From contig NZ_FOSS01000001.1 of the NCBI RefSeq assembly GCF_900114355.1, forward strand, positions 1,042,368 to 1,106,367: DNA of 64,000 bases, in the 5' to 3' direction. Position 1 is the first letter of the stretch; every line of letters begins with the position of its first letter. This DNA comes from Lysobacter sp. cf310 (GTDB taxonomy: Bacteria > Pseudomonadota > Gammaproteobacteria > Xanthomonadales > Xanthomonadaceae). Positions 1 to 64,000 of this stretch are shown piece by piece. The translations under genes and the position numbers were made by a program. The notes beneath the pieces were generated by a model. That model was not told where the DNA came from. It saw only the letters and a list, made by a program, of their open reading frames with translations, and did not search any database.

Positions 1-1524
1 GTCGGCTTCCTGGTCGCCACCCGCGACAACGGCGCCGGCCAGCCGCGCGTGGAAGTGCTGGAAGTGGTGCAGTACGGCAAGGACGCGACCTTCGCCAATC
101 CGAACGGCAGCACCGCCCTGCTCAACGACCGTCCGCCGCTGCTGCTGCGCGCGATCGTGCATCAGGACAACGGCGCGTCGTATCCGATCACGGTGATCGC
201 CAACCACCTGCGCTCGCTCAACGGCATCGACGACGTCGCCGCCGGCGGCAACGGCTGGTCCACCGAGGGCGCGCGCGTGCGCGCCAAGCGCGGCGCGCAG
301 GCGGCCTACCTGGCCGGCCTGATCGAGCAGATGCAGCAGAGCAACCCGAACGAGAAGATCGTGCTGGTCGGCGACTTCAACGCGTTCGAGTTCAACGACG
401 GTTACACCGACGTGCTCGGCGTCATCAAGGGCGAGGAAGCCGCCGAAGACCAGGTCCTGACCTACGTCGACAGCCCGCTGACCAGCATCTTCGTCGACGG
501 CTCGCAGCTGATCGCCGATCCGGCCCAGCGCTACTCGTACGTGTTCGAAGGCAACGCGCAGACCCTGGACCACGTGCTGATCAACGAAGCGCTGGTGATG
601 GACAACGTCGGCCTGTCGGTCGACCACGCCCGCATCAACGCCGACTTCGGCGTGTTCCGCTTCGGCGATGCCAGCCAGCCGCTGCGCGTGTCCGACCACG
701 ACCCGGTGCGCCTGGTCCTGAGCGTGCCCGCCTTCCGCAGCGCCGACCTGGCGGTGAGCGCCTCGGCCACCCCGGCCAGCGCCCGCGCCGGCCAGACCGC
801 TACCTACACCGCCGGCGTGTTCAACGCCGGTCCGAACGCGGCCGATGCCGCCGCCGTGGCCTTCGTGTTCGACGCCCTGGTGGCGCCGGTCGCGACCGCG
901 CCGGCCGGCTGGACCTGCGCCGCACCGGTGCAGGACGCGACCACCACCACCGTCACCTGCACCACCGCCAGCCTGGCCTCGCAGGGTTCGGCCACGTTCG
1001 CGCTGAACGTGGTGCTGCCGGCCCTGGCCAGCGGCACCCCGCTGCGCATGGCGGTGGCCGCGCAGTCGCAGACCCGCGACCCGGCCAACGGCAACAACCA
1101 GGCCGCGGCGCAAGTCGTGGTGACCACCCAGGCCGACCTGTCGGTGCAGATCGCCGGCGGCGCGCTGCCGGTGCGCAAGGGCGCGATCGCGACCTTCCTG
1201 GTGCCGGTGACCAACGCCGGCCCGGACGCCGCCGCCCAGCCCAAGCTGGTGCTGACCGGCAACGTCGCGGTCTCGGCCGCGGCGGTCGCCGCTCCGGCCG
1301 GCTGGACCTGCGCACGCACCGCGGTGCCCACCGGCTTCCGCGCCGAGTGCAACCGCAGCACCAACCTGAACCGCGGTACCCAGTGGTTCGCTCTGGCGGT
1401 CGTGGTGCCGGAACGTCCGGCCGTGGGCAGCAGCCTGGTGTTCGACGCCAACATCAGCGCCGCCACCCCGGACCCGGTCGCCGGCAACAACAGCGACACC
1501 ATCAGCGTGCAGATCCGCCGCTGA
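1..1524 (+). CDS. Secreted EEP-family nuclease with DUF11 repeats (5' partial)
   Basis: The frame is open from base 1, so the start lies outside the window; 507 codons are visible. The first ~240 residues are the C-terminal part of an endonuclease/exonuclease/phosphatase-fold, metal-dependent nuclease: GDFNA near residue 125, LDHV near 190 and SDHDPV near 230 are the family's metal-binding and catalytic Asp/Asn/His motifs. Two repeats of about 125 residues follow (from ~248 and ~378). Each starts with ADL(A/S)V and contains (F/T)NAGP(N/D)A, the DUF11-type extracellular beta-sandwich pattern. By family knowledge this is an exported nuclease degrading extracellular nucleic acid. The missing N-terminus should hold the signal peptide. 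A strong terminator follows the stop. Confidence 0.85.
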   Translation, partial: VGFLVATRDNGAGQPRVEVLEVVQYGKDATFANPNGSTALLNDRPPLLLRAIVHQDNGASYPITVIANHLRSLNGIDDVAAGGNGWSTEGARVRAKRGAQAAYLAGLIEQMQQSNPNEKIVLVGDFNAFEFNDGYTDVLGVIKGEEAAEDQVLTYVDSPLTSIFVDGSQLIADPAQRYSYVFEGNAQTLDHVLINEALVMDNVGLSVDHARINADFGVFRFGDASQPLRVSDHDPVRLVLSVPAFRSADLAVSASATPASARAGQTATYTAGVFNAGPNAADAAAVAFVFDALVAPVATAPAGWTCAAPVQDATTTTVTCTTASLASQGSATFALNVVLPALASGTPLRMAVAAQSQTRDPANGNNQAAAQVVVTTQADLSVQIAGGALPVRKGAIATFLVPVTNAGPDAAAQPKLVLTGNVAVSAAAVAAPAGWTCARTAVPTGFRAECNRSTNLNRGTQWFALAVVVPERPAVGSSLVFDANISAATPDPVAGNNSDTISVQIRR

Positions 1525-1540
1525 TCCGCAGCAAGGCTTG

Positions 1541-1578
1541 AACGAAAGGGCGCGGCGCGAGCCGCGCCCTTTTCGTTT
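1541..1578 (+). terminator. Rho-independent terminator after the nuclease gene
   Basis: A perfect 9-bp GC stem (GGGCGCGGC / GCCGCGCCC) with loop GCGA, extended by flanking AACGAAA/TTTTCGTTT, lies 17 bases after the stop. It ends in a T run on the plus strand. Confidence 0.85.
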
Positions 1579-2026
1579 GTGCCCCCCGCCCTCGACCGCG
1601 GTTGCCCTTGCTCCCTGTGGGAGCGGCGTGAGCCGCGATCGCGCAAGCCCGCACGTCTGCGCCGAATCGGATTCCGATGTGGCGCCGCCGCTTCGATTTC
1701 GCGGTCGCGGCTCCCGCCGCTGCTCCCCCAAAGCGGTGCGCAGCGCCCCCAACACGGGGCCAACCGTACGCCCGCGTGCAGTCGCGCCTAGTCGTTTCCG
1801 CGATTTTTTGCATGCCGCAGCGCGCAACGGCGCTTAACACGCGTTTGGGTATCATCCGCAGCACCACGCAACAGCCGCCACCGCGGCCGCTGCGACAGCG
1901 CCAGGTCCGCAGCAAGCCCTCACCGGCCGCCGCGGACCCAGCCAGTCTGAACGGTCCGCGCGCCGGCACTGGATCCGGGCGGGAAGGTTCGGGCCTCCCC
2001 CATCCCCAATTCAGGACTGCCCCGCG
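1579..2026. other. Intergenic region upstream of pdhA
   Basis: This 448-base region has no credible gene. It holds the REP-like inverted pair listed separately and presumably the operon promoter, probably around 1790-1860 where AT content rises. No strong Shine-Dalgarno precedes the pdhA ATG. Confidence 0.5.
1616..1730. repeat. REP-like inverted pair
   Basis: The left copy (1616-1650) carries GGGAGCGGCGTGAGCCGCG followed by an ATCGCG tail. The right copy (about 1691-1730) is the same motif in inverse orientation, with AGCGGCGGGAGCCGCGACC on the minus strand. Each copy folds as a short hairpin. The two face each other about 40 bases apart, which is the arrangement of REP doublets (REPINs, or GTAG-type elements of Stenotrophomonas and relatives). 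Confidence 0.65.
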
Positions 2027-3100
2027 ATGACCGTCGCCGCGACGTTCGAAATCGAATACCTGCAATACCTCGGCATCGACGGCCAGCCCGTCGCCGAACT
2101 GCCGCCCGCGTTCCGCGACGCCAGCAAGCTGCTGCCGCTGTTCAAGCAGATGCTGTTCGTGCGCGTGTTCGACACCAAGGCGATCGCACTGCAACGCACC
2201 GGCAAGCTCGGCACCTACGCCGCCTGCCTGGGCCATGAGGCCACCCACGTCGGCATCGGCGCCTCGATGCTGCCCGACGACGTGTTCGCGCCCAGCTACC
2301 GCGAGTACGGCGCGCAGTTCATGCGCGGCGTGCTGCCGCGCGAAGTGCTGCTGTACTGGGGCGGCGACGAGCGCGGCAACGACTTCTCCGGCCCCAAGAA
2401 AGACTTCTCCTGGTGCGTGCCGATCTCGACCCAGTGCCTGCACGCCGCCGGCGCCGCGCTCGCGTTCAAGCTGCGCAAGGAAAACAACCTGGCCGTGGCC
2501 TGCTGCGGCGACGGCGGTTCGTCCAAGACCGACTTCTACGCCGCGCTGAACTCGGCCGGCGCCTACCAGCTGCCGCTGATCCTGTGCGTGATCAACAACG
2601 GCTGGGCGATCTCGGTGCCGCGTTCGGCCCAGACTGGCGCCAAGACCCTGGCCCAGAAGGGCATCGCCGGCGGCCTGCACTGCCTGCAGGTGGACGGCAA
2701 CGACCTGATCGCGGTGCTGGAAGGCATGCGCCGCGCCGCCGAGCGCGCACGCAAGGGCGAAGGCGGCAGCGTGATCGAGTTCATGACCTATCGCCTGCAC
2801 GACCACACCACCGCCGACGACGCCCGCCGTTACCGCGGCGAGGCAGAGGTCAAGGAAGCCTGGACCCGCGACCCGGTGCCGCGCCTGCGCGCCTATCTGA
2901 CCGCGCAGGGCTTGTGGAGCGAGGACGAAGAGAAGGCCTGGGCCGAGGAATGCGGCAAGAAGGTCGACGTCGAAATCAACGCCTACCTGGAAACCCCGGT
3001 GCAGCCGGTCGAGGCGATGTTCGATTACCTGTACGCCGATCCGCCGCCGGATCTGCTCGCGCAACGTGCGGCCGCGCTGGCCCTGGAGGGTCGTCGATGA
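2027..3100 (+). CDS. pdhA: 2-oxo acid dehydrogenase E1 component, alpha subunit
   Basis: 357 residues. This is the thiamine-diphosphate-binding alpha subunit of a heterotetrameric E1 that decarboxylates pyruvate or a branched-chain 2-oxo acid and transfers the acyl group to lipoyl-E2. The TPP/Mg motif begins GDGGSSK at residue 161 and ends at NNGWAIS near 190. The R-x-HDHTTADDA stretch near 255-265 is the regulatory/active-site loop. The length and layout match Bacillus-type PdhA. The stop overlaps the beta-subunit start (ATGA). Pyruvate versus branched-chain specificity cannot be decided here. Branched-chain activity is plausible because these bacteria make iso-fatty acids, and many use a homodimeric AceE for pyruvate. 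Confidence 0.9.
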   Translation: MTVAATFEIEYLQYLGIDGQPVAELPPAFRDASKLLPLFKQMLFVRVFDTKAIALQRTGKLGTYAACLGHEATHVGIGASMLPDDVFAPSYREYGAQFMRGVLPREVLLYWGGDERGNDFSGPKKDFSWCVPISTQCLHAAGAALAFKLRKENNLAVACCGDGGSSKTDFYAALNSAGAYQLPLILCVINNGWAISVPRSAQTGAKTLAQKGIAGGLHCLQVDGNDLIAVLEGMRRAAERARKGEGGSVIEFMTYRLHDHTTADDARRYRGEAEVKEAWTRDPVPRLRAYLTAQGLWSEDEEKAWAEECGKKVDVEINAYLETPVQPVEAMFDYLYADPPPDLLAQRAAALALEGRR

Positions 3101-4128
3101 ACGTCGATACCAAAGTGAAGGTCGAGACCGCCAACGCCGTGGCCACGCCGGTCGCGATCACCCTGATCGAAGCCATCACCCAGGCCCTGGCCTACGAAAT
3201 GCGCGCCGACGAGACCGTGCTGGTGCTGGGCGAGGACGTGGGCGTGAACGGCGGCGTGTTCCGCGCCACCGCCGGCCTGCAGCAGCAGTTCGGCTCCGAG
3301 CGCGTGCTCGACACGCCGCTGGACGAAACCACCATCGCCGGCCTCACCGTCGGCCTGGCCGCGCAGGGCATGAAGCCGGTCGCCGAATCGCAGTTCGACG
3401 GCTTCGTGTATCCGATGGTCGATCACATCATCTGTCACGCCGCGCGCTTCCGTTACCGCACCCGCGGCCGTCTGCACTGCCCGATGGTGCTGCGCGTGCC
3501 GTGGGGCGGCGGCATCCGCGCGCCCGAGCACCACAGCGAAGCCAACGAATCCATCTTCACCAACGTGCCCGGCCTGCGCGTGGTCATGCCGTCCTCGCCG
3601 GCGCGCGCCTACGGCCTGCTGCTGGCCGCGATCCGCGACCCGGATCCGGTGATCTTCATGGAGCCCAAGCGCATCTACCGCCAGTACAAGGAAGTGGTCG
3701 CCGACGACGGCGAGGCGCTGCCGCTGGACGTGTGCTACGTGCTGCGCGACGGCAGCGACGTGACCCTGGTCAGCTGGGGCGCGCAGGTCAAGGAAGCGCT
3801 GGAAGCCGCCGACAAGCTGGCCGGCGAAGGCATCAGCGCCGAGGTGATCGACGTGGCCACCCTGCGTCCGCTGGACTTCGCCACCATCGCCGAATCGGTG
3901 AGCAAGACCGGCCGCTGCGTGATCGTGCACGAGGCGCCCAAGACCGCCGGCTTCGGCGCCGAGATCGCCGCGCGCCTGGCCGAGGAGTCGATGTACGACC
4001 TGCTCGCGCCGGTCGAGCGCGTCACCGGCTACGACACCCACATCCCGCTGTTCCGCCTGGAAATGAAGTACCTGCCCAGCGTGGAACGCATCGTCGCCGC
4101 GGCCAAGCGCGCGCTGGCGGCGGGCTGA
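3097..4128 (+). CDS. pdhB: 2-oxo acid dehydrogenase E1 component, beta subunit
   Basis: 343 residues, partner of the upstream alpha subunit. The start at 3097 is chosen because its ATG overlaps the alpha stop (ATGA) and follows GGAGGG. Typical transketolase pyrimidine-domain features are visible: LGEDVGVNGGVFRAT near residue 45, DTPLDE near 73, FDGFVYPM near 100 and the RVPWGGGIRAPEHHSE stretch near 135. The C-terminal domain contains the VSWG and VIHEAPKTAGFGAEI motifs. Translational coupling to alpha fits alpha2beta2 assembly. Confidence 0.92.
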   Translation: MNVDTKVKVETANAVATPVAITLIEAITQALAYEMRADETVLVLGEDVGVNGGVFRATAGLQQQFGSERVLDTPLDETTIAGLTVGLAAQGMKPVAESQFDGFVYPMVDHIICHAARFRYRTRGRLHCPMVLRVPWGGGIRAPEHHSEANESIFTNVPGLRVVMPSSPARAYGLLLAAIRDPDPVIFMEPKRIYRQYKEVVADDGEALPLDVCYVLRDGSDVTLVSWGAQVKEALEAADKLAGEGISAEVIDVATLRPLDFATIAESVSKTGRCVIVHEAPKTAGFGAEIAARLAEESMYDLLAPVERVTGYDTHIPLFRLEMKYLPSVERIVAAAKRALAAG

Positions 4129-4138
4129 GCGCAGGGCG

Positions 4139-4492
4139 ATGCGTCGCGCGCGCGTCGTCGTCGGCCACCGCGTGCCGGATCGGCCGCCGATCCAGGTCTC
4201 GCGCGGCCAGCGCGTGACCCTGGGCGACCGCGACCGCGACTGGCCGCAGTTCGTCTGGACCGTGCTCGGCGAAGGCCACGGCGGCTGGGTGCCGGCGGCG
4301 CTGTTCGACGGCGAACGCGGCGCCGCCACCGCGCTCAGCGACTACGACACCCGCGAACTGGCCGCGCGGACCGACGAAATCCTGACCCTGCACTACGAGC
4401 TCGCGCAGTGGTGGTGGGCCGAGAACGATCGCGGCGAACAGGGCTGGATCCCGGCGCGCGCGCTGGAACTCTTCGACGAAGGATCGCCATGA
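4139..4492 (+). CDS. SH3-like domain protein inside the dehydrogenase operon
   Basis: 117 residues with no signal peptide or membrane segment. It appears to contain two SH3-like units: VSRGQRVTLGDRD...FVWTVLGEGHGGWVPAALF (about 20-58) and TDEILTLHYELAQWWWAENDRGEQGWIPARALEL (about 78-112). Both show the ALYD-to-GWIP spacing of bacterial variant SH3 domains. It starts 10 bases after pdhB and its stop overlaps the cupin start (ATGA), so it is co-translated with the operon. The role is unknown; a scaffold or regulatory function is inference. Confidence 0.75.
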   Translation: MRRARVVVGHRVPDRPPIQVSRGQRVTLGDRDRDWPQFVWTVLGEGHGGWVPAALFDGERGAATALSDYDTRELAARTDEILTLHYELAQWWWAENDRGEQGWIPARALELFDEGSP

Positions 4493-4869
4493 CCGAGTCC
4501 GCCCCGCCACGCGAAGCGATCAACCTCGCCGACAAGCTCGCGCGTTTCAACGAGCACTGGTCGCCGCGCGTGATCGCCGAGATGAACGACTACCAGTTCA
4601 AGCTGGTCAAGCTGCAGGGCGAGTTCGTCTGGCATGCGCACGAGCACACCGACGAAGTGTTCATGGTGGTGCGCGGCCGCATGCAGATCGGCTTCCGCGA
4701 TCACGACGTGGAGCTGGGCGAAGGCGAGATGTATGTCGTCCCGCGCGGCGTCGAGCACATCACCCGCGCCGAACACGAATGCCATGCCCTCATCATCGAG
4801 CCGCGCGGCGTGGTCAACACCGGCGAAGCCGGCGGCGACCTCACCGCGCGCAACGACGTGTGGGTCTGA
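4489..4869 (+). CDS. Cupin-domain protein
   Basis: 126 residues, a single-domain cupin of the small metal-binding mannose-6-phosphate-isomerase-like type. Motif 1 is HAHEHTDEVFMVVRGRMQIGF (His-x-His...Glu...Gly, about residues 46-66). Motif 2 is the GEMYVVPRGVEH stretch (about 76-88). The ATG at 4489 overlaps the previous stop and is preferred to an upstream in-frame GTG, which would lie inside the SH3 gene. The function is unknown. Its place between E1 and E2 suggests a link to 2-oxo acid metabolism. Confidence 0.82.
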   Translation: MTESAPPREAINLADKLARFNEHWSPRVIAEMNDYQFKLVKLQGEFVWHAHEHTDEVFMVVRGRMQIGFRDHDVELGEGEMYVVPRGVEHITRAEHECHALIIEPRGVVNTGEAGGDLTARNDVWV

Positions 4870-4929
4870 ACCTTATCCGCCGCCGGCCCGGGCCGGCGAC
4901 GACCGCATAACCAACGAGACGATCGAACC

Positions 4930-6285
4930 ATGACCGACACCAAAACCTTCCTGCTCCCCGACCTCGGCGAAGGCCTGCCCGACGCGACCATCGTCGAATG
5001 GGCGGTGAAGGTCGGCGACACGATCCGCCTCGACGACACCCTGGTGTCGATGGAGACCGCCAAGGCCGTGGTCGAGGTGCCCTCGCCGGTGTCGGGCAAG
5101 GTGCTCAAGCTGGCCGGCGCCGCCGGCGACATCGTCGTGACCGGCACCATGCTGGCCGAGTTCGAACTCGACCCCAGCCAGCCGCAGCGCGCCGATGGCC
5201 AGGACACCGGCCATCACCACGGCGGCGGCCATGCCGCGCCGGCCGCGCCCGCGCCGCAGGCCGAGGCCGCGCCGGCCAAGGCCGTCGAAGCCGAGCGCGC
5301 CGACAGCGGCACCGTGGTCGGGGCGATGCAGTCCTCCGACGCGGTGCGCAGCGAACAGGCGGTCGCGGTGGGCGGCGTCAAGGCGATGCCGGCGGTGCGC
5401 GCGCTGGCGCGCAAGCTCGGCGTCGACCTGTCGCGCGTGCGCGCGACCGGCAGCGACGGCGTGGTCACCAGCGACGACGTCAAGCGCGCCGCCGCCGACG
5501 GCAGCGCCGTCGCGGGCGCCGAACCGGCGCCGCGCGCGGCCGATCGCGCGCCGGCGGCTGCCGCGGCCCCGGCCGCCGCGCCCGCGCGCAGCGCGCTGTC
5601 GGCCAGCGGCCGACCGATGCGTACCCAGCCGCCGGGCGTGAGCGTCAGCGGCCAGCCCGAACAGCTCAAGGGCGTGCGCCGCAACATGGCGCGGGTGATG
5701 GCCGACGCGCATGCCAAGGTCGTGCCGACCACGCTCAGCGACGACGCCGACATCCATGCCTGGGCGCCGGGCAACGACATCACCGGCCGCCTGGTGCGCG
5801 CGATCGTGGCCGGCTGCAAGGCCGTGCCCGCGCTCAACGCCTGGTTCGACGGCGACAAGCTCACCCGCACCCTGCACCCGCATGTCGACATCGGCATCGC
5901 GGTGGATACCGACGACGGCCTGTTCGTGCCGGCGCTGCGCAACGCCGACGTGCTCGACGCGCGCGGCGTGCGCGAGGCGGTCAACCGCCTGCGCGCCCAG
6001 GTCGAGGACCGCAGCATTCCGGCCTCCGAGCTCAGCGGCTACACCATCTCGCTGTCCAACTTCGGCATGTTCGCCGGCCGCTACGCCACCCCGGTGATCG
6101 TGCCGCCGACCGTGGCCATCGTCGCCGCCGGCAAGGGCCGCCACCAGATGACGCCGGTGATGGGCGGCTTCGAATCGCACAAGGTGATCCCGCTGTCGCT
6201 GACCTTCGACCACCGTGCCTGCACCGGCGGCGAAGCCGCGCGCTTCCTCAAGGCGATGCTAGACGATCTGGCGCGGCCGATGTAA
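4930..6285 (+). CDS. pdhC: Dihydrolipoamide acyltransferase (E2) of the 2-oxo acid dehydrogenase complex
   Basis: 451 residues. The N-terminal lipoyl domain (about 5-80) has ETAKAVVEVPSP with the lipoyl-accepting Lys. An Ala/Pro-rich His-containing linker follows, then the E3/E1-binding domain (about 152-190, AVRALARKLGVDL) and the catalytic acyltransferase domain (about 240-451). The C-terminal motif reads DHRACTGG with His428; the usual DHRxxDG Asp is Thr432 here. A single lipoyl domain is typical of branched-chain or Bacillus-type E2. It lies 60 bases after the cupin gene and probably belongs to the same transcript. No E3 (lpd) gene is in the window. Confidence 0.9.
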   Translation: MTDTKTFLLPDLGEGLPDATIVEWAVKVGDTIRLDDTLVSMETAKAVVEVPSPVSGKVLKLAGAAGDIVVTGTMLAEFELDPSQPQRADGQDTGHHHGGGHAAPAAPAPQAEAAPAKAVEAERADSGTVVGAMQSSDAVRSEQAVAVGGVKAMPAVRALARKLGVDLSRVRATGSDGVVTSDDVKRAAADGSAVAGAEPAPRAADRAPAAAAAPAAAPARSALSASGRPMRTQPPGVSVSGQPEQLKGVRRNMARVMADAHAKVVPTTLSDDADIHAWAPGNDITGRLVRAIVAGCKAVPALNAWFDGDKLTRTLHPHVDIGIAVDTDDGLFVPALRNADVLDARGVREAVNRLRAQVEDRSIPASELSGYTISLSNFGMFAGRYATPVIVPPTVAIVAAGKGRHQMTPVMGGFESHKVIPLSLTFDHRACTGGEAARFLKAMLDDLARPM

Positions 6286-6331
6286 TCGCGGCGACCGTGC
6301 GTACGCATAACGGCATCGACGGCGGCGCGCC

Positions 6332-6709
6332 ATGAACCTGCGCGCGCTGACGCCGATGCTGCGTACGCCGGACCTGGCGGCGACGGTCGCGTTCTACACC
6401 CAGGTGCTGGATTTCCAGCTCAGCGCCGGCGATGCCGCCGGCGGCTGGGCCGCGCTCGAACGCGACGGCGTCGAACTCATGCTCAGCCGCCTCAATGCGC
6501 ACGAGGGCGACCTCGCGCCGGCCTTCACCGGCTCGCTGTACCTGCGCACCGACGATGTCGACGGTTGGTGGCGGCGTCTGCGCGAGCGTGCGCGCGTGTG
6601 CTATCCGATCGAGGACTTCGGCTACGGCATGCGCGAGTTCGCGATCTACGACAACAACGGCTATCTGCTCCAGTTCGGCCAGCCGATCGCCGCCTTCGAC
6701 GAGGCATAG
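6332..6709 (+). CDS. VOC-family (glyoxalase/bleomycin-resistance-like) protein
   Basis: 125 residues with one vicinal-oxygen-chelate beta-alpha-beta-beta-beta pair. MLRTPDLAATVAFYTQVLDF opens the first module and LYLRTDDVDGWWRRLRE the second. The C-terminal REFAIYDNNGYLLQFGQ is the typical VOC ending with its metal-ligand Glu/Gln. The substrate cannot be read from sequence. It follows E2 by 46 bases and is followed by another VOC gene after 9 bases. Confidence 0.82.
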   Translation: MNLRALTPMLRTPDLAATVAFYTQVLDFQLSAGDAAGGWAALERDGVELMLSRLNAHEGDLAPAFTGSLYLRTDDVDGWWRRLRERARVCYPIEDFGYGMREFAIYDNNGYLLQFGQPIAAFDEA

Positions 6710-6718
6710 GAGCCCCGC

Positions 6719-7102
6719 ATGACCCACCGCAGCCGCCTGGCCGGTTTCATCATCGATTGCGAGACCGGCGACGTCGACCGCGCCGCCGGCTTCTGGAGCA
6801 ACGCGCTCGGCCTGCCCCTGGGCGACGGCTACGACGAGGACGGCGCCAGTTACGTCGAACTGCGCAACGCGCCCGGCGAACTGCACGTGGAAGTGCAGCG
6901 CGTGGACCATCCCTCGCGCGTGCATCTGGACATCGAGTCCGACGACATCGACGCCGAAGCCGCGCGCCTGGAACGCCTGGGCGCGAAGAAGATCAAGTTC
7001 ATCAAGCGCTGGTGGGTGATGGAAGCGCCCACCGGCCACCGCTTCTGCGTGGTGCGCATGAAGCACCCCGAGCGCGGCGCGCCGCCCAAGGTCTGGGACT
7101 GA
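6719..7102 (+). CDS. VOC-family protein
   Basis: 127 residues, preceded by GGAG with suitable spacing. LAGFIIDCETGDVDRAAGFWSNALG followed by VHLDIESDDIDAEAARLERLGAKK is the arrangement of the DUF/VOC subfamily often annotated as glyoxalase-like. The C-terminus has the HRFCVVR strand. Sequence similarity to the preceding VOC protein is low, so the pair is not a recent duplication. Function unknown. Confidence 0.8.
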   Translation: MTHRSRLAGFIIDCETGDVDRAAGFWSNALGLPLGDGYDEDGASYVELRNAPGELHVEVQRVDHPSRVHLDIESDDIDAEAARLERLGAKKIKFIKRWWVMEAPTGHRFCVVRMKHPERGAPPKVWD

Positions 7103-7162
7103 TCGCAACGGCCGCAATCGCCCGTCCGGCGCGCGCCGGCGGCTCGATCGGACCGCACGGCG

Positions 7163-7447
7163 TCAAGCCGCGGCGCTCTCCGCCGTGGTCGGACCGATCA
7201 CGTGTTTCACCTGCGCCACGCTGGTGACCGGAAAACCGCCGATTTCGCCGTGGCGGCGGATGCTGTCCTCGTCGGGCGCGATGTAGACGCAGTAGATCTT
7301 GTCGTCGGTCACGAACGACTCCTGCCACTGCACTTTCGGCCCCAGGCCATCCAGCACCTCGCAGGATTTGCGCGCGATCGACTGCAGCTCGGCGCCGCTG
7401 AGCGCGCCGGCGCCGACCAGTTCGCGTTCGATGATGTATCTGGGCAT
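7163..7447 (-). CDS. DUF4242 domain protein
   Basis: 94 residues. It starts MPRYIIERELVGAGALS and contains a KCYCVYIAPDE-like strand (KIYCVYIAPDED) and an HGEIGGFP stretch, the ferredoxin-like pattern of DUF4242 (also called nickel-binding-like). The ATG at 7447 is chosen because homologous proteins begin at this conserved strand; the longer upstream frame is low-complexity. Cytosolic, function unknown. Confidence 0.8.
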   Translation of the reverse strand: MPRYIIERELVGAGALSGAELQSIARKSCEVLDGLGPKVQWQESFVTDDKIYCVYIAPDEDSIRRHGEIGGFPVTSVAQVKHVIGPTTAESAAA

Positions 7448-7580
7448 GACACGCCCTCGGAAGCGCGTGCTGACGTCCGGTGTCCGGCTACGCGGACTGC
7501 GATCGCGGCAAGTTCCACTTGTCGCCGCCTGCGCCTGAGCGCAAGGCCAGTCTGCGCCCGCGTTCGCGGCCCGGCAAGCG

Positions 7581-8684
7581 TCAGTCGCGTCGCGGCGTGT
7601 CGTCGGCGACCACGCGGTCGCGGCCCAGGTTCTTGGCCCGGTACAGGGCCTGATCGGCACGGTCGAACACGCGCTCGGGCGTGTCCCGGCCCGGCTCGCC
7701 CGCGGCCACGCCCACCGACACCGACAAGGCGAACGGCAGCGAGGACCGCGCGACCCGGCCGCGGATGCGTTCGGCGATTTCGTAGGACTGCGCCAGGCGC
7801 GCGTCCGGCAGCACGATCAGGAACTCCTCGCCGCCGTAGCGTACGGCGATGTCGCCCTGGCGCACCGAGGACGCGACCGCATCCGCGACCGCGCGCAGCG
7901 CGCGATCGCCGAGCAGATGGCCGTAGCGATCGTTGACCTGCTTGAAGTGATCCACGTCCAGCAGCAGCAAGGCGTAGGGCGCGCTTTCCAGGCGCCGCAT
8001 CGCCTGCGGGCTCTCGCGCAGCTGCGCCAGCGCGGCGCGGTTGAGCAGGCCGGTCAGGGCGTCGTGGCTGGCGCTGTACTGCAGTTCGTCGTGGCGGCGC
8101 TGCAGATCGGCTTGCGCATCCTCGAGCCGGCGCGCGAACGCCTCGCGTTCGCTCAGCAGGCGCCGCTGCTCCATCGCGTAGCGGCGCAGCTCCAACAGAT
8201 GCTGGGCCTGGCGCGCCAACACCTCCAAGCCGTCGCGCTGGGCCGGACGCAATTCGCGCGGCTGGCTGTCGAGCACGCAGATCGTGCCCAGCGCATGGCC
8301 GTCGGGGCTCAGCAGCGGCACGCCGGCGTAGAAGCGCAATGGACGGCCGCCGATGCTGACCACCCGCGTGCTGAAACGCGGATCGTCGGCGACGTCGCGC
8401 ACGATCAGGGTTTCGCCCGGGCTGCGAATCGCGTGATCGCAGATCGCCAGCGCGCGCGGGGTCTGCGCTTGATCCAGGCCCACCCGCGCCTTGAACCATT
8501 GGCGGTCGCGATCGATCAGGGAAATCGCCGCCGCCGGCGCGTCGCACAGCGTCGCGGCCAGGCGCACCAGGTCGTCGTAGGCTTGTTCGGAAACGCTGTC
8601 TACCACCGCGTAGGCATCGAGCGCGTCCTGGCGCTGAGCCTCGTCGGTGGGCGCCGGAACGGCGCGTAGGCGGGCAAGGGACAT
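7581..8684 (-). CDS. GAF-GGDEF diguanylate cyclase
   Basis: 367 residues, soluble. The N-terminal GAF domain (about 15-165) has AAISLIDRDRQWFKARVG and the FYAGVPL...GTICVLD core. A short coiled-coil (about 165-200) leads into the GGDEF domain, with DALTGLLNRAAL and the catalytic GGEEF at 284-288. RQGD at 275-278 sits five residues before GGEEF, so the c-di-GMP inhibitory I-site is intact. The protein should therefore make c-di-GMP with product inhibition, gated by a ligand or redox signal at GAF. Confidence 0.92.
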   Translation of the reverse strand: MSLARLRAVPAPTDEAQRQDALDAYAVVDSVSEQAYDDLVRLAATLCDAPAAAISLIDRDRQWFKARVGLDQAQTPRALAICDHAIRSPGETLIVRDVADDPRFSTRVVSIGGRPLRFYAGVPLLSPDGHALGTICVLDSQPRELRPAQRDGLEVLARQAQHLLELRRYAMEQRRLLSEREAFARRLEDAQADLQRRHDELQYSASHDALTGLLNRAALAQLRESPQAMRRLESAPYALLLLDVDHFKQVNDRYGHLLGDRALRAVADAVASSVRQGDIAVRYGGEEFLIVLPDARLAQSYEIAERIRGRVARSSLPFALSVSVGVAAGEPGRDTPERVFDRADQALYRAKNLGRDRVVADDTPRRD

Positions 8685-8821
8685 CGGGGGGTACCGGAGA
8701 GACCCACGCAGGCTACCGTCCCGGGGACCGCCGTCTTGTGACCGCCCTCACAGCTACCAGGGCGGCCATCCGGCGGTTAAGGCTGGGGCCATTCAGCCAG
8801 CTGAATTCGCGCCCGATCCGG

Positions 8822-9748
8822 TCAATGCCGCCCCAACCAGACCTCCAGCCCCTGGGCGTTGAGCTCGATGTCCACCGCCAGCAGGGCCAGCACCTGGGCG
8901 GCGTCCAAAGCGCTGCCGTGCACGGCCGCGCGCGCGACGTAGAGCTCGCCCAGCGAGGCGACCAGGCGCGCATGCCGATCGGCGCGACCGTCGGCCGCGC
9001 GCGCCAGCGCGACCATGGCGTCGATCTGCGCAATCAGATCGTCGGCCAGGCGGGCGACGTCGCCGACCGGGCCGTAGTGGGTCAGCCGCATGGCCTGCGG
9101 CTCGTAGGCGAGCAGCTTGCGGATCGAGGCCTGCAAGGCTTCGGGTTCGAACTGCACCGGCGTGCTGGTCGGTATCGCGAACGCGCCGCGCGCGCTGTCG
9201 AATTCGCGATAGGACAAACCGAAGGTGTCGCCGGTGAACCAACTGCGGCTGCGCTCGTCCCACAGGCACAGGTGATGGCGCGCATGCCCCGGCGTGTCCA
9301 GGCACAGCAACGAACGCCCGGCCAGGTCGATGCGATGGCCGTCGCCGGCCGCCACCACGCGCTCGGCCGCGACCGGCAGGATCTCGCCGTAGCTGCGCGC
9401 GATTTCCTCCGCGCCGTAGACCGCGGTCGCGCCGGCGACTAGGCGCGAGGGATCGATCATGTGCGGCGCCCCGCGCGGATGCACCGCCAGGCGTGCGTTC
9501 GGCAAACGCCGCATCAGCGCGCCCGCGCCGCCGGCATGATCGAGATGGACATGGGTGAGGACCAGCCAGTCGACGTCCTCGGGCGCCAGGCCCTGCGCCT
9601 GCAGCGCCGCGAGCAAGGCCGGCACCGAATGCTGGGTGCCGCAGTCGACATAGGCGGCGCGGCCTTGCTCGACGATCAGATAAGCGGCATCGAAGGCCGG
9701 CCGATGAAAGCCGGTATCGATGGTGACGATGCCATGGGAGTCGGTCAT
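8822..9748 (-). CDS. MBL-fold metallohydrolase
   Basis: 308 residues without signal peptide. HVHLDHAGG (near residue 70) is the full HxHxDH Zn motif. CLDTPGHARHH (about 157) and the C-terminal LTHYGPV stretch supply further ligands. The layout resembles cytosolic glyoxalase-II-like hydrolases. The last ~60 residues form a helical extension. It is followed by trpS on the same strand but separated by about 135 bases upstream with a palindromic repeat. The substrate is unknown. Confidence 0.85.
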   Translation of the reverse strand: MTDSHGIVTIDTGFHRPAFDAAYLIVEQGRAAYVDCGTQHSVPALLAALQAQGLAPEDVDWLVLTHVHLDHAGGAGALMRRLPNARLAVHPRGAPHMIDPSRLVAGATAVYGAEEIARSYGEILPVAAERVVAAGDGHRIDLAGRSLLCLDTPGHARHHLCLWDERSRSWFTGDTFGLSYREFDSARGAFAIPTSTPVQFEPEALQASIRKLLAYEPQAMRLTHYGPVGDVARLADDLIAQIDAMVALARAADGRADRHARLVASLGELYVARAAVHGSALDAAQVLALLAVDIELNAQGLEVWLGRH

Positions 9749-9831
9749 GGAAGCGACGCGTGGGGCGAGGCCGCCAGTCTAGGTCGCCCTCAGGCGATAA
9801 GCGAAGACGTGCCGTCCCTTCTGCGTTCCAG

Positions 9832-9858
9832 CCCCTCTCCCGCGTGAGTGGGAGAGGG
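9832..9858. repeat. CCCTCTCCC hairpin repeat downstream of trpS
   Basis: The stem CCCTCTCCC / GGGAGAGGG with loop GCGTGAGT lies 25 bases beyond the trpS stop. GC-rich hairpins of this kind are common dispersed elements in Xanthomonadaceae and may double as a transcript end. Confidence 0.5.
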
Positions 9859-9882
9859 ATCGGGGTGCGGGCCGCTCTTGCC

Positions 9883-11208
9883 TCAGCCTTCCTCGACCGC
9901 GAACTGCGCCAGCGCCTCGACCACCTCGGCCAACTCCACGCCTTCGTGCAGATGCCCGACCAGCTCCTCGCCCGCATGCACCGCCGCGTTCTGCGCGCGA
10001 TGCAGCGCCGCGCCGCCTTCCTGCTTGAGGCGCCCGATCAGCTGGCCAGCGGTGCGCGCCGACTCGTGACCGGCGCTCTGCAGCAGCACGCGCTCGCCGT
10101 CGACCAGCTTGAAGTAGAACTTGCCGTCGCTCTCGCGGTATTGCTTGAAGCTGGGCGCGGCCGCCTTGGCGGCTTTCTTGCGCTCGCCCACCACCACTTG
10201 CGACAGATCGCGCAGCCCCACCGCCGCGCGCAGCGACTGCATGAAGGGCACGCCATGGGTCGCGCGCACGCGCTGCGCGCCGTCGCGCAGGATCGCCTCG
10301 ATCTCGGCCGGCTTGGCCATCAGGGTCTCGTACTTCTCGCGCTGCGGCGCGACTTCGGCGTCGATGCGCTCGAACAGCGCCTGCTTGGCCTCGCCCCAGG
10401 CGATGCCGTCGGCGAAGGCCGCGCGCATCTGCTCGGTCTCGGCGCCGCTGGCGAAGGCCTGGTAGAGCTGGAACACGTTGGAGGTCTCGGCGTCCTTGGG
10501 CTCCCCGGGCGCGCGCGAATCGGTGACGATGGAATAGATCAGCTTCTTCAGCGTCTCGCGCGGCGCGAACAAGGGGATGGTGTTGTCGTAGCTCTTGCTC
10601 ATCTTGCGGCCGTCCAGGCCCGGCAGGGTCGCCACGTTCTCCTCGATCGCGGCTTCCGGCAGGGCGAAGTGTTCGCCGTAGAGGTGATTGAAGCGCTGGG
10701 CGAAATCGCGCGCCATCTCGATGTGCTGGATCTGGTCGCGGCCCACCGGCACCTTATTGGCGTTGAAGACCAGGATGTCGGCGGCCATCAGCACCGGATA
10801 CATGAACAGTCCGGCGGTGATCGCGGCATCGTCGTCCTCGCCGTCGGCGCGGTTGCGATCGACCGCGGCCTTGTAGGCGTGGGCGCGGTTGAGGATGCCC
10901 TTGCCGGCCACGCAGGTCAGGAACCAGGTCAGCTCCGGGATCTCGACGATCTCGCTCTGGCGATAGAACCAGACCTTGTCCGGCTCCAGGCCGCAGGCCA
11001 GCCAGGTCGCGGCGATCTCCAGGGTCGAACGCTGCACGCGCTCGGGTTCCTGCACCTTGATCAGCGCATGCAGGTCGGCGAGGAAGTAGAAGCTCTCCAC
11101 GCCCGGGGTGCGGCTGGCGGCGACCGCCGGACGGATCGCGCCGACGTAGTTGCCGAGGTGGGGAGTGCCGGACGTGGTAATGCCGGTCAGGACGCGGGTC
11201 GGGGTCAT
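9883..11208 (-). CDS. trpS: Tryptophan--tRNA ligase
   Basis: 441 residues. Class I aminoacyl-tRNA synthetase charging tRNA-Trp. TSGTPHLGNYVGA (residues about 11-23) is the HIGH-type motif and GRKMSKSYDN (about 200) is the KMSKS loop. The ATG at 11208 starts the conserved MTPTRVLTGI strand; longer upstream frames are not coding-like. The protein exceeds the ~335-residue bacterial norm by about 100 residues. The extra C-terminal part contains a DGKFYFKLVDGERVLLQS repeat-like module and an acidic helical tail, a type of extension known in some proteobacterial TrpRS. Confidence 0.95.
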   Translation of the reverse strand: MTPTRVLTGITTSGTPHLGNYVGAIRPAVAASRTPGVESFYFLADLHALIKVQEPERVQRSTLEIAATWLACGLEPDKVWFYRQSEIVEIPELTWFLTCVAGKGILNRAHAYKAAVDRNRADGEDDDAAITAGLFMYPVLMAADILVFNANKVPVGRDQIQHIEMARDFAQRFNHLYGEHFALPEAAIEENVATLPGLDGRKMSKSYDNTIPLFAPRETLKKLIYSIVTDSRAPGEPKDAETSNVFQLYQAFASGAETEQMRAAFADGIAWGEAKQALFERIDAEVAPQREKYETLMAKPAEIEAILRDGAQRVRATHGVPFMQSLRAAVGLRDLSQVVVGERKKAAKAAAPSFKQYRESDGKFYFKLVDGERVLLQSAGHESARTAGQLIGRLKQEGGAALHRAQNAAVHAGEELVGHLHEGVELAEVVEALAQFAVEEG

Positions 11209-11385
11209 TGCGGGCCTGGATGGAGCAGGGCCCGCCAGTTTACCCGCTGGCCCCGGCCCAGGTGGCCGGCCGCGCCGGCGCGCCGAAGCTGAGCGCCGGC
11301 CAACGGCCGCGGCGCCGACGCCGGCGCTTAACCCCGCCGCCGATGCCGGTGCGTTCGCAGCAGTGCCCACCCCGGAGAACCCGCC

Positions 11386-12198
11386 ATGTTCCGCTCCCTA
11401 GTCCTGCTGGCCGGCGCCCTGATCGCCGCCACCGCCTGCGCACCGCTGTCCGCACGCCCCCTGGTCGATGTCGCGGTGATCGACCGCGATGCCGGCGACT
11501 GGCTGCCCACCTACCCCTACCGCGGCCAGCAATGGATCGCCGGCGCGCCCGGCCACCGCTACGCCGTGCGCCTGACCAACACCAGCGACCAGCGCGTGCT
11601 GGTGGTGCTGTCGGTGGACGGCGTCAACGCCGTGACCGGCCAGAACGCCCACCCCTCGCAGGCCGGTTACGTGCTCGAGCCCTGGCAGAGCACCGAGATC
11701 AACGGCTGGCGCAAGTCGATGGAGGACGTGGCCCAGTTCGTGTTCACCGACCTGCCCGACAGCTACGCCGCGCGCACCGGCCGCCCCGACAACGTCGGCG
11801 TGATCGGCGTGGCGGTGTTCGAGGAAGCCCGCCCGGTCTACCGCTACGACTACCCCGCGCCGATCGCGCGCGGCGAACGCGAGGCCGACGGTCGTTACCG
11901 CGCCGGCAACGACGCCGCCAAGGCCGCCGCGCCGGCCGCGGAATCGCGCAGCGCTGACGCGATGGCCGCGCAGTCGATCGGCACCGGTCACGGCCAGCGC
12001 GAGTGGTCGCCGGTGTCGCAGACCGGCTTCGATCGCGCCACGCGCTCGCCCGCGCAGGTCACCCAGCTGCGCTACGACGATTACAACACCCTGGTCGCGC
12101 GCGGCGTGCTGCCGCGCTACCCGCGCTATCCGGACTACCGCAATCGCGAGCCGCGCGCTTTCCCCAGCGGTTTCGTCGCCGATCCGCCGCGCTATTGA
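11386..12198 (+). CDS. Conserved exported protein, function unknown
   Basis: 270 residues. The N-terminal hydrophobic segment (about 3-22) ends near Cys19 (ATACAPLS), so it could be a lipoprotein, although the site is not canonical. The body has a beta-rich domain, HRYAVRLTNTSDQRVLVVLSVDGVN...GYVLEPWQSTEINGWRKS (about 57-115), which resembles envelope proteins annotated only as hypothetical. The C-terminal third is Ala/Arg/Pro-rich with PRYPRYPDYRNR. It stands alone with its own terminator. Confidence 0.75.
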   Translation: MFRSLVLLAGALIAATACAPLSARPLVDVAVIDRDAGDWLPTYPYRGQQWIAGAPGHRYAVRLTNTSDQRVLVVLSVDGVNAVTGQNAHPSQAGYVLEPWQSTEINGWRKSMEDVAQFVFTDLPDSYAARTGRPDNVGVIGVAVFEEARPVYRYDYPAPIARGEREADGRYRAGNDAAKAAAPAAESRSADAMAAQSIGTGHGQREWSPVSQTGFDRATRSPAQVTQLRYDDYNTLVARGVLPRYPRYPDYRNREPRAFPSGFVADPPRY

Positions 12199-12209
12199 TC
12201 CGCGCATAG

Positions 12210-12245
12210 CGAAGGGCCGGGTGCGCACCCGGCCCTTCGTTTTTC
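12210..12245 (+). terminator. Rho-independent terminator
   Basis: GAAGGGCCGGGTGC / GCACCCGGCCCTTC forms a perfect 14-bp stem with no real loop beyond the turn, followed by GTTTTT. It lies 11 bases after the preceding stop. Confidence 0.88.
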
Positions 12246-12307
12246 TGCTTGGCTATCCGCGCGCTAGCCGGCGTCTGCACCGGCCCGCGGCGGAATCGGC
12301 GAGATCG

Positions 12308-12508
12308 TCAGTTCAGGGTCTTCTCGAAATCGCGCACTTCCTTCTCGGCGCGTTCGCGTTCCCAGCCGTAGCGCTCCTGCAGCTTGCCGGCGAGATACTT
12401 GGAGTCGCCCGCCGCCACATCGAACACGTCGTCGGTGAGGTCGCCCCACTTGGCCTGGGCCTTGCCCTTCAGCTGGGTCCACTTGCCCGCGATGATGTCT
12501 TTGTTCAT
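12308..12508 (-). CDS. CsbD-family stress protein
   Basis: 66 residues. It starts [27 protein letters not shown] and continues with [21 protein letters not shown]. This is the complete CsbD fold, a small helical hydrophilic protein induced by general stress in many bacteria; the biochemical role is unknown. It precedes no obvious operon partner. The entericidin-like gene further upstream has its own terminator. Confidence 0.92.
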
Positions 12509-12720
12509 CTGTCAGTCCTCGATCTCGTTTGGGGGAGAACGGTGCCTGCGAGTGCTGCACCGTTGACGCAGCTTCGCAGGCGCGGCATTCGCGCAGGGTC
12601 GCGATTGCGTTAGCCGGGTGTTGATGAGGATGAACGCGATGAACGCTTCAGCTAGGCGAATGCGCGCCGCGCATGAACGCGCGCGCATCTCGCGCGCCGA
12701 CGCGCCGGCATGCGCGCAAA

Positions 12721-12750
12721 AGAAAGGCCGGATCGCTCCGGCCTTTCTCT
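12721..12750 (-). terminator. Terminator after the entericidin-like gene
   Basis: AGAAAGGCCGGA / TCCGGCCTTTCT forms a stem around a short GCGA/TCGC turn. Read on the minus strand it is followed by TTTCTTTTG and lies just after the stop at 12772. Confidence 0.8.
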
Positions 12751-12771
12751 CTTGCGAGAAACGCGAGGCGA

Positions 12772-12921
12772 TTACTTGCCGTCGCGCACTTCCTCGGCCT
12801 TCTCTTCGACCTTCTCGCCAGCCTTCTGCACGTCCTTGCCGGCGCCGGCAACGGTGTTGCAGGCGGTCAGGGTGCCCATCGAAAACAGGGCGAGCAGCAA
12901 CAGGGCAGTCAGACGCTTCAT
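12772..12921 (-). CDS. ecnB: Entericidin A/B-family lipoprotein
   Basis: 49 residues. The signal peptide MKRLTALLLLALFSMGTLTA is followed by the lipobox Cys21 (LTAC), then NTVAGAGKDVQKAGEKVEEKAEE. This matches the short amphipathic mature part of entericidins, small outer-membrane lipoproteins linked to stress and bacteriolysis. Start ATG at 12921 follows a Shine-Dalgarno on the minus strand (AGGAGAATTCA). It has its own terminator. Confidence 0.9.
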   Translation of the reverse strand: MKRLTALLLLALFSMGTLTACNTVAGAGKDVQKAGEKVEEKAEEVRDGK

Positions 12922-13079
12922 TGAATTCTCCTTGGTCGGTAGAACCGGTCGGTAAGCCGTTCGGACGCGTCGTCCGGCGGCGTGACCTTGGAGAAATGAG
13001 ACGTTAGGCGATGTGAAGCCGGTGTGGAATCGCGCCCTGCGCGGCTGCCGCCGTTCATCCTGCGGCGCGCGCATCGCGT

Positions 13080-14003
13080 TCAGTCGCGCATCAACGTCGA
13101 CTTTCCAAACAGGCTTTCGACCAGGTCCACCGACAGCTTGGCGGTGCGATTGCGCTTGTCCAGCACCGGGTTGAGTTCGACGATGTCCAGCGACGCCAGA
13201 CGCCCGCTGTCGGCGATCATCTCCATCACCAGCTGCGCTTCGCGGTAGTTCGGGCCGCCGGGCACGGTGGTGCCCACGCCCGGCGCGATGCTGGGGTCGA
13301 GGAAGTCGACGTCGAAGCTCACGTGCAGATGGGTGTTGTCGTCGACGCCTTCCAGGGCCTCCTCCATCACCCGCTTCATGCCGATCTCGTCGATGTAGCG
13401 CATGTCGTAGACGTCCAGGCCGTGCTCCTTGATCAGCTGCTTCTCGCCCGGATCGACCGAGCGGATGCCGATCTGGCGGATGTCCTCGGCGCGCATCGCC
13501 GGCGCTTCGCCGCCCAAGGTGGTCAGCGCTTCCGGACCGATGCCGCACAGACAAGCCACCGGCATGCCGTGCACGTTGCCCGAGGGCGTGACCCGGCTGG
13601 TGTTGAAGTCGGCGTGCGCATCCAGCCACAGCACGCGCAGCTGCTTGCCGGTTTCGCGGCAATGGCGCGCGACCGCGGTGATCGAGCCCAGGCCCAGGCA
13701 GTGGTCGCCGCCGAGCAGGATCGGCATGCGGCCCTCGCGCAGCTCGGCCGCCACCGCGTCCATCACCAGGCGGTTCCAGGTCACCACCTCGGGCAGATGG
13801 CGATAGCCGTCGACCGGCTTCTGCCAGGGATTGCGCGGGCCGTCGAGGTTGCCGCGGTCGATCACGTCGACGCCGCGCTTGAGCAAGGCCTCTTCGAGAC
13901 CGGCGATGCGCAGCGCTTCCGGCCCCAGCCGTGCGCCGCGGTGTCCGGCGCCGACGTCGGTCGGTGCGCCGATCAGCGAAACCGGGGGATAGCTGCGACT
14001 CAT
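13080..14003 (-). CDS. rocF: Arginase
   Basis: 307 residues. It hydrolyses arginine to ornithine and urea. The Mn ligand motifs are present: GGDHCLGLGS (about 101), DAHADFNT (about 127) and SFDVDFLDPSIAPGVGT (about 230). The start ATG at 14003 lies next to AGGATCACG. Length is normal for bacterial arginase. It is monocistronic in this window. Confidence 0.95.
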   Translation of the reverse strand: MSRSYPPVSLIGAPTDVGAGHRGARLGPEALRIAGLEEALLKRGVDVIDRGNLDGPRNPWQKPVDGYRHLPEVVTWNRLVMDAVAAELREGRMPILLGGDHCLGLGSITAVARHCRETGKQLRVLWLDAHADFNTSRVTPSGNVHGMPVACLCGIGPEALTTLGGEAPAMRAEDIRQIGIRSVDPGEKQLIKEHGLDVYDMRYIDEIGMKRVMEEALEGVDDNTHLHVSFDVDFLDPSIAPGVGTTVPGGPNYREAQLVMEMIADSGRLASLDIVELNPVLDKRNRTAKLSVDLVESLFGKSTLMRD

Positions 14004-14257
14004 ACGTGATCCTCCTGACCCTGCCGGCGAGCGGCTTCGAATGCGATGGCGGAGCGACCGCGCGGCCGCCCTGTCCGGCCGCGCTTCGCGAGGAAGGCCG
14101 CGTCCGGCTAAGCGCCCATTGTCGCACTCAAACGACCGCCGGGCTCGTCGGCGCAGGCCCCGGTTTGCGCGTTCGCCGCACAGGCGCGCTCCACGCCATG
14201 GAGTAGCCTAGACGGCGCCTGAGCGCTGGCGGGAGCGAACGACGTGGCGGGATACCG

Positions 14258-15469
14258 GTGGACTCGCTGATCACGGCCGCCGCGCGCGCGCTCGCGGCGG
14301 GCGATCCTCTGCTCGCCCTGAAGTACGTGGCGCTGCGCGAGGACGCATCGGCCCTGGCCTTGCGCGGCATCGCGATGGCCCAGCTCGGCGATCTGGAGCG
14401 TGCCCGGCAACTGGTGCGGCGCGCGGCGCGCGCGTTCGCGCCCGCCGAGGCGGTGGCGCGGGCGCGCTGCGTGCTGGCCGAGACCGAGATCGCCTTCGCC
14501 GCGCGCGAACTGGGCTGGTCCGAACCGGCCCTGGACGCGGCGCGCGCGACGCTGGAGGCGCATGGCGACCGCGTGAATGCCGCGCACGCGCGCCAACTCG
14601 CGATCCGGCGCCTGCTCCTGATCGGCCGCCTGGACGACGCCGAACGCGCCCTGGCCGAGCTCGATCCCGCACCGCTGCCGCCGGCCTCGCGCGCGGTGCA
14701 CGAACTGGTGCTGGCCGGCATCGCGATGCGCCGCCTGCGCACCCAGCCCGCACGCGCCGCGCTGGCGCGCGCCGAACAGGCCGCGCGGCGCACGGGCATA
14801 CCCGCGCTGATCGCGGAAGTCGCCAGCGCGCAGGCCATGCTGGCCGCGCCGGCCGCGCGCCTGATCCGCGACGGCGCCGCGCAGCCCTTGCGGCTGGACC
14901 AGGTAGAAGCCTTGCTGAGCTCGGACGCCTTCGTGATCGATGCCTGCCGGCACGCGCTGGGCGACGGCCGCGAGCGCGTGTCGCTGGCCTCGCGCCCGAT
15001 CCTGTTCGCGCTTGCGCGTGCGCTGGGCGAAGCCTGGCCCGGCGATATCGCGCGCGATGCCCTGATCGCGCACGCCTTCGGTTTCAAACGCATCGACGAA
15101 ACCCACCGCGCGCGTCTGCGCGTCGAGATCGGACGCCTGCGCGCACTGCTGCGGCCGCTGGCCGAAGTGAACGCGACCGCGCGCGGCTATGCCCTGCATC
15201 CGCGCCATGCGCGCGAGCTGGCGGTGCTGGCGCGGCCGGTCGATGAGAAATACGCCGCGGTGCTGGCCCTGCTCGCCGACGGCGAGTCCTGGTCGAGTTC
15301 GGCCTTGGCGCTGGCGCTGGGCGCGAGCCAGCGCAACGTCCAGCGCGCGCTCGACGCCCTGACGGCCGCGGGCAAGGTGCAGTCCTATGGGCGCGGCCGC
15401 GCGCGCCGCTGGACCACCCCGCCGCTGCCCGGTTTCGCGACGAGCTTGTTACTCCCCGCCGTGCTGTAG
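14258..15469 (+). CDS. Winged-helix regulator-like protein with helical repeats
   Basis: 403 residues, GTG start. Residues ~1-220 are Ala/Arg/Leu-rich helical pairs of TPR type. Residues ~255-315 resemble the winged helix of OmpR-type regulators: RLRVEIGRLRALL recognition helix and ATARGYAL wing. Residues ~325-390 form a second MarR/GntR-like winged helix (SSSALALALGASQRNVQRALDAL with a basic wing GRGRARRW). No receiver or membrane segment is present. It lies 18 bases upstream of a beta-propeller gene, probably cotranscribed. It is likely a transcription factor, but ligand and targets are unknown. Confidence 0.72.
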   Translation: MDSLITAAARALAAGDPLLALKYVALREDASALALRGIAMAQLGDLERARQLVRRAARAFAPAEAVARARCVLAETEIAFAARELGWSEPALDAARATLEAHGDRVNAAHARQLAIRRLLLIGRLDDAERALAELDPAPLPPASRAVHELVLAGIAMRRLRTQPARAALARAEQAARRTGIPALIAEVASAQAMLAAPAARLIRDGAAQPLRLDQVEALLSSDAFVIDACRHALGDGRERVSLASRPILFALARALGEAWPGDIARDALIAHAFGFKRIDETHRARLRVEIGRLRALLRPLAEVNATARGYALHPRHARELAVLARPVDEKYAAVLALLADGESWSSSALALALGASQRNVQRALDALTAAGKVQSYGRGRARRWTTPPLPGFATSLLLPAVL

Positions 15470-15487
15470 AGGCGCTACGGTGCAGCC

Positions 15488-16120
15488 ATGAAAACCTCAA
15501 CCGCCCACATCGTACGAGAGTACGGCCCCTTCCCCGGCACGGACACCGTGCACGGGGTCACCTTCGACGGACGCAACGTCTGGTTCGCGACCGGCGATTC
15601 GCTGCAGGCCCTCGATCCCGACAGCGGCGACACGCTGCGCTCGATCGACACCGCCGCGCATGCCGGCACCGCCTTCGACGGCCGCCACCTGTTCCAGATC
15701 GTGCAGGACCGCATCCACAAGATCGACCCGGCCACCGGCACCGTGCTGGCGACGATTCCCTCGCCCGGCCAGGGCGGCGACTCGGGCATGACCTGGGCCG
15801 AAGGCACCCTGTGGGTCGGCCAATACCGGGACCGCAAGATCCACCAGGTCGACCCCGACACCGGCAAGGTCCTGCGCAGCATCGAATCCAACCGCTACGT
15901 CACCGGCGTCACCTGGGTCGACGGCGAACTCTGGCACGGCACCTGGGAAAGCGACGAAAGCGAATTGCGTCGCATCGATCCGAACAGCGGCGAAGTGCTG
16001 GAACGGGTGGAGATGCCGGCGGGCAAGATGGTCTCCGGCCTGGAGTCCGACGGCGGCGACCGCTTCTACTGCGGCGGCGGCAGCAGCGGCCAGGTGCGCG
16101 CGGTGCGGCGCCCGCGCTGA
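15488..16120 (+). CDS. Beta-propeller protein (glutaminyl-cyclase/Vgb-like repeats)
   Basis: 210 residues with no signal peptide. At least four blades of about 42 residues follow the pattern D-G-x-x-(L/V)-W...I(D/H)P-x-(T/S)G-x-V-L: GRNVWFATGDSLQALDPDSGDTL, ...IHKIDPATGTVL, GTLWVGQYRDRKIHQVDPDTGKVL and ...ELRRIDPNSGEVL. This is the NHL/Vgb-type propeller of glutaminyl-cyclotransferase-like proteins, shorter than a full five- to seven-blade ring. It is cotranscribed with the preceding regulator. Confidence 0.78.
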   Translation: MKTSTAHIVREYGPFPGTDTVHGVTFDGRNVWFATGDSLQALDPDSGDTLRSIDTAAHAGTAFDGRHLFQIVQDRIHKIDPATGTVLATIPSPGQGGDSGMTWAEGTLWVGQYRDRKIHQVDPDTGKVLRSIESNRYVTGVTWVDGELWHGTWESDESELRRIDPNSGEVLERVEMPAGKMVSGLESDGGDRFYCGGGSSGQVRAVRRPR

Positions 16121-16299
16121 GCGCCGGCGCGAACGCCGGGCCGGGCACGGCCCGGCGACCGTCCCGCCTGGCCCGCAACGCGACGAACTCAAGGCGCTGG
16201 GCACGGTGCGCGGCAGCCTGGACGAGCTGGAGCTGAGCGACGAATCGACGGCGCCCGAGCAGGCGCTGTGACCACGCGCGCCGACTGAGCGCAGCCGGC

Positions 16300-17157
16300 T
16301 CAGTCCAGCCACGCCCCCGGCGCCATCGGATGGATGTCGATGGGCGTGTCGCGCGCGGCCTTGCGCAGACGTCCGATCGGATCGTCGACTTCCACGTACT
16401 CCGCGAGCCCGGACACGCCGTAGTGGATCGGCACCAGACGGCGCGCACCCAGGATGGTCGCGGCGGCCACCGCCTGCTCCGGCGTCAGCACGCCCGGCAG
16501 GCCGCTGATCGGCTTGCGCCAACCGAAGCGCGCGCCGTTGATCGGCAGGAACACCGCATCGAACGGGCCGAACTGACGGCCGATCCGCCACCAATGCCCA
16601 TGCCAGAGCGTGTCGCCGGCATGGAAGATGCGCCGACCGCCGGCCGACACCACCCAGGACACCTGCGGATCGCCGTAACCGTCCGAAGCCGGCACCGGCG
16701 TGGCGGTGAAATCGCCCAGCAGTTGCGGCTCCCAGGGCGCGCTGGGCCGTGCGCGCGCGTTCTCGGGCAGCGGCAGCGGATTGGTGCCGGCCGGATGCAC
16801 CAGCGCGCCGCCCTGGCTCAGCGCCTGCGCCACCGCCATCGCGTCGAAGTGATCGGGATGCGCGTGGGTGATGAGCACATAGGTATCGCCGACGGCGTCG
16901 CCGACCGGAATCAGCTTGTCCTTCAGCGCCGGGCCCCAGGCCTCGGGATTGATCAGCGGATCGATGAACAAGGTCGCGCCCGGCAGTTGCAGGCGTATGC
17001 CCGCCCAGGCCAGACGTTGGATGCGCAAGCCCTCGGCCGGCGCGGCCGCGAGGATGCGCCCGGCGGGCAGCAGCGCCGCGGCGCTCAGGCCGACGCAGCC
17101 GGCCAGGAATCGCCTGCGCGCGATGCGGCGATCGATCGGGTGCGGGCGCCGGCTCAT
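16300..17157 (-). CDS. Tat-exported MBL-fold hydrolase
   Basis: 285 residues. The N-terminus has a twin-arginine signal (RRIARRRFLAGCVGLSAAALL, then a signal-peptidase-like AAA). The MBL Zn motif is THAHPDHFD (about 94), followed by FHAGDT (about 175) and PIHYG (about 248), as in UlaG/NAPE-PLD-like hydrolases. ATG at 17157 overlaps the upstream gene's stop (ATGA), so the two MBL genes form one operon. The substrate is unknown. Confidence 0.85.
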   Translation of the reverse strand: MSRRPHPIDRRIARRRFLAGCVGLSAAALLPAGRILAAAPAEGLRIQRLAWAGIRLQLPGATLFIDPLINPEAWGPALKDKLIPVGDAVGDTYVLITHAHPDHFDAMAVAQALSQGGALVHPAGTNPLPLPENARARPSAPWEPQLLGDFTATPVPASDGYGDPQVSWVVSAGGRRIFHAGDTLWHGHWWRIGRQFGPFDAVFLPINGARFGWRKPISGLPGVLTPEQAVAAATILGARRLVPIHYGVSGLAEYVEVDDPIGRLRKAARDTPIDIHPMAPGAWLD

Positions 17158-17978
17158 GCGCGACCCGCCAGCGCGGCCAGCGCCGCATCGAAAGAGAACA
17201 CCGACTGGGCGACGATGACCTCCAGATTGCGTTGGTGCCACTCGCGTTCGAACGCCAACGGCGCCACGCCCGGCGCCAGGCAGTCCTCGATGGCGATCGC
17301 GGCGATGCGCGCATCGGCCTGCTGCGGTGCGAGCTCGGCGCGGATACGCACGACGGTGTCCTGCAGCCGATCCAGGTAATGAAGCGCGTGGTCGAGCACG
17401 GCCGCGGGAAAGCGCCCCATATGTCCGCCCACGACCGTGGCGCGACCGAACTGGCGTAGCCGGCCGATCGCGGCGCGGATCAGCTGCGGATCGGCCTTGG
17501 ACAGATACACGATGCGGCCGACGATGTTGTCGCCCGCGCAGACCAGATCGGCGCTGGGCACGTCCACGCTGAGGTGGTCCATGGTCTTGCCGGGGTTGTG
17601 CAGCAAGCGCAACTCGTGCGGCCCCCATTGGATGCTCATCGCGTGGTCGAACACTACCTTGGGTTCGCGATAGAACGCATCGACGCGGCGGTTCTGCGAC
17701 AGGAAGCTGTGGCGATGGTGGCGGTGCGCGATCGTCAGCGCCTCGGGAAACTGCGCCAGGCCTGCGAGGTGATCGCTCATGTAATGGGTCGCCACGATCA
17801 TGCGCACCGTCTTGCCCATCTCCACGCACAGCGTGCGATGCAGCCAGCGCGCGTCTTCCTCGCTGCCCAGGGCGTCCACCAGCAAGACCTCGTCTCCGGC
17901 CAGGAAGGCGGTGGCGACCGACTCGTAGCCGTCGCCGACGAACATCAGCACCTGGGGACCCAACGCTTCGAATCGCAT
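17154..17978 (-). CDS. MBL-fold protein
   Basis: 274 residues, cytosolic. VATHYMSDHLAGL (about 85-97) is an MBL motif 2 in which the second His of HxHxDH is replaced (H-Y-M-S-D-H). CAGDNIVGR and GGHMGRFP supply later ligands. The start at 17978 begins MRFEALGPQVLMF; two longer in-frame starts exist upstream near 18015-18056. The gene overlaps the Tat-exported MBL gene and is divergent from a LysR-type regulator 102 bases away, which is the usual geometry of regulator and target. Confidence 0.75.
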   Translation of the reverse strand: MRFEALGPQVLMFVGDGYESVATAFLAGDEVLLVDALGSEEDARWLHRTLCVEMGKTVRMIVATHYMSDHLAGLAQFPEALTIAHRHHRHSFLSQNRRVDAFYREPKVVFDHAMSIQWGPHELRLLHNPGKTMDHLSVDVPSADLVCAGDNIVGRIVYLSKADPQLIRAAIGRLRQFGRATVVGGHMGRFPAAVLDHALHYLDRLQDTVVRIRAELAPQQADARIAAIAIEDCLAPGVAPLAFEREWHQRNLEVIVAQSVFSFDAALAALAGRA

Positions 17979-18079
17979 GACCAACGCCCTTGGTATCGAG
18001 GGACGCATCATTGCCAGCGCGTGTGGGCGCGACAAACGAGATGTTTTCGAGATCACATTAGTAAAAATAACTTGATAGC

Positions 18080-19042
18080 ATGGACCCAGGCATCCGTCAG
18101 CCCGAGGCGCCCGTGAAGTCCCGCCACCCCGCTCCGCTCAACGCCCTGCGGGCCTTCGAAGCGGCCGCGCGCTGCCTCAGTTTCCAGGGCGCGGCCGCGC
18201 AGTTGTTCGTGACCCCGGCGGCGGTCAGCCATCAGGTCAAACACCTCGAGGCTTACCTCGGCTGCAAGCTGTTCCATCGCGGCCATCGCTCCGTCGAGCT
18301 GACCCCTGAGGGCGCGACTCTGGCCGCGTCGCTGGGCGAAGTGTTCGGGCAACTCGATCTGGCCCTGGACCGCGCGATGGCGCCCACCGTCGCGGACCTG
18401 CGCGTGAGCACGGTGGAGTCCTTCGCCGCGAAATGGCTGGCGCCGCGGTTGCACCGATTCCATCGCGATCACCCCGAACTGCGCCTGCGCATCGAGACCG
18501 GCAACGAGCGCAGCGATTTCGCCCGCGACGGCACCGACGTCGCGATCCGCTACGGGGCCGGCGGCTACACCGGCGTCGACGCCGAACGCTTGCTGGAAGC
18601 GCCGGTGTTTCCGGTCTGCGCGCCCACGCTGCGCGACGACCTCGCGCCGCCATTGGCCAAGCCCGACGACCTGCGCCACCACACTCTGCTGCACGACGAA
18701 AGCGCGCTCGGCCGCGCCGGCGTGCCGGACTGGCCGGCCTGGCTGAAGGCCTGCGGCGCGACGCGCGTGGACGCGAGCCGCGGCCCGGTGTTCGCCAGCA
18801 TCTACCTGGCCCAGGAAGCCGCGGTCGCCGGCCACGGCGTCGCCCTGGGCGTCGCGCCGCTGGTCGAGGAGGATCTGCAACGCGGCCGCCTGATCCAGCC
18901 CTTCGAACACGTGCTGCCCAACGCCTACGCGTTCTGGATCGTGCGCCGCACGGGCAGTGAGCGCCATCCGTCGGCCGATGCGTTCTGCGCATGGTTGCGC
19001 AAGGAAGCCTCGGACACGGCCGCGCGCCTGGGTCGCGAATGA
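18080..19042 (+). CDS. LysR-family transcriptional regulator (GcvA-like)
   Basis: 320 residues. The N-terminal winged HTH reads LNALRAFEAAARCLSFQGAAAQLFVTPAAVSHQVKHLE (about residues 14-51), with the SFxxAAxxLxVTxxAVSxQVxxLE pattern of the GcvA/AmpR subgroup. The substrate-binding domain is type-2 periplasmic-like (about 95-300). Divergent from the two MBL hydrolases, it probably controls them. The intergenic region is AT-rich (TTAGTAAAAATAACTTG just before the start). Confidence 0.9.
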   Translation: MDPGIRQPEAPVKSRHPAPLNALRAFEAAARCLSFQGAAAQLFVTPAAVSHQVKHLEAYLGCKLFHRGHRSVELTPEGATLAASLGEVFGQLDLALDRAMAPTVADLRVSTVESFAAKWLAPRLHRFHRDHPELRLRIETGNERSDFARDGTDVAIRYGAGGYTGVDAERLLEAPVFPVCAPTLRDDLAPPLAKPDDLRHHTLLHDESALGRAGVPDWPAWLKACGATRVDASRGPVFASIYLAQEAAVAGHGVALGVAPLVEEDLQRGRLIQPFEHVLPNAYAFWIVRRTGSERHPSADAFCAWLRKEASDTAARLGRE

Positions 19043-19127
19043 AGGGGCGGAATCCGAACCAGGCGCGGGCCTGGCCGTCTTGGCCGATCTGTAGCGGCCT
19101 GAGCTGGCGCGCCCTGCACGCGCGAAT

Positions 19128-19424
19128 CTATTCCGGCACGCTCGCGTCCGCGTCCGTCATCGTCTCTTCGAGGCGGCTCATCGCCGCTACGTAGGCGTAT
19201 CGATACTTGCTGGACCCCGCTTTTGCGCGCTCGGAAGCTTGCCTATCGAATTTCGCCAGCACTGTGCGCAGGCGGTTCCGATCGGGGTGCGTCGCGACGA
19301 CCGCGTGGAGAACGGCATCGGTGGCCAGCAGATCGCCGCGCGCGACGTCCAGCTCCTCGCGCAACTGCGCGACCTGCCGGTTCATCTCCGAAATCAGGCG
19401 ATCCAGTTCGAACTTGAGGTCCAA
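19128..19424 (-). CDS. Small coiled-coil protein, unknown
   Basis: 98 residues from a TTG start preceded by GGAGA. The N-terminal ~50 residues (LISEMNRQVAQLREELDVARGD) are a strong coiled-coil. The C-terminal half has KFDRQASERAKAGSSKYRYAYVAAM. No signal peptide. Not recognised. Codon use is a little less GC-biased than in the surroundings. It lies at the edge of the AT-richer accessory stretch. Confidence 0.55.
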   Translation of the reverse strand: MDLKFELDRLISEMNRQVAQLREELDVARGDLLATDAVLHAVVATHPDRNRLRTVLAKFDRQASERAKAGSSKYRYAYVAAMSRLEETMTDADASVPE

Positions 19425-19644
19425 GGCGGTCTCCGGTGGTGGCTAGTGAGGTTGGCCGCTGAAGCCTACTACCGGAACGCTCCCATTCGCGCATGCGAAC
19501 AGCGGGTCCGCGCGGTTGCCGCGCTGCGGTGCACTACCCGCCCATCGATCGGCCGCGCGCCGCGGTTGTCCGGATCGTCCGGCCGGGCCCCTCGGCCTGC
19601 ACCAGTGCTCTACCATCGGAGCTCACATCAAGGAGGACCGGGCT

Positions 19645-19857
19645 ATGTGGACTGAAGTGGCTGGATACCTGATCGACCCGCGCCAGATCGCTGCGTTGGG
19701 ACCGGTGCATCCTTCCGGTACCGGCGGGAGCGGCGGCGCGGTTGCCTCGACCTTCGAGATCGTCACGCTGGGCGGGCACGTCGTGCTGCCCAAATTCGCC
19801 GACGCCAACCAGGCGAATGCGGCGCGCAACGCGCTCAAGGGCAGGCTTCCTGCCTGA
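19645..19857 (+). CDS. Small protein, unknown
   Basis: 70 residues. ATG at 19645 is chosen because a strong Shine-Dalgarno (AAGGAGG) lies about 10 bases before it; an upstream in-frame start at 19516 has none. The protein is beta-rich with FEIVTLGGHVVLP and a helical NQANAARNALKGRL end. No signal peptide. It resembles short conserved hypothetical proteins; function unknown. Confidence 0.62.
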   Translation: MWTEVAGYLIDPRQIAALGPVHPSGTGGSGGAVASTFEIVTLGGHVVLPKFADANQANAARNALKGRLPA

Positions 19858-20390
19858 GCCCGGAAACGCGAGCAGCCCGCCGATGAGGGCCAGTCGCTGG
19901 GACCGTCCTTGCGAGTGTCTCCGGCCTTCGCCATTACATCGCTAGTTCTGCTATGGCCCTCAGCGGATCTTTAGGTCAAGCGGAGGTTACGACCGATGCG
20001 ATGTCCGCTTCCAATCCGAAGCGGACATTGCGCGCGGCGCAACAGTGATGCCGGGAGACTATGTCGATCACTAGGCGCATAAGGGCCGGCATGCCCCTCC
20101 TTGCTGATGAATAGGGAGTCGAAGAAGTCCCTGAAGATCAATCGGTGCCAAACAGCTCGCTCATTGAGACCTGCTGCTCACCTTGAATGTGGATCGTGAC
20201 TGCGGATCAGCTTGCGAGAGTCGATCAAACGCTGCGAATTCTCGCGGAAACCGATGAATTCAAGCTGCAGCTCTCACTAATTGCCACATCTTCACAATCC
20301 ATCCACGTACTTCAACCTCAGCTGAAGACGGGTCATGACGACGGCAAAAAGGCCGCTATATTCCAGGTTCCCCCGACGAAGGAGATTGGA
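19858..20390. other. Non-coding or decayed stretch
   Basis: This 533-base region has no convincing gene. It contains the 11-bp-stem palindrome at 20001-20028. An open frame from 20187 runs into the next lipoprotein gene, but lacks coding character and a ribosome site. GC falls below that of the surroundings. A TATATT-like -10 lies near 20357, probably for the lipoprotein. Confidence 0.45.
20001..20028. repeat. TCCGCT inverted repeat
   Basis: A perfect 11-bp inverted repeat ATGTCCGCTTC / GAAGCGGACAT around a CAATCC loop. Related but degenerate copies occur near 21810, 21870-21890, 21950 and 24716-24739, all within the accessory stretch. Confidence 0.6.
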
Positions 20391-20657
20391 ATGTTTCTGA
20401 CCAAGCAACATGTGGTGGTGGCACGTACGCTCGGCGTGGCGATCGTCGCTCTGAGCCTCGGCGCCTGCGCCACTTACAAAGAAGAGTTTGCAGGGATCAA
20501 CTCGCGCCTCGATCAACTCGACACGAAGGTGCAGGGCGCGGCCCAGAGCGCCGAATCCGCCAATCAGTCCGCCCAGCAGGCCAACCAGCGCCTGGATCAA
20601 ATGGAAAGCCGCGTCCAGCAGCTCGAAGCGGCGCCGCGCCGTAAGCCGCGCGGTTAA
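20391..20657 (+). CDS. Small alanine-zipper lipoprotein (Lpp-like)
   Basis: 88 residues. The ATG at 20391 follows GGAGATTGGA. A lipoprotein signal ends in LSLGAC with lipidation Cys27. The mature part, ATYKEEFAGINSRLDQLDTKV followed by QSAESANQSAQQANQRLDQME, is an Ala/Gln heptad-repeat coiled-coil. This resembles OprI/Lpp murein lipoproteins, but the C-terminus is basic (PRRKPRG) and lacks the terminal Lys. Outer-membrane anchored by prediction. Confidence 0.8.
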   Translation: MFLTKQHVVVARTLGVAIVALSLGACATYKEEFAGINSRLDQLDTKVQGAAQSAESANQSAQQANQRLDQMESRVQQLEAAPRRKPRG

Positions 20658-20701
20658 TCGCTTTTGCGCCATTCACGACGAACGGCCTGAACCGGGAACC
20701 G

Positions 20702-21496
20702 GTGGCCTATGCGGGCCGCCGGTCTCCTTGTCTTCATCCAGTCTTCGTTCCGAGGAACCGTCCCATCCGTACTGACACACGCCCTGCGATCCGGGCCATT
20801 CATGCTGCGCTGGCATTGGCGTTGGCGTTCGCGAGCTTCGACGCGGCCAGCGCCGAGGATGCCGCCGCGCGACCAGTCGTCGCCGCCGATCAGCTTCCGC
20901 CCGATCAAGACGTATCCGCCACGGTGATCGAGCTCGCGGGCTGGGTGGTCGCCGCCAAGGACAGCCACGGCTATCCCTTCGCGGTCATAGACAAGGCCTC
21001 CGCGCAGATCTTGGTGTTCGGCGGCGACGGCCGGCTTCGCGGCGCGGCACCCGGGCTGTTCGGCTCGGCGGTCGGCGATCACACGGCCCCCGGCGTCGCC
21101 GGCCTCGCGCTGCGCGAGATTCCAGGCCGGGATCGCACCACGCCCGCGGGCCGCTTCGTGGGCGGTTTCGGCCCGTCGATCGACGCAGGCCGCGTGCTGT
21201 GGGTGGACTACGATTCCGCGGTCTCCATCCACCCTATCGCCACTGGCGTTCCGGAAGAGAGACGCCCCGAACGCCTTGCATCGCCTTCGCCGGACGACAA
21301 CCGCGTCACTCATGGCTGCATCAACGTCTCGCCCGAGTTTTACGAGCAGATCATCCGTCCGACCTTCGAGCGCGGCGGAGTGTTCTATATCTTGCCGGAT
21401 GCAGAGCCGATAGCGGAGGCCTTCCCGGACTTCGCGAAAAGTCGCGAGACCACGAAGCGCAAGGGTGGAAGACGCGCACGCGCGGCCCGCGAGTGA
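20702..21496 (+). CDS. L,D-transpeptidase-family protein
   Basis: Up to 264 residues from GTG 20702; the true start is uncertain. The hydrophobic stretch AALALALAFASFDAASA (about 35-52) is probably the signal peptide, so the start may be nearer. The YkuD-type catalytic motif VTHGCINVS (Cys near residue 204) and upstream SIHPI match the H-x-SxHGC(R/I)N pattern used in peptidoglycan 3-3 crosslinking or lipoprotein attachment. Location after a murein-lipoprotein-like gene is suggestive. The C-terminus is strongly basic. Confidence 0.75.
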   Translation: MAYAGRRSPCLHPVFVPRNRPIRTDTRPAIRAIHAALALALAFASFDAASAEDAAARPVVAADQLPPDQDVSATVIELAGWVVAAKDSHGYPFAVIDKASAQILVFGGDGRLRGAAPGLFGSAVGDHTAPGVAGLALREIPGRDRTTPAGRFVGGFGPSIDAGRVLWVDYDSAVSIHPIATGVPEERRPERLASPSPDDNRVTHGCINVSPEFYEQIIRPTFERGGVFYILPDAEPIAEAFPDFAKSRETTKRKGGRRARAARE

Positions 21497-21734
21497 AGGG
21501 CGCGCCGGCGGATGCCTTTAGCTATGCGAGGCGGCGCAGCGACTGATGCCGCTCGTGGCCCTGCCTACTCTTCTAATGTGCAGTGCGTGCTGCGACCTCC
21601 ATGCAATAGGCGCGCTGTCAGGCATTTCGTCTGATCTTGATAGCTACTCGACCCACCAAGTCCAGGAGCATGCGTCCTTAGCTTAAACATCCGTCTCCTC
21701 CGCATTGCCCCGTCCAGCTTACTTAACGATTAGG

Positions 21735-21790
21735 CCTGGCAATTTGTTCGAGTCGGTGCGGCTTCGCGGCTCAGCCTGATTCTAACGTCG
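21735..21790. other. Degenerate attC-like site
   Basis: GCCTGGCAATTTGTTCGAG followed by GTGCGGCTTCGCGGCTCAGCC and TTCTAACGTC resembles the AATTCGTTCAAGC / GCTTCGCGGC architecture of xanthomonad and pseudomonad integron recombination sites. Both outer core boxes are altered, so it is probably inactive. Confidence 0.4.
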
Positions 21791-22368
21791 GTCTAAGCCC
21801 CTTATCGCCGATAGCGGACCTATGCCCACGCTGGACGGCCGGAATAGCGTTAGCTTCCCCTTGCGAGCCAAAGCGGAAATGGGTCCTTCTTTGCCCAAAG
21901 CCGTATTGCAGGGCTTTCCCCGCCGAGGCCGCTGGGTCGGCTTATGCGTGTCCGCTTGTTAGCCAGGCCCAGCAGCCCTAAGATCGAGCTCTGTCAGGGG
22001 ATGAGCTCATCTACGATGTGTCGTAGGCAATTCCAGTATCCGACCCCAGGAATACCTAATTAGGTAGTGGAGGATTAGGGGAGATCTAATTGCGTTGATA
22101 GCAGTCAAAGGGTCACGTAGCAAGGCTGAGTTCTAAGTCTGTGTCGTCACAACCAGAAGCGATGCTGATCTTCTCGTATGCCTCATTGAGTCGAGAAGTC
22201 CAGCGTGTAGAACTGATTGAATTTGCTGCTTCGTTGACTCTTCTAGCGTGGCCACATCAAAACCTGCCTCGTGCAATCGCGCAGCGCTGAGCCCTCCTGA
22301 TCTGCCATATAAAATCTCGTTGCACCGCAGGTTGACAAAGAGAACACCGGCTCAGGGGCGCCCCTGAT

Positions 22369-22432
22369 GTCCAACAATTCGTTCAAGTCAGCATCGCTTT
22401 GCGGTGCAGCATAGCTCAGGCTTTTAGCCGGC
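22369..22432 (+). other. attC-like integron recombination site
   Basis: It opens with GTCCAAC (RYYYAAC core box), followed by AATTCGTTCAAGTC, a central GCATCGC / GCGGTGC palindrome, ATAGCTCAGGC and a degenerate right core (TTTTAGCC). The order and spacing are those of ~60-bp chromosomal attC sites. The FRG gene starts 12 bases later, the usual cassette arrangement. Confidence 0.65.
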
Positions 22433-22444
22433 CACCAAACATCC

Positions 22445-23140
22445 ATGCAGACGAAAGAAATAAAGTCGCTAGTCGAGTTCATTCGAGAGTCTGACTCGCT
22501 CGGACCATTTTCCGATTTGGTGCTTTTTCGTGGACAAGCAAAGCAAGGCAACTTACTTCCTGGAGTCGCACGCAAGAATCCCAAGCGTGACACAACGAAA
22601 GAGGAGCGCCAGATACTGCAACAGCTGGCTCTTCAAGGCGCATCACTTCTCAATGGTGCGGGCGAAACCGAGCTAGACCGCCTCATTTATGCACAGCATT
22701 ACGGCTTGAAAACTCGCCTACTCGACTGGACTAGCAATCCGCTAGCAGCTCTCTGGTTCGCCTGTTCTGACCGATGCGAGGGGGACGTGTATGTCTACTC
22801 GATGGAGGCAGACGATTTACTTGAGAAAGACGTCTACTCCAAGGATCCATTCGTGATTGCAAAGACGCGTGTTATCCAACCCAGAATGAATAATCAAAGA
22901 ATCACAGCTCAGAGCGGCTGGTTCACACTGCACCGCTACTCCAAGACAAGCAGTAGCTTCGTTGCCCTAGACAAGAACCCTCAAGCACGTAAGTACCTCA
23001 GTGAGTACCGAGTACCCGCAAAGTTCCGGTTATCGATCATCCATTCACTCGACAGGCACGGCGTCAACGCAAGCACGCTCTTTCCCGACATAGGAGGCCT
23101 TTGCGCACATCTCAACTGGCGACATAGGCTGGCCTTGTAA
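22445..23140 (+). CDS. FRG-domain protein (integron-like gene cassette)
   Basis: 231 residues. LFRGQ (27-31) plus the QHYGLKTRLLDWTSNPLAALWFAC stretch (about 84-107) define the FRG domain, whose conserved Arg, His, Asp and Trp suggest an enzymatic pocket; such proteins recur in mobile and defence loci. No signal peptide. Base composition is near 50 % GC, far below neighbours. The gene lies between two attC-like sites and its TAA overlaps the downstream one, typical of a mobile cassette. Biochemical activity is unknown. Confidence 0.85.
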   Translation: MQTKEIKSLVEFIRESDSLGPFSDLVLFRGQAKQGNLLPGVARKNPKRDTTKEERQILQQLALQGASLLNGAGETELDRLIYAQHYGLKTRLLDWTSNPLAALWFACSDRCEGDVYVYSMEADDLLEKDVYSKDPFVIAKTRVIQPRMNNQRITAQSGWFTLHRYSKTSSSFVALDKNPQARKYLSEYRVPAKFRLSIIHSLDRHGVNASTLFPDIGGLCAHLNWRHRLAL

Positions 23141-23194
23141 CTCGTTCAAGCCGTCGCGAATTCGCAACGAGTATTGACTCAAGCGTTGGCCAAT
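23131..23194 (+). other. attC-like integron recombination site
   Basis: GTAACTCGTTCAAGCC, a central CGTCGCGA / TCGCAACG pair, ATTGACTCAAGC and the right core GTTGGCC form a full attC-like order. The FRG stop codon lies inside the left box. Confidence 0.65.
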
Positions 23195-23905
23195 ACTCCC
23201 TTATGGCCGGAAGCCGGCATTGGCGTACAGGCGCCTAAGCCAAGCTATCTGGAGAGAGGCGGCGGCGCCGCTGTGTCCGCGCCAATGCCTTTCCTGGGCT
23301 TTCGAGCTGGGAATCGCCGCGGGAAAACAGTCCGACGAAAAAAAGGAAATTGAGGAGGCCGCCGAAAGAAGACTGAAGCGGCCTTGGGGCAGAGCGGCTA
23401 TTATTCAGAGCAAAGTTGCGCAGCGGGTGGCCACCTACGATGCCGTAGCCAAACATCATCGCCGAGCTCATAGACGAGCATGGGTGGATATTCTCGCGTG
23501 CGCCTAAGGCGCTGCTGACTAGCAATGGATTGTGGTGATCGATGACGAAGCCGTCGCTGACGTGAGTGATGAGCTCGTTGCGCTCAGATTTTTCGTCGAC
23601 GCTGCAGCGGACGATCAGGTGAATGGCAATACGTCCTTCATTCGGTTTTCGCCTTGGCTTCTTAAGTAAATCGAGAAATACTGCAAAGCAGGGAGCATGG
23701 AACCACCTGATCTCCTACGCCCAGTGACATTCGGCGCTACCTCAGTAGCGAGCTTCCTAACTCAGCCGCCTAGGCCGAAAGTTCTTTGGGTATCCGCAGT
23801 TGAGCGCAGTTTTTTGAAGCTCCCGGGCCACCCGTTGACTATCCCATCCCATTGCCTCGACGATCAGGACAGAAATTGAGCAAGAGAATACTTGAAAAAC
23901 CGCAT
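23195..23905. other. Inter-cassette region with decayed coding fragments
   Basis: About 710 bases without a well-supported gene. A GC-rich patch (23220-23510) contains a short open frame on each strand without similarity I recognise. An open frame near 23528-23669 (WIVVIDDEAVADVSDELVALRF, cut here) ends at a TAA and looks like the 3' remnant of a lost gene. No attC was seen close to 23850. Confidence 0.4.
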
Positions 23906-24643
23906 ATGGAAGACAACATGATCGATATCGGGGACGTGGATGCACCGATCTATCGCATCTTCTCGCTCGAACGATTGTTGGACGTGCTTCGCACACAAAC
24001 GAATGCACTGGTTCACCCGTCGAAGTGGGACGATCCTTTCGAAAATTTCTTCCTTAAAAGCCATGCTGAATTGCCGGACGGAACGCACGTCAGCATGGAA
24101 AGCCTGTCCGCAAGCTGGTATGGCCAGTGCTGGACGCGGAACCGCGATAGCGATGCGATGTGGCGGATATATAGCGCAGCTCAAACTGGCGTTCGCATTG
24201 GCACGACTTCACGAGCCCTTTTCTCGTCGTTTTACCAAGAGTCTGATACCTTCGCGAGCCTCAAGTATTTGATTGGCTCAGTTGACTATCAATCTCGAGC
24301 GGATATTGAGCGCTTCTTGTCGGAAACCACATTTACTGACTTAGCTTTCGGTGGACAGCCGCATCGTTTTGGGAGGACGCTACTCGTGAAGCGACCCGAG
24401 TTTTCCCATGAAAACGAGATTCGACTCTTGTTTCACGATGTGGAAGGCAATCACGGGCATGATCGTCTGGCGATATTTCCCTTCCCATTTGACCGGATCG
24501 TTTCTGAGGTGGCTCTCGATCCGCGGTTGAGCGAGACAGACTTCGCACAAAGACGCAAGGAGCTCGTCGATGCGGGCTGCTCTGTGCCGATCATCCAATC
24601 TGACCTTTATCAATTCAGCCCCAGCACGATCCGCCTGGGGTGA
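23906..24643 (+). CDS. DUF2971 domain protein
   Basis: 245 residues; ATG at 23906 chosen as the start of the conserved part (YRIFSLERLLDVL). WDDPFENFF (about 42), WTRNRDSDAMWRIYS (about 78-92), VRIGTTSRALF and LVKRPEFSHENEIRLLF are the DUF2971 signature strings. The family is common in mobile elements and is sometimes suggested to act in phage defence; no activity is established. It lies 300 bases from the tRNA-Thr 3' end. GC is around 50 %, consistent with acquisition together with the FRG gene. Confidence 0.82.
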   Translation: MEDNMIDIGDVDAPIYRIFSLERLLDVLRTQTNALVHPSKWDDPFENFFLKSHAELPDGTHVSMESLSASWYGQCWTRNRDSDAMWRIYSAAQTGVRIGTTSRALFSSFYQESDTFASLKYLIGSVDYQSRADIERFLSETTFTDLAFGGQPHRFGRTLLVKRPEFSHENEIRLLFHDVEGNHGHDRLAIFPFPFDRIVSEVALDPRLSETDFAQRRKELVDAGCSVPIIQSDLYQFSPSTIRLG

Positions 24644-24946
24644 TGTCGAGGGGAGACAGCATTTGGCGACGGAGAGCTCGCGGTCGGGCGAGTATGTCAC
24701 CGGTCTACGGCAAAAGTCCGCTTCCGCCCCATAGCGGACAAACAGCAACGACATATTGGGTAACTGGGATCCGCCACCATCGAAGTGCTAGATTGCCTTT
24801 ATCACCGCAGCCGTCAGCGTGTCAGTGAACGCCGCCATGACCGGCCGCGATGGGGCGACCTAGAACGACAAGACACGAAAAATTCCGAAATTTGCGGGGT
24901 TTGGCGTCATCCCAGGGTTGTCTTGGCGACGACTGAGCCTGGGCTT
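24644..24946. other. Intergenic region between the accessory stretch and tRNA-Thr
   Basis: 303 bases without a gene. It contains the TCCGCT repeat at 24716-24739. I see no direct repeat of the tRNA-Thr 3' end elsewhere in the accessory stretch by eye. Confidence 0.5.
24716..24739. repeat. TCCGCT inverted repeat copy
   Basis: GTCCGCT...AGCGGAC around TCCGCCCCAT. It shares its arms with the palindrome at 20001-20028. Confidence 0.5.
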
Positions 24947-25022
24947 TGGTGCCGGCAGTCAGAATCGAACTGACGACCTACCGCTTACAAGGCGGTTGCT
25001 CTACCAACTGAGCTATGCCGGC
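24947..25022 (-). tRNA. tRNA-Thr (UGU anticodon)
   Basis: On the minus strand the sequence begins GCCGGCATAGCTCAGTTGG. The anticodon arm is ACCGC / GCGGT with loop CTTGTAA (anticodon TGT). The T arm has GTTCGATTC, and the acceptor GCCGGC pairs with GCCGGC before A-CCA. CCA is encoded (24947-24949). All four arms fold without mismatch. Confidence 0.97.
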
Positions 25023-25108
25023 GAAGGGCGACATTCTAGCCCGTGCGCGCGTCGGGTGGCGGATTCCGGAGCGGATACGGCCTGGAAACGCCCCGGGCGT
25101 GCCGCCGC

Positions 25109-25897
25109 TCAGCGCAACTTCGCGCAGTCGATGCCGCGGCGCTGCACCGCGATCGCGGATTGGGCGGCGTCGGGATCGAAGCCCTCGCCCGCGACCACGT
25201 CCAGCCAGGTGCTGGCGCGGGCGTCGCCCAGCGGCTCGGCCTGGGCGGCGAAGCCGGCGGCGTTCAGGGCTTGCGCGCGTTTGCGCGCGGCGTCTTCGGT
25301 GCGGTAACGGCCGAGCGCGATCGCGTGCGCCTCGGCGCCGTCGGCGACCACGAAGTAATCGTTGAAGCCGGCCGCGGCGATGCGCTGCGCGACCGCCTGC
25401 GCTTGTTCGCGCGAGGGCTGTGGCGGCAGCAGTACGCGCCAGCCACGCGCGGGGGCGGCGCGCTGTTCTCGCACCGCGATGCGTTGCGCCAGCGGTTGCA
25501 GGTACTGCCGCGCGGACGCGGCCAGGTCGCCGTTCTCGAACGGGCCGAAGCTGTAGCAACGGGCGTTCTTGGCGAGCGCGGCCTCGGCGGCGGGCGCAGG
25601 CGCAGCGGCTTCCGGCTCGGCGCTGGGCGCAGCGACCGGCGGCGCGGCGGGAGCGGCGGCGGGCGGCGCCGCTGCGCTCACGGTGGCATCGCGCAACGCG
25701 GTGCTGGGCGGGTCGGTCGCGGGGCGCGCGTTCGCACGCGCGGCGGGCGCATCGCGTTCGCTGAGCAACTGCAGACGCGCGATGCCCAGCGGCGGCGTGT
25801 CCGGCGCGGGCGGCGCCACCGGCGCGCGCAGGCCCCACCACGCGGTCACGCCGAGGTTGAGCATCAACAACAGTACGAGCAGCGCACGGACCAGCAT
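25109..25897 (-). CDS. SPOR-domain membrane protein
   Basis: 262 residues. One N-terminal transmembrane helix (about 4-22, ALLVLLLMLNLGVTAWW) is followed by a Pro/Ala-rich periplasmic linker (about 55-110). A C-terminal SPOR-like domain (about 110-215) has CYSFGPFENGD, GWRVLLPP, YFVVADGAEAHAIALGRY and AARKRAQALNAAGF. SPOR domains bind denuded septal peptidoglycan, so a cell-division or envelope role is likely. It is last in the fakAB-plsY-birA-coaX cluster, upstream of tRNA-Thr. Confidence 0.85.
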   Translation of the reverse strand: MLVRALLVLLLMLNLGVTAWWGLRAPVAPPAPDTPPLGIARLQLLSERDAPAARANARPATDPPSTALRDATVSAAAPPAAAPAAPPVAAPSAEPEAAAPAPAAEAALAKNARCYSFGPFENGDLAASARQYLQPLAQRIAVREQRAAPARGWRVLLPPQPSREQAQAVAQRIAAAGFNDYFVVADGAEAHAIALGRYRTEDAARKRAQALNAAGFAAQAEPLGDARASTWLDVVAGEGFDPDAAQSAIAVQRRGIDCAKLR

Positions 25898-26137
25898 GGC
25901 GCGATTCTATGCCCTGGGCCGCGCGCCCTCCCAGTTCGCGCAGGCATCGAACGCGCGCGTTGCGACGCGCGTCATATTCGCTGCGTGCGCGCGTGCGGCG
26001 CGGTGGCGGGCGTCACAGGGGCGTCGATGCGGCGTTGCGCCGACAGGCACATCGCGTGCGGCAGCATCCCGTATCGATCGGATCCGAATGCGCGCGAGTC
26101 GGCCTGGCCGCGATACGCCGCGCTGACGCCGCGACGC

Positions 26138-26374
26138 TCAGTTCGCGGCGACGGCCGGCGTCGCCTCGGGCGCGGGCGCGACGGCGGCCGGCACCGGCGT
26201 GGGTTTGGCGGCCGTGCGCGGGCGCGGCGCGGTCTCGCTCAGCAAACGCAGCGGCGCGATCCCGGACGCGACGACGGCCGGCGCCGCGGCGGGCACGGAT
26301 TCGCGCTGCCACCACCACGCGGCCACGCCCAGGTTCAGCACCAGCAACAGGACGATCAGGGCGCGCAGCAGCAT
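26138..26374 (-). CDS. Truncated paralogue of the adjacent SPOR protein's membrane anchor
   Basis: 78 residues: MLLRALIVLLLVLNLGVAAWW (cut) followed by a Pro/Ala linker including PLRLLSE. It aligns closely with residues 1-60 of the adjacent SPOR protein (ML-V/L-RAL-x-VLLL-x-LNLGV and LLSE) but stops before any SPOR domain. A stop at 26138 ends it cleanly, and no degenerate SPOR sequence was seen between the two genes. It is either a partial duplication or a stand-alone small membrane protein. Confidence 0.7.
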   Translation of the reverse strand: MLLRALIVLLLVLNLGVAAWWWQRESVPAAAPAVVASGIAPLRLLSETAPRPRTAAKPTPVPAAVAPAPEATPAVAAN

Positions 26375-26464
26375 GGGCTGGGTTCCAGGCGGATCACGCG
26401 TCGATTCTAGGCAGCAAGTGTGCGCATCAGCACGCAGCGCCCGCCGGACGGGCGCGCGCGGGGA

Positions 26465-27229
26465 TCAGGCGGCAACGCCGCCCACGCCTGCGCCCTCGCG
26501 CTCGACCGCGGCCCAGATCGCCAGCCCGTCCAGCACCAGCCCCGCCGCCGACACGGCCTCGGGCAGATGCGGCTGCAGGGCCTCGGCGCCGCCGCCGTGC
26601 AGCAGCAGGCGCGGGCGCCGGCCCAGGCGCTGCTGGGCGGTGTCCAGGCTGCGCTCGATCAAGGCCAGCGCGGCACCGTCGCAACCCGAGGCCAGCGCGT
26701 CTTCGGTGTCGGCGGCAAAATCGACGTAGTCGCCGCCCTGCTCGGGCAGCTGCGCCGCGCGCGCGTGCAGGGCCTCGCGCATCAGGGTCGGCGACGGCGC
26801 GATGCGGCCGCCCAGGTGCAGGCCGTCGGCGTCGATCAGGTCCACGGTCAGGGCGGTGCCGACGCCGCAGACCAGGCTGGCTCCGTCGCCGCGCGCATGC
26901 GTGCCGAGCAAGGCCAGAAAACGATCGACGCCGAGCTTGCGCGGATCGGCGTAAGCGATGCGTACCTCGCCCAGCCGCGCCTGGGTGCGCGCGACGGCGA
27001 TGCGCGCGCAACGCGCGGTGAGCGCGTCCAGCACCGCCAAGCGCAGGCCGGGCGCGGCCACGCTGGCCAGATAGGCGACCTCGATGCGCGCGGGCAAGGC
27101 CTGCGCCAGCGCGGCGGCGACGTCTTCCTCGCGATGCGGCAAGGCCAGCGTCGCGCCGACGCGGCCGTCGGCCTGCAGCGGCGCGCACTTGAGTCGGGTA
27201 TTGCCGAGATCGAACAGCCAGGCGCTCAT
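26465..27229 (-). CDS. coaX: Type III pantothenate kinase
   Basis: 254 residues. It phosphorylates pantothenate in CoA synthesis. The N-terminal phosphate loop is LFDLGNTRLKCA (DxGNT/R-x-K), with VDRFLALLG near 105, GTALTVDLID near 125 and the G-GGRIAPSPTLM stretch (GG-x-x-P-x-x). The ATG at 27229 overlaps the birA stop (ATGA). The birA-coaX order is frequent in gammaproteobacteria. Confidence 0.95.
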   Translation of the reverse strand: MSAWLFDLGNTRLKCAPLQADGRVGATLALPHREEDVAAALAQALPARIEVAYLASVAAPGLRLAVLDALTARCARIAVARTQARLGEVRIAYADPRKLGVDRFLALLGTHARGDGASLVCGVGTALTVDLIDADGLHLGGRIAPSPTLMREALHARAAQLPEQGGDYVDFAADTEDALASGCDGAALALIERSLDTAQQRLGRRPRLLLHGGGAEALQPHLPEAVSAAGLVLDGLAIWAAVEREGAGVGGVAA

Positions 27230-28227
27230 GCCTTCGCTCCGGGCGCGCGCCGCACGCTGACTTCGCCGGCGTGGAAGTTCTGCAGCGAGCCGTCGCCCAG
27301 CCGCACGCGCAGCGCGCCGTCCTCGGCCAGGCCCAGCGCGATGCCGTCCTGACGCAGGCCATTGCCGCCGTGCACCGCGATCGCCGCGCCCGCCAGCGCG
27401 TCGAGCGCCGCGTAGCGCGGCAGGAACGGCGCCAGGCCGTCGGCGTCGAATTCGTCCAGCGCCGGCAGCAGCCGCGCCAGCAGCGCCGCCGCGACCGCGT
27501 CGCGCGCGGGCGCCGCAGCGTCGCCGAGCGTGGCCAGATCGCACCAGGGCTGGTCGATCGCCGCCGCCGCGGCCGCGGGCATACGCACGTTGAGCCCCAG
27601 GCCGATCACCGCGCGCGCCGGTCCGGCGTGTTCGCCGCCGCCTTCGATCAACAGGCCGCCGAGTTTGCGCAGGCCGCGCGCGTCCAGCACCACCAGGTCG
27701 TTCGGCCACTTCAGGCGCACGCCCTCGTAGCCCAGGCCATGCAAGGCCTCGACCGCGGCGATGCCGGCGACCAGGCTGAGTCCGCCCAGGCGCGCGAGCC
27801 CGCCGCCGAAACTGCGCGACAGCGACAGATACAGATGCGCGGCCAGCGGCGAGGCCCATTCGCGTCCGCGCCGGCCGCGGCCGCCGGTCTGGCGTTCGGC
27901 CAGCAGCACCGTCGCGCCCTGCGCGGGCGTGGCCCGGCGCAGCAGTTCGCTGTTGGTGGAGTCGATGCTCCAGGCCACTTCGAGTTCGGCCAGTCGCGCG
28001 CGTGCCTGCGCGGGCAGCGCGGCGACGATCGCGGCGGCATCGAGCAGACCCAGCGGCTGGCTCAAGGCATAGCCGCGACCGGGTTTGGCCTCGATCGCGA
28101 CACCGGCTTCGCGCAGCGCCTCGATGCGTTTCCACACCGCCGCCCGGGTCTGCCCGGACACGCGCGCGAGCGCGTCGCCCGAGGCCGGGCCGGCGATCAA
28201 TCGTTGCAGCAGCGCGCGCTCGTCCAT
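27226..28227 (-). CDS. birA: Biotin--[acetyl-CoA-carboxylase] ligase / biotin operon repressor
   Basis: 333 residues. The N-terminal winged HTH (about 1-60, SGDALARVSGQTRAAVWKRIEALREAG) indicates a class II BirA that can also repress biotin genes. The catalytic domain has the biotin-binding ERQTGGRGRRGREWASP loop (about 110-126) and LKWPNDLV (about 173-180). The C-terminal SH3-like domain spans about 285-333. It shares one base with plsY (TGATG) and overlaps coaX by four. Confidence 0.96.
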   Translation of the reverse strand: MDERALLQRLIAGPASGDALARVSGQTRAAVWKRIEALREAGVAIEAKPGRGYALSQPLGLLDAAAIVAALPAQARARLAELEVAWSIDSTNSELLRRATPAQGATVLLAERQTGGRGRRGREWASPLAAHLYLSLSRSFGGGLARLGGLSLVAGIAAVEALHGLGYEGVRLKWPNDLVVLDARGLRKLGGLLIEGGGEHAGPARAVIGLGLNVRMPAAAAAAIDQPWCDLATLGDAAAPARDAVAAALLARLLPALDEFDADGLAPFLPRYAALDALAGAAIAVHGGNGLRQDGIALGLAEDGALRVRLGDGSLQNFHAGEVSVRRAPGAKA

Positions 28228-28886
28228 CAGCCGCGGCGCAAGCGATGCAGCAGGCGCGCGCGCGCGAAGCGCGACTCGGTGCCCGCGCGCAGGCGCGCGA
28301 GATTGCCGCGATGGGTGTAGACGATCAGCAGCGCCACCGCGCAGGCGAACCACAGGCGCGGCTCGCCGGCGTCGCTCCACCAGGCCAGCACGGGCAGGCA
28401 CAGCGCCGCCAGCACGGTGGCCAGGCCGACGTAGCCGCTGAGCACCAGGGTCGCGACCCAGACGATCAGCAGCGGCGGGGTCGCGTACGGCCACAGCACC
28501 AGCAGACCGCCGACCGCGGTGGCCGCGCCCTTGCCGCCGCGGAAGCCGTGCCACAGCGGCCAGACATGGCCGAGCACCGCCGCGAACGCGGCCAGGTAGC
28601 CGTGCGCGGTCACGCTCAGGCCGCTGGCGACCGGCGCGTAGCTCAGCGCCAGCCAGGCCGCGAGCGCGCCCTTGCCGATATCGATCACCACCACGCCCAG
28701 GGCGAAGCGCAGGCCCTGGGTGCGGAAGGCGTTGGTGCCGCCGGCGTTGCCGCTGCCCTGCTGGCGGATATCGACGCCGCGCAAGCGCCCCAACAGCAGG
28801 CTGCCGGACAGCGAGCCGATCAGATAGGCGATGAGGATCAGCGCATAGCTCAGCGGCGCGATCGAGGACAGGGACGAGAACGACAT
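28227..28886 (-). CDS. plsY: Glycerol-3-phosphate acyltransferase PlsY
   Basis: 219 residues, a multi-pass inner-membrane protein with five or six hydrophobic segments. Motifs: GSLSGSLLLGRL (about 24-35), RQQGSGNAGGTNAFR (about 41-55, motif 1 S-G-N-x-G-(A/G)-TN), and GFRGGKGAATAVGGLL (about 112-127, phosphate loop). It uses acyl-phosphate and glycerol-3-phosphate to make lysophosphatidic acid. The upstream DAK2-DegV fusion is a candidate supplier of acyl-phosphate. Confidence 0.95.
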   Translation of the reverse strand: MSFSSLSSIAPLSYALILIAYLIGSLSGSLLLGRLRGVDIRQQGSGNAGGTNAFRTQGLRFALGVVVIDIGKGALAAWLALSYAPVASGLSVTAHGYLAAFAAVLGHVWPLWHGFRGGKGAATAVGGLLVLWPYATPPLLIVWVATLVLSGYVGLATVLAALCLPVLAWWSDAGEPRLWFACAVALLIVYTHRGNLARLRAGTESRFARARLLHRLRRG

Positions 28887-28973
28887 AAGCGGATTATGCG
28901 CGAGCGCCGCGCCCGCATGGCGCAGCTCGGCCCTGGGCCAGGCGCGGCGCCCCCACCCCGAAGCGCGAAAGCG

Positions 28974-30791
28974 TCACGGCGCCGGCTGCACCGACACCAG
29001 CAGCGCGCCGCGCCCGGCGTGCGCGCCGATCGCCGGGCCGGTCTCGACCAAGTGCGCCTCGGCCAGATCGATGCGGCGGCGCAGGCATTCGAGCAAGCGC
29101 GCGCCGTCGTCGCGCGCATCGCAGTGGCCGACGATCGCGCGCCAGCGCGCGCCGCGCGGCAACCGGCGCGCGACGTAGCGCGCGAACTTCTCCGGCGCGC
29201 TGCGCCGCGCCAGCAGCCCGCCGCTCACGCCGAGGCGGCCGTCGGCCTTCATCCGCGCCACCGGGGTCAGCCCGCTGTAGCGCACCGCCGGCCCGGCCCA
29301 GGCCGGGATGCGGCCGCCGCGCACCGCATGCGTGATGTCGCGCGCCATCGCCCAGGTTAGGGTCAGCGGACGCAGGCGTTCCAGTTCGGCCAGGATCGCG
29401 GCCAGGTCGGCGCCGGCCTCGGCCAGCTCGGCCGCGCGCCAGGCCAGCAGGCCCTGTCCGCCGGCGGCGTTGACGCTGTCGAACACGCGCACCCGCAACG
29501 GGTCGGCGCGCGTGGCCGCCTGCTCGCCGGACTGCAGCGTGCCCGAGACCGCGCGCGACAAACCCACGTAGACCACCTCGGGATGGTGCGCGAGCAGGAA
29601 ATCGAAGGGCCGGCGGAAATCGCCCGGCGGCGGCTGGCTGGTCTTGGGCAGGTCGGCGGCGACGGCCATGCGCCGGTAGAACTCGGCCGTGGCCAGGCCG
29701 ACCTTGTCCAGGTAGTCGCGGCCGTCCACGCTGACCCGCACCGGCACCACGTGCAGCGCATGGCGTTCGAGCACGGCCTCGGGCAGATCGGCGGCGCTGT
29801 CGGTCACCACCGCCACGCGCTGCGCGGATTCGGCGCTGCGCTGTTGCAGCAGCATATCGTCGGCCTTCATGCCCTCGACCGCGCCGAAGGCGGCGCAGGC
29901 ATCGAACAAACCCTGCGGCGCGCCGACGTGCGCATGCACGCGCATGCGCGTGGCGCCGCCGGCCAACACCAACGAGTCGGCGCCGATCGCTTCCAGCGCG
30001 GCGCGCAGGCGGTCGCGTTCGATGCCCTCGCCCAGCAAGAGGCATTCGCTGCACCAACGGCGTTCGGGATCGACGTCCTCGTGCGGCGCGTGCGCCTCGT
30101 TCGCGCTCGGGGTTTCGTTGGCGGCCGCGACCGCGCCATGCACGCGCAGCGCGCGCGGGCCGCCGTCGACAAACTCGGCGATGCCTTCGAGCAGGTCGAC
30201 GAAGCCCTGCGCGCCGGCGTCGACCACGCCGGCGCGCTGCAGCAGCGCCATCTGTTGCGGCGTGCGCGCCAGGGCGATGCGGGCACGGGCCAGTGCCGTC
30301 GCGAAACCGGGTCGCGGGTCGCCCTCGCTGGTCGCCTCGCGCGCGGCTTCGTCCAGCGCGTCGGCGAAGGCGCCGATCACGCTCAGGATGGTGCCCTCGA
30401 CCGGATGCGCCAGGGCCGCGCGCGCGCTGTCGGCGCCATGCCGCACCGAGGCCGCCAGCGCGGCCGCGTCCAGCACCGGCTGGCCGCGCGCGTGCTCGGC
30501 CACCCCGTGCAGGAACTGGGCCAGGATCGCGCCCGAATTGCCGCGCGCGCCGTCGATCGCGTCATTGCCGATGCGCAGCAGCAGCTCGCCGATATGCCGG
30601 CTGCGCCGGCTCAGAGCCCCATTCAGCAAGCTGCCCAGGGTGTGCGCCAGGTTGTTGCCGGTGTCGCCGTCGGCGACCGGGAACACGTTGATCTTGTTCA
30701 AAGTGTCGCGCCCGGCGATGACCCGCCTGGCGCCGGCGATCAGGGCCCGGCGCAGGGCCGGAGCGGTCAGGGGTGGGCGCGGCGGGCTCAT
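28974..30791 (-). CDS. Fused DAK2/DegV protein (FakA-FakB-like fatty acid kinase)
   Basis: 605 residues. Residues ~10-205 are a DhaL/DAK2 kinase domain (NVFPVADGDTGNNL, the nucleotide/Mg loop; GARGNSGAILAQFL). Residues ~240-320 match the FakA middle domain (WCSECLLLGEG, MRVHAHVGAP, DDMLLQQ). Residues ~325-605 are a DegV fatty-acid-binding domain (VAVVTDSAADLP, SQPPPGDF, VGLSRAVSGTLQSG). In Gram-positives FakA and FakB are separate proteins that phosphorylate fatty acids. Here both are in one chain and sit directly upstream of plsY, whose donor is acyl-phosphate. ATG 30791 chosen at the start of the conserved DAK2 region. Confidence 0.88.
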   Translation of the reverse strand: MSPPRPPLTAPALRRALIAGARRVIAGRDTLNKINVFPVADGDTGNNLAHTLGSLLNGALSRRSRHIGELLLRIGNDAIDGARGNSGAILAQFLHGVAEHARGQPVLDAAALAASVRHGADSARAALAHPVEGTILSVIGAFADALDEAAREATSEGDPRPGFATALARARIALARTPQQMALLQRAGVVDAGAQGFVDLLEGIAEFVDGGPRALRVHGAVAAANETPSANEAHAPHEDVDPERRWCSECLLLGEGIERDRLRAALEAIGADSLVLAGGATRMRVHAHVGAPQGLFDACAAFGAVEGMKADDMLLQQRSAESAQRVAVVTDSAADLPEAVLERHALHVVPVRVSVDGRDYLDKVGLATAEFYRRMAVAADLPKTSQPPPGDFRRPFDFLLAHHPEVVYVGLSRAVSGTLQSGEQAATRADPLRVRVFDSVNAAGGQGLLAWRAAELAEAGADLAAILAELERLRPLTLTWAMARDITHAVRGGRIPAWAGPAVRYSGLTPVARMKADGRLGVSGGLLARRSAPEKFARYVARRLPRGARWRAIVGHCDARDDGARLLECLRRRIDLAEAHLVETGPAIGAHAGRGALLVSVQPAP

Positions 30792-30927
30792 GCCCGGAGT
30801 CTGCCCGAACCGTTCGTCCGAACCTGCTGCGACGCAGCATGGGTTGCCGCAACGGGGCGCACAGTTTCGCGCTATAGTCCGGATCTGTCCGGTGGCGATA
30901 CCCATCCGGGCTAACGAGGATTCCGCC

Positions 30928-31188
30928 ATGCTACGGATCTGCTTCTGCCTGCTGATCGCCCTCGCCAGTGCGAGCGTCGCCGCGCGCGAGGTCAAGCTGA
31001 GCGCGAACGAAAGCTGCCCGGAAAGCTCCTCGCAAAAGAAGGATGCGGTGCGCGCGAGCAATCGCGCAGTGGTCGCGCCGACGCGCGCCGCCGATACCAA
31101 GGCCAAGCCCACGGTGCACAGCGACGCCAACAACGGCCGTCTGCAGTCGCCGCGCTGGCACAGCTTCCTGCCGGGCATGTTCCGCTGA
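30928..31188 (+). CDS. Small exported protein, unknown
   Basis: 86 residues. ATG 30928 follows GAGGA. The signal peptide is MLRICFCLLIALASASVAA with cleavage after ASVAA. The mature part is basic and Ser/Lys-rich (NESCPESSSQKKDAVRASNR) and ends SPRWHSFLPGMFR, a tail seen in several small hypothetical proteins of this family. Divergent from the DAK2-DegV gene. Confidence 0.65.
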   Translation: MLRICFCLLIALASASVAAREVKLSANESCPESSSQKKDAVRASNRAVVAPTRAADTKAKPTVHSDANNGRLQSPRWHSFLPGMFR

Positions 31189-31331
31189 GCCCGAGCGGCT
31201 CGGGCGCGCCGCGCTCGAGCCTGCCGTTGCAAACACCGTTCTAGTCCACGCCTGCGTCATCGGCGCGCAGCGGTGTGCGCAGGCGAACGCTTGCGGTTAG
31301 CCTGTCGCTCCCGCCGCCGCCCTCGCCCGCC

Positions 31332-32078
31332 GTGTTCGAACTCTTGCGCCGCCTGCGGCGCCCATCGCCCATCGCCGACGACCTTTGGCGCGACGCACGC
31401 GCGGCGGTGCCGTGGGCGCAAGCGCTGGACGCGTCGCGCGACGCGCGCCTGCGCGAACTGGTCGCGCGCTTCGTGCACGAGAAGACCATCAGCCCGATCG
31501 GCGAGCTCAGCCTCGACGATCGCCAGCGCTGCATGCTGGCGATGCTGTGCTGTCTGCCGCTGCTGGAGTTCGGCGCCGAAGGCCTGCGCGGCTGGTCGCA
31601 GCTGATCGTGTATCCGGATGCGTTCCGGGTCCATCGCAGCCACATCGACGCCGCCGGCGTGCTGCACGAATGGCAGGACGAGCTGATCGGCGAGGCCTGG
31701 GACGCCGGCCCGGTGATCCTGTCCTGGGCCGACGTGCTGGCCGATTGCGAGGATCCGCGCGCGGGCTTCTGCGTGGCCGCGCACGAGATCGCGCACAAAC
31801 TCGATGCGCTGGATGGCCTGCTCGACGGCACCCCGCCGTTGCCGCGTGCGTGGCAACGCGAATGGGCGCGCGATTTCCAACGCGTGTACGACGGCTTCGT
31901 CGACGAGGTCGATTCCGGTCGCGAGACGTTGATCGATCCCTACGCGGCCGAGGCGCCGGAGGAGTTCTTCGCGGTCGCGACCGAATACCACTTCAGCGAC
32001 CCCGCCCTGCTGCGCGAGGCGATGCCGGAGATCGCGGCGCAGCTGCGGCGCTTCTATGGGCCGTCGCCGTTTGGTTGA
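31332..32078 (+). CDS. mtfA: MtfA-family zinc peptidase
   Basis: 248 residues from GTG 31332; an in-frame GTG at 31275 gives 19 low-complexity residues more. The HEIAH motif at 151-155 with an EEFFAVATEYHF glutamate zone downstream is the M90 zincin signature. E. coli MtfA (265 residues) binds the repressor Mlc and has aminopeptidase activity. HRSHIDAAGVLHEWQDELIGEAW precedes the motif as in MtfA. Cytosolic. Confidence 0.9.
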   Translation: MFELLRRLRRPSPIADDLWRDARAAVPWAQALDASRDARLRELVARFVHEKTISPIGELSLDDRQRCMLAMLCCLPLLEFGAEGLRGWSQLIVYPDAFRVHRSHIDAAGVLHEWQDELIGEAWDAGPVILSWADVLADCEDPRAGFCVAAHEIAHKLDALDGLLDGTPPLPRAWQREWARDFQRVYDGFVDEVDSGRETLIDPYAAEAPEEFFAVATEYHFSDPALLREAMPEIAAQLRRFYGPSPFG

Positions 32079-32100
32079 GGGGTGGGGGTGGAGCGAAGGC

Positions 32101-32173
32101 AACTGCAACAGCAATAGCAAAATAGCAATAGCAACAGCAAATCCCCCCTAGCCCCCCTTTTTCAAAGGGGGGG
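32101..32173. repeat. C5/G5 intergenic palindrome with TTGC-rich tail
   Basis: The minus strand reads CCCCCTTTGAAAAAGGGGGG, CT, A, GGGGGGATTTGCTGTTGC and then TTGC/TATTGC iterations. The same core occurs at 32249-32290 and 59780-59822. Confidence 0.75.
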
Positions 32174-32248
32174 ACTCGACGGTGCGGGGGGAACTCGATG
32201 GTTCGCGCGTTGGGTTTGCGAATCAACCGAGGGCCGGGCGCGGCTGGT

Positions 32249-32290
32249 CTTCCCCCTTTGCAAAAAGGGGGATGGAGGGGGATTTGCTCT
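32249..32290. repeat. C5/G5 intergenic palindrome, second copy
   Basis: TCCCCCTTTGCAAAAAGGGGG, AT, GGAGGGGGATTTGCTCTT: the same hairpin plus ATTTGCT tail in opposite orientation to the copy at 32101-32173. It ends 16 bases from the sensor-kinase stop, so it may act as a convergent transcript end. Confidence 0.75.
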
Positions 32291-32306
32291 TACCCCTTGC
32301 CGCCGC

Positions 32307-33704
32307 TCAAAGCCCCGGCGGCAGCTTGACCTCGAAGCGAGCGCCGCCGAGCTCGTCCGACGGCACCACGTCCAGGGTGCCGCGGTAGCCGCGCACCAGG
32401 TCCTGCACGATCGCCAGGCCGATGCCGTGGCCGTGCACGCGTTCGTCGCCGCGCACGCCGCGCTGCAGGATCAGCGCGACCTTCTCCGCCGGAATGCCGG
32501 GGCCGTCGTCGTCCACCGCCAACAGCAGGCCGGGGCGGCGATTGGGCGCGGTCTCGCCCGGCGTCACCGTCAGCAGTACGCGCGAATGCGCCCACTTGAA
32601 CGCGTTCTCCAGCAGGTTGCCCAGCAGTTCCTGCAGATCGCCGGGCTCGCCGTGGAACTGCACGCCGGGCGTTACGTCGAACTCGCACAGCACGCCCTTG
32701 GCGGCGTACACCTTTTCCAGGCCGCGCACGATCTGCTCGGCATGCGGTTCGATCGCGACCGGCGCGGCGAACAGGGCGTGGCCGCCCGAGGCCGCGCGCG
32801 CGAGCTGGTAGGACACCAGATCGTTCATGCGCCGCAGTTGCAGGTCCACATCCTCGCGCAGCTCGCCGTCGGGCGCGTCGTCGTCCAGGCGCGCGCGTAG
32901 CACCGCCAGCGGCGTCTTCAGGCTGTGGGCGAGATCGGCCAGGGTGTTGCGCTGGCGGTCCAGGTTCTCGCGCTCGCTCTCGATGAAGGCGTTGATGCTT
33001 TCGGTCAGCGGTTCCAGCTCGCGCGGGTGGCGCTCGCTCATGCGCGAGGCCAGGCCGCGCTGCACGCGCTTGAGCTCGTCGATCACGCGCTGCAGCGGAC
33101 GCAGGCTCCACTGCATGATCAGCGCCTGCAGCAGCAACAGGATGAAGCCGGCGCCGCCGAGATAGCGCCACAGCGCGCCGCGGAACACCGCGACCTGGCC
33201 GCTGAGCGAGGTGGTGTTCTCGAGTATGTAGATCGTGTACGGGAATTCGGCGCGCGGGTCGCCGCCCGCGGCCCAGGTCAGGCCGATGCCGTAGCGGTAG
33301 GCCTCGCCGACGTCGCCGTTGATCTCGGTGATCGGCAGCGGGCCCTCGAAGCGGCGCTCGCTGGGCTTGAGCATGGCCGCCGGAGGCAGCAGCGGGCCCT
33401 GCGCCGAGGGCGAGTCCCAATGCCCGTTGGGCAGCACCAGTTCGGCGTACAGGCCACTGCCGGGCTGGTCGAAGCGCGGGTCGATCGGCTCGTAGGGTTC
33501 GACGAACTCGCCGCTGCGGTCGAAGTCGCCCTTGGCCGCATAGGCCAGGGCGTAGCCGTGCAGGCGTTCGCGCAGGTTGTTCTCTGCGGTGTCGAGGAAG
33601 GCGCGGTCCAGGGCGTAGCCGGCCAGGGCCAGGAAGGCCAGCAGGCCCAGACTGGCCGCGAGCAGCTGGCGGGCGCGCAGCGAGCGCGGCTGGCCCCAGC
33701 TCAC
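32307..33704 (-). CDS. phoQ: PhoQ-like sensor histidine kinase
   Basis: 465 residues, GTG start overlapping the stop of the last mini-ORF (GTGA), with AGAGG eight bases upstream. TM1 is about 13-32, then an acidic periplasmic sensor domain (33-180, FVEPYEPIDPRFDQ), TM2 (181-200) and HAMP. HisKA has phospho-acceptor His260 (DLAHSLKTPLA). The ATPase domain has the N box NLLENAFKWA, G1 DDGPGIPAEKV and G2 GHGIGLAIV. It pairs with the PhoP-like regulator 400 bases upstream, so Mg2+/antimicrobial-peptide sensing is likely. Its first 12 codons are the template of the tandem repeat. Confidence 0.9.
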   Translation of the reverse strand: MSWGQPRSLRARQLLAASLGLLAFLALAGYALDRAFLDTAENNLRERLHGYALAYAAKGDFDRSGEFVEPYEPIDPRFDQPGSGLYAELVLPNGHWDSPSAQGPLLPPAAMLKPSERRFEGPLPITEINGDVGEAYRYGIGLTWAAGGDPRAEFPYTIYILENTTSLSGQVAVFRGALWRYLGGAGFILLLLQALIMQWSLRPLQRVIDELKRVQRGLASRMSERHPRELEPLTESINAFIESERENLDRQRNTLADLAHSLKTPLAVLRARLDDDAPDGELREDVDLQLRRMNDLVSYQLARAASGGHALFAAPVAIEPHAEQIVRGLEKVYAAKGVLCEFDVTPGVQFHGEPGDLQELLGNLLENAFKWAHSRVLLTVTPGETAPNRRPGLLLAVDDDGPGIPAEKVALILQRGVRGDERVHGHGIGLAIVQDLVRGYRGTLDVVPSDELGGARFEVKLPPGL

Positions 33705-33769
33705 GGGCGCGGCCTCTGGCGCGGCAACGAAAACCGGGCGCGCAGCGAACGCGGCTGGTCCCAGCTCAT
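33701..33769 (-). CDS. Mini-ORF 5 (22 aa), overlaps the sensor-kinase start
   Basis: ATG at 33769, TGA at 33701-33703 overlapping the kinase GTG. It reads MSWDQPRSLRARFS then LPRQRPRP. Residues 1-12 nearly copy the kinase N-terminus (MSWGQPRSLRAR). Preceded by AGAGG at eight bases. Coding status is inferred from the exact start/stop overlaps. Confidence 0.5.
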   Translation of the reverse strand: MSWDQPRSLRARFSLPRQRPRP

Positions 33770-33834
33770 GACCGAGGCCTCTGGCGCAGCAACGAAAACC
33801 GGGCGCGCAGCGAACGCGACTGGCCCCGACTCAT
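33766..33834 (-). CDS. Mini-ORF 4 (22 aa)
   Basis: It reads MSRGQSRSLRAR then FSLLRQRPRS. ATG at 33834; the TGA (33766-33768) overlaps the next ATG as ATGA. Same arrangement as its neighbours. Confidence 0.45.
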   Translation of the reverse strand: MSRGQSRSLRARFSLLRQRPRS

Positions 33835-33899
33835 GACCGAGACCTCTGGCGCAGCAACGAAAACCGGGCGCGCAGCGAACGAGGCTGGTCCCAGCTCAT
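33831..33899 (-). CDS. Mini-ORF 3 (22 aa)
   Basis: It reads MSWDQPRSLRAR then FSLLRQRSRS. ATG at 33899; TGA 33831-33833 overlaps the next start as ATGA. Confidence 0.45.
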   Translation of the reverse strand: MSWDQPRSLRARFSLLRQRSRS

Positions 33900-33964
33900 G
33901 ACCGAGACCTCTGGCGCAGCAACGAAAACCGGGCGCGCAGCGAACGCGACTGGCCCCGACTCAT
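33896..33964 (-). CDS. Mini-ORF 2 (22 aa)
   Basis: It reads MSRGQSRSLRAR then FSLLRQRSRS. ATG at 33964; TGA 33896-33898 overlaps the next start as ATGA. Confidence 0.45.
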   Translation of the reverse strand: MSRGQSRSLRARFSLLRQRSRS

Positions 33965-34056
33965 GACCGAGACCTCTGGCGCAGCAACGAAAACCGGGCG
34001 CGAATCGCGTTCGCGCCCGGTCGCTTGAGTTCGCTGAAAGTTGCGTCCGCCCGCAT
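33961..34056 (-). CDS. Mini-ORF 1 (31 aa), first of the chain
   Basis: It begins MRADATFSELKRPG, unique sequence, then joins the repeat at RARFSLLRQRSRS. ATG at 34056 lies 47 bases beyond the regulator stop; TGA 33961-33963 overlaps the next ATG. No good ribosome site is visible before it, so entry may depend on ribosomes leaving the regulator gene. Confidence 0.4.
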   Translation of the reverse strand: MRADATFSELKRPGANAIRARFSLLRQRSRS

Positions 34057-34103
34057 GCCCGGCCCGACGTCCTCGCCCGGCCGCGGCCGGACGAAGCCCG
34101 TCC

Positions 34104-34787
34104 TTACTCCCCGCTGCGCGGAATGGCGAAGCGGTAGCCGCGGCCGCGCACGGTCTCGATCGGCTTCATCGCGCCGTCCGGGTCCAGCTTCTTGCGCAGG
34201 CGGCCGATGAAGACTTCGAGCACGTTGGAGTCGCGGTCGAAATCCTGCTGGTAGATGTGCTCGGTGAGGTCGGCCTTCGAGACCAGCTCGCCGGCGTGCA
34301 TCATCAAGTACTCCAGCACCTTGTACTCGTAGCTGGTCAGGTCGACGTTGGTACCGGCGACGCTGACCGTCTGCGCGGCCAGGTCCAGCATGACCGGCCC
34401 GCACTCCAGGGTCGGCTTGCTCCAGCCCGCGGCGCGGCGTACCAGCGCGTTGAGGCGCGCCAGCAGCTCTTCGACGTGGAAGGGCTTGACCAGGTAGTCG
34501 TCGGCGCCCTGCTTGAGGCCCTCGACCTTGTCCTGCCAGCTCGAACGGGCGGTCAGGATCAGGACCGGGAACTTCTTGCCTTCGTCGCGCAGGGCCTTGA
34601 TCAGCTCCATGCCCGACATCTTGGGCAGGCCGAGGTCGATGATGCCCAGGTCGAACGGGACTTCCCGGCCCATGTACAGGCCTTCCTCGCCGTCCTGGGC
34701 GGCATCCACAGCGAAGCCTTCCCGCTTCAGGCGCGCGGCCAGAGTCTCGCGCAGCGGTGCTTCGTCTTCGACCAACAGAATTCGCAT
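34104..34787 (-). CDS. phoP: PhoP-like response regulator (OmpR family)
   Basis: 227 residues. ATG at 34787 is preferred over the in-frame GTG six bases upstream because AAGGGAG sits at ideal distance. The receiver has acidic residues VEDE (7-10), phospho-acceptor Asp51 (IIDLGLP), LTARSS and LVKPF. The C-terminal winged helix ends VFIGRLRKKLDPDGAMKPIETVRGRGYRF. The wHTH and Asp contexts are typical PhoP. It is cotranscribed with the upstream PepSY-like gene (54-base gap) and the downstream kinase. Confidence 0.92.
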   Translation of the reverse strand: MRILLVEDEAPLRETLAARLKREGFAVDAAQDGEEGLYMGREVPFDLGIIDLGLPKMSGMELIKALRDEGKKFPVLILTARSSWQDKVEGLKQGADDYLVKPFHVEELLARLNALVRRAAGWSKPTLECGPVMLDLAAQTVSVAGTNVDLTSYEYKVLEYLMMHAGELVSKADLTEHIYQQDFDRDSNVLEVFIGRLRKKLDPDGAMKPIETVRGRGYRFAIPRSGE

Positions 34788-34841
34788 GGGCACTCCCTTA
34801 TCAGTCGACCGCGCCGGAGGGCGCGACCTCTACGCCAGAGG

Positions 34842-35222
34842 TTAGTCGTTGTCGTTGTCGTCGCCGCGTGTACGGCCGCCATCGTTGCGACGTTCGCGGC
34901 CCTGCTGCGGGTCGTCCATGTAGATCCGGACCCGACCGCTGGGGTCGACGACCTTGACCCGATTGACGTCGCGGCCGTCGAACGGCACGCGCTCGGCGCT
35001 CAGGACCTGGCCGCCGCCGCTTTCACGTTCGACGCGGCGCACTGCATCGGACAACGCGCGATGGCCTTCGTGCCGGTCATGGCCGTCGTCGCGGTCGCGA
35101 CGCTCCTGGCCCTGACCCTGGCCGCGGCCGCCCCGGTCCTGCTGCGCCCAGGCGTCGCCCGCCCCGACCGCGGTAGCGGCGAGCAGCAGCGTGGCCATGA
35201 CTCGGGCGGACAGGATCTTCAT
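34842..35222 (-). CDS. PepSY-like exported protein
   Basis: 126 residues. The signal peptide (about 1-26, TLLLAATAVGAGDAWAQ) is followed by a Gly/Arg/Gln/Asp-rich linker, then a single small beta domain (ALSDAVRRVERESGGGQVLSAERVPFDGRDVNRVKVVDPSGRVRIYMDDP) of PepSY type, and an acidic RTRGDDNDND tail. PepSY proteins in this position precede PhoP/PhoQ-like systems in many xanthomonads and are probably part of the signalling or of its regulon. Confidence 0.8.
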   Translation of the reverse strand: MKILSARVMATLLLAATAVGAGDAWAQQDRGGRGQGQGQERRDRDDGHDRHEGHRALSDAVRRVERESGGGQVLSAERVPFDGRDVNRVKVVDPSGRVRIYMDDPQQGRERRNDGGRTRGDDNDND

Positions 35223-35456
35223 GGGGACTCGACAGGACAACGTGACGGAACAATAGCGCACGGGCGCTGGATGAGGTGGCATTCTCGAAACGGAGCGGTG
35301 AATCCGGTCTGAACTTTTTCTTTACGTCCCAGCCACCATTCAGGCCCGTACTTGCGAGCAACGACGCGGAGCGTCGGCGAAACCGCCCGGTACTCGAATT
35401 CGAAGGCCGCGACCGCCCGTAAGCCCGGGCGGCGATGACATCGTGGTCAATGGACC

Positions 35457-36368
35457 TCAGTAGATCTCGCCCACGCAGCAGCGCAGCGAGCCGCCGCCGG
35501 CCTCGATCGCGTCCAGCGCGACCGCCGCCACGGCGAAGCCCGCCTGCGCCAGACCGGCCCGGCTGGCCGGGCTCAGCGCCGCGGCCGCGCGCGCGCTCAT
35601 CCAGACCCGGTCCGGCGACAGCGCGATCGCGTTGCCGGCGAAGGCGGCGTGCTCGGCCGGGCTCAGCGCGATCGCGTGCGGCGCATAGACCGCGGCGATG
35701 GCGGCGGCCGCGGCCGGATCGGCGAAACCGCCGGGGCAGATCAGGGCCGCGCGGCCGGCCAACACCGCCAGCACCACGTTGGTGTGGTATTCGCCCGCCG
35801 CCAGGTCGAACAGCAGGGTCGCGCGCAGGCCCAGGGCCTCGTGCATCAGGCGCGCGCCCTCGGCGTCGCAACGCTCGGACAGGCCGCAGTAGCCCAGCCC
35901 GCGCGCGCGGTCGATCACCAGCGCGCCGGTGAGCTCGCAGGGGTGCGGCTGGGTCGACAGGTCGATCTCGGCGTAACCCAGCACCTCGCGGAAGAAGGCG
36001 CGGATGTCGGCGCGCGCGGCCTCGCGCTGGCGCACCGGATGGCGCATGCGCCCGATCAGGGTGCGGCCTGGCGCGGTCGCATAGACGTTGTTGGGGAACA
36101 GCGCGTCGGGCGTGTCCGGGTCGCCGGCGAAGCAGACCGTGGGCAGCAGCGCCGACAGCGCGCGCTGCAGTTCGCGGTGCTGGGCGCTGGCCAGGCCCGG
36201 GTCGAAGCCCTCGGCGGCGGCCATGTAGCGGTTGTCGCCGGCCGACTGCTCGGCGCGCGCGAAGCCGTCGGGCGCGACCAGGAAGGCGGCGCGCGCGGTG
36301 GCCGGGCCGAAGTCCGGCGCGCAGTCGCGCGCGATGGCGAGAAAGGCCTCGCGGTCGCGGCCGATCAT
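35457..36368 (-). CDS. Arginine deiminase-related (amidinotransferase-fold) hydrolase
   Basis: 303 residues. GxFPNNVYAT (about 90), EYHTNVVLAV (about 195) and the C-terminal GGGSLRCCVGE with the catalytic Cys near the end are the CtlX / dimethylarginine-dimethylaminohydrolase-type signature. It could hydrolyse citrulline, arginine or methylated arginines; specificity is not visible. Its ATG overlaps the dusA stop (ATGA), so the two are cotranscribed. Confidence 0.85.
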   Translation of the reverse strand: MIGRDREAFLAIARDCAPDFGPATARAAFLVAPDGFARAEQSAGDNRYMAAAEGFDPGLASAQHRELQRALSALLPTVCFAGDPDTPDALFPNNVYATAPGRTLIGRMRHPVRQREAARADIRAFFREVLGYAEIDLSTQPHPCELTGALVIDRARGLGYCGLSERCDAEGARLMHEALGLRATLLFDLAAGEYHTNVVLAVLAGRAALICPGGFADPAAAAAIAAVYAPHAIALSPAEHAAFAGNAIALSPDRVWMSARAAAALSPASRAGLAQAGFAVAAVALDAIEAGGGSLRCCVGEIY

Positions 36369-37369
36369 GCCGCGTCGGCCCGCGCTTCGGTCAGCGCCAG
36401 CGCGCGTTCCACCAGCGACCAGTCCGCGCCGGGGCGGTGCGCGCCCTCGCTGAGCACCTGCCGGAACGCGCGCCCGCCGCGCTCGCCATGGAACAGGCCG
36501 AGCAGGTGACGGGTGATGTGCTTGAGCGCGACGCCGCGCGCGAGCTGGTCTTCCACGTAGGGCCGCAGCCCGCGCAGCAGTTCGGCGCGGCTGCGCAGCT
36601 CACCGCCGAACCAGGCCACGTCCAGGCGGTGCAGCAAATAAGGATCGTGATAGGCGGCGCGGCCGAGCATGGCGCCGTCGCTGTGGGCCAGGTGCGCGCT
36701 TGCGTCGGCCTGGCTGGCGATGCCGCCGTTGACGATCACCTGCAGCTCCGGATGGTCCTGCTTCAGGCGATAGGCCCAGTCGTAGCGCAGCGGCGGCACT
36801 TCGCGGTTTTCCTTCGGCGACAGGCCCTTCAACCAGGCATTGCGCGCATGCACCACGAACATGCCGCAGCCGGCCGCGGCCACGCGTTCGATGAAGGCCA
36901 GGAACACCTCGTAATGCTGATCGTCGTCGACCCCGAGCCGGCACTTCACCGTCACCGGCACCTCGCAGGCCGCGACCATGGCCGCGACCGAGTCGGCCAC
37001 CAGCCCCGGCTCGCGCATCAGGCAGGCACCGAACCGCCCGGCCTGGACCCGGTCGGAGGGACAGCCGCAGTTGAGATTGATCTCGTCGAAACCGTGCTCG
37101 GCGCCGATCCGCGCCGCCTGCGCCAGCAGCGCCGGCTCGCTGCCGCCCAACTGCAGCGCCACCGGATGCTCGACCGGATCCATCGCCAGCAACCGATCGC
37201 GATCGCCGTGGATCACCGCATTGGCGTGAACCATCTCGGTATACAGCCGCGCATGCGGCGCCAGCGCGCGGTGGAAGACCCGGCACTGGGTGTCGGTCCA
37301 GTCCATCATCGGGGCGACGGACAGGCGCAGTTGCGCGGCGGGAATGGCGGTGGCGGGAGCGGCGGTCAT
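36365..37369 (-). CDS. dusA: tRNA-dihydrouridine(20/20a) synthase
   Basis: 334 residues from ATG 37369 (an in-frame ATG at 37378 adds MPA). FMN-dependent reduction of uridine 20/20a in tRNA. LRLSVAPMMDWTD (FMN loop), LQLGGSEP, NLNCGCPSDRV with the catalytic Cys, VKCRLGVDD, VHARNAWLKGLSPKENR and NGGI all fit DusA. The gene is intact, but its 5' end (37301-37369) was supplied by an inserted element. The older 5' end is displaced to 40571-40657. The upstream promoter is therefore element-derived. Confidence 0.95.
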   Translation of the reverse strand: MTAAPATAIPAAQLRLSVAPMMDWTDTQCRVFHRALAPHARLYTEMVHANAVIHGDRDRLLAMDPVEHPVALQLGGSEPALLAQAARIGAEHGFDEINLNCGCPSDRVQAGRFGACLMREPGLVADSVAAMVAACEVPVTVKCRLGVDDDQHYEVFLAFIERVAAAGCGMFVVHARNAWLKGLSPKENREVPPLRYDWAYRLKQDHPELQVIVNGGIASQADASAHLAHSDGAMLGRAAYHDPYLLHRLDVAWFGGELRSRAELLRGLRPYVEDQLARGVALKHITRHLLGLFHGERGGRAFRQVLSEGAHRPGADWSLVERALALTEARADAA

Positions 37370-37489
37370 GGCGGGCATTGTACGGGGTGGGCGTTGAGCG
37401 CCGGCTCGGGCTGCTCCGTCGCTTCGCACTCGAAGTGCAGTCTAAATATCCAGAGCTAATACGAACCTGACCCAAGTTTTCCGTAGCGA
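37370..37489. promoter_or_regulatory. Element-supplied dusA upstream region
   Basis: It contains the duplicated ATTGTA segment and then sequence unrelated to the displaced copy's upstream region. The element's end therefore lies within or near it and must provide the present dusA promoter. Confidence 0.4.
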
Positions 37490-38890
37490 TTACTCATACA
37501 CTGCATACACGCCATCGAATTCCCACTGACTGACGCCTTCTGCCCCTTTACTCAAGTAGCCAGGGTCAATAGGAACGTGCAGGTCGACGCCACGACTCAA
37601 GCACTCAATGACGGCCGCTTTCTCGTCTGGAGATTGCCGCTCCCACCATCGCGGAGAGAAAGCGGTGTTCTCGCAGTTGGAGACAACCATGCGGAACATG
37701 GCATCCGCTCCCGCCCTCTGGTCCTCGTGGATGACAGCCGCAAGTGATCCAATGAATTTGCGGCATGTCGGAGCGCTCGACTTTTGCCAGGCGAACAAGA
37801 AGCCCCATCCGTGCTGGACGGGCGCAGAGCAGAACGTTAGGAGGTCATAGCGGCACTCAGGATCCGCCAGATCCTGCAGCGGCTGCCCCAAGAAATCGAA
37901 CTCAGGGTAGAACAACCCCGAGAACGCAACAGTTTGCGGTTGCTTGCTCGTGAAAAGAAGGTATTCGATATCAAGATATTTCTTGCTAGATATTGCCAGA
38001 TCGAACTGCGATTTGTGAGATCGCAGGTTCTCCAGCGAGATCGACGTCCCCGCTTTCATTATATCTAAGGTCGGGCGCATGGCGCTTCCTTCCGGGAGAT
38101 CCCTGATCTGGCTTTCTATGAGATCTAGCGCGTTTTCCTTGACGAAGACTTCCCTGCACAGCGACCTGTAGGCATAGAGAAGAACCTGCTCGCTTGTCGG
38201 TACTAACGGCGTCTTGTCTATCGGAGCGAACAACTCATTGTCATGCCTGTTGCAGAATCCATTGAAGGTCGAGACGCCGCCTATTCCATGCCTAACGAGG
38301 GAGACTCCACCATCGTTTTTCTTGATGCCCCCCACATTCATCGATAACGCGTAGACATGCCCTTCGTGCGCAATGACGGAAAGCTGTCCATTCTTCTGGA
38401 TTGAGTGAGCGCTTATGAACTCGCCACACTGCTCCCCGCTTGCGTAATGCAGACACCGCCCGGTCTTCGACAACTTCTTCTTCCTACCGACGTAGGTATT
38501 GAGATCAAAAAGTTGTGGCTGGTCGAACGGCATTGGGCCCGACTCAGATTTTCCATCTAGCGACCAGCATATGTAGGCGATGGCGATGCCTTTCTCCTGC
38601 GCAACTCGAAACTGAGCAAGCCCAATATCGCGATCTGTGAAATCCGCCTCTACAACTTCAACAATTGGAACTTCCTCGTCAATGACTGTCCATTCGCCTT
38701 TCGCAACGAAGAAGCGCGCCTTTGAATAAGCAGAAATTTCGTTGTCTGCAATAACCCAGCATGCGGCATAAGCACCAGCTACGGCAGAGTAGTGCAGGTT
38801 GTGCGTGGTGGGGGCGACCTGGAATCTGACGAAGAACGTTGCCCGATTGGGCACGGAAGTGACGCAATGCTCGCCCGTTCTCTCAACCAT
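37490..38890 (-). CDS. Island protein with Cys/His cluster, unknown
   Basis: 466 residues, no signal peptide or membrane helix. Three parts are visible. Residues ~20-110 are beta-rich with Asp/Glu runs (EEVPIVEVVEADF). A Cys/His cluster includes C146, C155, AHSIQK (H162) and GFCNRHDNELF (C213, H216), suggesting a structural Zn site. Residues ~240-466 are a helical-beta half with DLIESQIRDLP and PEFDFLGQPLQDL. Start ATG 38890 with AGGAAG upstream. GC about 50 %. I do not recognise the family. Lying with ApeA in a dusA island makes a defence role likely but unproven. Confidence 0.8.
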   Translation of the reverse strand: MVERTGEHCVTSVPNRATFFVRFQVAPTTHNLHYSAVAGAYAACWVIADNEISAYSKARFFVAKGEWTVIDEEVPIVEVVEADFTDRDIGLAQFRVAQEKGIAIAYICWSLDGKSESGPMPFDQPQLFDLNTYVGRKKKLSKTGRCLHYASGEQCGEFISAHSIQKNGQLSVIAHEGHVYALSMNVGGIKKNDGGVSLVRHGIGGVSTFNGFCNRHDNELFAPIDKTPLVPTSEQVLLYAYRSLCREVFVKENALDLIESQIRDLPEGSAMRPTLDIMKAGTSISLENLRSHKSQFDLAISSKKYLDIEYLLFTSKQPQTVAFSGLFYPEFDFLGQPLQDLADPECRYDLLTFCSAPVQHGWGFLFAWQKSSAPTCRKFIGSLAAVIHEDQRAGADAMFRMVVSNCENTAFSPRWWERQSPDEKAAVIECLSRGVDLHVPIDPGYLSKGAEGVSQWEFDGVYAVYE

Positions 38891-39072
38891 ACGTAGACAT
38901 CACTTCCTAACATAGAATTGTTCAACGAGATGTTCAACAGGCGTAAGTCCAATGGCAGTACCGCCTTGCAGGCATCGCCCCACCCCGGCGTCCCGGTGCC
39001 TCGGATTAACGAGATTGCTCACTCACATCTTTCACACCTTTCGCTTCGGCGCGCACACCACTATTTCGGCTC

Positions 39073-40350
39073 CTAGGATTCTCGTTCGTGCGCTGGATAC
39101 TTCTCCAGACAAAGCGTTTCACTCATCCAGTAGTTTCTCGCCAGTCCAATTGCGTCTTCATCACTCAGGCCAAGGAGCGCAAGAATCTCCAGGTTGGATA
39201 GGGCCGCAATGAAATCACCATAGCGCAGCAAGATCCAGTTCTTCGCAGCCTTGTCCCTGAGGTCACCAGCGGCGTGCGCGTAGTAGTGGCGACTGTCCTT
39301 TATCTGCCTGAGGGCATCATCTGATGGCATGACTTTGAACGCGGCAGCCCATCGCGCTCGGATGTCCTGAAGGCGTTCCAGCAACGAAAATTCCTTCTTG
39401 GTCATGCGCGTAGTGCGCAGCTTATGTAGCTCTTCCAGCGCCGCGACGTTCCAGAGAAAGTGCAGGATGATGTCCTTCCTGTCCCGGTCGAAGGCCGCGA
39501 AGTATCGTTCGAACGCTTCGGGATAGGCTTGATGTACCTCGAACCAGCGCATCAACAACGCCGGGAAGCGATCCCGTATGTCGTCGAACTGCGCCAACTG
39601 CTCGTCCCATTCGAACTTTCTTGGCTTGACCGCATGCAGCGATGAGTGCCTGATTTCAATATCCGGAACCCCCCGCTCGATGTCTGCCTCGTCGATGACC
39701 ATCAGATGCGTATGCGGCAGATGCTGCTGGGACAGGAACTCCAAGAACCTTCGCAGGCGGTACATCAGCTCCCACAGTCGCTCGAAGGGCAATCGCGTGG
39801 GCGACAGAATCCGAAAGCCCATCGGGCGATCCACGTGGAATTGCTCTGAGCCCCAATTGCCAAACGGCACTGTAGCCGAATAGAACCTTTCGAGAGCGAG
39901 TCTGTCGGGCAAGGGGTAGCGCGTCACCTCAAACGCCTTGAAGCGCACGACCGTACTGGACTGGTCCCCGATGTCGGCGTCGAAGCACTGTTCATGGAAC
40001 CATGTTGGGCTACCTGGCAGTCGGAACTGCACGCCTCGACCGCCCAAATCCTTGCGCAGTGTGCCGAGCGCAATACGCGTGGATTCGATCTTGGAGGACA
40101 CTACGGTACCGTCGCCCTTTCTGCTGGCGGATGCGAAGCAGTTGAACAAGGTTGCCATTTCGTGCCGCCCTTGGAGCTTGGCGAAAACGATGGCGTCAGC
40201 CAGCAGACCGGTCGGGGTCAGAGCCCCCTCCAAGCGCACCGTGGCGCCAGCTTCGTCGAAGTCCAGGACGCCGGAAACTGCAGTTTCCTCACTCTGACTG
40301 GGTAGCCAGAAGCGACCCAGATACGAGTGTGGCGTATCCGTATTTCTCAA
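39073..40350 (-). CDS. apeA: ApeA-type HEPN anti-phage protein
   Basis: 425 residues. The N-terminus GRFWLPSQSEETAVSGVLDFDEAG (about 12-35) is the opening of the ApeA N-terminal beta domain. The C-terminal ~130 residues are helical and carry SRHYYAH (R354-x4-H359), the HEPN RNase motif. ApeA is an established single-gene phage-defence protein thought to cleave RNA on infection. The start is TTG at 40350, chosen because a perfect AGGAGG lies four bases upstream; no closer ATG fits. GC is lower than in core genes. Nearest neighbour is the unknown Cys/His protein downstream. Confidence 0.82.
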   Translation of the reverse strand: MRNTDTPHSYLGRFWLPSQSEETAVSGVLDFDEAGATVRLEGALTPTGLLADAIVFAKLQGRHEMATLFNCFASASRKGDGTVVSSKIESTRIALGTLRKDLGGRGVQFRLPGSPTWFHEQCFDADIGDQSSTVVRFKAFEVTRYPLPDRLALERFYSATVPFGNWGSEQFHVDRPMGFRILSPTRLPFERLWELMYRLRRFLEFLSQQHLPHTHLMVIDEADIERGVPDIEIRHSSLHAVKPRKFEWDEQLAQFDDIRDRFPALLMRWFEVHQAYPEAFERYFAAFDRDRKDIILHFLWNVAALEELHKLRTTRMTKKEFSLLERLQDIRARWAAAFKVMPSDDALRQIKDSRHYYAHAAGDLRDKAAKNWILLRYGDFIAALSNLEILALLGLSDEDAIGLARNYWMSETLCLEKYPAHERES

Positions 40351-40570
40351 GCTGCCTCCTCACTCGCTAGCCGAGCGATTGCGAGCATGGTCAGGCGTCC
40401 TCGTTGGTCCCGACACCATGTTGCGCCAAGCTATTTTTCCGCAAGTTGTCTGCAATGACTGTCGGCAATATAGATGGTGTTGCGAATGACACGCTCGCGT
40501 GTGTAAATGCGTGCACATAAACTGAACACGATAAATCGCAACTAACTGAAAATTCAAGAATTTCCGCCAA

Positions 40571-40657
40571 GTCCATCATCGGAGCGATGGACAGGCGCAA
40601 TTGCGCGGCGGGAATGGCGGGAATGGCGAGGGCGGCGGTCATTGCGGCCATTGTAAG
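40571..40657 (-). pseudogene. dusA: Displaced 5' fragment of dusA
   Basis: On the minus strand it reads MTAALAIPAIPAAQLRLS then IAPMMD, against MTAAPATAIPAAQLRLS then VAPMMD at the intact gene. After Asp the frame runs into island sequence (LAEILEFSV). It marks the island's far end. The native dusA promoter should lie just to its right, around 40660-40800. Confidence 0.85.
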
Positions 40658-40877
40658 GGCTGCTAGCGGAGCCCCGGCTCTGGGGTGCCGCCCCAAGGCC
40701 CTGGCAGATCTGTGTTTGACCGCCGCGCCGGGCGCGCCGCGTTGGCCTAGGGGCGGACTCAAGACCGCGCTGGATACGCGCTGCGGGCTGCATCGCGCCT
40801 GCACTTGAGATTCGAACGTCCCTCAGTCGCCGTTTCTTCCACTCCGGACGCGCGACGCGAAACGGAAGGATGCCGAG

Positions 40878-42053
40878 ATGTCGCACCGTCCTCTCATCAA
40901 CCCGCCGCGCTACGCGCTCGACTGGTCGTACACCGTCGCAGTGGCGGCCCTATTCGCGAACCTACCGGCGCACGCCAGCTGTGAAGAACGCCCCGGCACG
41001 CCGACCGATCTAGTCGCCGCGCCACTGTCCCCCACCGCCATTCGCCTGAGCTGGAGGAACACCACCGGCCGGGCGGCGGCGGGCGCTGCAAGCGGCCATA
41101 CCATGTATTTCGACTTCCACGTACGCGACCTCTACGGTGGTGATCTAGGTCGCGACCTGACCGGGGACGGGCCCCATTCCAACCTCCTGTACGGCGGTAT
41201 CACCAGTCGCGAGTTCGATGGCCTCAACATGGGCACGGACTATTGCTTCTACATGCACGCGCGCACCGCGGCGGGCACCCAGGGCTGCGTGTCGCAGCAG
41301 CCCTCGTCCGCCGCCTGCACCGCAACCCTAGTACCGGCCGATTCCGTGCCCAACGGCTGCAAATCGGGCTACGTCTGGCGCACGGCGACGCCGGCCGACG
41401 ATGTCTGCGTCACACCCGAGGTGCGCGCGCAGACCTTGGCCGACAACGAGCTCGCAGCCAGCCGGCGGGTTGCCCCGCCAGGCTTCAACCCCGATACCTG
41501 CCGGATGTCCAGCCTGGATGGCTCGGACCGTCAGCCCAAGGAATGCTGGGCCTTCAACGTTCCCTGCATTGCGCCCTATGTCTGGCGCCGGGCCACGCAG
41601 GACGACTATGTGTGCGTGCCGGTCGAAACCGCACAACAGGCTGCCAGCGACAACGCACGCGGGCCCGAGCGTCGTCCGACCCGAGTGTCCGCCAACGCGG
41701 TGCCGCCATCCGCGCCGGATCAAGCGAATCCGCCGCCGACGCAGCGCACCTGCTCCGGCCAGCTGTATGCGCAGGCCGAGTACTTCGATATCCACTACAG
41801 CAACGGCAACGGGTGCAGCCGCACGGATCGCGTGATCGCCAACTCGCAAGGAGAAGCCATGATGTGCGGGCGCGCAACATACGGCGACGCCTTCGAGGAA
41901 ACCGCGCCGACGACGTTCCGCGTCAGCGGCACGACCAGCCCCTCCGGTTGCCGGGGTTTCACCATCAGCGCGAGCAGCGAAGACAACGCACTGCAATGCG
42001 CGGCCGCGGAATGCGGCGTAGACTGCGAGACCGCGATCGGCGAGTGCCCTTAG
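40878..42053 (+). CDS. Secreted fibronectin type III protein with Cys-rich repeats
   Basis: 391 residues. N-terminal signal (about 12-34, VAVAALFANLPAHA). An FN3 domain (about 40-130) has PGTPTDLVAAPLSPTAIRLSWRN and a YCFYMHARTAAG strand. Two repeats contain (G/P)YVWR(T/R)AT(P/Q)(A/D)DxVCV(T/P) followed by DN-x-A/G-x-x-R-R (about 155-198 and 230-273). A Cys-rich C-terminal domain ends ALQCAAAECGVDCETAIGECP. Many Cys pairs imply disulphides and export. Function unknown; adhesion or glycan binding is possible. Confidence 0.8.
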   Translation: MSHRPLINPPRYALDWSYTVAVAALFANLPAHASCEERPGTPTDLVAAPLSPTAIRLSWRNTTGRAAAGAASGHTMYFDFHVRDLYGGDLGRDLTGDGPHSNLLYGGITSREFDGLNMGTDYCFYMHARTAAGTQGCVSQQPSSAACTATLVPADSVPNGCKSGYVWRTATPADDVCVTPEVRAQTLADNELAASRRVAPPGFNPDTCRMSSLDGSDRQPKECWAFNVPCIAPYVWRRATQDDYVCVPVETAQQAASDNARGPERRPTRVSANAVPPSAPDQANPPPTQRTCSGQLYAQAEYFDIHYSNGNGCSRTDRVIANSQGEAMMCGRATYGDAFEETAPTTFRVSGTTSPSGCRGFTISASSEDNALQCAAAECGVDCETAIGECP

Positions 42054-42161
42054 TCGTCCATGACCAGCGATCCGCCGCCAGTCCCGTGACGCTCGCGGGT
42101 CTGAAATTGTCGACGGGCCGCACTGCCGCTAACGTAGGGCCGTCGACGACAGGGAGCGGGC

Positions 42162-42425
42162 ATGGCCTACGCAGTGCTGGTGCTGGCGGCATGGGGCATG
42201 GTGTTCCTGCGCCTGCCGGTGTGGCTGGCGCTGCTGCTCGGCCTGGGCAGTTTCGGCTTTGGCGCGGTGCTGGTGGTGTTCGGCGCCGCCGGCGCTTATT
42301 GGAACAGTCATATGGCGCCCGGCAACGACGGCGCTTACTGGACCCTGGGAACGGGCGTGCTGCTGTTGCTGGCCGGCATCGCAATGCTGGTCAGGCCGAT
42401 GTTGCGTGCGCCGCCGGAGCCCTGA
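42162..42425 (+). CDS. Small membrane protein, unknown
   Basis: 87 residues with two predicted transmembrane helices: about 5-48 (a long hydrophobic stretch with two sub-segments) and about 60-79 (TGVLLLLAGIAMLV). They are separated by a short SHMAPGNDGAYW loop. Preceded by GGGAG. No recognised domain. Confidence 0.6.
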   Translation: MAYAVLVLAAWGMVFLRLPVWLALLLGLGSFGFGAVLVVFGAAGAYWNSHMAPGNDGAYWTLGTGVLLLLAGIAMLVRPMLRAPPEP

Positions 42426-42609
42426 GCCCACGCCCGGCCCGTTCCGGCGCATGCGGGAACCGCGAGCCGCGCGCGCCGGCCTCACGCACGACCGACCCGC
42501 AGCTGAATCGCTTGGATGCAAACCGCCCTGAACAGGCCGACGCCGACGGCCGCGTCACCGCGCGCGGCGGAACCTCAGGGCGCAGGGGCTGCATCGAAGG
42601 AGGCCCGTC

Positions 42610-42945
42610 ATGAAACCGCAGATCCGCGCCTATGCCCTGGCGCTGGCCGCCGCGCTGGTCGCGACGCCGGCTCTGGCCCAGGAAACCGCCAAGCCGAAGA
42701 CGATGAGTTCGGCCGAGAAGATCGCCGTGATCGACAGCAACCGCGACGGCATCGTCACCGCCGAGGAGCATGCCGCAGGCGCGCGCGCGATGTTCGAGCG
42801 GATGGATGCCGACCACGACGGCAAGGTCAGCGCCGCCGAAATGGATGCCGCGCATCGCGCGATGAGTCAGCAGCAGCCGCCCAAGGCCAACGCCGACGAT
42901 CCGCCGCCGAACGAGCGGCCGATGGACAACAAGAAGAAGGAGTGA
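42610..42945 (+). CDS. Exported EF-hand protein
   Basis: 111 residues. Signal peptide MKPQIRAYALALAAALVATPALA. Two EF-hand loops: DSNRDGIVTAEE (about 43-54) and DADHDGKVSAAE (about 69-80), both with canonical Asp/Asp/Asp-Gly-x-Glu ligands, so Ca2+ binding is expected. Pro/Lys-rich tail. GGAGG lies before the start. Related in plan to the EF-hand protein at 46170-46562. Confidence 0.88.
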   Translation: MKPQIRAYALALAAALVATPALAQETAKPKTMSSAEKIAVIDSNRDGIVTAEEHAAGARAMFERMDADHDGKVSAAEMDAAHRAMSQQQPPKANADDPPPNERPMDNKKKE

Positions 42946-42969
42946 GCGCGTGCGCGACTCGCGCCGGCC

Positions 42970-43464
42970 CTATTCCGGCGGGTGCCAGACCATGTAGACG
43001 TCGGCGCGGGCGTAGTGCGAGCCGGGACGCGGCGCCGGGTAATGACGGAAGCCGACGCTTTCGTACAGCTTCAGCGCGGGCGTGAGCTTGGTGCTGGATT
43101 CCAGGAACAGTTCGCGCCCGCCCAGCGCCTGGAAGCGTTCCAGCGCGCCCAGCATCAGCAGGCGCCCGATGCCGCCGCCGCGCAGGCGGCTGTCGACGGC
43201 CATCTTGGTGAGCTCGTAGACGCCATCGCCCTCGTGCTTGAGCGCGACCGTACCGAGCGCGCGCTGCGCTGCGTCCACCGCGAACAGCACACGCCCGCCG
43301 TCGGCGAGCAGATGGGTTTCTGGATCGTCCAGCACCGCGCGGTCGATGGCCTCGACCACGAACCAGCGCTGCAGCCACTCCAGGTTGAGGCGGGCGAAAT
43401 CGGCGCGCCACTGCGGGGCGAAATCGACGATGCGGATATCGGTGGCGGGGACGCGTTCGCTCAT
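42970..43464 (-). CDS. GNAT-family N-acetyltransferase
   Basis: 164 residues. Acetyl-CoA-binding motif A: LTKMAVDSRLRGGGIGRLLMLGALE (R/Q-x-x-G-x-G/A), about 85-110. The ELFLESSTKLTPALKLYESVGF stretch is motif B. Cytosolic. The N-terminal region (FARLNLEWLQRWFVVEAID) matches the subgroup often annotated as amino-acid or peptide acetyltransferase; substrate unknown. Confidence 0.88.
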   Translation of the reverse strand: MSERVPATDIRIVDFAPQWRADFARLNLEWLQRWFVVEAIDRAVLDDPETHLLADGGRVLFAVDAAQRALGTVALKHEGDGVYELTKMAVDSRLRGGGIGRLLMLGALERFQALGGRELFLESSTKLTPALKLYESVGFRHYPAPRPGSHYARADVYMVWHPPE

Positions 43465-43506
43465 GCGGCCATCATAAAGCCGCCCCAGCCCGCCGCGTGG
43501 ACGCGT

Positions 43507-44154
43507 CTAGTGCTTGCCCGGGGCCTTGCGCGGGTCCGGCCCCTTGGCCTTGTCGGCGCCCTTGCCCTTGCCGGCCTCGCGCGCGGCCTGCGGCGGCTGC
43601 GCGCGCTTGCTCTTCACGCTGGGCCGATTCGGGAAATCCCGGCGCAGCTCGGCGTCTATCGCGATCGGACGGCCCCAGCGGTCGTAGGTGGGCACGAAGC
43701 CGCGCTTGAGGCGGTGGAACTCGGGCGAGCCGGGCTTGATGCCCATGCGCTGCGCGACCGCGCCCCAGCCCTCGCCGTGGCTGCGTTCCCATTCGTCGAC
43801 CACGTAGCGGCAGGGACGGCCCAAGACCTGCGCCAGCGCGCAGGCGTAGTAGACGTCGCCCGGCGCCCAGCGGCGCGCGCCCAGCAGTTCCGACACCAGC
43901 TCGCGCGGCGCGCCGTAGTTGCGCACCATCTCGTCGACGAAGGGCTCGCGGTAGCGCGTGCCGTAGCGGTTCACGTCGCCCAGCCAGGTATCGACCCAAG
44001 CGTCGCCGCTGCGCGGATCCCAGCCGAAGGCGTAGTCCTGCGCCCAGCTCTGGCCGATGCCCAACACCGCCGCGATCGAGGCCAGCAGCGCGAGCATGCG
44101 CACGCGCAGGCGCGAGCGCGGCGGCTGGGGCGACGGTGCGGCGGCGCGGTCCAT
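43507..44154 (-). CDS. Exported protein, unknown
   Basis: 215 residues. A signal/anchor segment (about 20-38, MLALLASIAAVLGIGQSWA) is preceded by a basic N-terminus. The mature domain is YAFGWDPRSGDAWVDTWLGDVNRYG followed by DEMVRNYGAPRELVSELL and CALAQVLGRPCRYVVDEWERSHG. The C-terminal 45 residues are Lys/Pro-rich (KAKGPDPRKAPGKH). Similar proteins occur as hypotheticals in xanthomonads. It starts two bases after the previous gene, so cotranscribed. Confidence 0.72.
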   Translation of the reverse strand: MDRAAAPSPQPPRSRLRVRMLALLASIAAVLGIGQSWAQDYAFGWDPRSGDAWVDTWLGDVNRYGTRYREPFVDEMVRNYGAPRELVSELLGARRWAPGDVYYACALAQVLGRPCRYVVDEWERSHGEGWGAVAQRMGIKPGSPEFHRLKRGFVPTYDRWGRPIAIDAELRRDFPNRPSVKSKRAQPPQAAREAGKGKGADKAKGPDPRKAPGKH

Positions 44155-44156
44155 GC

Positions 44157-44597
44157 TCAGCGCGAGATCACGAATTTGCCGAAGGCCACGCCCAGGTCCC
44201 AGCCCTCGCCCTTGCCGGCCAGGGCCAGCGAAACCTCGCCCTTGGTCATGACCTGGGCCTTGCTGGACTTGACCGCGCCGGCATGCGCCTCGGCGGTGGC
44301 GTAGGTGCCCAGGATCTCGGAGATGTTGTGCACGCCGGAGAACTCGCCGACGCCGTTCTCGATCTTGGACTTGCCCACGGTCAGACCGCCGCCCTTGGCG
44401 CTGATCTTGACCGCCATGCTCTGGCCGTTGCTGCAGCTGACCGTGCCGCTGCCGGAGGAGGTCTTGTAGAACACCGACCAGCCCGACAGATTGAAGCGCA
44501 GCTTGCAGTCGACGTGGCCGGCGGCCTGCGCCGCGGGGGCCCAGGCGGAGGCCAGGCCGGCGACGGCCAGGCTGGCGCACAGCAGTAGCGATTTCAT
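44157..44597 (-). CDS. Exported protein, unknown
   Basis: 146 residues from ATG 44597 (signal MKSLLLCASLAVAGLASAWA). The mature part contains VSCSNGQSMAVKISAKGGGLTVGKSKIENG and VMTKGEVSLALAGKGEGWDLGVAFGKFVISR, a beta-rich, glycine-patterned domain. Two Cys (one pair in VDCK...VSCS) may form a disulphide. First gene of a pair with the downstream exported protein. Family not recognised. Confidence 0.75.
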   Translation of the reverse strand: MKSLLLCASLAVAGLASAWAPAAQAAGHVDCKLRFNLSGWSVFYKTSSGSGTVSCSNGQSMAVKISAKGGGLTVGKSKIENGVGEFSGVHNISEILGTYATAEAHAGAVKSSKAQVMTKGEVSLALAGKGEGWDLGVAFGKFVISR

Positions 44598-44702
44598 GAG
44601 GGACGACTCCTTGCGGGCAGGGCCGCAGGCTAGCACCGAACGCGGTGCGCGGCAGCAGGCGAAACGACGGCACCGCGGGTCGCGGTGCCGTCGGGTGGGC
44701 GC

Positions 44703-45176
44703 TTAGTCGTCGTAGCGCCTGCGGTCGTAGCGGCTGTCGTAGTAGCGGCCGTCGTAGTAACGGTTGTCGTAGCGGTTGTCGTAACGGCGATCGTGGCGAC
44801 GGTCGTAGCGGGCGTCGTAGTACTCGGTGCGGCACTTGCCGTACTGGTTGCAGTTGGCGGTGCGGTAGCCAGGACGGTACTGGTTGCGGTAGCCGTAGGC
44901 GTTGCCGTACGGCGGCTGCGCATAGCCGTGGCGCGGCACGTTGCGGTAGTAGGTCGGGCGGCCGTAGCGGTCGCGCACCACGATCAGGCGATCGTTGTAG
45001 CCGTAGTTGCCGTAACGGTAGTACGGGGTGTTGCCGCGGATGATCACGTCGGCCACATCGACGATCACGCGGGCGAGGTCGTCGCTCTGCGCCATTGCCG
45101 GGGCCGGCGCCATCGCGACCACGCCGAAGCCGGCGGCCACGACCACCGGGGCGAGCCATCGGGACAGTGCGGTCAT
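44703..45176 (-). CDS. Exported Tyr/Arg/Asp-rich protein
   Basis: 157 residues. Signal peptide about 1-29 (FGVVAMAPAPAMAQ). A short domain (DDLARVIVDVADVIIRGNTPYYRYG, about 32-56) is followed by low-complexity RYD/YYD/NRYDN repeats to the C-terminus, encoded by near-identical GTCGTA-type triplet runs on the plus strand. A DNA-repeat expansion within the gene is likely. Structure is probably disordered; RNA, metal or envelope binding cannot be decided. Confidence 0.8.
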   Translation of the reverse strand: MTALSRWLAPVVVAAGFGVVAMAPAPAMAQSDDLARVIVDVADVIIRGNTPYYRYGNYGYNDRLIVVRDRYGRPTYYRNVPRHGYAQPPYGNAYGYRNQYRPGYRTANCNQYGKCRTEYYDARYDRRHDRRYDNRYDNRYYDGRYYDSRYDRRRYDD

Positions 45177-45306
45177 GTCGTTCTCCTCAAGCCTGCACCA
45201 TTGCAGGCATGGGGCGACGATGCGACCGCGACGGTGAACGATTTCGTAATTTCGCGGTTCCGCGCCGGAACCGCTCAGCCGGCGTTGGGCTGGCGTCGGC
45301 GCCCGT

Positions 45307-46044
45307 TCAGGCGATGGCCGCGCGCGCCAGTTCGCGCACCGCCTCGGGCAGCGCGGCGGCGCCGTCGACGCGGCGCAGGCGCGGCGCGTCGGCCGCGATC
45401 TCGGCCTCGTTCTCGTGCGCCCAGGTCACGTGATACGGCATGTGGATGCCCCAGCCGCCCAGCGCCAGCACCGGCGCGATGTCCGAGCGCAGGGAATTGC
45501 CGATCATCACGAACTGCTCGGCGCTCAGGCCGAACTCGTCGAACAGGCGCGCATAGGTCGCGGTGTCCTTTTCGCTCACGATCTCGATGCGACGGAACAG
45601 GTCGGCCAGGCCGCACTGCTTGACCTTGGCTTCCTGATGGAACAGGTCGCCCTTGGTGATCAGCACCACGTCGTACTCGCCGGCGATCGCGCGCACCGCC
45701 TCGGGGATGCCGGGCAGCAGCTCGACCGGATGCCGCAGCAGGTCCTTGCCCAGGCCGACGATGCGGTGCAGGTCGGCGGCGCTGATGCGCTCGCCGGTGA
45801 TCTCGACCGCGGCCTCGATCATCGACAGCACCATGCCCTTCACGCCGTAGCCGAACAGCGCGATGTTGCGCTTCTCGACTTCGTAGAGGTGCTGCTGCAC
45901 GCCCGCGTCGTGCAGGTCGACGTAGGCGCCGACGATGCGCTCGAAGTCGAGCTGGGCCTGATCGAAGTAATCCTGGCTGCGCCAGAGCGTGTCGTCGGCG
46001 TCGAAGCCGACCAGCCGGATGGCGGCCGCATGCGTGCGATTCAT
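45307..46044 (-). CDS. HAD-family hydrolase
   Basis: 245 residues from ATG 46044. Motif I is GFDADDTLW (nucleophile/acid Asp pair), motif II VLITKGD (Thr/Lys), motif III KDTATYARLF, and motif IV MIGNSLRSDIAPVLALG. The alpha-helical cap (C1 type, about 20-100) resembles phosphoglycolate-phosphatase-like enzymes. Cytosolic; substrate unknown. Confidence 0.9.
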   Translation of the reverse strand: MNRTHAAAIRLVGFDADDTLWRSQDYFDQAQLDFERIVGAYVDLHDAGVQQHLYEVEKRNIALFGYGVKGMVLSMIEAAVEITGERISAADLHRIVGLGKDLLRHPVELLPGIPEAVRAIAGEYDVVLITKGDLFHQEAKVKQCGLADLFRRIEIVSEKDTATYARLFDEFGLSAEQFVMIGNSLRSDIAPVLALGGWGIHMPYHVTWAHENEAEIAADAPRLRRVDGAAALPEAVRELARAAIA

Positions 46045-46095
46045 GCGCGCATTATGCCGCGCGCGCGGCCCGACGAAAAACCGGGACCGCAAACA

Positions 46096-46121
46096 GGAAG
46101 GGCGGCCCTAGCCGCCCTTCC
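46096..46121 (-). terminator. Terminator after the EF-hand gene
   Basis: GGAAGGGCGGC / GCCGCCCTTCC forms a perfect 11-bp stem with loop CCTA (plus strand). On the minus strand it follows the EF-hand stop at 46170. Downstream tract is not T-rich, so strength is moderate. Confidence 0.7.
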
Positions 46122-46169
46122 TCCGCAGGGGAGTCCACACCCCCGGGTTCCACTATGACCGAGCGTGTA

Positions 46170-46562
46170 TCAGCCGCCGTGCTTGGCCGGCTTGCTGCTC
46201 TGGGCCTTGGCCACGTAGGCCTTGTACTCGTCGGCGGTCAGCGAGCCGTCGGCATTGCTGTCGGCCTTGTCGAAGACCTGGCCCAGGGCGGGCACGCTCG
46301 AGGCCTCGGTCTTGCTGAGGTTGCCGTCCTTGTCGACGTCGACATCGCTCCAGCTCTTCTTCTGCGGCGCGGCGGCGGTCGCAGCCGGCTCGCTGGTCTG
46401 GGCAGCGGTCGCATCGGTCGCGGCGGCGGCCGCGGCATCGGTGCTCTGCGCCTGCTCGGCCGGCGGAGCCTGCTCGGCCTGCTGCGCGAACGCGAGCGGA
46501 GCCGACAGGCTGGCGACGAGGGCGAAAGCACCGATCAACGACTTGCGGGACAGGGTATTCAT
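46170..46562 (-). CDS. Exported EF-hand protein
   Basis: 130 residues. Signal peptide about 1-26 (LSAPLAFAQ), then an Ala/Glu/Gln/Thr low-complexity linker (about 27-70). Two EF-hand loops: DVDKDGNLSKTE (about 74-85) and DSNADGSLTADE (about 100-111). Same plan as 42610-42945 but only distantly similar. Shine-Dalgarno GGAGAGATC precedes the start. Likely periplasmic Ca2+-binding. Confidence 0.88.
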   Translation of the reverse strand: MNTLSRKSLIGAFALVASLSAPLAFAQQAEQAPPAEQAQSTDAAAAAATDATAAQTSEPAATAAAPQKKSWSDVDVDKDGNLSKTEASSVPALGQVFDKADSNADGSLTADEYKAYVAKAQSSKPAKHGG

Positions 46563-46932
46563 GCGATCTCTCCTGGAGGTGATGTGTTGCGCGGATGTCT
46601 GAAAGCTTGGGGGTCACCGCACGACTGCACCTTGCCGGCCCGCGTCTGAACCGATCGCGCGCGCGAAGCGTTAAAGCTACGTTCGCTTAACCACACCGCG
46701 CGCGAATGACGTTAGGCGAGCCCGCCGAAATACGGCAAAACGTGACCCAGGACGGCATTGCGCGGGGTCGCGCTGTGCGCCGATTGGCTGAACGCAACAC
46801 AACCTTTACGAAATCGCGCGTCGGCCGCTCATGCGCGCATGCGTTCGCGGGCGCCGCGGCGATGCGCGCGCACGCACCGGCGTCGAAGCCGGTCGCGGAT
46901 TCGACGTGACGGCCGGCACGGCGCGTCCACGC
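46563..46932. other. Intergenic region, EF-hand promoter side
   Basis: 370 bases. No gene is supported. It should hold the promoter of the EF-hand gene (minus strand). Nothing else stands out. Confidence 0.5.
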
Positions 46933-48069
46933 TCAGGCGCTGTCGAAGCTCACCGCGTGCGCGAGATCCGGCGCGAAGCGGCTCAGGCAATGCAGTGCCT
47001 GTTCGTCCAGAGCCGCGCGCTGCGGCTTGGACAGCGACGCGAACGGGACGATCGCGATCGTCGCCGCGTCCTTGCCGCGCTCCATGCTCCAGGTGCCGGC
47101 CACGTAGCCGTCGATCAGCACGGTCGCACGCACGATGCCGTTGCGGGTGAACACCGCCGCCTTGTGGCGTTCGTCGAAGATGCGGCTGCGGTCGGCGTGG
47201 GCGAGCAGCAGGTTGTCGAAATCGGCGAGCAAACGCGGTGGCGCGGGCGCGTCCGGCTCCGGTGCCGGCGCATCCACGGGATCGAACAAGGTCGCGCCTG
47301 CGGCATTGCGGTAGGTGCGCAGGCGCGGACGCAGGCGCTCGACGATCGCGCGCACGCCCTGCAGGCCCGACCAGGCGGCGATGTCCTGCGCCGTGGCCGG
47401 CCCGAACGCGGCCAGATAGCGCAGCACCATCGCCTCGCTGGCGTCGTCCGCGCTCAGGGGCTGGCCCAGCCAGTGCGCGGCCGGCGCGAAGGCGGCGGGG
47501 CGATGCGAGTCCCAGATCCCGGCCGGCGGCACGTGAATCAACGGCTCGACGCCGCGCACCCAGCGCGCCATCGCCGCCGCGTCGCGCTGCGGCCATTGCG
47601 GCTGCAGCGCCGCGCCCAGCTCGGTCGCGTTCAAGGATGCGCGCGCCAGCAACGTCAGCCCGGCCGCGCCCAGCGCATCCAGGTCCATGCCCTGCACCGC
47701 GCGGCCCTGATCGCTTTGCAGGAACAGGCGCCGCAGCATCGGCTGCAGGGTCGCGCGCCAATCCAGATAGTCGCGCGCGCTGACCAGATGCAGGGTGCCG
47801 CGCATCATGGTCGCGCGCACCACTTGGCGCCCCTGCATCAGCTCGGTCAGTTGCTGCGGGCGGAACGCCGCCAAGCGCGACCACAAGCCCAGATACGGCG
47901 GGTTCGGCGCCTGCGCCTGCAGGCCGCCCAGGCGCTCGATCATCGCCAGCGGCGATTCCGAGGACGGCCGCAGCAGCGACTGCCGCTGCAACAGGGCGCG
48001 ATTGAGCGCGCGCGTGTCCAGCGTGTCGCCGGCCGGGCCGCGCGCGGCGGCGGTTTTGCTTGCGGGCAT
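46933..48069 (-). CDS. AlkZ-like winged-helix DNA-binding protein
   Basis: 378 residues. Family of tandem winged-helix proteins (HTH_42) that includes the DNA glycosylases AlkZ and YcaQ/AlkX. The N-terminal LGGLQAQAPNPPYLGLWSR (about 46-64) has the QxQ catalytic-site string of AlkZ (L-Q-A-Q). RGTLHLVSARDYL and DLDALGAAGLTLLARA follow, and the C-terminal DEQALHCLSRFAPDLA. A role in repair of alkylated or crosslinked DNA is likely. Monocistronic. Confidence 0.85.
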   Translation of the reverse strand: MPASKTAAARGPAGDTLDTRALNRALLQRQSLLRPSSESPLAMIERLGGLQAQAPNPPYLGLWSRLAAFRPQQLTELMQGRQVVRATMMRGTLHLVSARDYLDWRATLQPMLRRLFLQSDQGRAVQGMDLDALGAAGLTLLARASLNATELGAALQPQWPQRDAAAMARWVRGVEPLIHVPPAGIWDSHRPAAFAPAAHWLGQPLSADDASEAMVLRYLAAFGPATAQDIAAWSGLQGVRAIVERLRPRLRTYRNAAGATLFDPVDAPAPEPDAPAPPRLLADFDNLLLAHADRSRIFDERHKAAVFTRNGIVRATVLIDGYVAGTWSMERGKDAATIAIVPFASLSKPQRAALDEQALHCLSRFAPDLAHAVSFDSA

Positions 48070-48178
48070 GGTCGCGGACTGAAAGGACTGGATCGAACGA
48101 TAGCCGGATCCGCGGCGATTCGTCGCCCAGGCCGTACCGGTGCTCAGTCCGACGCAACGTGCGCGCGGACCGCAGGTG

Positions 48179-49063
48179 TCAGCCGCCCTTCGGACACTTC
48201 GGCGGCCAGTCCTCGTCGCCCTCGCCGCGCAGCAGGAACAACTCGCCCGAACGCTCGCCTTTGGTGTCGCGCGCGAACAGCATCGAACGCCCGCTGGGCG
48301 AAAGCAGCGCGCCGATCTCGCTGCCGTTGACGTTGATCTGCGGGCCCAGCCTGGTGCGCGGCGCCCACTTGCCGCGCTTGCGGTGGCTTTCGTAGAGGCC
48401 GTCGCCGGCCATGAATACGATGCGCTCGCCGCCCGGCGCGATCAGCGGCTCGTACTCGTCCTCGGCGGTGTTGAGCTGGGGGCCGAGGTTCTCGAGCTTC
48501 CAGGCGCCCCGCGCGCCCTGGCGCGCACGCCACAGGTCGGTCTTGCCGTAGCCGCCGGGGCGGTTGCTGGAGCCGAAATAGAGCCAGCCGTCGGCGGCGG
48601 GGCGCGGGAACCATTCGGCGCCGGGCGAATTGACCGGTGCCGGCAGACGTTCGGGTTTGCCCCAGCGCCCGTCGGCGTCGCGATCCACGCGCCAGATATC
48701 CAGGTCCTTGCGCGGCACGCCGTCGACCGAGCGCGAGGAAATGAAATACAGGCTGCGTCCGTCGGGCGTGAACCAGGGATCGGCTTCGACGCCGTCGCCC
48801 GCGAACGGCGGCGATGCGGGTTCCGACCAGCCGTCGGCGCCGCAATGGCTGGTGTAGATGCGCCAGCCGCTGAAATCGGGGCGGCTGCGCACGAAGTACA
48901 GATCGCCGTTGCGCGGATCGAAGGCCGGATGCGATTCGAACTGCGCGCTGGAGATGCGCGCCGGCTGCCAAGGCAGCACCTCGGCGGCGTGGGCGGAGGC
49001 CGCGAGCCCCCAGCCCCATAGCAGACACCAAGCCGCAGCGCGGCCGCCCACTCTTGCGCTCAT
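48179..49063 (-). CDS. Exported PD40 (TolB-like) beta-propeller protein
   Basis: 294 residues. Signal peptide about 1-27 (LLWGWGLAASAHAAE). At least four PD40 repeats: DPRNGDLYFVRSR, TPDGRSLYFISSR, AADGWLYFGSSNR, APGGERIVFMAGDG and SPSGRSMLFARDT. Periplasmic ligand- or peptide-binding propeller; exact role unknown. ATG 49063 overlaps the CPXCG gene stop (ATGA). Last gene of the four-gene operon starting at 50389. Confidence 0.85.
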   Translation of the reverse strand: MSARVGGRAAAWCLLWGWGLAASAHAAEVLPWQPARISSAQFESHPAFDPRNGDLYFVRSRPDFSGWRIYTSHCGADGWSEPASPPFAGDGVEADPWFTPDGRSLYFISSRSVDGVPRKDLDIWRVDRDADGRWGKPERLPAPVNSPGAEWFPRPAADGWLYFGSSNRPGGYGKTDLWRARQGARGAWKLENLGPQLNTAEDEYEPLIAPGGERIVFMAGDGLYESHRKRGKWAPRTRLGPQINVNGSEIGALLSPSGRSMLFARDTKGERSGELFLLRGEGDEDWPPKCPKGG

Positions 49064-49254
49064 GCCTCGTCCTCTGCGCTGACGCCGACTTGCGGCTCGC
49101 CCTCCTCGTCGATGGCGACGGAGACGACGATGGGACGGCAACACACCTGGCAGTCCTCGATGTAAGTCTGATCGCCGGCGGAGACGTCCAGCAATAGGCC
49201 GATCGTCTCCCCGCAGTACGGGCAGCTCACGTCGATGAAGGGCTGCATGGACAT
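49060..49254 (-). CDS. CPXCG-motif cysteine-rich protein
   Basis: 64 residues. CPYCGE (about 11-16) and CQVCCRPI (about 35-42) form a two-knuckle Zn ribbon, the standard CPXCG small protein. Cytosolic. Function unknown. In-frame starts at 49254 and 49248 are both possible. It lies two bases after the SDR gene and overlaps the propeller gene. Confidence 0.88.
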   Translation of the reverse strand: MSMQPFIDVSCPYCGETIGLLLDVSAGDQTYIEDCQVCCRPIVVSVAIDEEGEPQVGVSAEDEA

Positions 49255-49256
49255 CG

Positions 49257-49907
49257 CTACCAGCCGACGCGGTAGGTCTGGCCGGTCTGCAGGCCTTCGA
49301 CGCTGCGCACGAAGGCCAGCGCGGCGCGCGCGGCCGACACCGGCTCGAAACCGCGAAAGTAGGGGGCATAGTCCGGCATCGCCTCCTCGATCACGGTCGG
49401 GCTGACCGCGTTGATGCGCAATCCGCGCGGCAGCTCGATCGCGGCCGCGCGCACGAAGGCTTCGATGGCGCCGTTGACCAGGCTGGCGCAGGCGCCGGCG
49501 GCGATCGGTTGTTCGCTGAGGATGCCGGTGACCAGGGTGATCGAGCCGGCGTCGCGCAGGCGCGTCTGCGCCGCGAGCGCCAGGTTGACCTGGCCCATCA
49601 GTTTGTCGCGCAGGCCCAGGCCGAAAGTGGAGGTCTCGATCGGCGCGGGCGCGATCCGACTCAGCGGCGCGAAGGCGACGTTGCCGGCCACGCAGACCAC
49701 CGCGTCCAAGGGCCCGGCCTGGTCCAGTGCGGCCTCGATGCTGGCCGGATCGGCCAGGTCGATGCGCACGTCGCCGGCGCTGCGGCCGGCGCCGATCACC
49801 TCATGGCGTTCGGCCAAGGCGGCCGCGACCGCGCGCCCGATCACGCCGCCGGCGCCGATCACCAGCGCGCGCCGGCGCGCACCCTCGTTGGCCGCGGGCG
49901 CGCTCAC
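49257..49907 (-). CDS. Short-chain dehydrogenase/reductase-fold protein
   Basis: 216 residues, GTG start overlapping the lipoprotein stop (GTGA). Rossmann motif VIGAGGVIGRAVAAAL (about 17-32), CVAGN (about 71-75), but no Tyr-x3-Lys: the catalytic region reads ACASLVNGAIEAFVRAAAIEL, with Val/Asn where Tyr/Lys should be. RINAVSPTVIEEAM is the normal SDR C-terminal part. Short SDRs of this type (UcpA/DUF-like) may bind NAD(P)(H) without classical catalysis. Confidence 0.82.
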   Translation of the reverse strand: MSAPAANEGARRRALVIGAGGVIGRAVAAALAERHEVIGAGRSAGDVRIDLADPASIEAALDQAGPLDAVVCVAGNVAFAPLSRIAPAPIETSTFGLGLRDKLMGQVNLALAAQTRLRDAGSITLVTGILSEQPIAAGACASLVNGAIEAFVRAAAIELPRGLRINAVSPTVIEEAMPDYAPYFRGFEPVSAARAALAFVRSVEGLQTGQTYRVGW

Positions 49908-50389
49908 ATCGGCGTCTTCGGCTGCACCGTCGGCAGGGTCTGGTCGGCCGCCGGCACCAGCAGCACTTCCACCGGCTGGCCGGGGTTATGGCTGCGAATG
50001 CGGAACTCGCTCGCATCGAGCTTGAGGATGTCGGTCGGATAGGACTGGCCTTCCTCGATCAGGGTCAGCTGACCGCCGTCGAACGTCCATTGCGCCTGCA
50101 GCGGCGTGCCGCCGGGGCCATCGATCACCAGGGTGCCGTCGGCGATGAAGGCATAGGTGGTGCCCTTCTCGACCGTGGCCGACTCCTTGACCTCCCAGAC
50201 CTTGCCGGCGAACTGCGACGGCGCGGGCGTGCTCGCGGCGGGCGCCGTCGTTTCGGCGGCCGGCGTCGGCGCCGCGGCGGTCTCGGCGGCAGGCGTGGCG
50301 GCTTCCGGCGACGGCGTGGGTTTGCAGGCGGCCAGACTCAGCGCGGCCAGGGCGGCGAAGGCGTAAGCGGTACCGGAATAGCGACGCAT
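49904..50389 (-). CDS. META/HslJ-like lipoprotein, unknown
   Basis: 161 residues from ATG 50389 (GGAG seven bases upstream). Lipobox LSLAAC (Cys22). A Pro/Ala/Thr linker (about 25-60) is followed by a small beta domain: GKVWEVKESATVEKGTTYAFIADGTLVI, LQAQWTFDGGQLTLIEEGQSYPTDI. The W-x-V...TYxFxxDGTLxI pattern recalls lipocalin-like or META-type folds. First gene of an operon with SDR, CPXCG and propeller genes. Confidence 0.75.
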   Translation of the reverse strand: MRRYSGTAYAFAALAALSLAACKPTPSPEAATPAAETAAAPTPAAETTAPAASTPAPSQFAGKVWEVKESATVEKGTTYAFIADGTLVIDGPGGTPLQAQWTFDGGQLTLIEEGQSYPTDILKLDASEFRIRSHNPGQPVEVLLVPAADQTLPTVQPKTPM

Positions 50390-50618
50390 GCGGAGCTCCA
50401 TGAATGCGGTAAGCGATGGATCGCACCTTAGCACCGCGACGTTAACGCCAAGCGCAGGCGCGGCGCCCTCACGTCGCGGTAACCCGAGCGCGCCCAAGCT
50501 CGCCGCGACGGCCGGGCGACGACGCTGCGAGCTTGCGCGTGCTCGGCCGCCATCGGCACGATGCGCGGCGCCATACGGCGCATCGCGACTCCAAGGCGAA
50601 ACATCGTCAGGAGGAAGC

Positions 50619-51122
50619 ATGAAGATCCGACACGTGTTCAGCACGCCCGATCTCGACAGCGCCCAGGCCGCGATGAACGCCGCCCTGGAAGCCGGCGTGC
50701 ACGACGACGACATCCTGTTGATCGCGCGCTCGGACATCGAGCTCGAATCGATCCCCAACGAACGCAAGGAAGCCGACACCGACCTGATGCCGGCCGCGTT
50801 GCGCGGCGCCGGCATCGGCGGCGCGGCCGGACTGGCGGCGGGCCTGGCGGTGGTCGCGGCCACGCCGATCGCGCTGACCCTGGCCGGCGCGGCGGCCGCG
50901 ACCATGGCCGGCGCGATGGTCGGCTGCTGGGCCTCGGCGCTGGTGGGCTCGTCCCTGCCCGACCCGATCCGGCGCAAGTTCCACGACGAGATCGAGGCCG
51001 GCCGCATTCTGGTGGTGGTCGACGGCAGCAAGGAACTGCTGACCGCGGCCGAACCGCGCATCGTCGCCCAGAGCGGCGCCACGCCGTTGCCGTTCGAGGC
51101 GCACAAGGCGGCGGTGGCCTGA
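50619..51122 (+). CDS. Glycine-zipper membrane protein (DUF1269-like)
   Basis: 167 residues; GGAGGAAGC precedes the ATG. The N-terminal part (KIRHVFSTPDLDSAQAAMNAALEAGVHDDDILLIAR) is a ferredoxin-like beta-alpha-beta. The middle (about 62-115) is a long Gly/Ala-rich membrane pair: GAGIGGAAGLAAGLAVVA, TLAGAAAATMAGAMVGCWASAL. The C-terminus (HDEIEAGRILVVVDGS) is again soluble. It resembles the general-stress DUF1269 group. Role unknown. Confidence 0.72.
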   Translation: MKIRHVFSTPDLDSAQAAMNAALEAGVHDDDILLIARSDIELESIPNERKEADTDLMPAALRGAGIGGAAGLAAGLAVVAATPIALTLAGAAAATMAGAMVGCWASALVGSSLPDPIRRKFHDEIEAGRILVVVDGSKELLTAAEPRIVAQSGATPLPFEAHKAAVA

Positions 51123-51147
51123 CGGCGCAGCGGATGTCGCGTGCGCG

Positions 51148-51951
51148 TCAGCGCTTCTTGGCGGCGCGCTTGCGCTTGGGCTTGGGCGCGAGCGCGGCGC
51201 GGTAGTTCTCGTGCAGGGCCTGGACCTTGGCGATGTAGGCCTGGGTCTCGCGGTACGGCGGCACCCCGCCGTAGCGCGCGACCACGCCGATGCCGGCGTT
51301 GTAGGCGGCCGCGACCAGGGTCAGGTCGCCCTTGTAGCGGCGGATCAGCTGCTTGAGGTGGCGCGCGCCGCCGTTGATCGATTCTTCGGCCGAGAACGGA
51401 TCGACCACCCCGTATTCCCGGGCCGTGGCCGGCATCAGCTGCATCACGCCCTGCGCGCCCTTGGGCGAGACCGCGGCCGCGTTGAAGCCGCTCTCGGCAT
51501 GCGCGATCGCGCGCAGCCAGGCGTCGTCGACGCCGGTGGCCTTGGCGGCGGAACGGAACTGCGCGGCGTACTTGTCCAGCTGCGGCTTGCCGACCTGGCC
51601 CAGGCCGACGTGCGCGGGTTCGCCCGGCGGCGTTTCCACGGTGAACGACAGCACCTTGGTCGAGCCGGGCAGATTGCGCGTGCTGTAGACGGTCTGGCCG
51701 TCCTGCTGGCGCTCGTAGAGGGTGCCGTTGATGACGCCCATCGAGCCCCACAGGTTGGGCACCTTGGCGACGTTGTCGTCGAACTCGCGCGCTTCGCAGC
51801 GCGAGCCCGGTTCGGGCGCGGTCGCCAGGCTGACCGAGCCGTCGCGGCCGACGCAGCGGTAGACCTTGCGCGCGTGCGCATCGCCGGCCGCGCCCAAGGC
51901 GAGCGCGGCGCCCAGCGCGAGCGCGAACGGCAGGGGCAGTCGGCGGTTAAT
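51148..51951 (-). CDS. Lytic transglycosylase (Slt70/MltE-type)
   Basis: About 267 residues. The transglycosylase catalytic Glu is in IAHAESGFNAAAVSPKGAQGVMQLMPATA, with YNAG and GGARHLKQL following: a GH23 muramidase domain (about residues 135-245). It cleaves peptidoglycan with 1,6-anhydro product. The N-terminal signal peptide (PLPFALALGAALALGAAGDA) is only complete if translation begins upstream of TTG 51897. The sole in-frame candidate near the previous stop is ATT at 51951, overlapping it (ATTAA). The start is therefore uncertain. The C-terminus is Lys/Arg-rich. Confidence 0.8.
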   Translation of the reverse strand: MNRRLPLPFALALGAALALGAAGDAHARKVYRCVGRDGSVSLATAPEPGSRCEAREFDDNVAKVPNLWGSMGVINGTLYERQQDGQTVYSTRNLPGSTKVLSFTVETPPGEPAHVGLGQVGKPQLDKYAAQFRSAAKATGVDDAWLRAIAHAESGFNAAAVSPKGAQGVMQLMPATAREYGVVDPFSAEESINGGARHLKQLIRRYKGDLTLVAAAYNAGIGVVARYGGVPPYRETQAYIAKVQALHENYRAALAPKPKRKRAAKKR

Positions 51952-52528
51952 GCGCGGCCGCCGCGGCGCCGGCCTGCAGCGCGACCACGCGCACGTCCAC
52001 GCGCTTGCAGTCGTTGTCCTGGCAGATGCCGTTGATCCAGGCCTCGCCGTTGCCGAACATCACGCCCTTGCCGCTGACGGCGAGCTCGGCGTACTTCTGC
52101 TCGGTCACGACCTGGGCGATCGCCGGCGTCACGATCTGGTCGTAGGCGGCGACGAAGGCGGCCGCGTCCTGGATCTTGGTCGGCTTGCCGGCCAGGGTCG
52201 CGTTGAACGGGTAGTCGGCCATCTTGGCCACCGCCGCGGCATCGTGCGCGGCCACCGCTTTCTGGAAGGCGAGGATCGCCGGCTCGTACACGGCCGGATC
52301 GCCCAGCACTTCCTCGATCGACTGATTGACCTGGGCGCGGCCGGCGTCGTCCGCGGGCGCGGCCGGCGCGCTCGCAGCAGGCGCAGGCGCGGGATCGGCC
52401 GCGGGCGCAGCGGCGGCAGGCGCGGCCGCGGGCGCATCCGCCACGGGCGCGGCGGTCTCGGCGGGCGGCGTGGGCTTGCAGGCGGCCAGCAGGGCGACGG
52501 TGGCGGCGGTCAGGATCAGCGCTCTCAT
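51947..52528 (-). CDS. Lipoprotein, unknown
   Basis: 193 residues. Lipobox LLAAC (Cys17), then a Pro/Ala tract (about 20-65), then a soluble domain: AVYEPAILAFQKAVAAHDAAAVAKMADYPFNATLAGKP (NTF2-like helices) and a Cys pair ICQDNDC near the C-terminus. It ends with Ala repeats. Shine-Dalgarno AAGGAG (revcomp at ~52540). Cotranscribed with the transglycosylase; an envelope role is likely. Confidence 0.8.
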   Translation of the reverse strand: MRALILTAATVALLAACKPTPPAETAAPVADAPAAAPAAAAPAADPAPAPAASAPAAPADDAGRAQVNQSIEEVLGDPAVYEPAILAFQKAVAAHDAAAVAKMADYPFNATLAGKPTKIQDAAAFVAAYDQIVTPAIAQVVTEQKYAELAVSGKGVMFGNGEAWINGICQDNDCKRVDVRVVALQAGAAAAAH

Positions 52529-52714
52529 CGGGTCGATCTCCTTGGGGTCGGCGGCCAGCGGCGGCCGAGGCGTGCGGATAGTAGCGCCGCGGCGGTGATT
52601 GCCGGCCTAACGGGCGCCCAACGGGTGTCGGCGGTCGCGATACCGCGCGTCCGCGCTGGATTCGCGGACGCGGACTCGGGCACTCTGGCCCTCACGCTCC
52701 CGCCCGGTGATGCC

Positions 52715-54061
52715 TTGGAACCGTCCTCGTCCGATCGCACCGGCGCGCGCTCCGCCGACACCGCCCCCTCGACCCTGCGCGCGGTCAGCCGCTGGCAGTT
52801 GCTGGGCCTGTCGATCAACGACGTGGTCGGCAGCGGCATCTATCTGCTGCCGGCGACCGCGGCCGCCTTGCTGGGCCCGTCCAGTCTGTGGGCGGTGCTG
52901 CTGGCCGGCTTCGCGGTCGGCCTGCTGGTGCTGTGTTACGCCCAGGCCGCGAGCTATTTCGATCAGCCCGGCGGCGGCTATCTGTACGCGCGCGAGGCCT
53001 TCGGCTCGTTCATCGGCTTCGAGGTCGGCTGGATGCTGCTGCTCACGCGCATCGCCACCGCCGCCGCGCTCAGCAACGGCCTGGCCGAGGCGGTCGCGCA
53101 CTTCTGGCCGGGCGCTGCCAGCGGCGCGGGCCGTATCGCCGTGGTGGTGGGTTCGCTGGCGCTGCTGGTGGCGATCAACCTGGTCGGCGTGCGCGCGGCC
53201 GCGCGCGCGGGCGTGCTGCTGGCGATCGCCAAGCTGCTGCCGCTGTTCCTGTTCGTGCTGCTGGGCGCCAGCCACTTCGACGCCGCGATCGCCGACAGCG
53301 CCGGCGCCCTGCCCGGCGACGCGATCCCCTTGCGCAACCTCGGCGAGGCCGCCTTGCTGCTGCTGTTCGCCTACGCCGGATTCGAGAACCTGCCGGCGGC
53401 CGCGGGCGAGTACCGCAATCCGCGCCGCGACGTGCCGTTCGCGCTGCTGACCATGATCGCCTCGGTCACCGCGATCTACTTCGCGGTGCAATGGGTGGCG
53501 CTGGGCACCTTGCCGGGCCTGGCCGAATCCAAGGCCCCGCTGGCCGAGGCCGCCGCGCGTTTCGGCGGCTGGTGGCTGGCGCTGATCCTGACCGTGGGCG
53601 CCAGCGTCTCGATCCTGGGCACCAACAACAACACGGTGATGATGGCGCCGCGCTATCTGCTGGCACTGGCCGCCGACGGTTACGGGCCGCGCGCGCTGGC
53701 GGCGATCCATCCGCGCTTCCGCACGCCCGCGGTGGCGATCCTCAGCATCGGTGCGATCTCGCTGGCGCTGGCGCTGTCGGGCTCGTTCGTGCAGCTGGCT
53801 CTGCTGTCGGTGGTCTCGCGCCTGTGCACCTACCTGGGCACCGCGGTCTCGGTGCTGGTGCTGCGGCGCCGCCACGGCGACCGCCCCGAAGCGCTGCAAC
53901 TGCCGGGCGGGCCGCTGATCCCGATCCTGGCGACCCTGCTGTCGCTGGGCCTGCTGGCCAGCGCGAGTTGGAAGAACCTGGTCGCGGCCGCGATCGCACT
54001 GGCGGTCGGCGCGGTCGTGTATCTGCTCCGCCGCAAGCCGGACGAAGCCCCCGCCGGATAA
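52715..54061 (+). CDS. APC-family amino acid permease
   Basis: 448 residues from TTG 52715 (other in-frame starts up to 52625 exist; no clear ribosome site). TM1 begins LGLSINDVVGSGIYLLPATAAALLG, the APC family's G-S-G-I substrate loop. About 12 hydrophobic segments follow. GNNNTVMM-type string GTNNNTVMMAPRYLLALA (about 300) and YAGFENLPAAAGEY (about 215) are conserved. Inner-membrane importer or antiporter of amino acids or polyamines; specificity unknown. Confidence 0.88.
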   Translation: MEPSSSDRTGARSADTAPSTLRAVSRWQLLGLSINDVVGSGIYLLPATAAALLGPSSLWAVLLAGFAVGLLVLCYAQAASYFDQPGGGYLYAREAFGSFIGFEVGWMLLLTRIATAAALSNGLAEAVAHFWPGAASGAGRIAVVVGSLALLVAINLVGVRAAARAGVLLAIAKLLPLFLFVLLGASHFDAAIADSAGALPGDAIPLRNLGEAALLLLFAYAGFENLPAAAGEYRNPRRDVPFALLTMIASVTAIYFAVQWVALGTLPGLAESKAPLAEAAARFGGWWLALILTVGASVSILGTNNNTVMMAPRYLLALAADGYGPRALAAIHPRFRTPAVAILSIGAISLALALSGSFVQLALLSVVSRLCTYLGTAVSVLVLRRRHGDRPEALQLPGGPLIPILATLLSLGLLASASWKNLVAAAIALAVGAVVYLLRRKPDEAPAG

Positions 54062-54304
54062 GTCGGCTGGGTCGTGCGTACCGGCCCAGGGGCGGCGGGC
54101 GCGCGGCACAACACGTGCACCGAAAGTTCGCCAAATCGTCGCGAATGCAATCGAACGTGGGCGATGCATAGGGATTTCTCCCGATTGACCCTCCTTCTCG
54201 GCGCCCGGCACTGTCGGCCGCAGGGGCGCTACCGCGCCCTCGCCTGCCGTCGTCCGGCCACGCCAGCGCCGGGCGGCATCCGAATCCGCTCACTGGAGAG
54301 CCCC

Positions 54305-55711
54305 ATGCGATCGCAGCACCCGACCCTCCGCCACGCCGCACTCGCCCTCGCCCTGTCCGCCGCCTGCCTGTCCGCGCCGGCGTGGTCGGCCGAACGCGTG
54401 AATCTGGGCGCGCTGGGCCTCAACGGCCCCGTCGACGGCTTCATCGTGCGCTACCGCAGCGGCAGCGCCAGCCGCAGCGACGCCGGCGTATTGCAGCGCA
54501 ACCTCAACAACGCCGCGACCGTGTTCGGCCGCGCCAAGCCGCTGAGCCTGCAGCGCGAGCGCAGTCTGGGCATCGGCGCCGAACTGGTGCGCGCCAGCAC
54601 CCTGCTCGACAGCGTCGAGGCCGCGACGCTCATGCGCCAGATCGCGACCAATCCCGACGTGGAGTACATCGAGCCCAATATCCGCCTGTACGCGATCGCG
54701 ACCCCGAACGATCCGCAGTTCTCCAGCCAGTACGGCTTCGGCACCGGCGCCGGCGGCAGCAACGCCACCACCGCCTGGGACAGCGGCCATCTCGGCCAGG
54801 GCAAGATCGTGGCGGTGGTCGACACCGGCATCACCTCGCATCCGGACCTCAACGGCAACGTGCTCGCGGGCGGCTACGACTTCATCAGCAGCGCCAGCAC
54901 CGCCGGCGACGGCAACGGCCGCGATGCCGATCCCTCCGATCCGGGCGACTACACCACCTTCCTGCAGTGCGGCATCGCCAATCCGCTGCCGACCAATTCC
55001 AGCTGGCACGGCACCCACGTCGCCGGCACCGTCGCGGCGGTGACCAACAACGCCACCGGCGTCGCCGGCATGGCCTACCAGGCCAAGATCCTGCCGGTGC
55101 GTGTGCTCGGCCGTTGCGGCGGCACCCTGGCCGACATCATCGACGGCATCGTCTGGTCCTCGGGCGGCACGGTCGCGGGCGCGCCCGCGGTCGGCGCCAA
55201 CAAGGCCGACGTGATCAACATGAGCCTGGGCGGCAGCGGCACCTGCAGCGCGGCGATGCAGGCGGCGATCGACGGCGCGGTCTCGCGCGGCACCACCGTG
55301 GTGGTGGCCGCCGGCAACAGCAATGCCGACGTGTCCGGCGCGACCCCGGCCAGCTGCAACAACGCCGTCGTGGTCGGCGCCACCGACTCGGCCGGCGCCA
55401 AGGCCAGCTTCTCCAGCTACGGCACCGGCGTGGACGTGTCCGGCCCGGGCGTGGACATTCTGTCGACCCTCAACCTGGGCACCAAGGGCCCGACCACCGC
55501 CGGCTATGCCTCCTACAGCGGCACCTCGATGGCAACGCCGCACGTGGCCGGCCTGGTCGCGATGATGCTGTCCAAGCCCGGCACCGATCCCACCCCGGCC
55601 CAGGTCGAGGCCTTGCTGAAGGCCAACACCAAGCCCTTCGGCGCCACGCCGGCGCAACCGATCGGCACCGGCATCATCGACGCCAAGAAGACCCTGGACG
55701 CGACGCCGTAA
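54305..55711 (+). CDS. S8 subtilisin-family secreted protease
   Basis: 468 residues. Signal peptide about 1-29 (LSAACLSAPAWSA). I9-type propeptide (about 30-128, VDGFIVRYRSG...DVEYIEPNIRLY) for folding and inhibition. Catalytic domain with Asp173 (VVDTGITSH), His235 (SSWHGTHVAGT), Asn338 (AAGNSN, oxyanion) and Ser408 (SGTSMATPHVAG). Two Cys pairs in the catalytic domain suggest disulphides. Extracellular serine protease, typical of Lysobacter. GGAGAGCCCC precedes the ATG. No C-terminal P/PKD domain. Confidence 0.95.
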   Translation: MRSQHPTLRHAALALALSAACLSAPAWSAERVNLGALGLNGPVDGFIVRYRSGSASRSDAGVLQRNLNNAATVFGRAKPLSLQRERSLGIGAELVRASTLLDSVEAATLMRQIATNPDVEYIEPNIRLYAIATPNDPQFSSQYGFGTGAGGSNATTAWDSGHLGQGKIVAVVDTGITSHPDLNGNVLAGGYDFISSASTAGDGNGRDADPSDPGDYTTFLQCGIANPLPTNSSWHGTHVAGTVAAVTNNATGVAGMAYQAKILPVRVLGRCGGTLADIIDGIVWSSGGTVAGAPAVGANKADVINMSLGGSGTCSAAMQAAIDGAVSRGTTVVVAAGNSNADVSGATPASCNNAVVVGATDSAGAKASFSSYGTGVDVSGPGVDILSTLNLGTKGPTTAGYASYSGTSMATPHVAGLVAMMLSKPGTDPTPAQVEALLKANTKPFGATPAQPIGTGIIDAKKTLDATP

Positions 55712-55732
55712 CGGCAGCGCCGCACGAACGAA

Positions 55733-55758
55733 GAACCCCGGCGCGAGCCGGGGTTTTT
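55733..55758 (+). terminator. Terminator after the S8 protease gene
   Basis: AACCCCGGC / GCCGGGGTT stem with loop GCGA followed by TTTTTCG. It lies 22 bases after the stop. Confidence 0.9.
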
Positions 55759-55774
55759 CGTTGCGGTCGCGTGC

Positions 55775-56263
55775 TCAGGGCGCGCCGCCGCAGGTGGCGT
55801 TGGCGCAGACGTTGCGCTGCTCCAGCGCGCGATCGATCGATCGCTTGTCGGCGCGGTCGCGATCGGCCTTGCGTTGGGCGACGGTTCTGCACACGCGCTC
55901 GACGCGGTTGCTGCCCATCGACTTCACCCGCTCGCAGACCACGCGCTCCTCGGCCGACTGCTTGGGCGCGGCCTCGATCCAGGCCAGGTCGTCGCCGACC
56001 TGGGCGCGCTGGCTCTCGTCCAGCTGCTCGTAGCTGCGCCCTTCCAGCAACTTGAACAAGGCGTTCTGGCGGCTCACGACTTCGCGTCGTAGATCGGTCG
56101 GAAGACGGCCGTAGGCGCCGCTGCCGGCGTCGATGTCGCTGCGGATCTGGCGTTGCTGCGCCAGCACGGCGGCGGTGTCGAACGGTGCCTCTTGCTGAGC
56201 GACGGCGATGGGCGCGATGCACAAGCTCGCGACCAGGATCAAACTCAAACGAAATGCGCGCAT
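55775..56263 (-). CDS. Exported helical protein, unknown
   Basis: 162 residues. Signal peptide about 1-22 (LCIAPIAVAQ). The mature domain is helical and charged: TDLRREVVSRQNALFKLLEGRSYEQLDESQRAQVGDDLAWIEAAPKQSAEERVVC. Five Cys in all, three of them CERV...VCRTV...NVCANATCGG. It ends before the terminator of the convergent protease gene. Family not recognised. Confidence 0.75.
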   Translation of the reverse strand: MRAFRLSLILVASLCIAPIAVAQQEAPFDTAAVLAQQRQIRSDIDAGSGAYGRLPTDLRREVVSRQNALFKLLEGRSYEQLDESQRAQVGDDLAWIEAAPKQSAEERVVCERVKSMGSNRVERVCRTVAQRKADRDRADKRSIDRALEQRNVCANATCGGAP

Positions 56264-56442
56264 GGTTTCCTTGCCTGCAAAGAGGCCGGACGACCGGTCG
56301 CGCCCGTCTCGTGTCTGTGCGGGCGCGCGCGTCCCCGGTCGCCCGCGCCGACGCGTGGGTGCGCGCCGGCACGATCGATCCTAAGTGAGGGTGCGCGCGC
56401 GCAGACGCCGCAACGCGATGCCGCCAAATTCGGACAAGTCGC

Positions 56443-57618
56443 TCAGGCCGCGCAGTCCGCGACCGCCGCATCGGCGCGCGCCTGCGCCGACATCAGCCAC
56501 AGCGACAGGGCGATCGCGACCGCGACGATCGCCGCCGCCGCATAGCCCAGGGCGCCGACGCCGATCGCGTCGATCACGCGGCCACCGACCAGCGCGCCCA
56601 CGCCGATGCCGAGGTTGGCGCCGGAGATGTTCAACGAAGCCGCGAACGCGGACGCGCCCGGCGCGGCCTTCATCACCCGCACGTGGCTGACGATGAACAA
56701 GGCGGCCTGGGTCACGCCCCACACCGTCAGCGCCAGGATCAGCCCCCAGGTCGAGCCGATCGCGGGCACCACCGCCAGCAGGCCCAGCGCCATCGGCGCG
56801 CTGAACAACAGCGAGGCGCCGATCGGATTGCGGTCGACCAGGCGCCCGCCGATGCTGTTGCCGATCAGGCCGACCGCGCCGAAGGCCATCAGGGTCCAGC
56901 CGATCCAACTGCCATCGAAACCGGCCAGGCGCTCCAGCAGGTCGGCCAGATAGGTGTAGGCGGTGAACATGCCGGTGAACAGCAGGGTCGACAGCAGCAC
57001 GTGGCCGATCAGCAGCGGATCGCGCAGCACCCGGAACTGTTCGGCCAGCGGCGAATGCGCGCGCTCCAGCCGGCTCGACGGCAGGAAGACGTACAGCAGC
57101 GCGGCCTTGCCGAACGCGACCGCCGCCAACGCGGCAAAGGCCACGCGCCAGCCGTAGGCGTCGGACACCAGGGTGCCGATCGGAACGCCGAGCACGGTGG
57201 CGCAGATCACGCCGAAGGAAATGATCGAGATCGCGCGGCCGGCGCGTTCCTGCCCGACCAGGTCCACCGCAGTCTCGCTGGCCAAGGCCCAGAACACCGG
57301 CACGCCCAACGCCGGGATCAGGCGCGCCAACGCCATCACCCCGATGTTCGGCGCCAGCGCCGCGGCCAGGTTGGACAGGCCGAACAGCAGCAGCACGATC
57401 ACGAACAGACGCTTGCGCTCGAAGCGCGAGAAGTAGGCGGTCAGGAACGGCCCGCTGGCGGCCACCGCGAACGCGAACAAGGTCACCAGCAAGCCGGCCT
57501 CGGGAATGCTGACGCCCAGATCGCGCGCCAGCGGCGGCAGCAGGCCGACCAGGATGAACTCGGTGGTCAGCACGGTGAAACCCGCGGCCGACAGCAGCAT
57601 GATGGGTAAGAGCAGCAC
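56443..57618 (-). CDS. MFS transporter (DHA1-type efflux)
   Basis: 391 residues from GTG 57618, chosen because GGAG sits six bases upstream; a further ATG at 57600 is possible. Twelve hydrophobic segments. The DHA1 motif A loop reads YFSRFERKRLFVIVLLLFG after TM2, and motif C-like GLIGNSIGGRLVDRNPIG in the second half. Sugar-efflux (SotB/AraJ/YdhP) subfamily by overall pattern. Upstream on the same strand lies a LysR regulator, which could control it. Confidence 0.88.
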   Translation of the reverse strand: MLLLPIMLLSAAGFTVLTTEFILVGLLPPLARDLGVSIPEAGLLVTLFAFAVAASGPFLTAYFSRFERKRLFVIVLLLFGLSNLAAALAPNIGVMALARLIPALGVPVFWALASETAVDLVGQERAGRAISIISFGVICATVLGVPIGTLVSDAYGWRVAFAALAAVAFGKAALLYVFLPSSRLERAHSPLAEQFRVLRDPLLIGHVLLSTLLFTGMFTAYTYLADLLERLAGFDGSWIGWTLMAFGAVGLIGNSIGGRLVDRNPIGASLLFSAPMALGLLAVVPAIGSTWGLILALTVWGVTQAALFIVSHVRVMKAAPGASAFAASLNISGANLGIGVGALVGGRVIDAIGVGALGYAAAAIVAVAIALSLWLMSAQARADAAVADCAA

Positions 57619-57989
57619 GTGAGGCTCCGAAGCTTGCGAATAGGGCGCGGCCGCGAGCGCCGCCGACGAAGGCGGGCTGCGCGACGATGGCGGGGGTGGT
57701 GGCGGATCGCGCTGCGATCCACGCTGCGGGCTTTGCAATCTAGACGGCGCGCATGCAGCGATAAACGCGAATGGCGCCGCGTCTGCGTTCCAGCAACGGA
57801 TCAATCGGCGCAAGCCCGCGCCGCGCATGGCTTTGGCGGGAATTCGATGTTGTGGGAATCACTATCCCAATTCGTCGTACGTCATTGCCGCGCGCCGCGG
57901 TGGTCGTGGTTGCGGTAGCGACCGCACGAAGCGCGGTGCGGGGCGATGATGCGGTTCGCCTTCGGCTCTGCGCATCCTACGGTTGGGCC
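57619..57989. other. Intergenic region between LysR and MFS genes
   Basis: 371 bases without a gene. TGGGA / TCCCA (57852-57868) is a short inverted repeat that could be a regulator site. Around 57946-57975 GATGCG...CGCATC forms a weak stem, a possible LysR terminator. A promoter for MFS is expected near 57620-57760. Confidence 0.4.
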
Positions 57990-58889
57990 TCAGACCGAGG
58001 CGGCGATGTGATCGCGCAGCCAGCGCTGGGCGGGATCGCGGTGCGAGCGTTCGTGCCACAGCATGGACATCTCGTAGCCCGGCAGCTCCAGAGGCGGCTC
58101 GACCACGCGCAGCGTGGGCGCGTCGCGCACCAGCCGCTCGGGCAGCAGCGCGACCAGGTCGGTGCTGGCCACGACCGATTTCACGAACAGGAAGTGCGGT
58201 ACCGACAGCACGACCCGGCGCGCCAGACCCAACGGCGCCAGCGCTTCGTCGGTGACGCCGTGAAAGCCGCCGCCGTCCGGCGACACGATGACGTGCTCCA
58301 GCGCGCAGAACTGCGCCAGAGTCGGGCGGCGCTTCAAACGCGGATGACCGGCGCGCCCCACCAGCACGTAGCGTTCGGTGAACAAGGCGCGTCGACGCAA
58401 GCCCTCGGGGGCGCCGTGGGTGGTGTGCAGGGCCAGATCGATTTCGCCCTGTTCGGCCTGCCTGGCCACGCGCGAAGGCTGCATCTGCAGCACCGCCAGG
58501 CGGCAGGCCGGCGCCAGCGCGCGCAGGCCGTCCAGGGCCGGCAGCAGCACCGCCGACTCGCCGTAGTCGGCCGAGGCCACGCGCCAGGTCTGCTGCGCCT
58601 GCGCCGGATCGAAGGGGCCCTGCGGCGACACCGCGCGTTCGACCGCCTCCAGCGCCTGCCGCAACGGTTCGCGCAAGGCCTCGGCGCGCGCGGTCGGGCG
58701 CATACCGCGCGGGCCCGGCAGTAGCAGCGGATCGCCGAACAGATCACGCAGCTTGGCCAGGTGCACGCTGACCGAGGGCTGCGAGAAATTCAGGCGTTGC
58801 GCCGCACGCGTCACGTTGTGCTCGGCCAGCAGCGCGTCCAGGGTGACCAGCAGGTTGAGGTCCAGCCGCCGGAGATTATCCATCGACAT
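57990..58889 (-). CDS. LysR-family transcriptional regulator
   Basis: 299 residues. HTH DLNLLVTLDALLAEHNVTRAAQRLNFSQPSVSVHLAKLRDLFGDPLL (about residues 9-55), the NodD/LinR-like group of LysR regulators. The substrate domain spans about 95-295. Divergent from the quinone reductase gene, with a palindromic operator in the 78-base gap, so that gene is the primary target. Confidence 0.92.
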   Translation of the reverse strand: MSMDNLRRLDLNLLVTLDALLAEHNVTRAAQRLNFSQPSVSVHLAKLRDLFGDPLLLPGPRGMRPTARAEALREPLRQALEAVERAVSPQGPFDPAQAQQTWRVASADYGESAVLLPALDGLRALAPACRLAVLQMQPSRVARQAEQGEIDLALHTTHGAPEGLRRRALFTERYVLVGRAGHPRLKRRPTLAQFCALEHVIVSPDGGGFHGVTDEALAPLGLARRVVLSVPHFLFVKSVVASTDLVALLPERLVRDAPTLRVVEPPLELPGYEMSMLWHERSHRDPAQRWLRDHIAASV

Positions 58890-58896
58890 ACCTGGA

Positions 58897-58920
58897 ATAT
58901 TGAGAATTCATTTCCAATAT
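58897..58920. promoter_or_regulatory. LysR-type operator between regulator and reductase genes
   Basis: ATATTG, 12 spacer bases, CAATAT: a perfect six-base inverted repeat with the AT-rich, T-N11-A-like shape of LysR boxes. It lies between the divergent starts (58889 and 58968). Confidence 0.7.
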
Positions 58921-58967
58921 ACCGTGGCGGCTCCTAGCCTGCGCGCATCCCCTCCCCGAGATCCCGC

Positions 58968-59744
58968 ATGAACGTCCTGCTCGTCTACGCCCATCCCGAG
59001 CCCCGATCCTTGAACGGCGCGCTCAGGGACTACACCGTCGAACGCCTGCGCGCGGCCGGTCACGAGGTCCAGGTCTCGGACCTGTACGCGATGAACTGGA
59101 AAGCCGTGCTGGACGGCGACGATCACCTGGACCGCGCCGCCGATGCACCCTTTCATCCGGTGCTCGACTCCAAGCGCGCCTACGACAGCGGCCGCCAGAG
59201 TCCCGACATCGCCGCCGAGCAGGACAAGCTGCGCTGGGCCGACGCGGTGATCCTGCAGTTCCCGCTGTGGTGGTTCACGATGCCGGCGATCCTCAAAGGC
59301 TGGGTCGATCGCGTCTACGCCTATGGCTTCGGCTACGGCGTGGGCGAGCACTCCGATGTGCGCTGGGGCGACCGCTACGGCGAAGGCACCCTGGCCGGCA
59401 AGCGCGCGATGCTGATCGTCACTACCGGCGGCTGGGAATCCCATTACGGCCCACGCGGCGTCAACGGCCCGATCGACGACCTGCTGTTCCCGATCCAGCA
59501 CGGCGTGCTGCACTACCCGGGCTTCGACGTGCTGCCGCCGTACGTGGTCTACCGCACCAGCCGCATGGACGAACAGCGCTACGCGGCGGTGCGCGACGGT
59601 TTAGGTGAGCGCCTGGACGCGCTGTGGACGACCGCGCCGATCGGGTTCCGTCGCCAGAACGGCGGCGAGTACGAAATCCCCGCGTTGACCTTGAAGCCGG
59701 AAATCGCGCCGGACCGGATCGGATTCCACGCCCACATCGTGTAA
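58968..59744 (+). CDS. NAD(P)H-dependent oxidoreductase, flavodoxin-like (MdaB/KefF family)
   Basis: 258 residues. MNVLLVYAHPEPRSLNGAL (FMN-loop), DLYAMNWKAV, FQFPLWWF-type motif LQFPLWWFTMPAILKGWVDRVYAYGFGYG (about 96-124), and TTGGWESHYGPRG match the NQO1/KefF-like fold. Probably reduces quinones or electrophiles with NAD(P)H. Controlled by the divergent LysR regulator, which would suggest induction by redox-active compounds. The C-terminal ~50 residues extend beyond the core fold. Confidence 0.9.
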   Translation: MNVLLVYAHPEPRSLNGALRDYTVERLRAAGHEVQVSDLYAMNWKAVLDGDDHLDRAADAPFHPVLDSKRAYDSGRQSPDIAAEQDKLRWADAVILQFPLWWFTMPAILKGWVDRVYAYGFGYGVGEHSDVRWGDRYGEGTLAGKRAMLIVTTGGWESHYGPRGVNGPIDDLLFPIQHGVLHYPGFDVLPPYVVYRTSRMDEQRYAAVRDGLGERLDALWTTAPIGFRRQNGGEYEIPALTLKPEIAPDRIGFHAHIV

Positions 59745-59779
59745 GCGACGACCACTCGGCCCCCACACAGCACGCTCTT

Positions 59780-59822
59780 CTCCCCCTTCGAAAAGGGGGA
59801 TCAAGGGGGATTTGCTGTTGCC
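59780..59822. repeat. C5/G5 intergenic palindrome, third copy
   Basis: CTCCCCCTTCGAAAAGGGGGA followed by TCAAGGGGGATTTGCTGTTG. Same core as the copies near 32.1 and 32.25 kb. Its 59801-59822 part lies inside the amidase reading frame and supplies its last codons and stop. Confidence 0.8.
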
Positions 59823-60574
59823 CCCGTCCCCGCCGGCATCGCCATCAACTGCCGCTGCAGATCGAACAGGATCTCCTCGTCGCCGTCCAGCCAGCCCTCG
59901 CTGTCCTGGCCGCGGTAATGGCGATGAAAGGCGCGTTGCGCCGCGGCCGGATCGCGCAGGTCGTAGCCGATGGTGCGCAGCGCCGCCCAGCGGTCGAAAC
60001 CCGCCGGCGCGGCGGCGCGCTCGGCGCGCGGCCACAGGCCGAAGCCGGCCTCGGCCAGACGCGACCATGGGAACAGCGCGCTGGGATCGTGCTTGCGCGT
60101 GGGCGCGATGTCGCCGTGGCCGACGATCAGCTGCGGCGGGATCGCCAAGCGCTGGGTGATGTCGCGCAACAGGCGCAGCAGGGTCTGGATCTGCGCCTCG
60201 GCGAACGGCGCGCTGCCGTCGTTGTCCAGCTCGATGCCGATCGAGGCCGAGTTGAGGTCCTCGATGCCGCCCCAGCTGCCGGCACCGGCATGCCAGGCGC
60301 GGTCCTGTTCCGATACCAGCTGATACAGGCGGCCGTCGGCGTCGATCAGGTAATGCGCGCTGACCCGGCGCTCGCCGTCGCCCGCGCTGAGCACGCGCAA
60401 GGCGCCCTCGGCGTTGTCCATCTCGGTGTGATGCAGCACGATCAGCTGGGCCCGGCGCGGGCCGTAATTGGGCGAGCCGTGCCATTGCGCGAGCGGGTTG
60501 CGCTCGGGCACGCTCGCGCAAGCGCCGAGGACCGCGATCAACAACGCCGCAACGCATAGACGCAGCGCATTCAC
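59801..60574 (-). CDS. N-acetylmuramoyl-L-alanine amidase (AmpD/Amidase_2) lipoprotein
   Basis: 257 residues from GTG 60574 (start uncertain; longer frame upstream is not coding-like). Lipobox AVLGAC (Cys18). Amidase_2 domain: LIVLHHTEMDN (first Zn His), DRAWHAGAGSWGGIEDLNSASIGIELDN, and VGHGDIAPTRKHDPSALFPW (second Zn His, catalytic Lys/Asp). Periplasmic AmiD-like enzyme cleaving anhydro-muropeptides. C-terminus ends TANPP from a dispersed repeat. Confidence 0.88.
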   Translation of the reverse strand: MNALRLCVAALLIAVLGACASVPERNPLAQWHGSPNYGPRRAQLIVLHHTEMDNAEGALRVLSAGDGERRVSAHYLIDADGRLYQLVSEQDRAWHAGAGSWGGIEDLNSASIGIELDNDGSAPFAEAQIQTLLRLLRDITQRLAIPPQLIVGHGDIAPTRKHDPSALFPWSRLAEAGFGLWPRAERAAAPAGFDRWAALRTIGYDLRDPAAAQRAFHRHYRGQDSEGWLDGDEEILFDLQRQLMAMPAGTGATANPP

Positions 60575-60839
60575 AGGCCGCGCGCATGCGGCGTTTTCAG
60601 AGTCGAGCTCTACGGAAACGAGCTTCCTGGAGACGCACCGTCTGGAAGCGAATGTGTGGAAACCGACTGCCGACTGCACCATCGCGCTCCGTTCGCATCG
60701 CAGCCGGATCGTCGCACAGCGCCCGCTCGCAGGCGAGTCGGCGGATCGCGATCACGACCATGGCGGCCTTCGGCGCCAGCCTGTCGCGGCCTACGGCCAG
60801 GACGCGGCGGGCCGCGGTGTCGGAGGCCGCCGCCCTCGC

Positions 60840-61355
60840 CTATTCGAGGGTCGTCGCGCTCGCGTCGGCCGCGGGGCGGCGGATCTGGCGGCGCAGGCCG
60901 ATGCCGTACACCAGGTAGTAAGCGACCAGGGTCGCCGCGATCGCCATGGTCAGCGGGCTGGCTTGCGATGTCGGCATACCGCTGGAGAACGCACCGCCGG
61001 CCCAGCGCCAGGCCAGGCGCCCGATCAGCAGCAAGGACAGCGCGCCGCCGATCCAGGGATTGGGCGTGTAGTAGGCGTCCTTCAGGCAGGGCTCGACGTG
61101 GGTATGGCGCAAAGCGAATACGCCGATCGCGGCGCCGATCAGGCTGCCCGCGAGCACGCCCGGCCATACGTGCGGCAGCATGACCGCGCCGAAGATCAGG
61201 GCCGCCATCGCCACGCCCAGGATCGCCATTCGCACCAGCGCACGCGTGGGCCGATAGGCCTGGCGGCCGAACTGGCTGCGGATGCGGCGGTAGTAGATCC
61301 AACCGATGCCCGCGGTGGCGAGGATCGGGGTCATGGCGGGCAGGCTCAGTTGCAT
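60840..61355 (-). CDS. CcdC-like (DUF1453) membrane protein
   Basis: 171 residues from ATG 61355. Four or five hydrophobic segments: SLPAMTPILATAGIGWIYYRRIRSQFGRQ, MAILGVAMAALIFGAVML, GVLAGSLIGAAIGVFALRHTHVE and two more. The RR-(I/S)RS-QFG loop after TM1 and VFALRHTHVE are the CcdC signature strings. The role in cytochrome c or thiol metabolism is not established in this group. Confidence 0.8.
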   Translation of the reverse strand: MQLSLPAMTPILATAGIGWIYYRRIRSQFGRQAYRPTRALVRMAILGVAMAALIFGAVMLPHVWPGVLAGSLIGAAIGVFALRHTHVEPCLKDAYYTPNPWIGGALSLLLIGRLAWRWAGGAFSSGMPTSQASPLTMAIAATLVAYYLVYGIGLRRQIRRPAADASATTLE

Positions 61356-61431
61356 GGTCGCGCTCCAGGGTTCAGGCGCACTTTGCGCCGGCACCGCCGC
61401 CCAGGCTAGGTGCCGGAGGTCACTTCAGGCG

Positions 61432-62337
61432 CTAGCCCGCCTTGATCTTGTGGCCGCCGAACTCGTTGCGCATCGCCGCCAGCAGCTTGTCGGCGAAGGA
61501 ATCGCTTTCGCGCGAACGCAGGCGCTCCAGCAGCGAGGCGGTGATCACCGGCGCCGCCACGTCCAGATCGATCGCCTCGGCCACGGTCCAGCGGCCCTCG
61601 CCGGAGTCCTCCACGTAGGGCGCGATGCCGTCCAGGGCCGGATTCTTGCCCAGCGCGTCCGCTCCCAGGTCCAGCAGCCAGGAACGCACCACGCTGCCGT
61701 GGCGCCAGATCTGCGCGACCTGGTGCAGGTCCAGATCGAAGCCGGGCTTGCGCTGCATGATCGCGAAGCCCTCGGCATAGGCCTGCATCAGGCCGTACTC
61801 AATGCCGTTGTGGACCATCTTGGTGAAATGCCCGGCGCCGCTGGGCCCGACCCGGCCCCAACCGCGGTCCGGCGCCGGCGCCAGGGTCTCGAACAGCGGA
61901 CGCAGGCGCTCCACCGCGTCCTCGTCGCCGCCGATCATCAGGCTGTAGCCCTCGGCCAGGCCCCAGATACCGCCGCTGGTGCCGGAGTCCACGAAGTGCA
62001 GGCCGCGTTCGGCCAGCTCCGCCGCACGCCGCATCGTGTCCTTGTAGTTGGAGTTGCCGCCGTCGATCACGCTGTCGCCCGGGGCCAGCAACGGCAGCAG
62101 CTGGGCCAGGGTCTCGTCGACGATGCGACCGGCCGGCACCATCAGCCACAGCACGCGCGGCGCGGGCAGCGCCGCCACCAGGTCCGCCAGCGTCGCCGCG
62201 CCGGCGATACCGCGCGCGGCCGCCTGTTCGCGCGCCGCCGCGCCGGGATCGTAGCCCGTCACCCGATGCCCGCCGCGCAGCAGGCGCTCGGCCATGTTCG
62301 CGCCCATCCGGCCCAGCCCGACCATACCCAGTTCCAT
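61432..62337 (-). CDS. gnd: 6-phosphogluconate dehydrogenase, decarboxylating (YqeC/GntZ type)
   Basis: 301 residues. MELGMVGLGRMGANMAERLLRGGHRVTGYD is the Rossmann GxGxxG nucleotide site (NAD or NADP preference not decided; residue after the second strand is Asp, favouring NAD). IDGGNSNYKDT, GTSGGIWGLAEGYSLMIGG and GAGHFTKMVHNGIEYGLM are the 6PGDH substrate and catalytic motifs. Short-form enzyme of the 300-residue group rather than the 470-residue form. Confidence 0.93.
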   Translation of the reverse strand: MELGMVGLGRMGANMAERLLRGGHRVTGYDPGAAAREQAAARGIAGAATLADLVAALPAPRVLWLMVPAGRIVDETLAQLLPLLAPGDSVIDGGNSNYKDTMRRAAELAERGLHFVDSGTSGGIWGLAEGYSLMIGGDEDAVERLRPLFETLAPAPDRGWGRVGPSGAGHFTKMVHNGIEYGLMQAYAEGFAIMQRKPGFDLDLHQVAQIWRHGSVVRSWLLDLGADALGKNPALDGIAPYVEDSGEGRWTVAEAIDLDVAAPVITASLLERLRSRESDSFADKLLAAMRNEFGGHKIKAG

Positions 62338-62491
62338 CGCCCGCTCCCGCTATGAGGTTGTGGCAGTGTATGGGGCCGGCCGGGCGAGCCCGCAACACGC
62401 TCCTCACGCAGCACTGCGTTGCACGCATGCTGCTGACAGGAACTGACACGCGCCCGGGCGATCATGGCCCACACCCAGCGAGGACCCGCTC

Positions 62492-62860
62492 ATGCCCCTG
62501 CAAGGCAGTTGCCACTGCGGCAAGACCCGTTTCGAAGTGACCGAAGCCCCGACCGAAGTGACCCGTTGCACCTGCTCGATCTGCAGCAAGCGCGGCGGCC
62601 TATGGGCCTACTACACCCCCGAGCAGTTCCGCCTGCTGACCCCGCTGGAGGACGTGGCCACCTACCGCTGGAACACCGGCATGGTCGCCCACCATTTTTG
62701 CGCCACCTGCGGCTGCACCACCTACGGCGAAAGCCCCAGCTGGGTCGATTTCAAGCCGGATTTCGACCACCCCAAGATCAGCATCAACGCGCGCCTGCTG
62801 GACGAGTTCGACCTGGACGCGGTGCCGGTGACGGTGATCGACGGCAAGAATCTTTGGTGA
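62492..62860 (+). CDS. GFA-family protein (glutathione-dependent formaldehyde-activating-like)
   Basis: 122 residues. Zn-binding Cys string CHCGKTRFEV (about 8), CTCSICSKRGGLW (about 28-40) and HHFCATCGCTTYG (about 67-79). The pattern C-x-C and C-x2-C pairs defines the CENP-V/GFA fold. Substrate unknown; some members bind glutathione adducts. Confidence 0.9.
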   Translation: MPLQGSCHCGKTRFEVTEAPTEVTRCTCSICSKRGGLWAYYTPEQFRLLTPLEDVATYRWNTGMVAHHFCATCGCTTYGESPSWVDFKPDFDHPKISINARLLDEFDLDAVPVTVIDGKNLW

Positions 62861-62876
62861 GCGCGGCGACGCGGCC

Positions 62877-63266
62877 TTAGAGGCCGTGTCCGCCCACCGG
62901 CCGGGTGGTGGTGCCCGCATCGAAGCCGGCGATGATGGGCATCGCGCGCGCGATCGCCGCGCGCACGGCCGGCAGCTTGAGCGAGGCCGCGTGGCTGTCC
63001 TGGCTGTCCCAGACCTCGGTGATCCAGATCGCGTCGGCATCGCCGGCGTCGTGGGCGACGATGTAGCTCAGGCAGCCGGGCATGTCGTGCACGCCCTCCA
63101 GCAGGATCGCGACCAGTTCGTCGCGCTTGCCCGCGTGGGCGGTCATCTTTCCGATCAATCCGTACATCGTCTGCGCTCCTGCGGGGCTCGCGCGCACCGG
63201 CGCGAAGGCGGCGCCGGCGATCGCGGCGCCGGCCATGAGCACGAACCCGCGTCGCTGGCGGTCCAT
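62877..63266 (-). CDS. Antibiotic-biosynthesis-monooxygenase (ABM)-domain protein, probably exported
   Basis: 129 residues from ATG 63266 with a signal-like N-terminus (RRGFVLMAGAAIAGAAFAPV, Tat-like RR). The ABM core MYGLIGKMTAHAGKRDELVAILLEG (about 34) and ISLITEVWDSQDSH-like strand AIWITEVWDSQDSHAASL are present. ABM-fold enzymes are heme or quinol monooxygenases. If translation started at the internal Met at 63167 the protein would be cytosolic with the same core. Confidence 0.75.
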   Translation of the reverse strand: MDRQRRGFVLMAGAAIAGAAFAPVRASPAGAQTMYGLIGKMTAHAGKRDELVAILLEGVHDMPGCLSYIVAHDAGDADAIWITEVWDSQDSHAASLKLPAVRAAIARAMPIIAGFDAGTTTRPVGGHGL

Positions 63267-63415
63267 GGCGCGCATCTTAGCGCCGTCGTGCTGGTATGGG
63301 CTTGTGCTCGCGTAGCGAATCGAGGTCGCGACATGACGCCTCCTACACAGCGCCCGATTATGATCCAGGCGCGCGGGTTCGCACGAGCGCGCGCCCTCCA
63401 CCCGCCGAGGTGCCC

Positions 63416-63646
63416 ATGCCCTGGACCCGCGACCGACTCGATGCCGAACTGGCCGCGCTGGAGACCCAGCTGCCGGCGGTGGAACACGATGCCGACCGCC
63501 ACGACGTGCTCGCGCGTTTCGCGCTGCTGGCCAATCCCATACTCGAAGCCGCCGCCGCGGAGGACTACGCGCATGCGCTGGATCGCGTCCAGGCCATGCT
63601 GGCCGCGCGCGGGCTGGTGCTGGAGGACGACGGCGTCGCCGGCTAG
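63416..63646 (+). CDS. Small helical protein, unknown
   Basis: 76 residues. MPWTRDRLDAELAALETQLPAVEHDAD and RFALLANPILEAAAAEDYAHALDRVQAML are amphipathic helices. No signal peptide. Not recognised. Its TAG overlaps the converging gene's stop region by a few bases. Confidence 0.6.
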   Translation: MPWTRDRLDAELAALETQLPAVEHDADRHDVLARFALLANPILEAAAAEDYAHALDRVQAMLAARGLVLEDDGVAG

Positions 63647-64000
63647 GCCGCGCTGGCGTCGAACAGCTCGGGGCCGTAGGCGGTCAGGCGTTCCAGCACG
63701 CTGGCGCGGTCCGGGCATTCGAAGATGCGCACGCGGCGCTCGACGAAGGCCTGCGAGGCTTCCTGCATCAGGAACGGCAGATCCTGGTCGTCGCCGACGA
63801 TGTAGATCGCGGGCTTGCCCAGGATCAGCGCCCAACCGGCCTCGTAAAGCACGCTGGACACGATCCTCTTCGGATAGAACAGGATGAAATAGCGGCTCTC
63901 GCGCAGCGCGGCCATGTCCTTGCGCAGCGCGAGTTCCTCCGGGTCGAAGTCCTCCATCGTCGGCATCGTGGCGCCGGCGTAGAACACCGAGGCATAGCCG
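63643..64000 (-). CDS. TIR/nucleoside-deoxyribosyltransferase-like protein (5' partial)
   Basis: The frame is still open at the window's edge; 119 codons are visible. The visible C-terminal part contains ESRYFILFYPKRIVSSVLYEAGWALILGKPAIYIVGDDQDLPF, the S-x-(V/I)-x-x-E-x-G-x-A-x-x-x-GKP pattern of TIR-like/DUF4062/nucleoside-deoxyribosyltransferase folds (Glu as catalytic candidate). Without the N-terminus the family is uncertain. Confidence 0.6.
   Translation of the reverse strand, partial: GYASVFYAGATMPTMEDFDPEELALRKDMAALRESRYFILFYPKRIVSSVLYEAGWALILGKPAIYIVGDDQDLPFLMQEASQAFVERRVRIFECPDRASVLERLTAYGPELFDASAA

Follow-up and report, generated by a model that had tools for sequence, protein, structure and literature searches.

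The closest described parallels to the junction analyzed here come from mycobacteria. There, the MIRU repeat carries an ORF that overlaps the next gene by 4 nt, according to the available part of one account (PMC12548453). At the senX3-regX3 junction three copies of 77 bp are given for one strain and two copies of 77 bp plus one of 53 bp for another, and the accessible text of the same 2014 source describes the precise role of the element as still in need of study (PMC4213456). Mycobacteria also possess leaderless small ORFs at transcript starts that end in RTGA at the next gene, with a linkage that is sometimes conserved and a peptide that is not (Shell 2015, PMC4633059, in excerpt). In E. 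coli, a short ORF upstream of iraD is translationally coupled to the gene and is described as a target of CsrA repression (PMC5574718, in excerpt), and in the leaderless version of the bicistronic design a gene is expressed with the help of a translated fore-cistron placed ahead of it (PMC10367133, in excerpt). Among unidirectional gene pairs no intergenic distance is commoner than the 4-nt overlap, which supports termination-reinitiation; for this process the final 15 nt of the upstream gene can be enough, as stated in the available portion of PMC10666635.

The window considered here, the whole 64,000-nt stretch of Lysobacter sp. cf310 that was analyzed, comes from a soil bacterium in which a short leader gene, which appears to pass ribosomes on to a sensor kinase, has been copied head to tail four extra times with the stop-start overlap unbroken. 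Like the MIRU arrays, as far as these are described in the available text, it is a series of short tandem repeats that separates regulator and kinase genes within one two-component operon, and the sequence of each unit shows an ORF with a 4-nt overlap. Unlike MIRU, which the same partial sources present as apparently mobile and interspersed at several loci, the Lysobacter unit lies at a single locus, where all five matches to its core are found, and is a local duplicate of the kinase start and the leader. The two arrays probably have independent origins, and the parallel lies in the kind of operon junction that they occupy. The likeness to the ORFs of Shell 2015, so far as the excerpt describes them, is an RTGA leader whose linkage is kept and whose peptide is not; the differences are another phylum and a leaderlessness that is suggested here by −10 boxes only, mostly in other genera. 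The bicistronic design, from its excerpt, differs in being synthetic, with a single fore-cistron and an AGGAGG SD, and the iraD leader, alike in being a coupled short ORF, differs as a CsrA target whose description, in the part available, includes no repeat array. Among the matches listed from the open-access literature, available in part, we recognized neither a phoQ leader ORF in Lysobacteraceae nor a coupled mini-ORF array outside mycobacteria. What appears to be new is a locally born, register-preserving array that expands a conserved leader-ORF coupling. A small regulatory gene junction would thereby have expanded in an unusual manner, possibly to set kinase dose.

Anatomy of the regulator-kinase junction

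The features of the locus are as follows.

34104..34787, minus strand: response regulator, PhoP-like, OmpR family (Pfam Response_reg and Trans_reg_C)
33961..34056, minus strand: leader ORF 1, 31 codons, MRADATFSELKRPGANAIRARFSLLRQRSRS; its ATGCGG start is kept in the four closest single-copy relatives
33993..34021, minus strand: hairpin with a 12-bp stem and a TTTT tract at its 3' foot; CGCGCCCG in its 3' arm is the repeat breakpoint
33670..34002, minus strand: 65-bp tandem array, 5.1 copies (TRF)
33896..33964, minus strand: mini-ORF unit 1, A type, 22 codons
33831..33899, minus strand: mini-ORF unit 2, B type, 22 codons
33766..33834, minus strand: mini-ORF unit 3, A type, 22 codons
33701..33769, minus strand: mini-ORF unit 4, B type, 22 codons; its TGA overlaps the kinase GTG
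32307..33704, minus strand: sensor histidine kinase, PhoQ-like, 465 aa, GTG start (Pfam HATPase_c, 59.6 bits)

The regulator begins at ATG 34787 with AAGGGAG ahead of it (an alternative GTG lies at 34793) and has its stop codon at 34106-34104 on the minus strand. The first-pass annotation had called the regulator PhoP-like and had spoken of phoPQ loci. PhoP and PhoQ are the top NCBIfam matches of the two proteins, but both scores lie under the curated cut-offs (216.8 bits against 336 for PhoP and 182.8 against 497 for PhoQ), so that neither protein qualifies as PhoP or PhoQ by the NCBIfam equivalogs. No earlier in-frame start is available to the kinase, GTG 33704 being the first ATG, GTG or TTG after the upstream stop. 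The spacer between the two genes measures 399 nt, all but 47 of which are open to translation. An Rfam scan of 33400-35000 gave no match at the gathering score; the one sub-threshold match, to mir-598 (21.9 of 69 bits), lies inside the regulator gene. Just upstream of the regulator, a small ORF of 146 aa (34842-35282, minus strand) perhaps encodes a secreted protein; its last 126 residues had no Pfam match.

A chain of five coupled mini-ORFs built from a 65-bp repeat had been proposed for the spacer. Its starts at 34056, 33964, 33899, 33834 and 33769, the ATGA overlaps between them, the terminal GTGA at 33704 and an AGAGG placed 8 bases ahead of each following start all read as described. Two points required revision. 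Only four of the ORFs are complete repeat units; the ORF at 34056-33961 is not itself a unit and corresponds to the ancestral leader ORF. The unit, for its part, had been taken as a copy of the first 12 kinase codons; it does carry the opening 35 nt of the kinase, one base short of 12 codons, but these are followed by 30 nt from the 3' end of the leader ORF.

Within the window, the array has a TRF score of 547 (period 65, 5.1 copies, 91% matches) against 81 for the second-best tandem array in the 64 kb. It is present at only one place in the 12-contig genome, and a dispersed repeat was rejected on the basis of this single locus. Elsewhere in the window, a degenerate tandem repeat of 12 to 15 bp, GTCGTAGTAGCGGCT, occupies 44706-44820. 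The four units differ from one another at 10 of 65 columns, or at 12 when the kinase start and leader tail are counted as a fifth row. Their order is A-B-A-B followed by the kinase, with 1 difference between units 1 and 3, 5 between units 1 and 2, 6 between units 2 and 4 and 9 between units 1 and 4. This alternation suggests at least one 130-bp duplication step after an initial 65-bp step. It also bears on whether the array was created by assembly of a draft genome in 12 contigs: such an artefact is unlikely because the four units differ, and do so in an ordered, alternating way, and since the period is in addition predicted by a word pair in the genome of another species (below), we give this explanation almost no weight.

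The changes inside the array are compatible with neutrality, and no sign of selection on the copies was detected. Of 195 possible substitutions, 18 would interrupt the chain; the probability that none of these is hit is 0.31 for 12 changes and 0.38 for 10. The RNA structure z-score over the whole array is −1.11, with −0.80, −0.32 and +2.03 for sub-regions.

Conservation of the leader frame and divergence of the leader peptide

An ortholog of the kinase was identified in every one of the 20 genomes of the genus, counting the window's own, and, at E 1e-90, in 295 of the 297 genomes of the family; the comparison used one genome per species. The first-pass annotation had advised looking for the same arrangement in other Lysobacter, and the outcome is a division between the coupling and the repeat. 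An ATG-initiated ORF whose TGA overlaps the kinase start is present at 20 of 20 genus loci, and the 65-bp copies are confined to the window's genome among these 20. A further 35 loci with this kinase start were compared outside the genus; at 25 of them an ATG-initiated leader ORF terminates in RTGA. For an ATG beginning 24-150 nt upstream of the kinase start, the leader frame is thus open to RTGA at 45 of 55 non-redundant loci and the other two frames at 10 and 3 of 55, a set made up only of parsed loci with [AG]TGA at the −18 position. These observations suggest that much of the Lysobacteraceae relies on short leader ORFs to drive its phoQ-like kinases.

No ATG leader ORF was found 24-150 nt upstream at the other ten loci (L032, L033, L034, L038, L039, L059, L066, L075, L076 and L077); L034 has a −10-linked GTG leader ORF, and L066 an ATG leader ORF at −272. 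The first parsing left 15 loci unparsed (9 of 92 and 6 of 80), which were re-examined afterwards: L063 and L134 have RTGA without a leader ORF, L061, L065 and L131 start with TTGA, L068 and L071 were not found, and the rest have another kinase N-terminus without RTGA. Several loci depart from the common form. In L069, L073 and L089 (and possibly L173) the leader overlaps the kinase start by 8 nt, the start codon being followed by GCTGA. The leader ATG of L037 is ATT in its very close relative L039, a natural loss of the leader start. Where L129 has GTGA at the kinase start, L058 reads GTAA and might instead use an in-frame ATG further upstream (−39).

The leader itself varies considerably. At the 19 other genus loci it has 17 to 31 codons from the conserved start, and its N-terminus reads MRPA in the larger genus clade and MRAD or MRLH in the window's clade; elsewhere, leader peptides range from 9 to 146 codons. 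Its frame varies far less. Upstream ATGs at the kinase start fall 71 times in the overlap frame, 16 times in the third frame and 8 times in the kinase frame, as opposed to 13, 16 and 20 (overlap, third, in frame) for the regulator start of 40 loci used as a control (Fisher p 3.9e-8, with loci counted regardless of kinship); the control extends 150 nt back from the start, so that part of the preceding gene's coding sequence may be counted in it. Within 60 nt the ratio is 41:8:6 at the kinase, compared with small counts of 2:4:5 at the regulator.

Since counts of this kind are inflated by kinship, the leader start was also defined in two ways that are blind to frame. The first requires a TANNNT box 5-9 nt ahead of the start codon; of the 19 loci with such a start, 17 have it in the overlap frame and 2 in that of the kinase. 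The second takes the homologous ATG[CA]GG of the genus; the distance for L006, whose start did not fit the pattern, was assigned by hand. Changes were counted by parsimony on a single tree of 89 kinase proteins made by a quick method, covering 13 and 18 loci. On this tree, the distance of the −10-linked start to the kinase changed 8 times with 1 change of frame, and that of the homologous genus ATG 5 times with none. Twelve of the 13 length changes therefore keep the frame (p 1.7e-5 at an expectation of 1/3 each).

The peptide behaves differently. Over 14 species pairs, differences in the leader are spread over the three codon positions as 41/47/40, with no third-position bias, whereas those in the kinase are distributed as 21/3/186; the comparison was made without gaps, and 110 of the 128 leader differences come from just 5 divergent pairs. 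The mini-ORFs were accordingly rejected as peptide genes. The idea that the peptides themselves act, with four near-identical basic 22-mers sharing the kinase N-terminus and modulating the kinase, can draw on the fact that the mini-ORFs copy kinase residues 1-12 with few changes, but it would have to accommodate leader peptides that are unconserved elsewhere and vary in length as described above, and we regard it as highly improbable. Coupling rather than peptide looks to be what is under selection, and since conservation extends to the frame but not to the peptide, the leader most likely functions in cis. Two features of RTGA termination-reinitiation pairs, a 4-nt stop-start overlap and a linkage kept where the peptide is not, are found at this junction. 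The earlier suggestion that the stop-start design serves re-initiation is well supported by this comparison, in which an RTGA leader is retained throughout the genus and at many loci beyond it. If ribosomes do re-initiate, the locus family would also clearly exemplify a reading frame that is selected while the peptide it encodes is not.

Initiation signals and the hairpin in leader ORF 1

Every repeat unit has its SD-like AGAGG 8 nt before the next start, with an anti-SD pairing of −5.8 to −6.5 kcal/mol; leader ORF 1 has an SD-like GAGG 14 nt away. Across the family, pairing is weaker at kinase starts, with a median of −2.5 kcal/mol (55 loci), than at regulator starts, with −7.9 (40 loci), which favors re-initiation at the kinase. 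Independent initiation at each unit is possible because each has an SD-like AGAGG of its own and 17 of 55 kinase starts reach −5.0 kcal/mol or better. On this alternative, each mini-ORF would be started by its own AGAGG and the chain would merely keep ribosomes on the RNA, for instance against Rho-dependent termination or decay, as the nearly continuous openness of the spacer to translation would allow. However, many relatives keep RTGA with poor anti-SD pairing at the kinase, 38 of 55 being weaker than −5.0, and we consider the alternative unlikely.

Outside the genus, a different signal is found at part of the loci. A start codon 6-9 nt after a TANNN[TC] box occurs at 31 of 91 non-genus loci and at 2 of 20 genus loci, the window's not among them; the scan left 24 of 172 loci unparsed and, of 111 loci, gave the 91 from outside the genus, the genus rows being run separately, and it included the re-examined loci with GTG/ATG-GCTGA starts, which were read by eye. 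Twenty of the 31 box-linked ORFs end with a 4-nt overlap at the kinase start, which is kept even with the kinase start at other codons (−18, −21 and −42 from the conserved motif). Three end with an 8-nt overlap, three are the kinase itself in frame, that of L173 has an 8-nt overlap or falls 1 nt short depending on the start used, and four do not fit (L033, L058, L084 and L182). TANNNT at 6-9 nt is carried by 17 of 55 overlap-frame ATGs and 2 of 19 ATGs in other frames, over a background of 82 of 3,692 positions. The box therefore marks starts generally and is alone no proof of a frame preference. The non-genus box-linked loci look like leaderless leader ORFs coupled to the kinase, of the kind known in mycobacteria from Shell 2015. 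In L076 and L077, a −10 box lies 6 nt before an ATG in the kinase frame, and these are probably leaderless kinases without a leader ORF.

The window's clade has no TANNNT box ahead of leader ORF 1; L003 alone has TACGTC, 9 nt from the leader start, and the window's own leader ORF 1 has no −10 box 6-9 nt before its start and is not leaderless by this measure. At L007-L009, L017, L018, L020 and L021, the spacer upstream of the leader ORF retains a TTGACA, along with an AGGAG SD. Part of the large-genome Lysobacter clade perhaps has an internal promoter of conventional type here.

The sole part of the junction that stands out in structure is the hairpin inside leader ORF 1, which folds at −26 kcal/mol with a z-score of −2.8. 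Its 11 inner pairs are identical in 5 of 5 close relatives, the outermost A-U being G-U in one, and its sequence is unique in the genome. It could be an intrinsic terminator or attenuator between regulator and kinase, with translation of ORF 1 deciding read-through. The conservation of the 11 stem pairs together with TTTTCGTT in all five close species, amid surroundings that vary, speaks for this role, as do the z-score and the uniqueness in the genome. On the other hand, there are only four T in a row, a terminator scan reported nothing at 33993..34021, and the hairpin was observed in the window's clade only, whereas the coupling is wider; a terminator or attenuator thus seems quite improbable to us.

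Origin and possible consequences of the 65-bp array

The period of the array is explained by a pair of words in the nearest single-copy relative, L004. When the last 70 nt of its leader were searched against the first 60 nt of its kinase, the longest word common to both was CGCGCCCG, at an offset of exactly 65. In the leader this word lies within the 3' arm of the hairpin and is read R-A-R; in the kinase it forms codons 10-12, again R-A-R. Because both words lie in one reading register, each duplication rebuilds the stop-start. The L004 junction (genome G013) is identical in sequence to that of Lysobacter sp. Root916 (L112), and the other three close relatives (L003, L005 and L006) share no leader-kinase word longer than 6 nt. 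A search of the 297 family genomes for a 24-base unit core with up to 3 mismatches, which would miss a strongly diverged array, gave five matches in the window's genome, all at the one locus, an exact one in G013 and one with 3 mismatches in each of seven other genomes, so that a repeated core occurs in the window's genome only.

Taken together, we consider it probable that the kinase is served by re-initiation from the leader, that this coupling is old and selected in cis, and that the array grew by exchange between CGCGCCCG words. Ribosomes would translate the short leader ORF and restart at the kinase start, with which the leader's TGA has bases in common (RTGA); the coupling would be old in Lysobacteraceae and held by selection in cis, irrespective of the peptide encoded. 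The two words, 65 bp apart, one in the leader ORF hairpin and one in kinase codons 10-12, may then have undergone slippage or unequal exchange in the lineage of the window and so have duplicated the junction. Each copy would fuse kinase codons 1-12 in register to the last ten codons of the leader and rebuild the stop-start. With words matched in register, the array could therefore grow to four extra mini-cistrons with the kinase still coupled. We infer that ribosomes really re-initiate along it and that the array is tolerated rather than selected. The coupling recognized in the first-pass annotation fits this account, which adds the first mini-ORF as a conserved ancestor, the strong conserved hairpin and the reason for a period of 65, all three missed at that stage. 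If ribosomes do re-initiate, the junction provides a natural ladder of five consecutive re-initiations on one mRNA, from which the efficiency per step could be measured.

A more far-reaching proposal, made in the first-pass annotation, is that the array is a copy-number rheostat, in which each mini-cistron alters the fraction of ribosomes reaching the kinase, and expansion or contraction sets the kinase/regulator ratio. The architecture keeps coupling at any copy number, the A-B-A-B order suggests at least one 130-bp duplication, with copy number having probably changed more than once, and MIRU copies vary at the mycobacterial senX3-regX3 junction, according to the available text of PMC4213456. 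Against this, repeated copies occur in just 1 of 297 genomes, and the absence of chain-breaking substitutions is expected by chance at the frequencies given above. We therefore hold a rheostat to be doubtful. The same low probability applies to the wider notion of a self-copying coupling module, a junction that expands and contracts freely because its breakpoint words share a codon register on both sides of the stop-start overlap, is translated end to end, and would constitute a heritable, reversible rheostat of kinase dose that arose independently of the MIRU arrays.

Repeats of other kinds occur at related junctions. Lysobacter chinensis TLK-CK17 (L062, the same as L151) has a leader ORF of 146 codons, beginning at −437 to the kinase start, that holds a repeat of 165 bp, or 55 codons, in 2.3 copies with 97% match; the leader still ends in GTGA at the kinase with a 4-nt overlap. 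This repeat represents a second, independent expansion. TRF on the parsed junctions also returned periods of 15, 23, 26, 27 and 54 in four loci (L158, L039, L032 and L019), the repeat of L019 being located upstream of its leader ORF.
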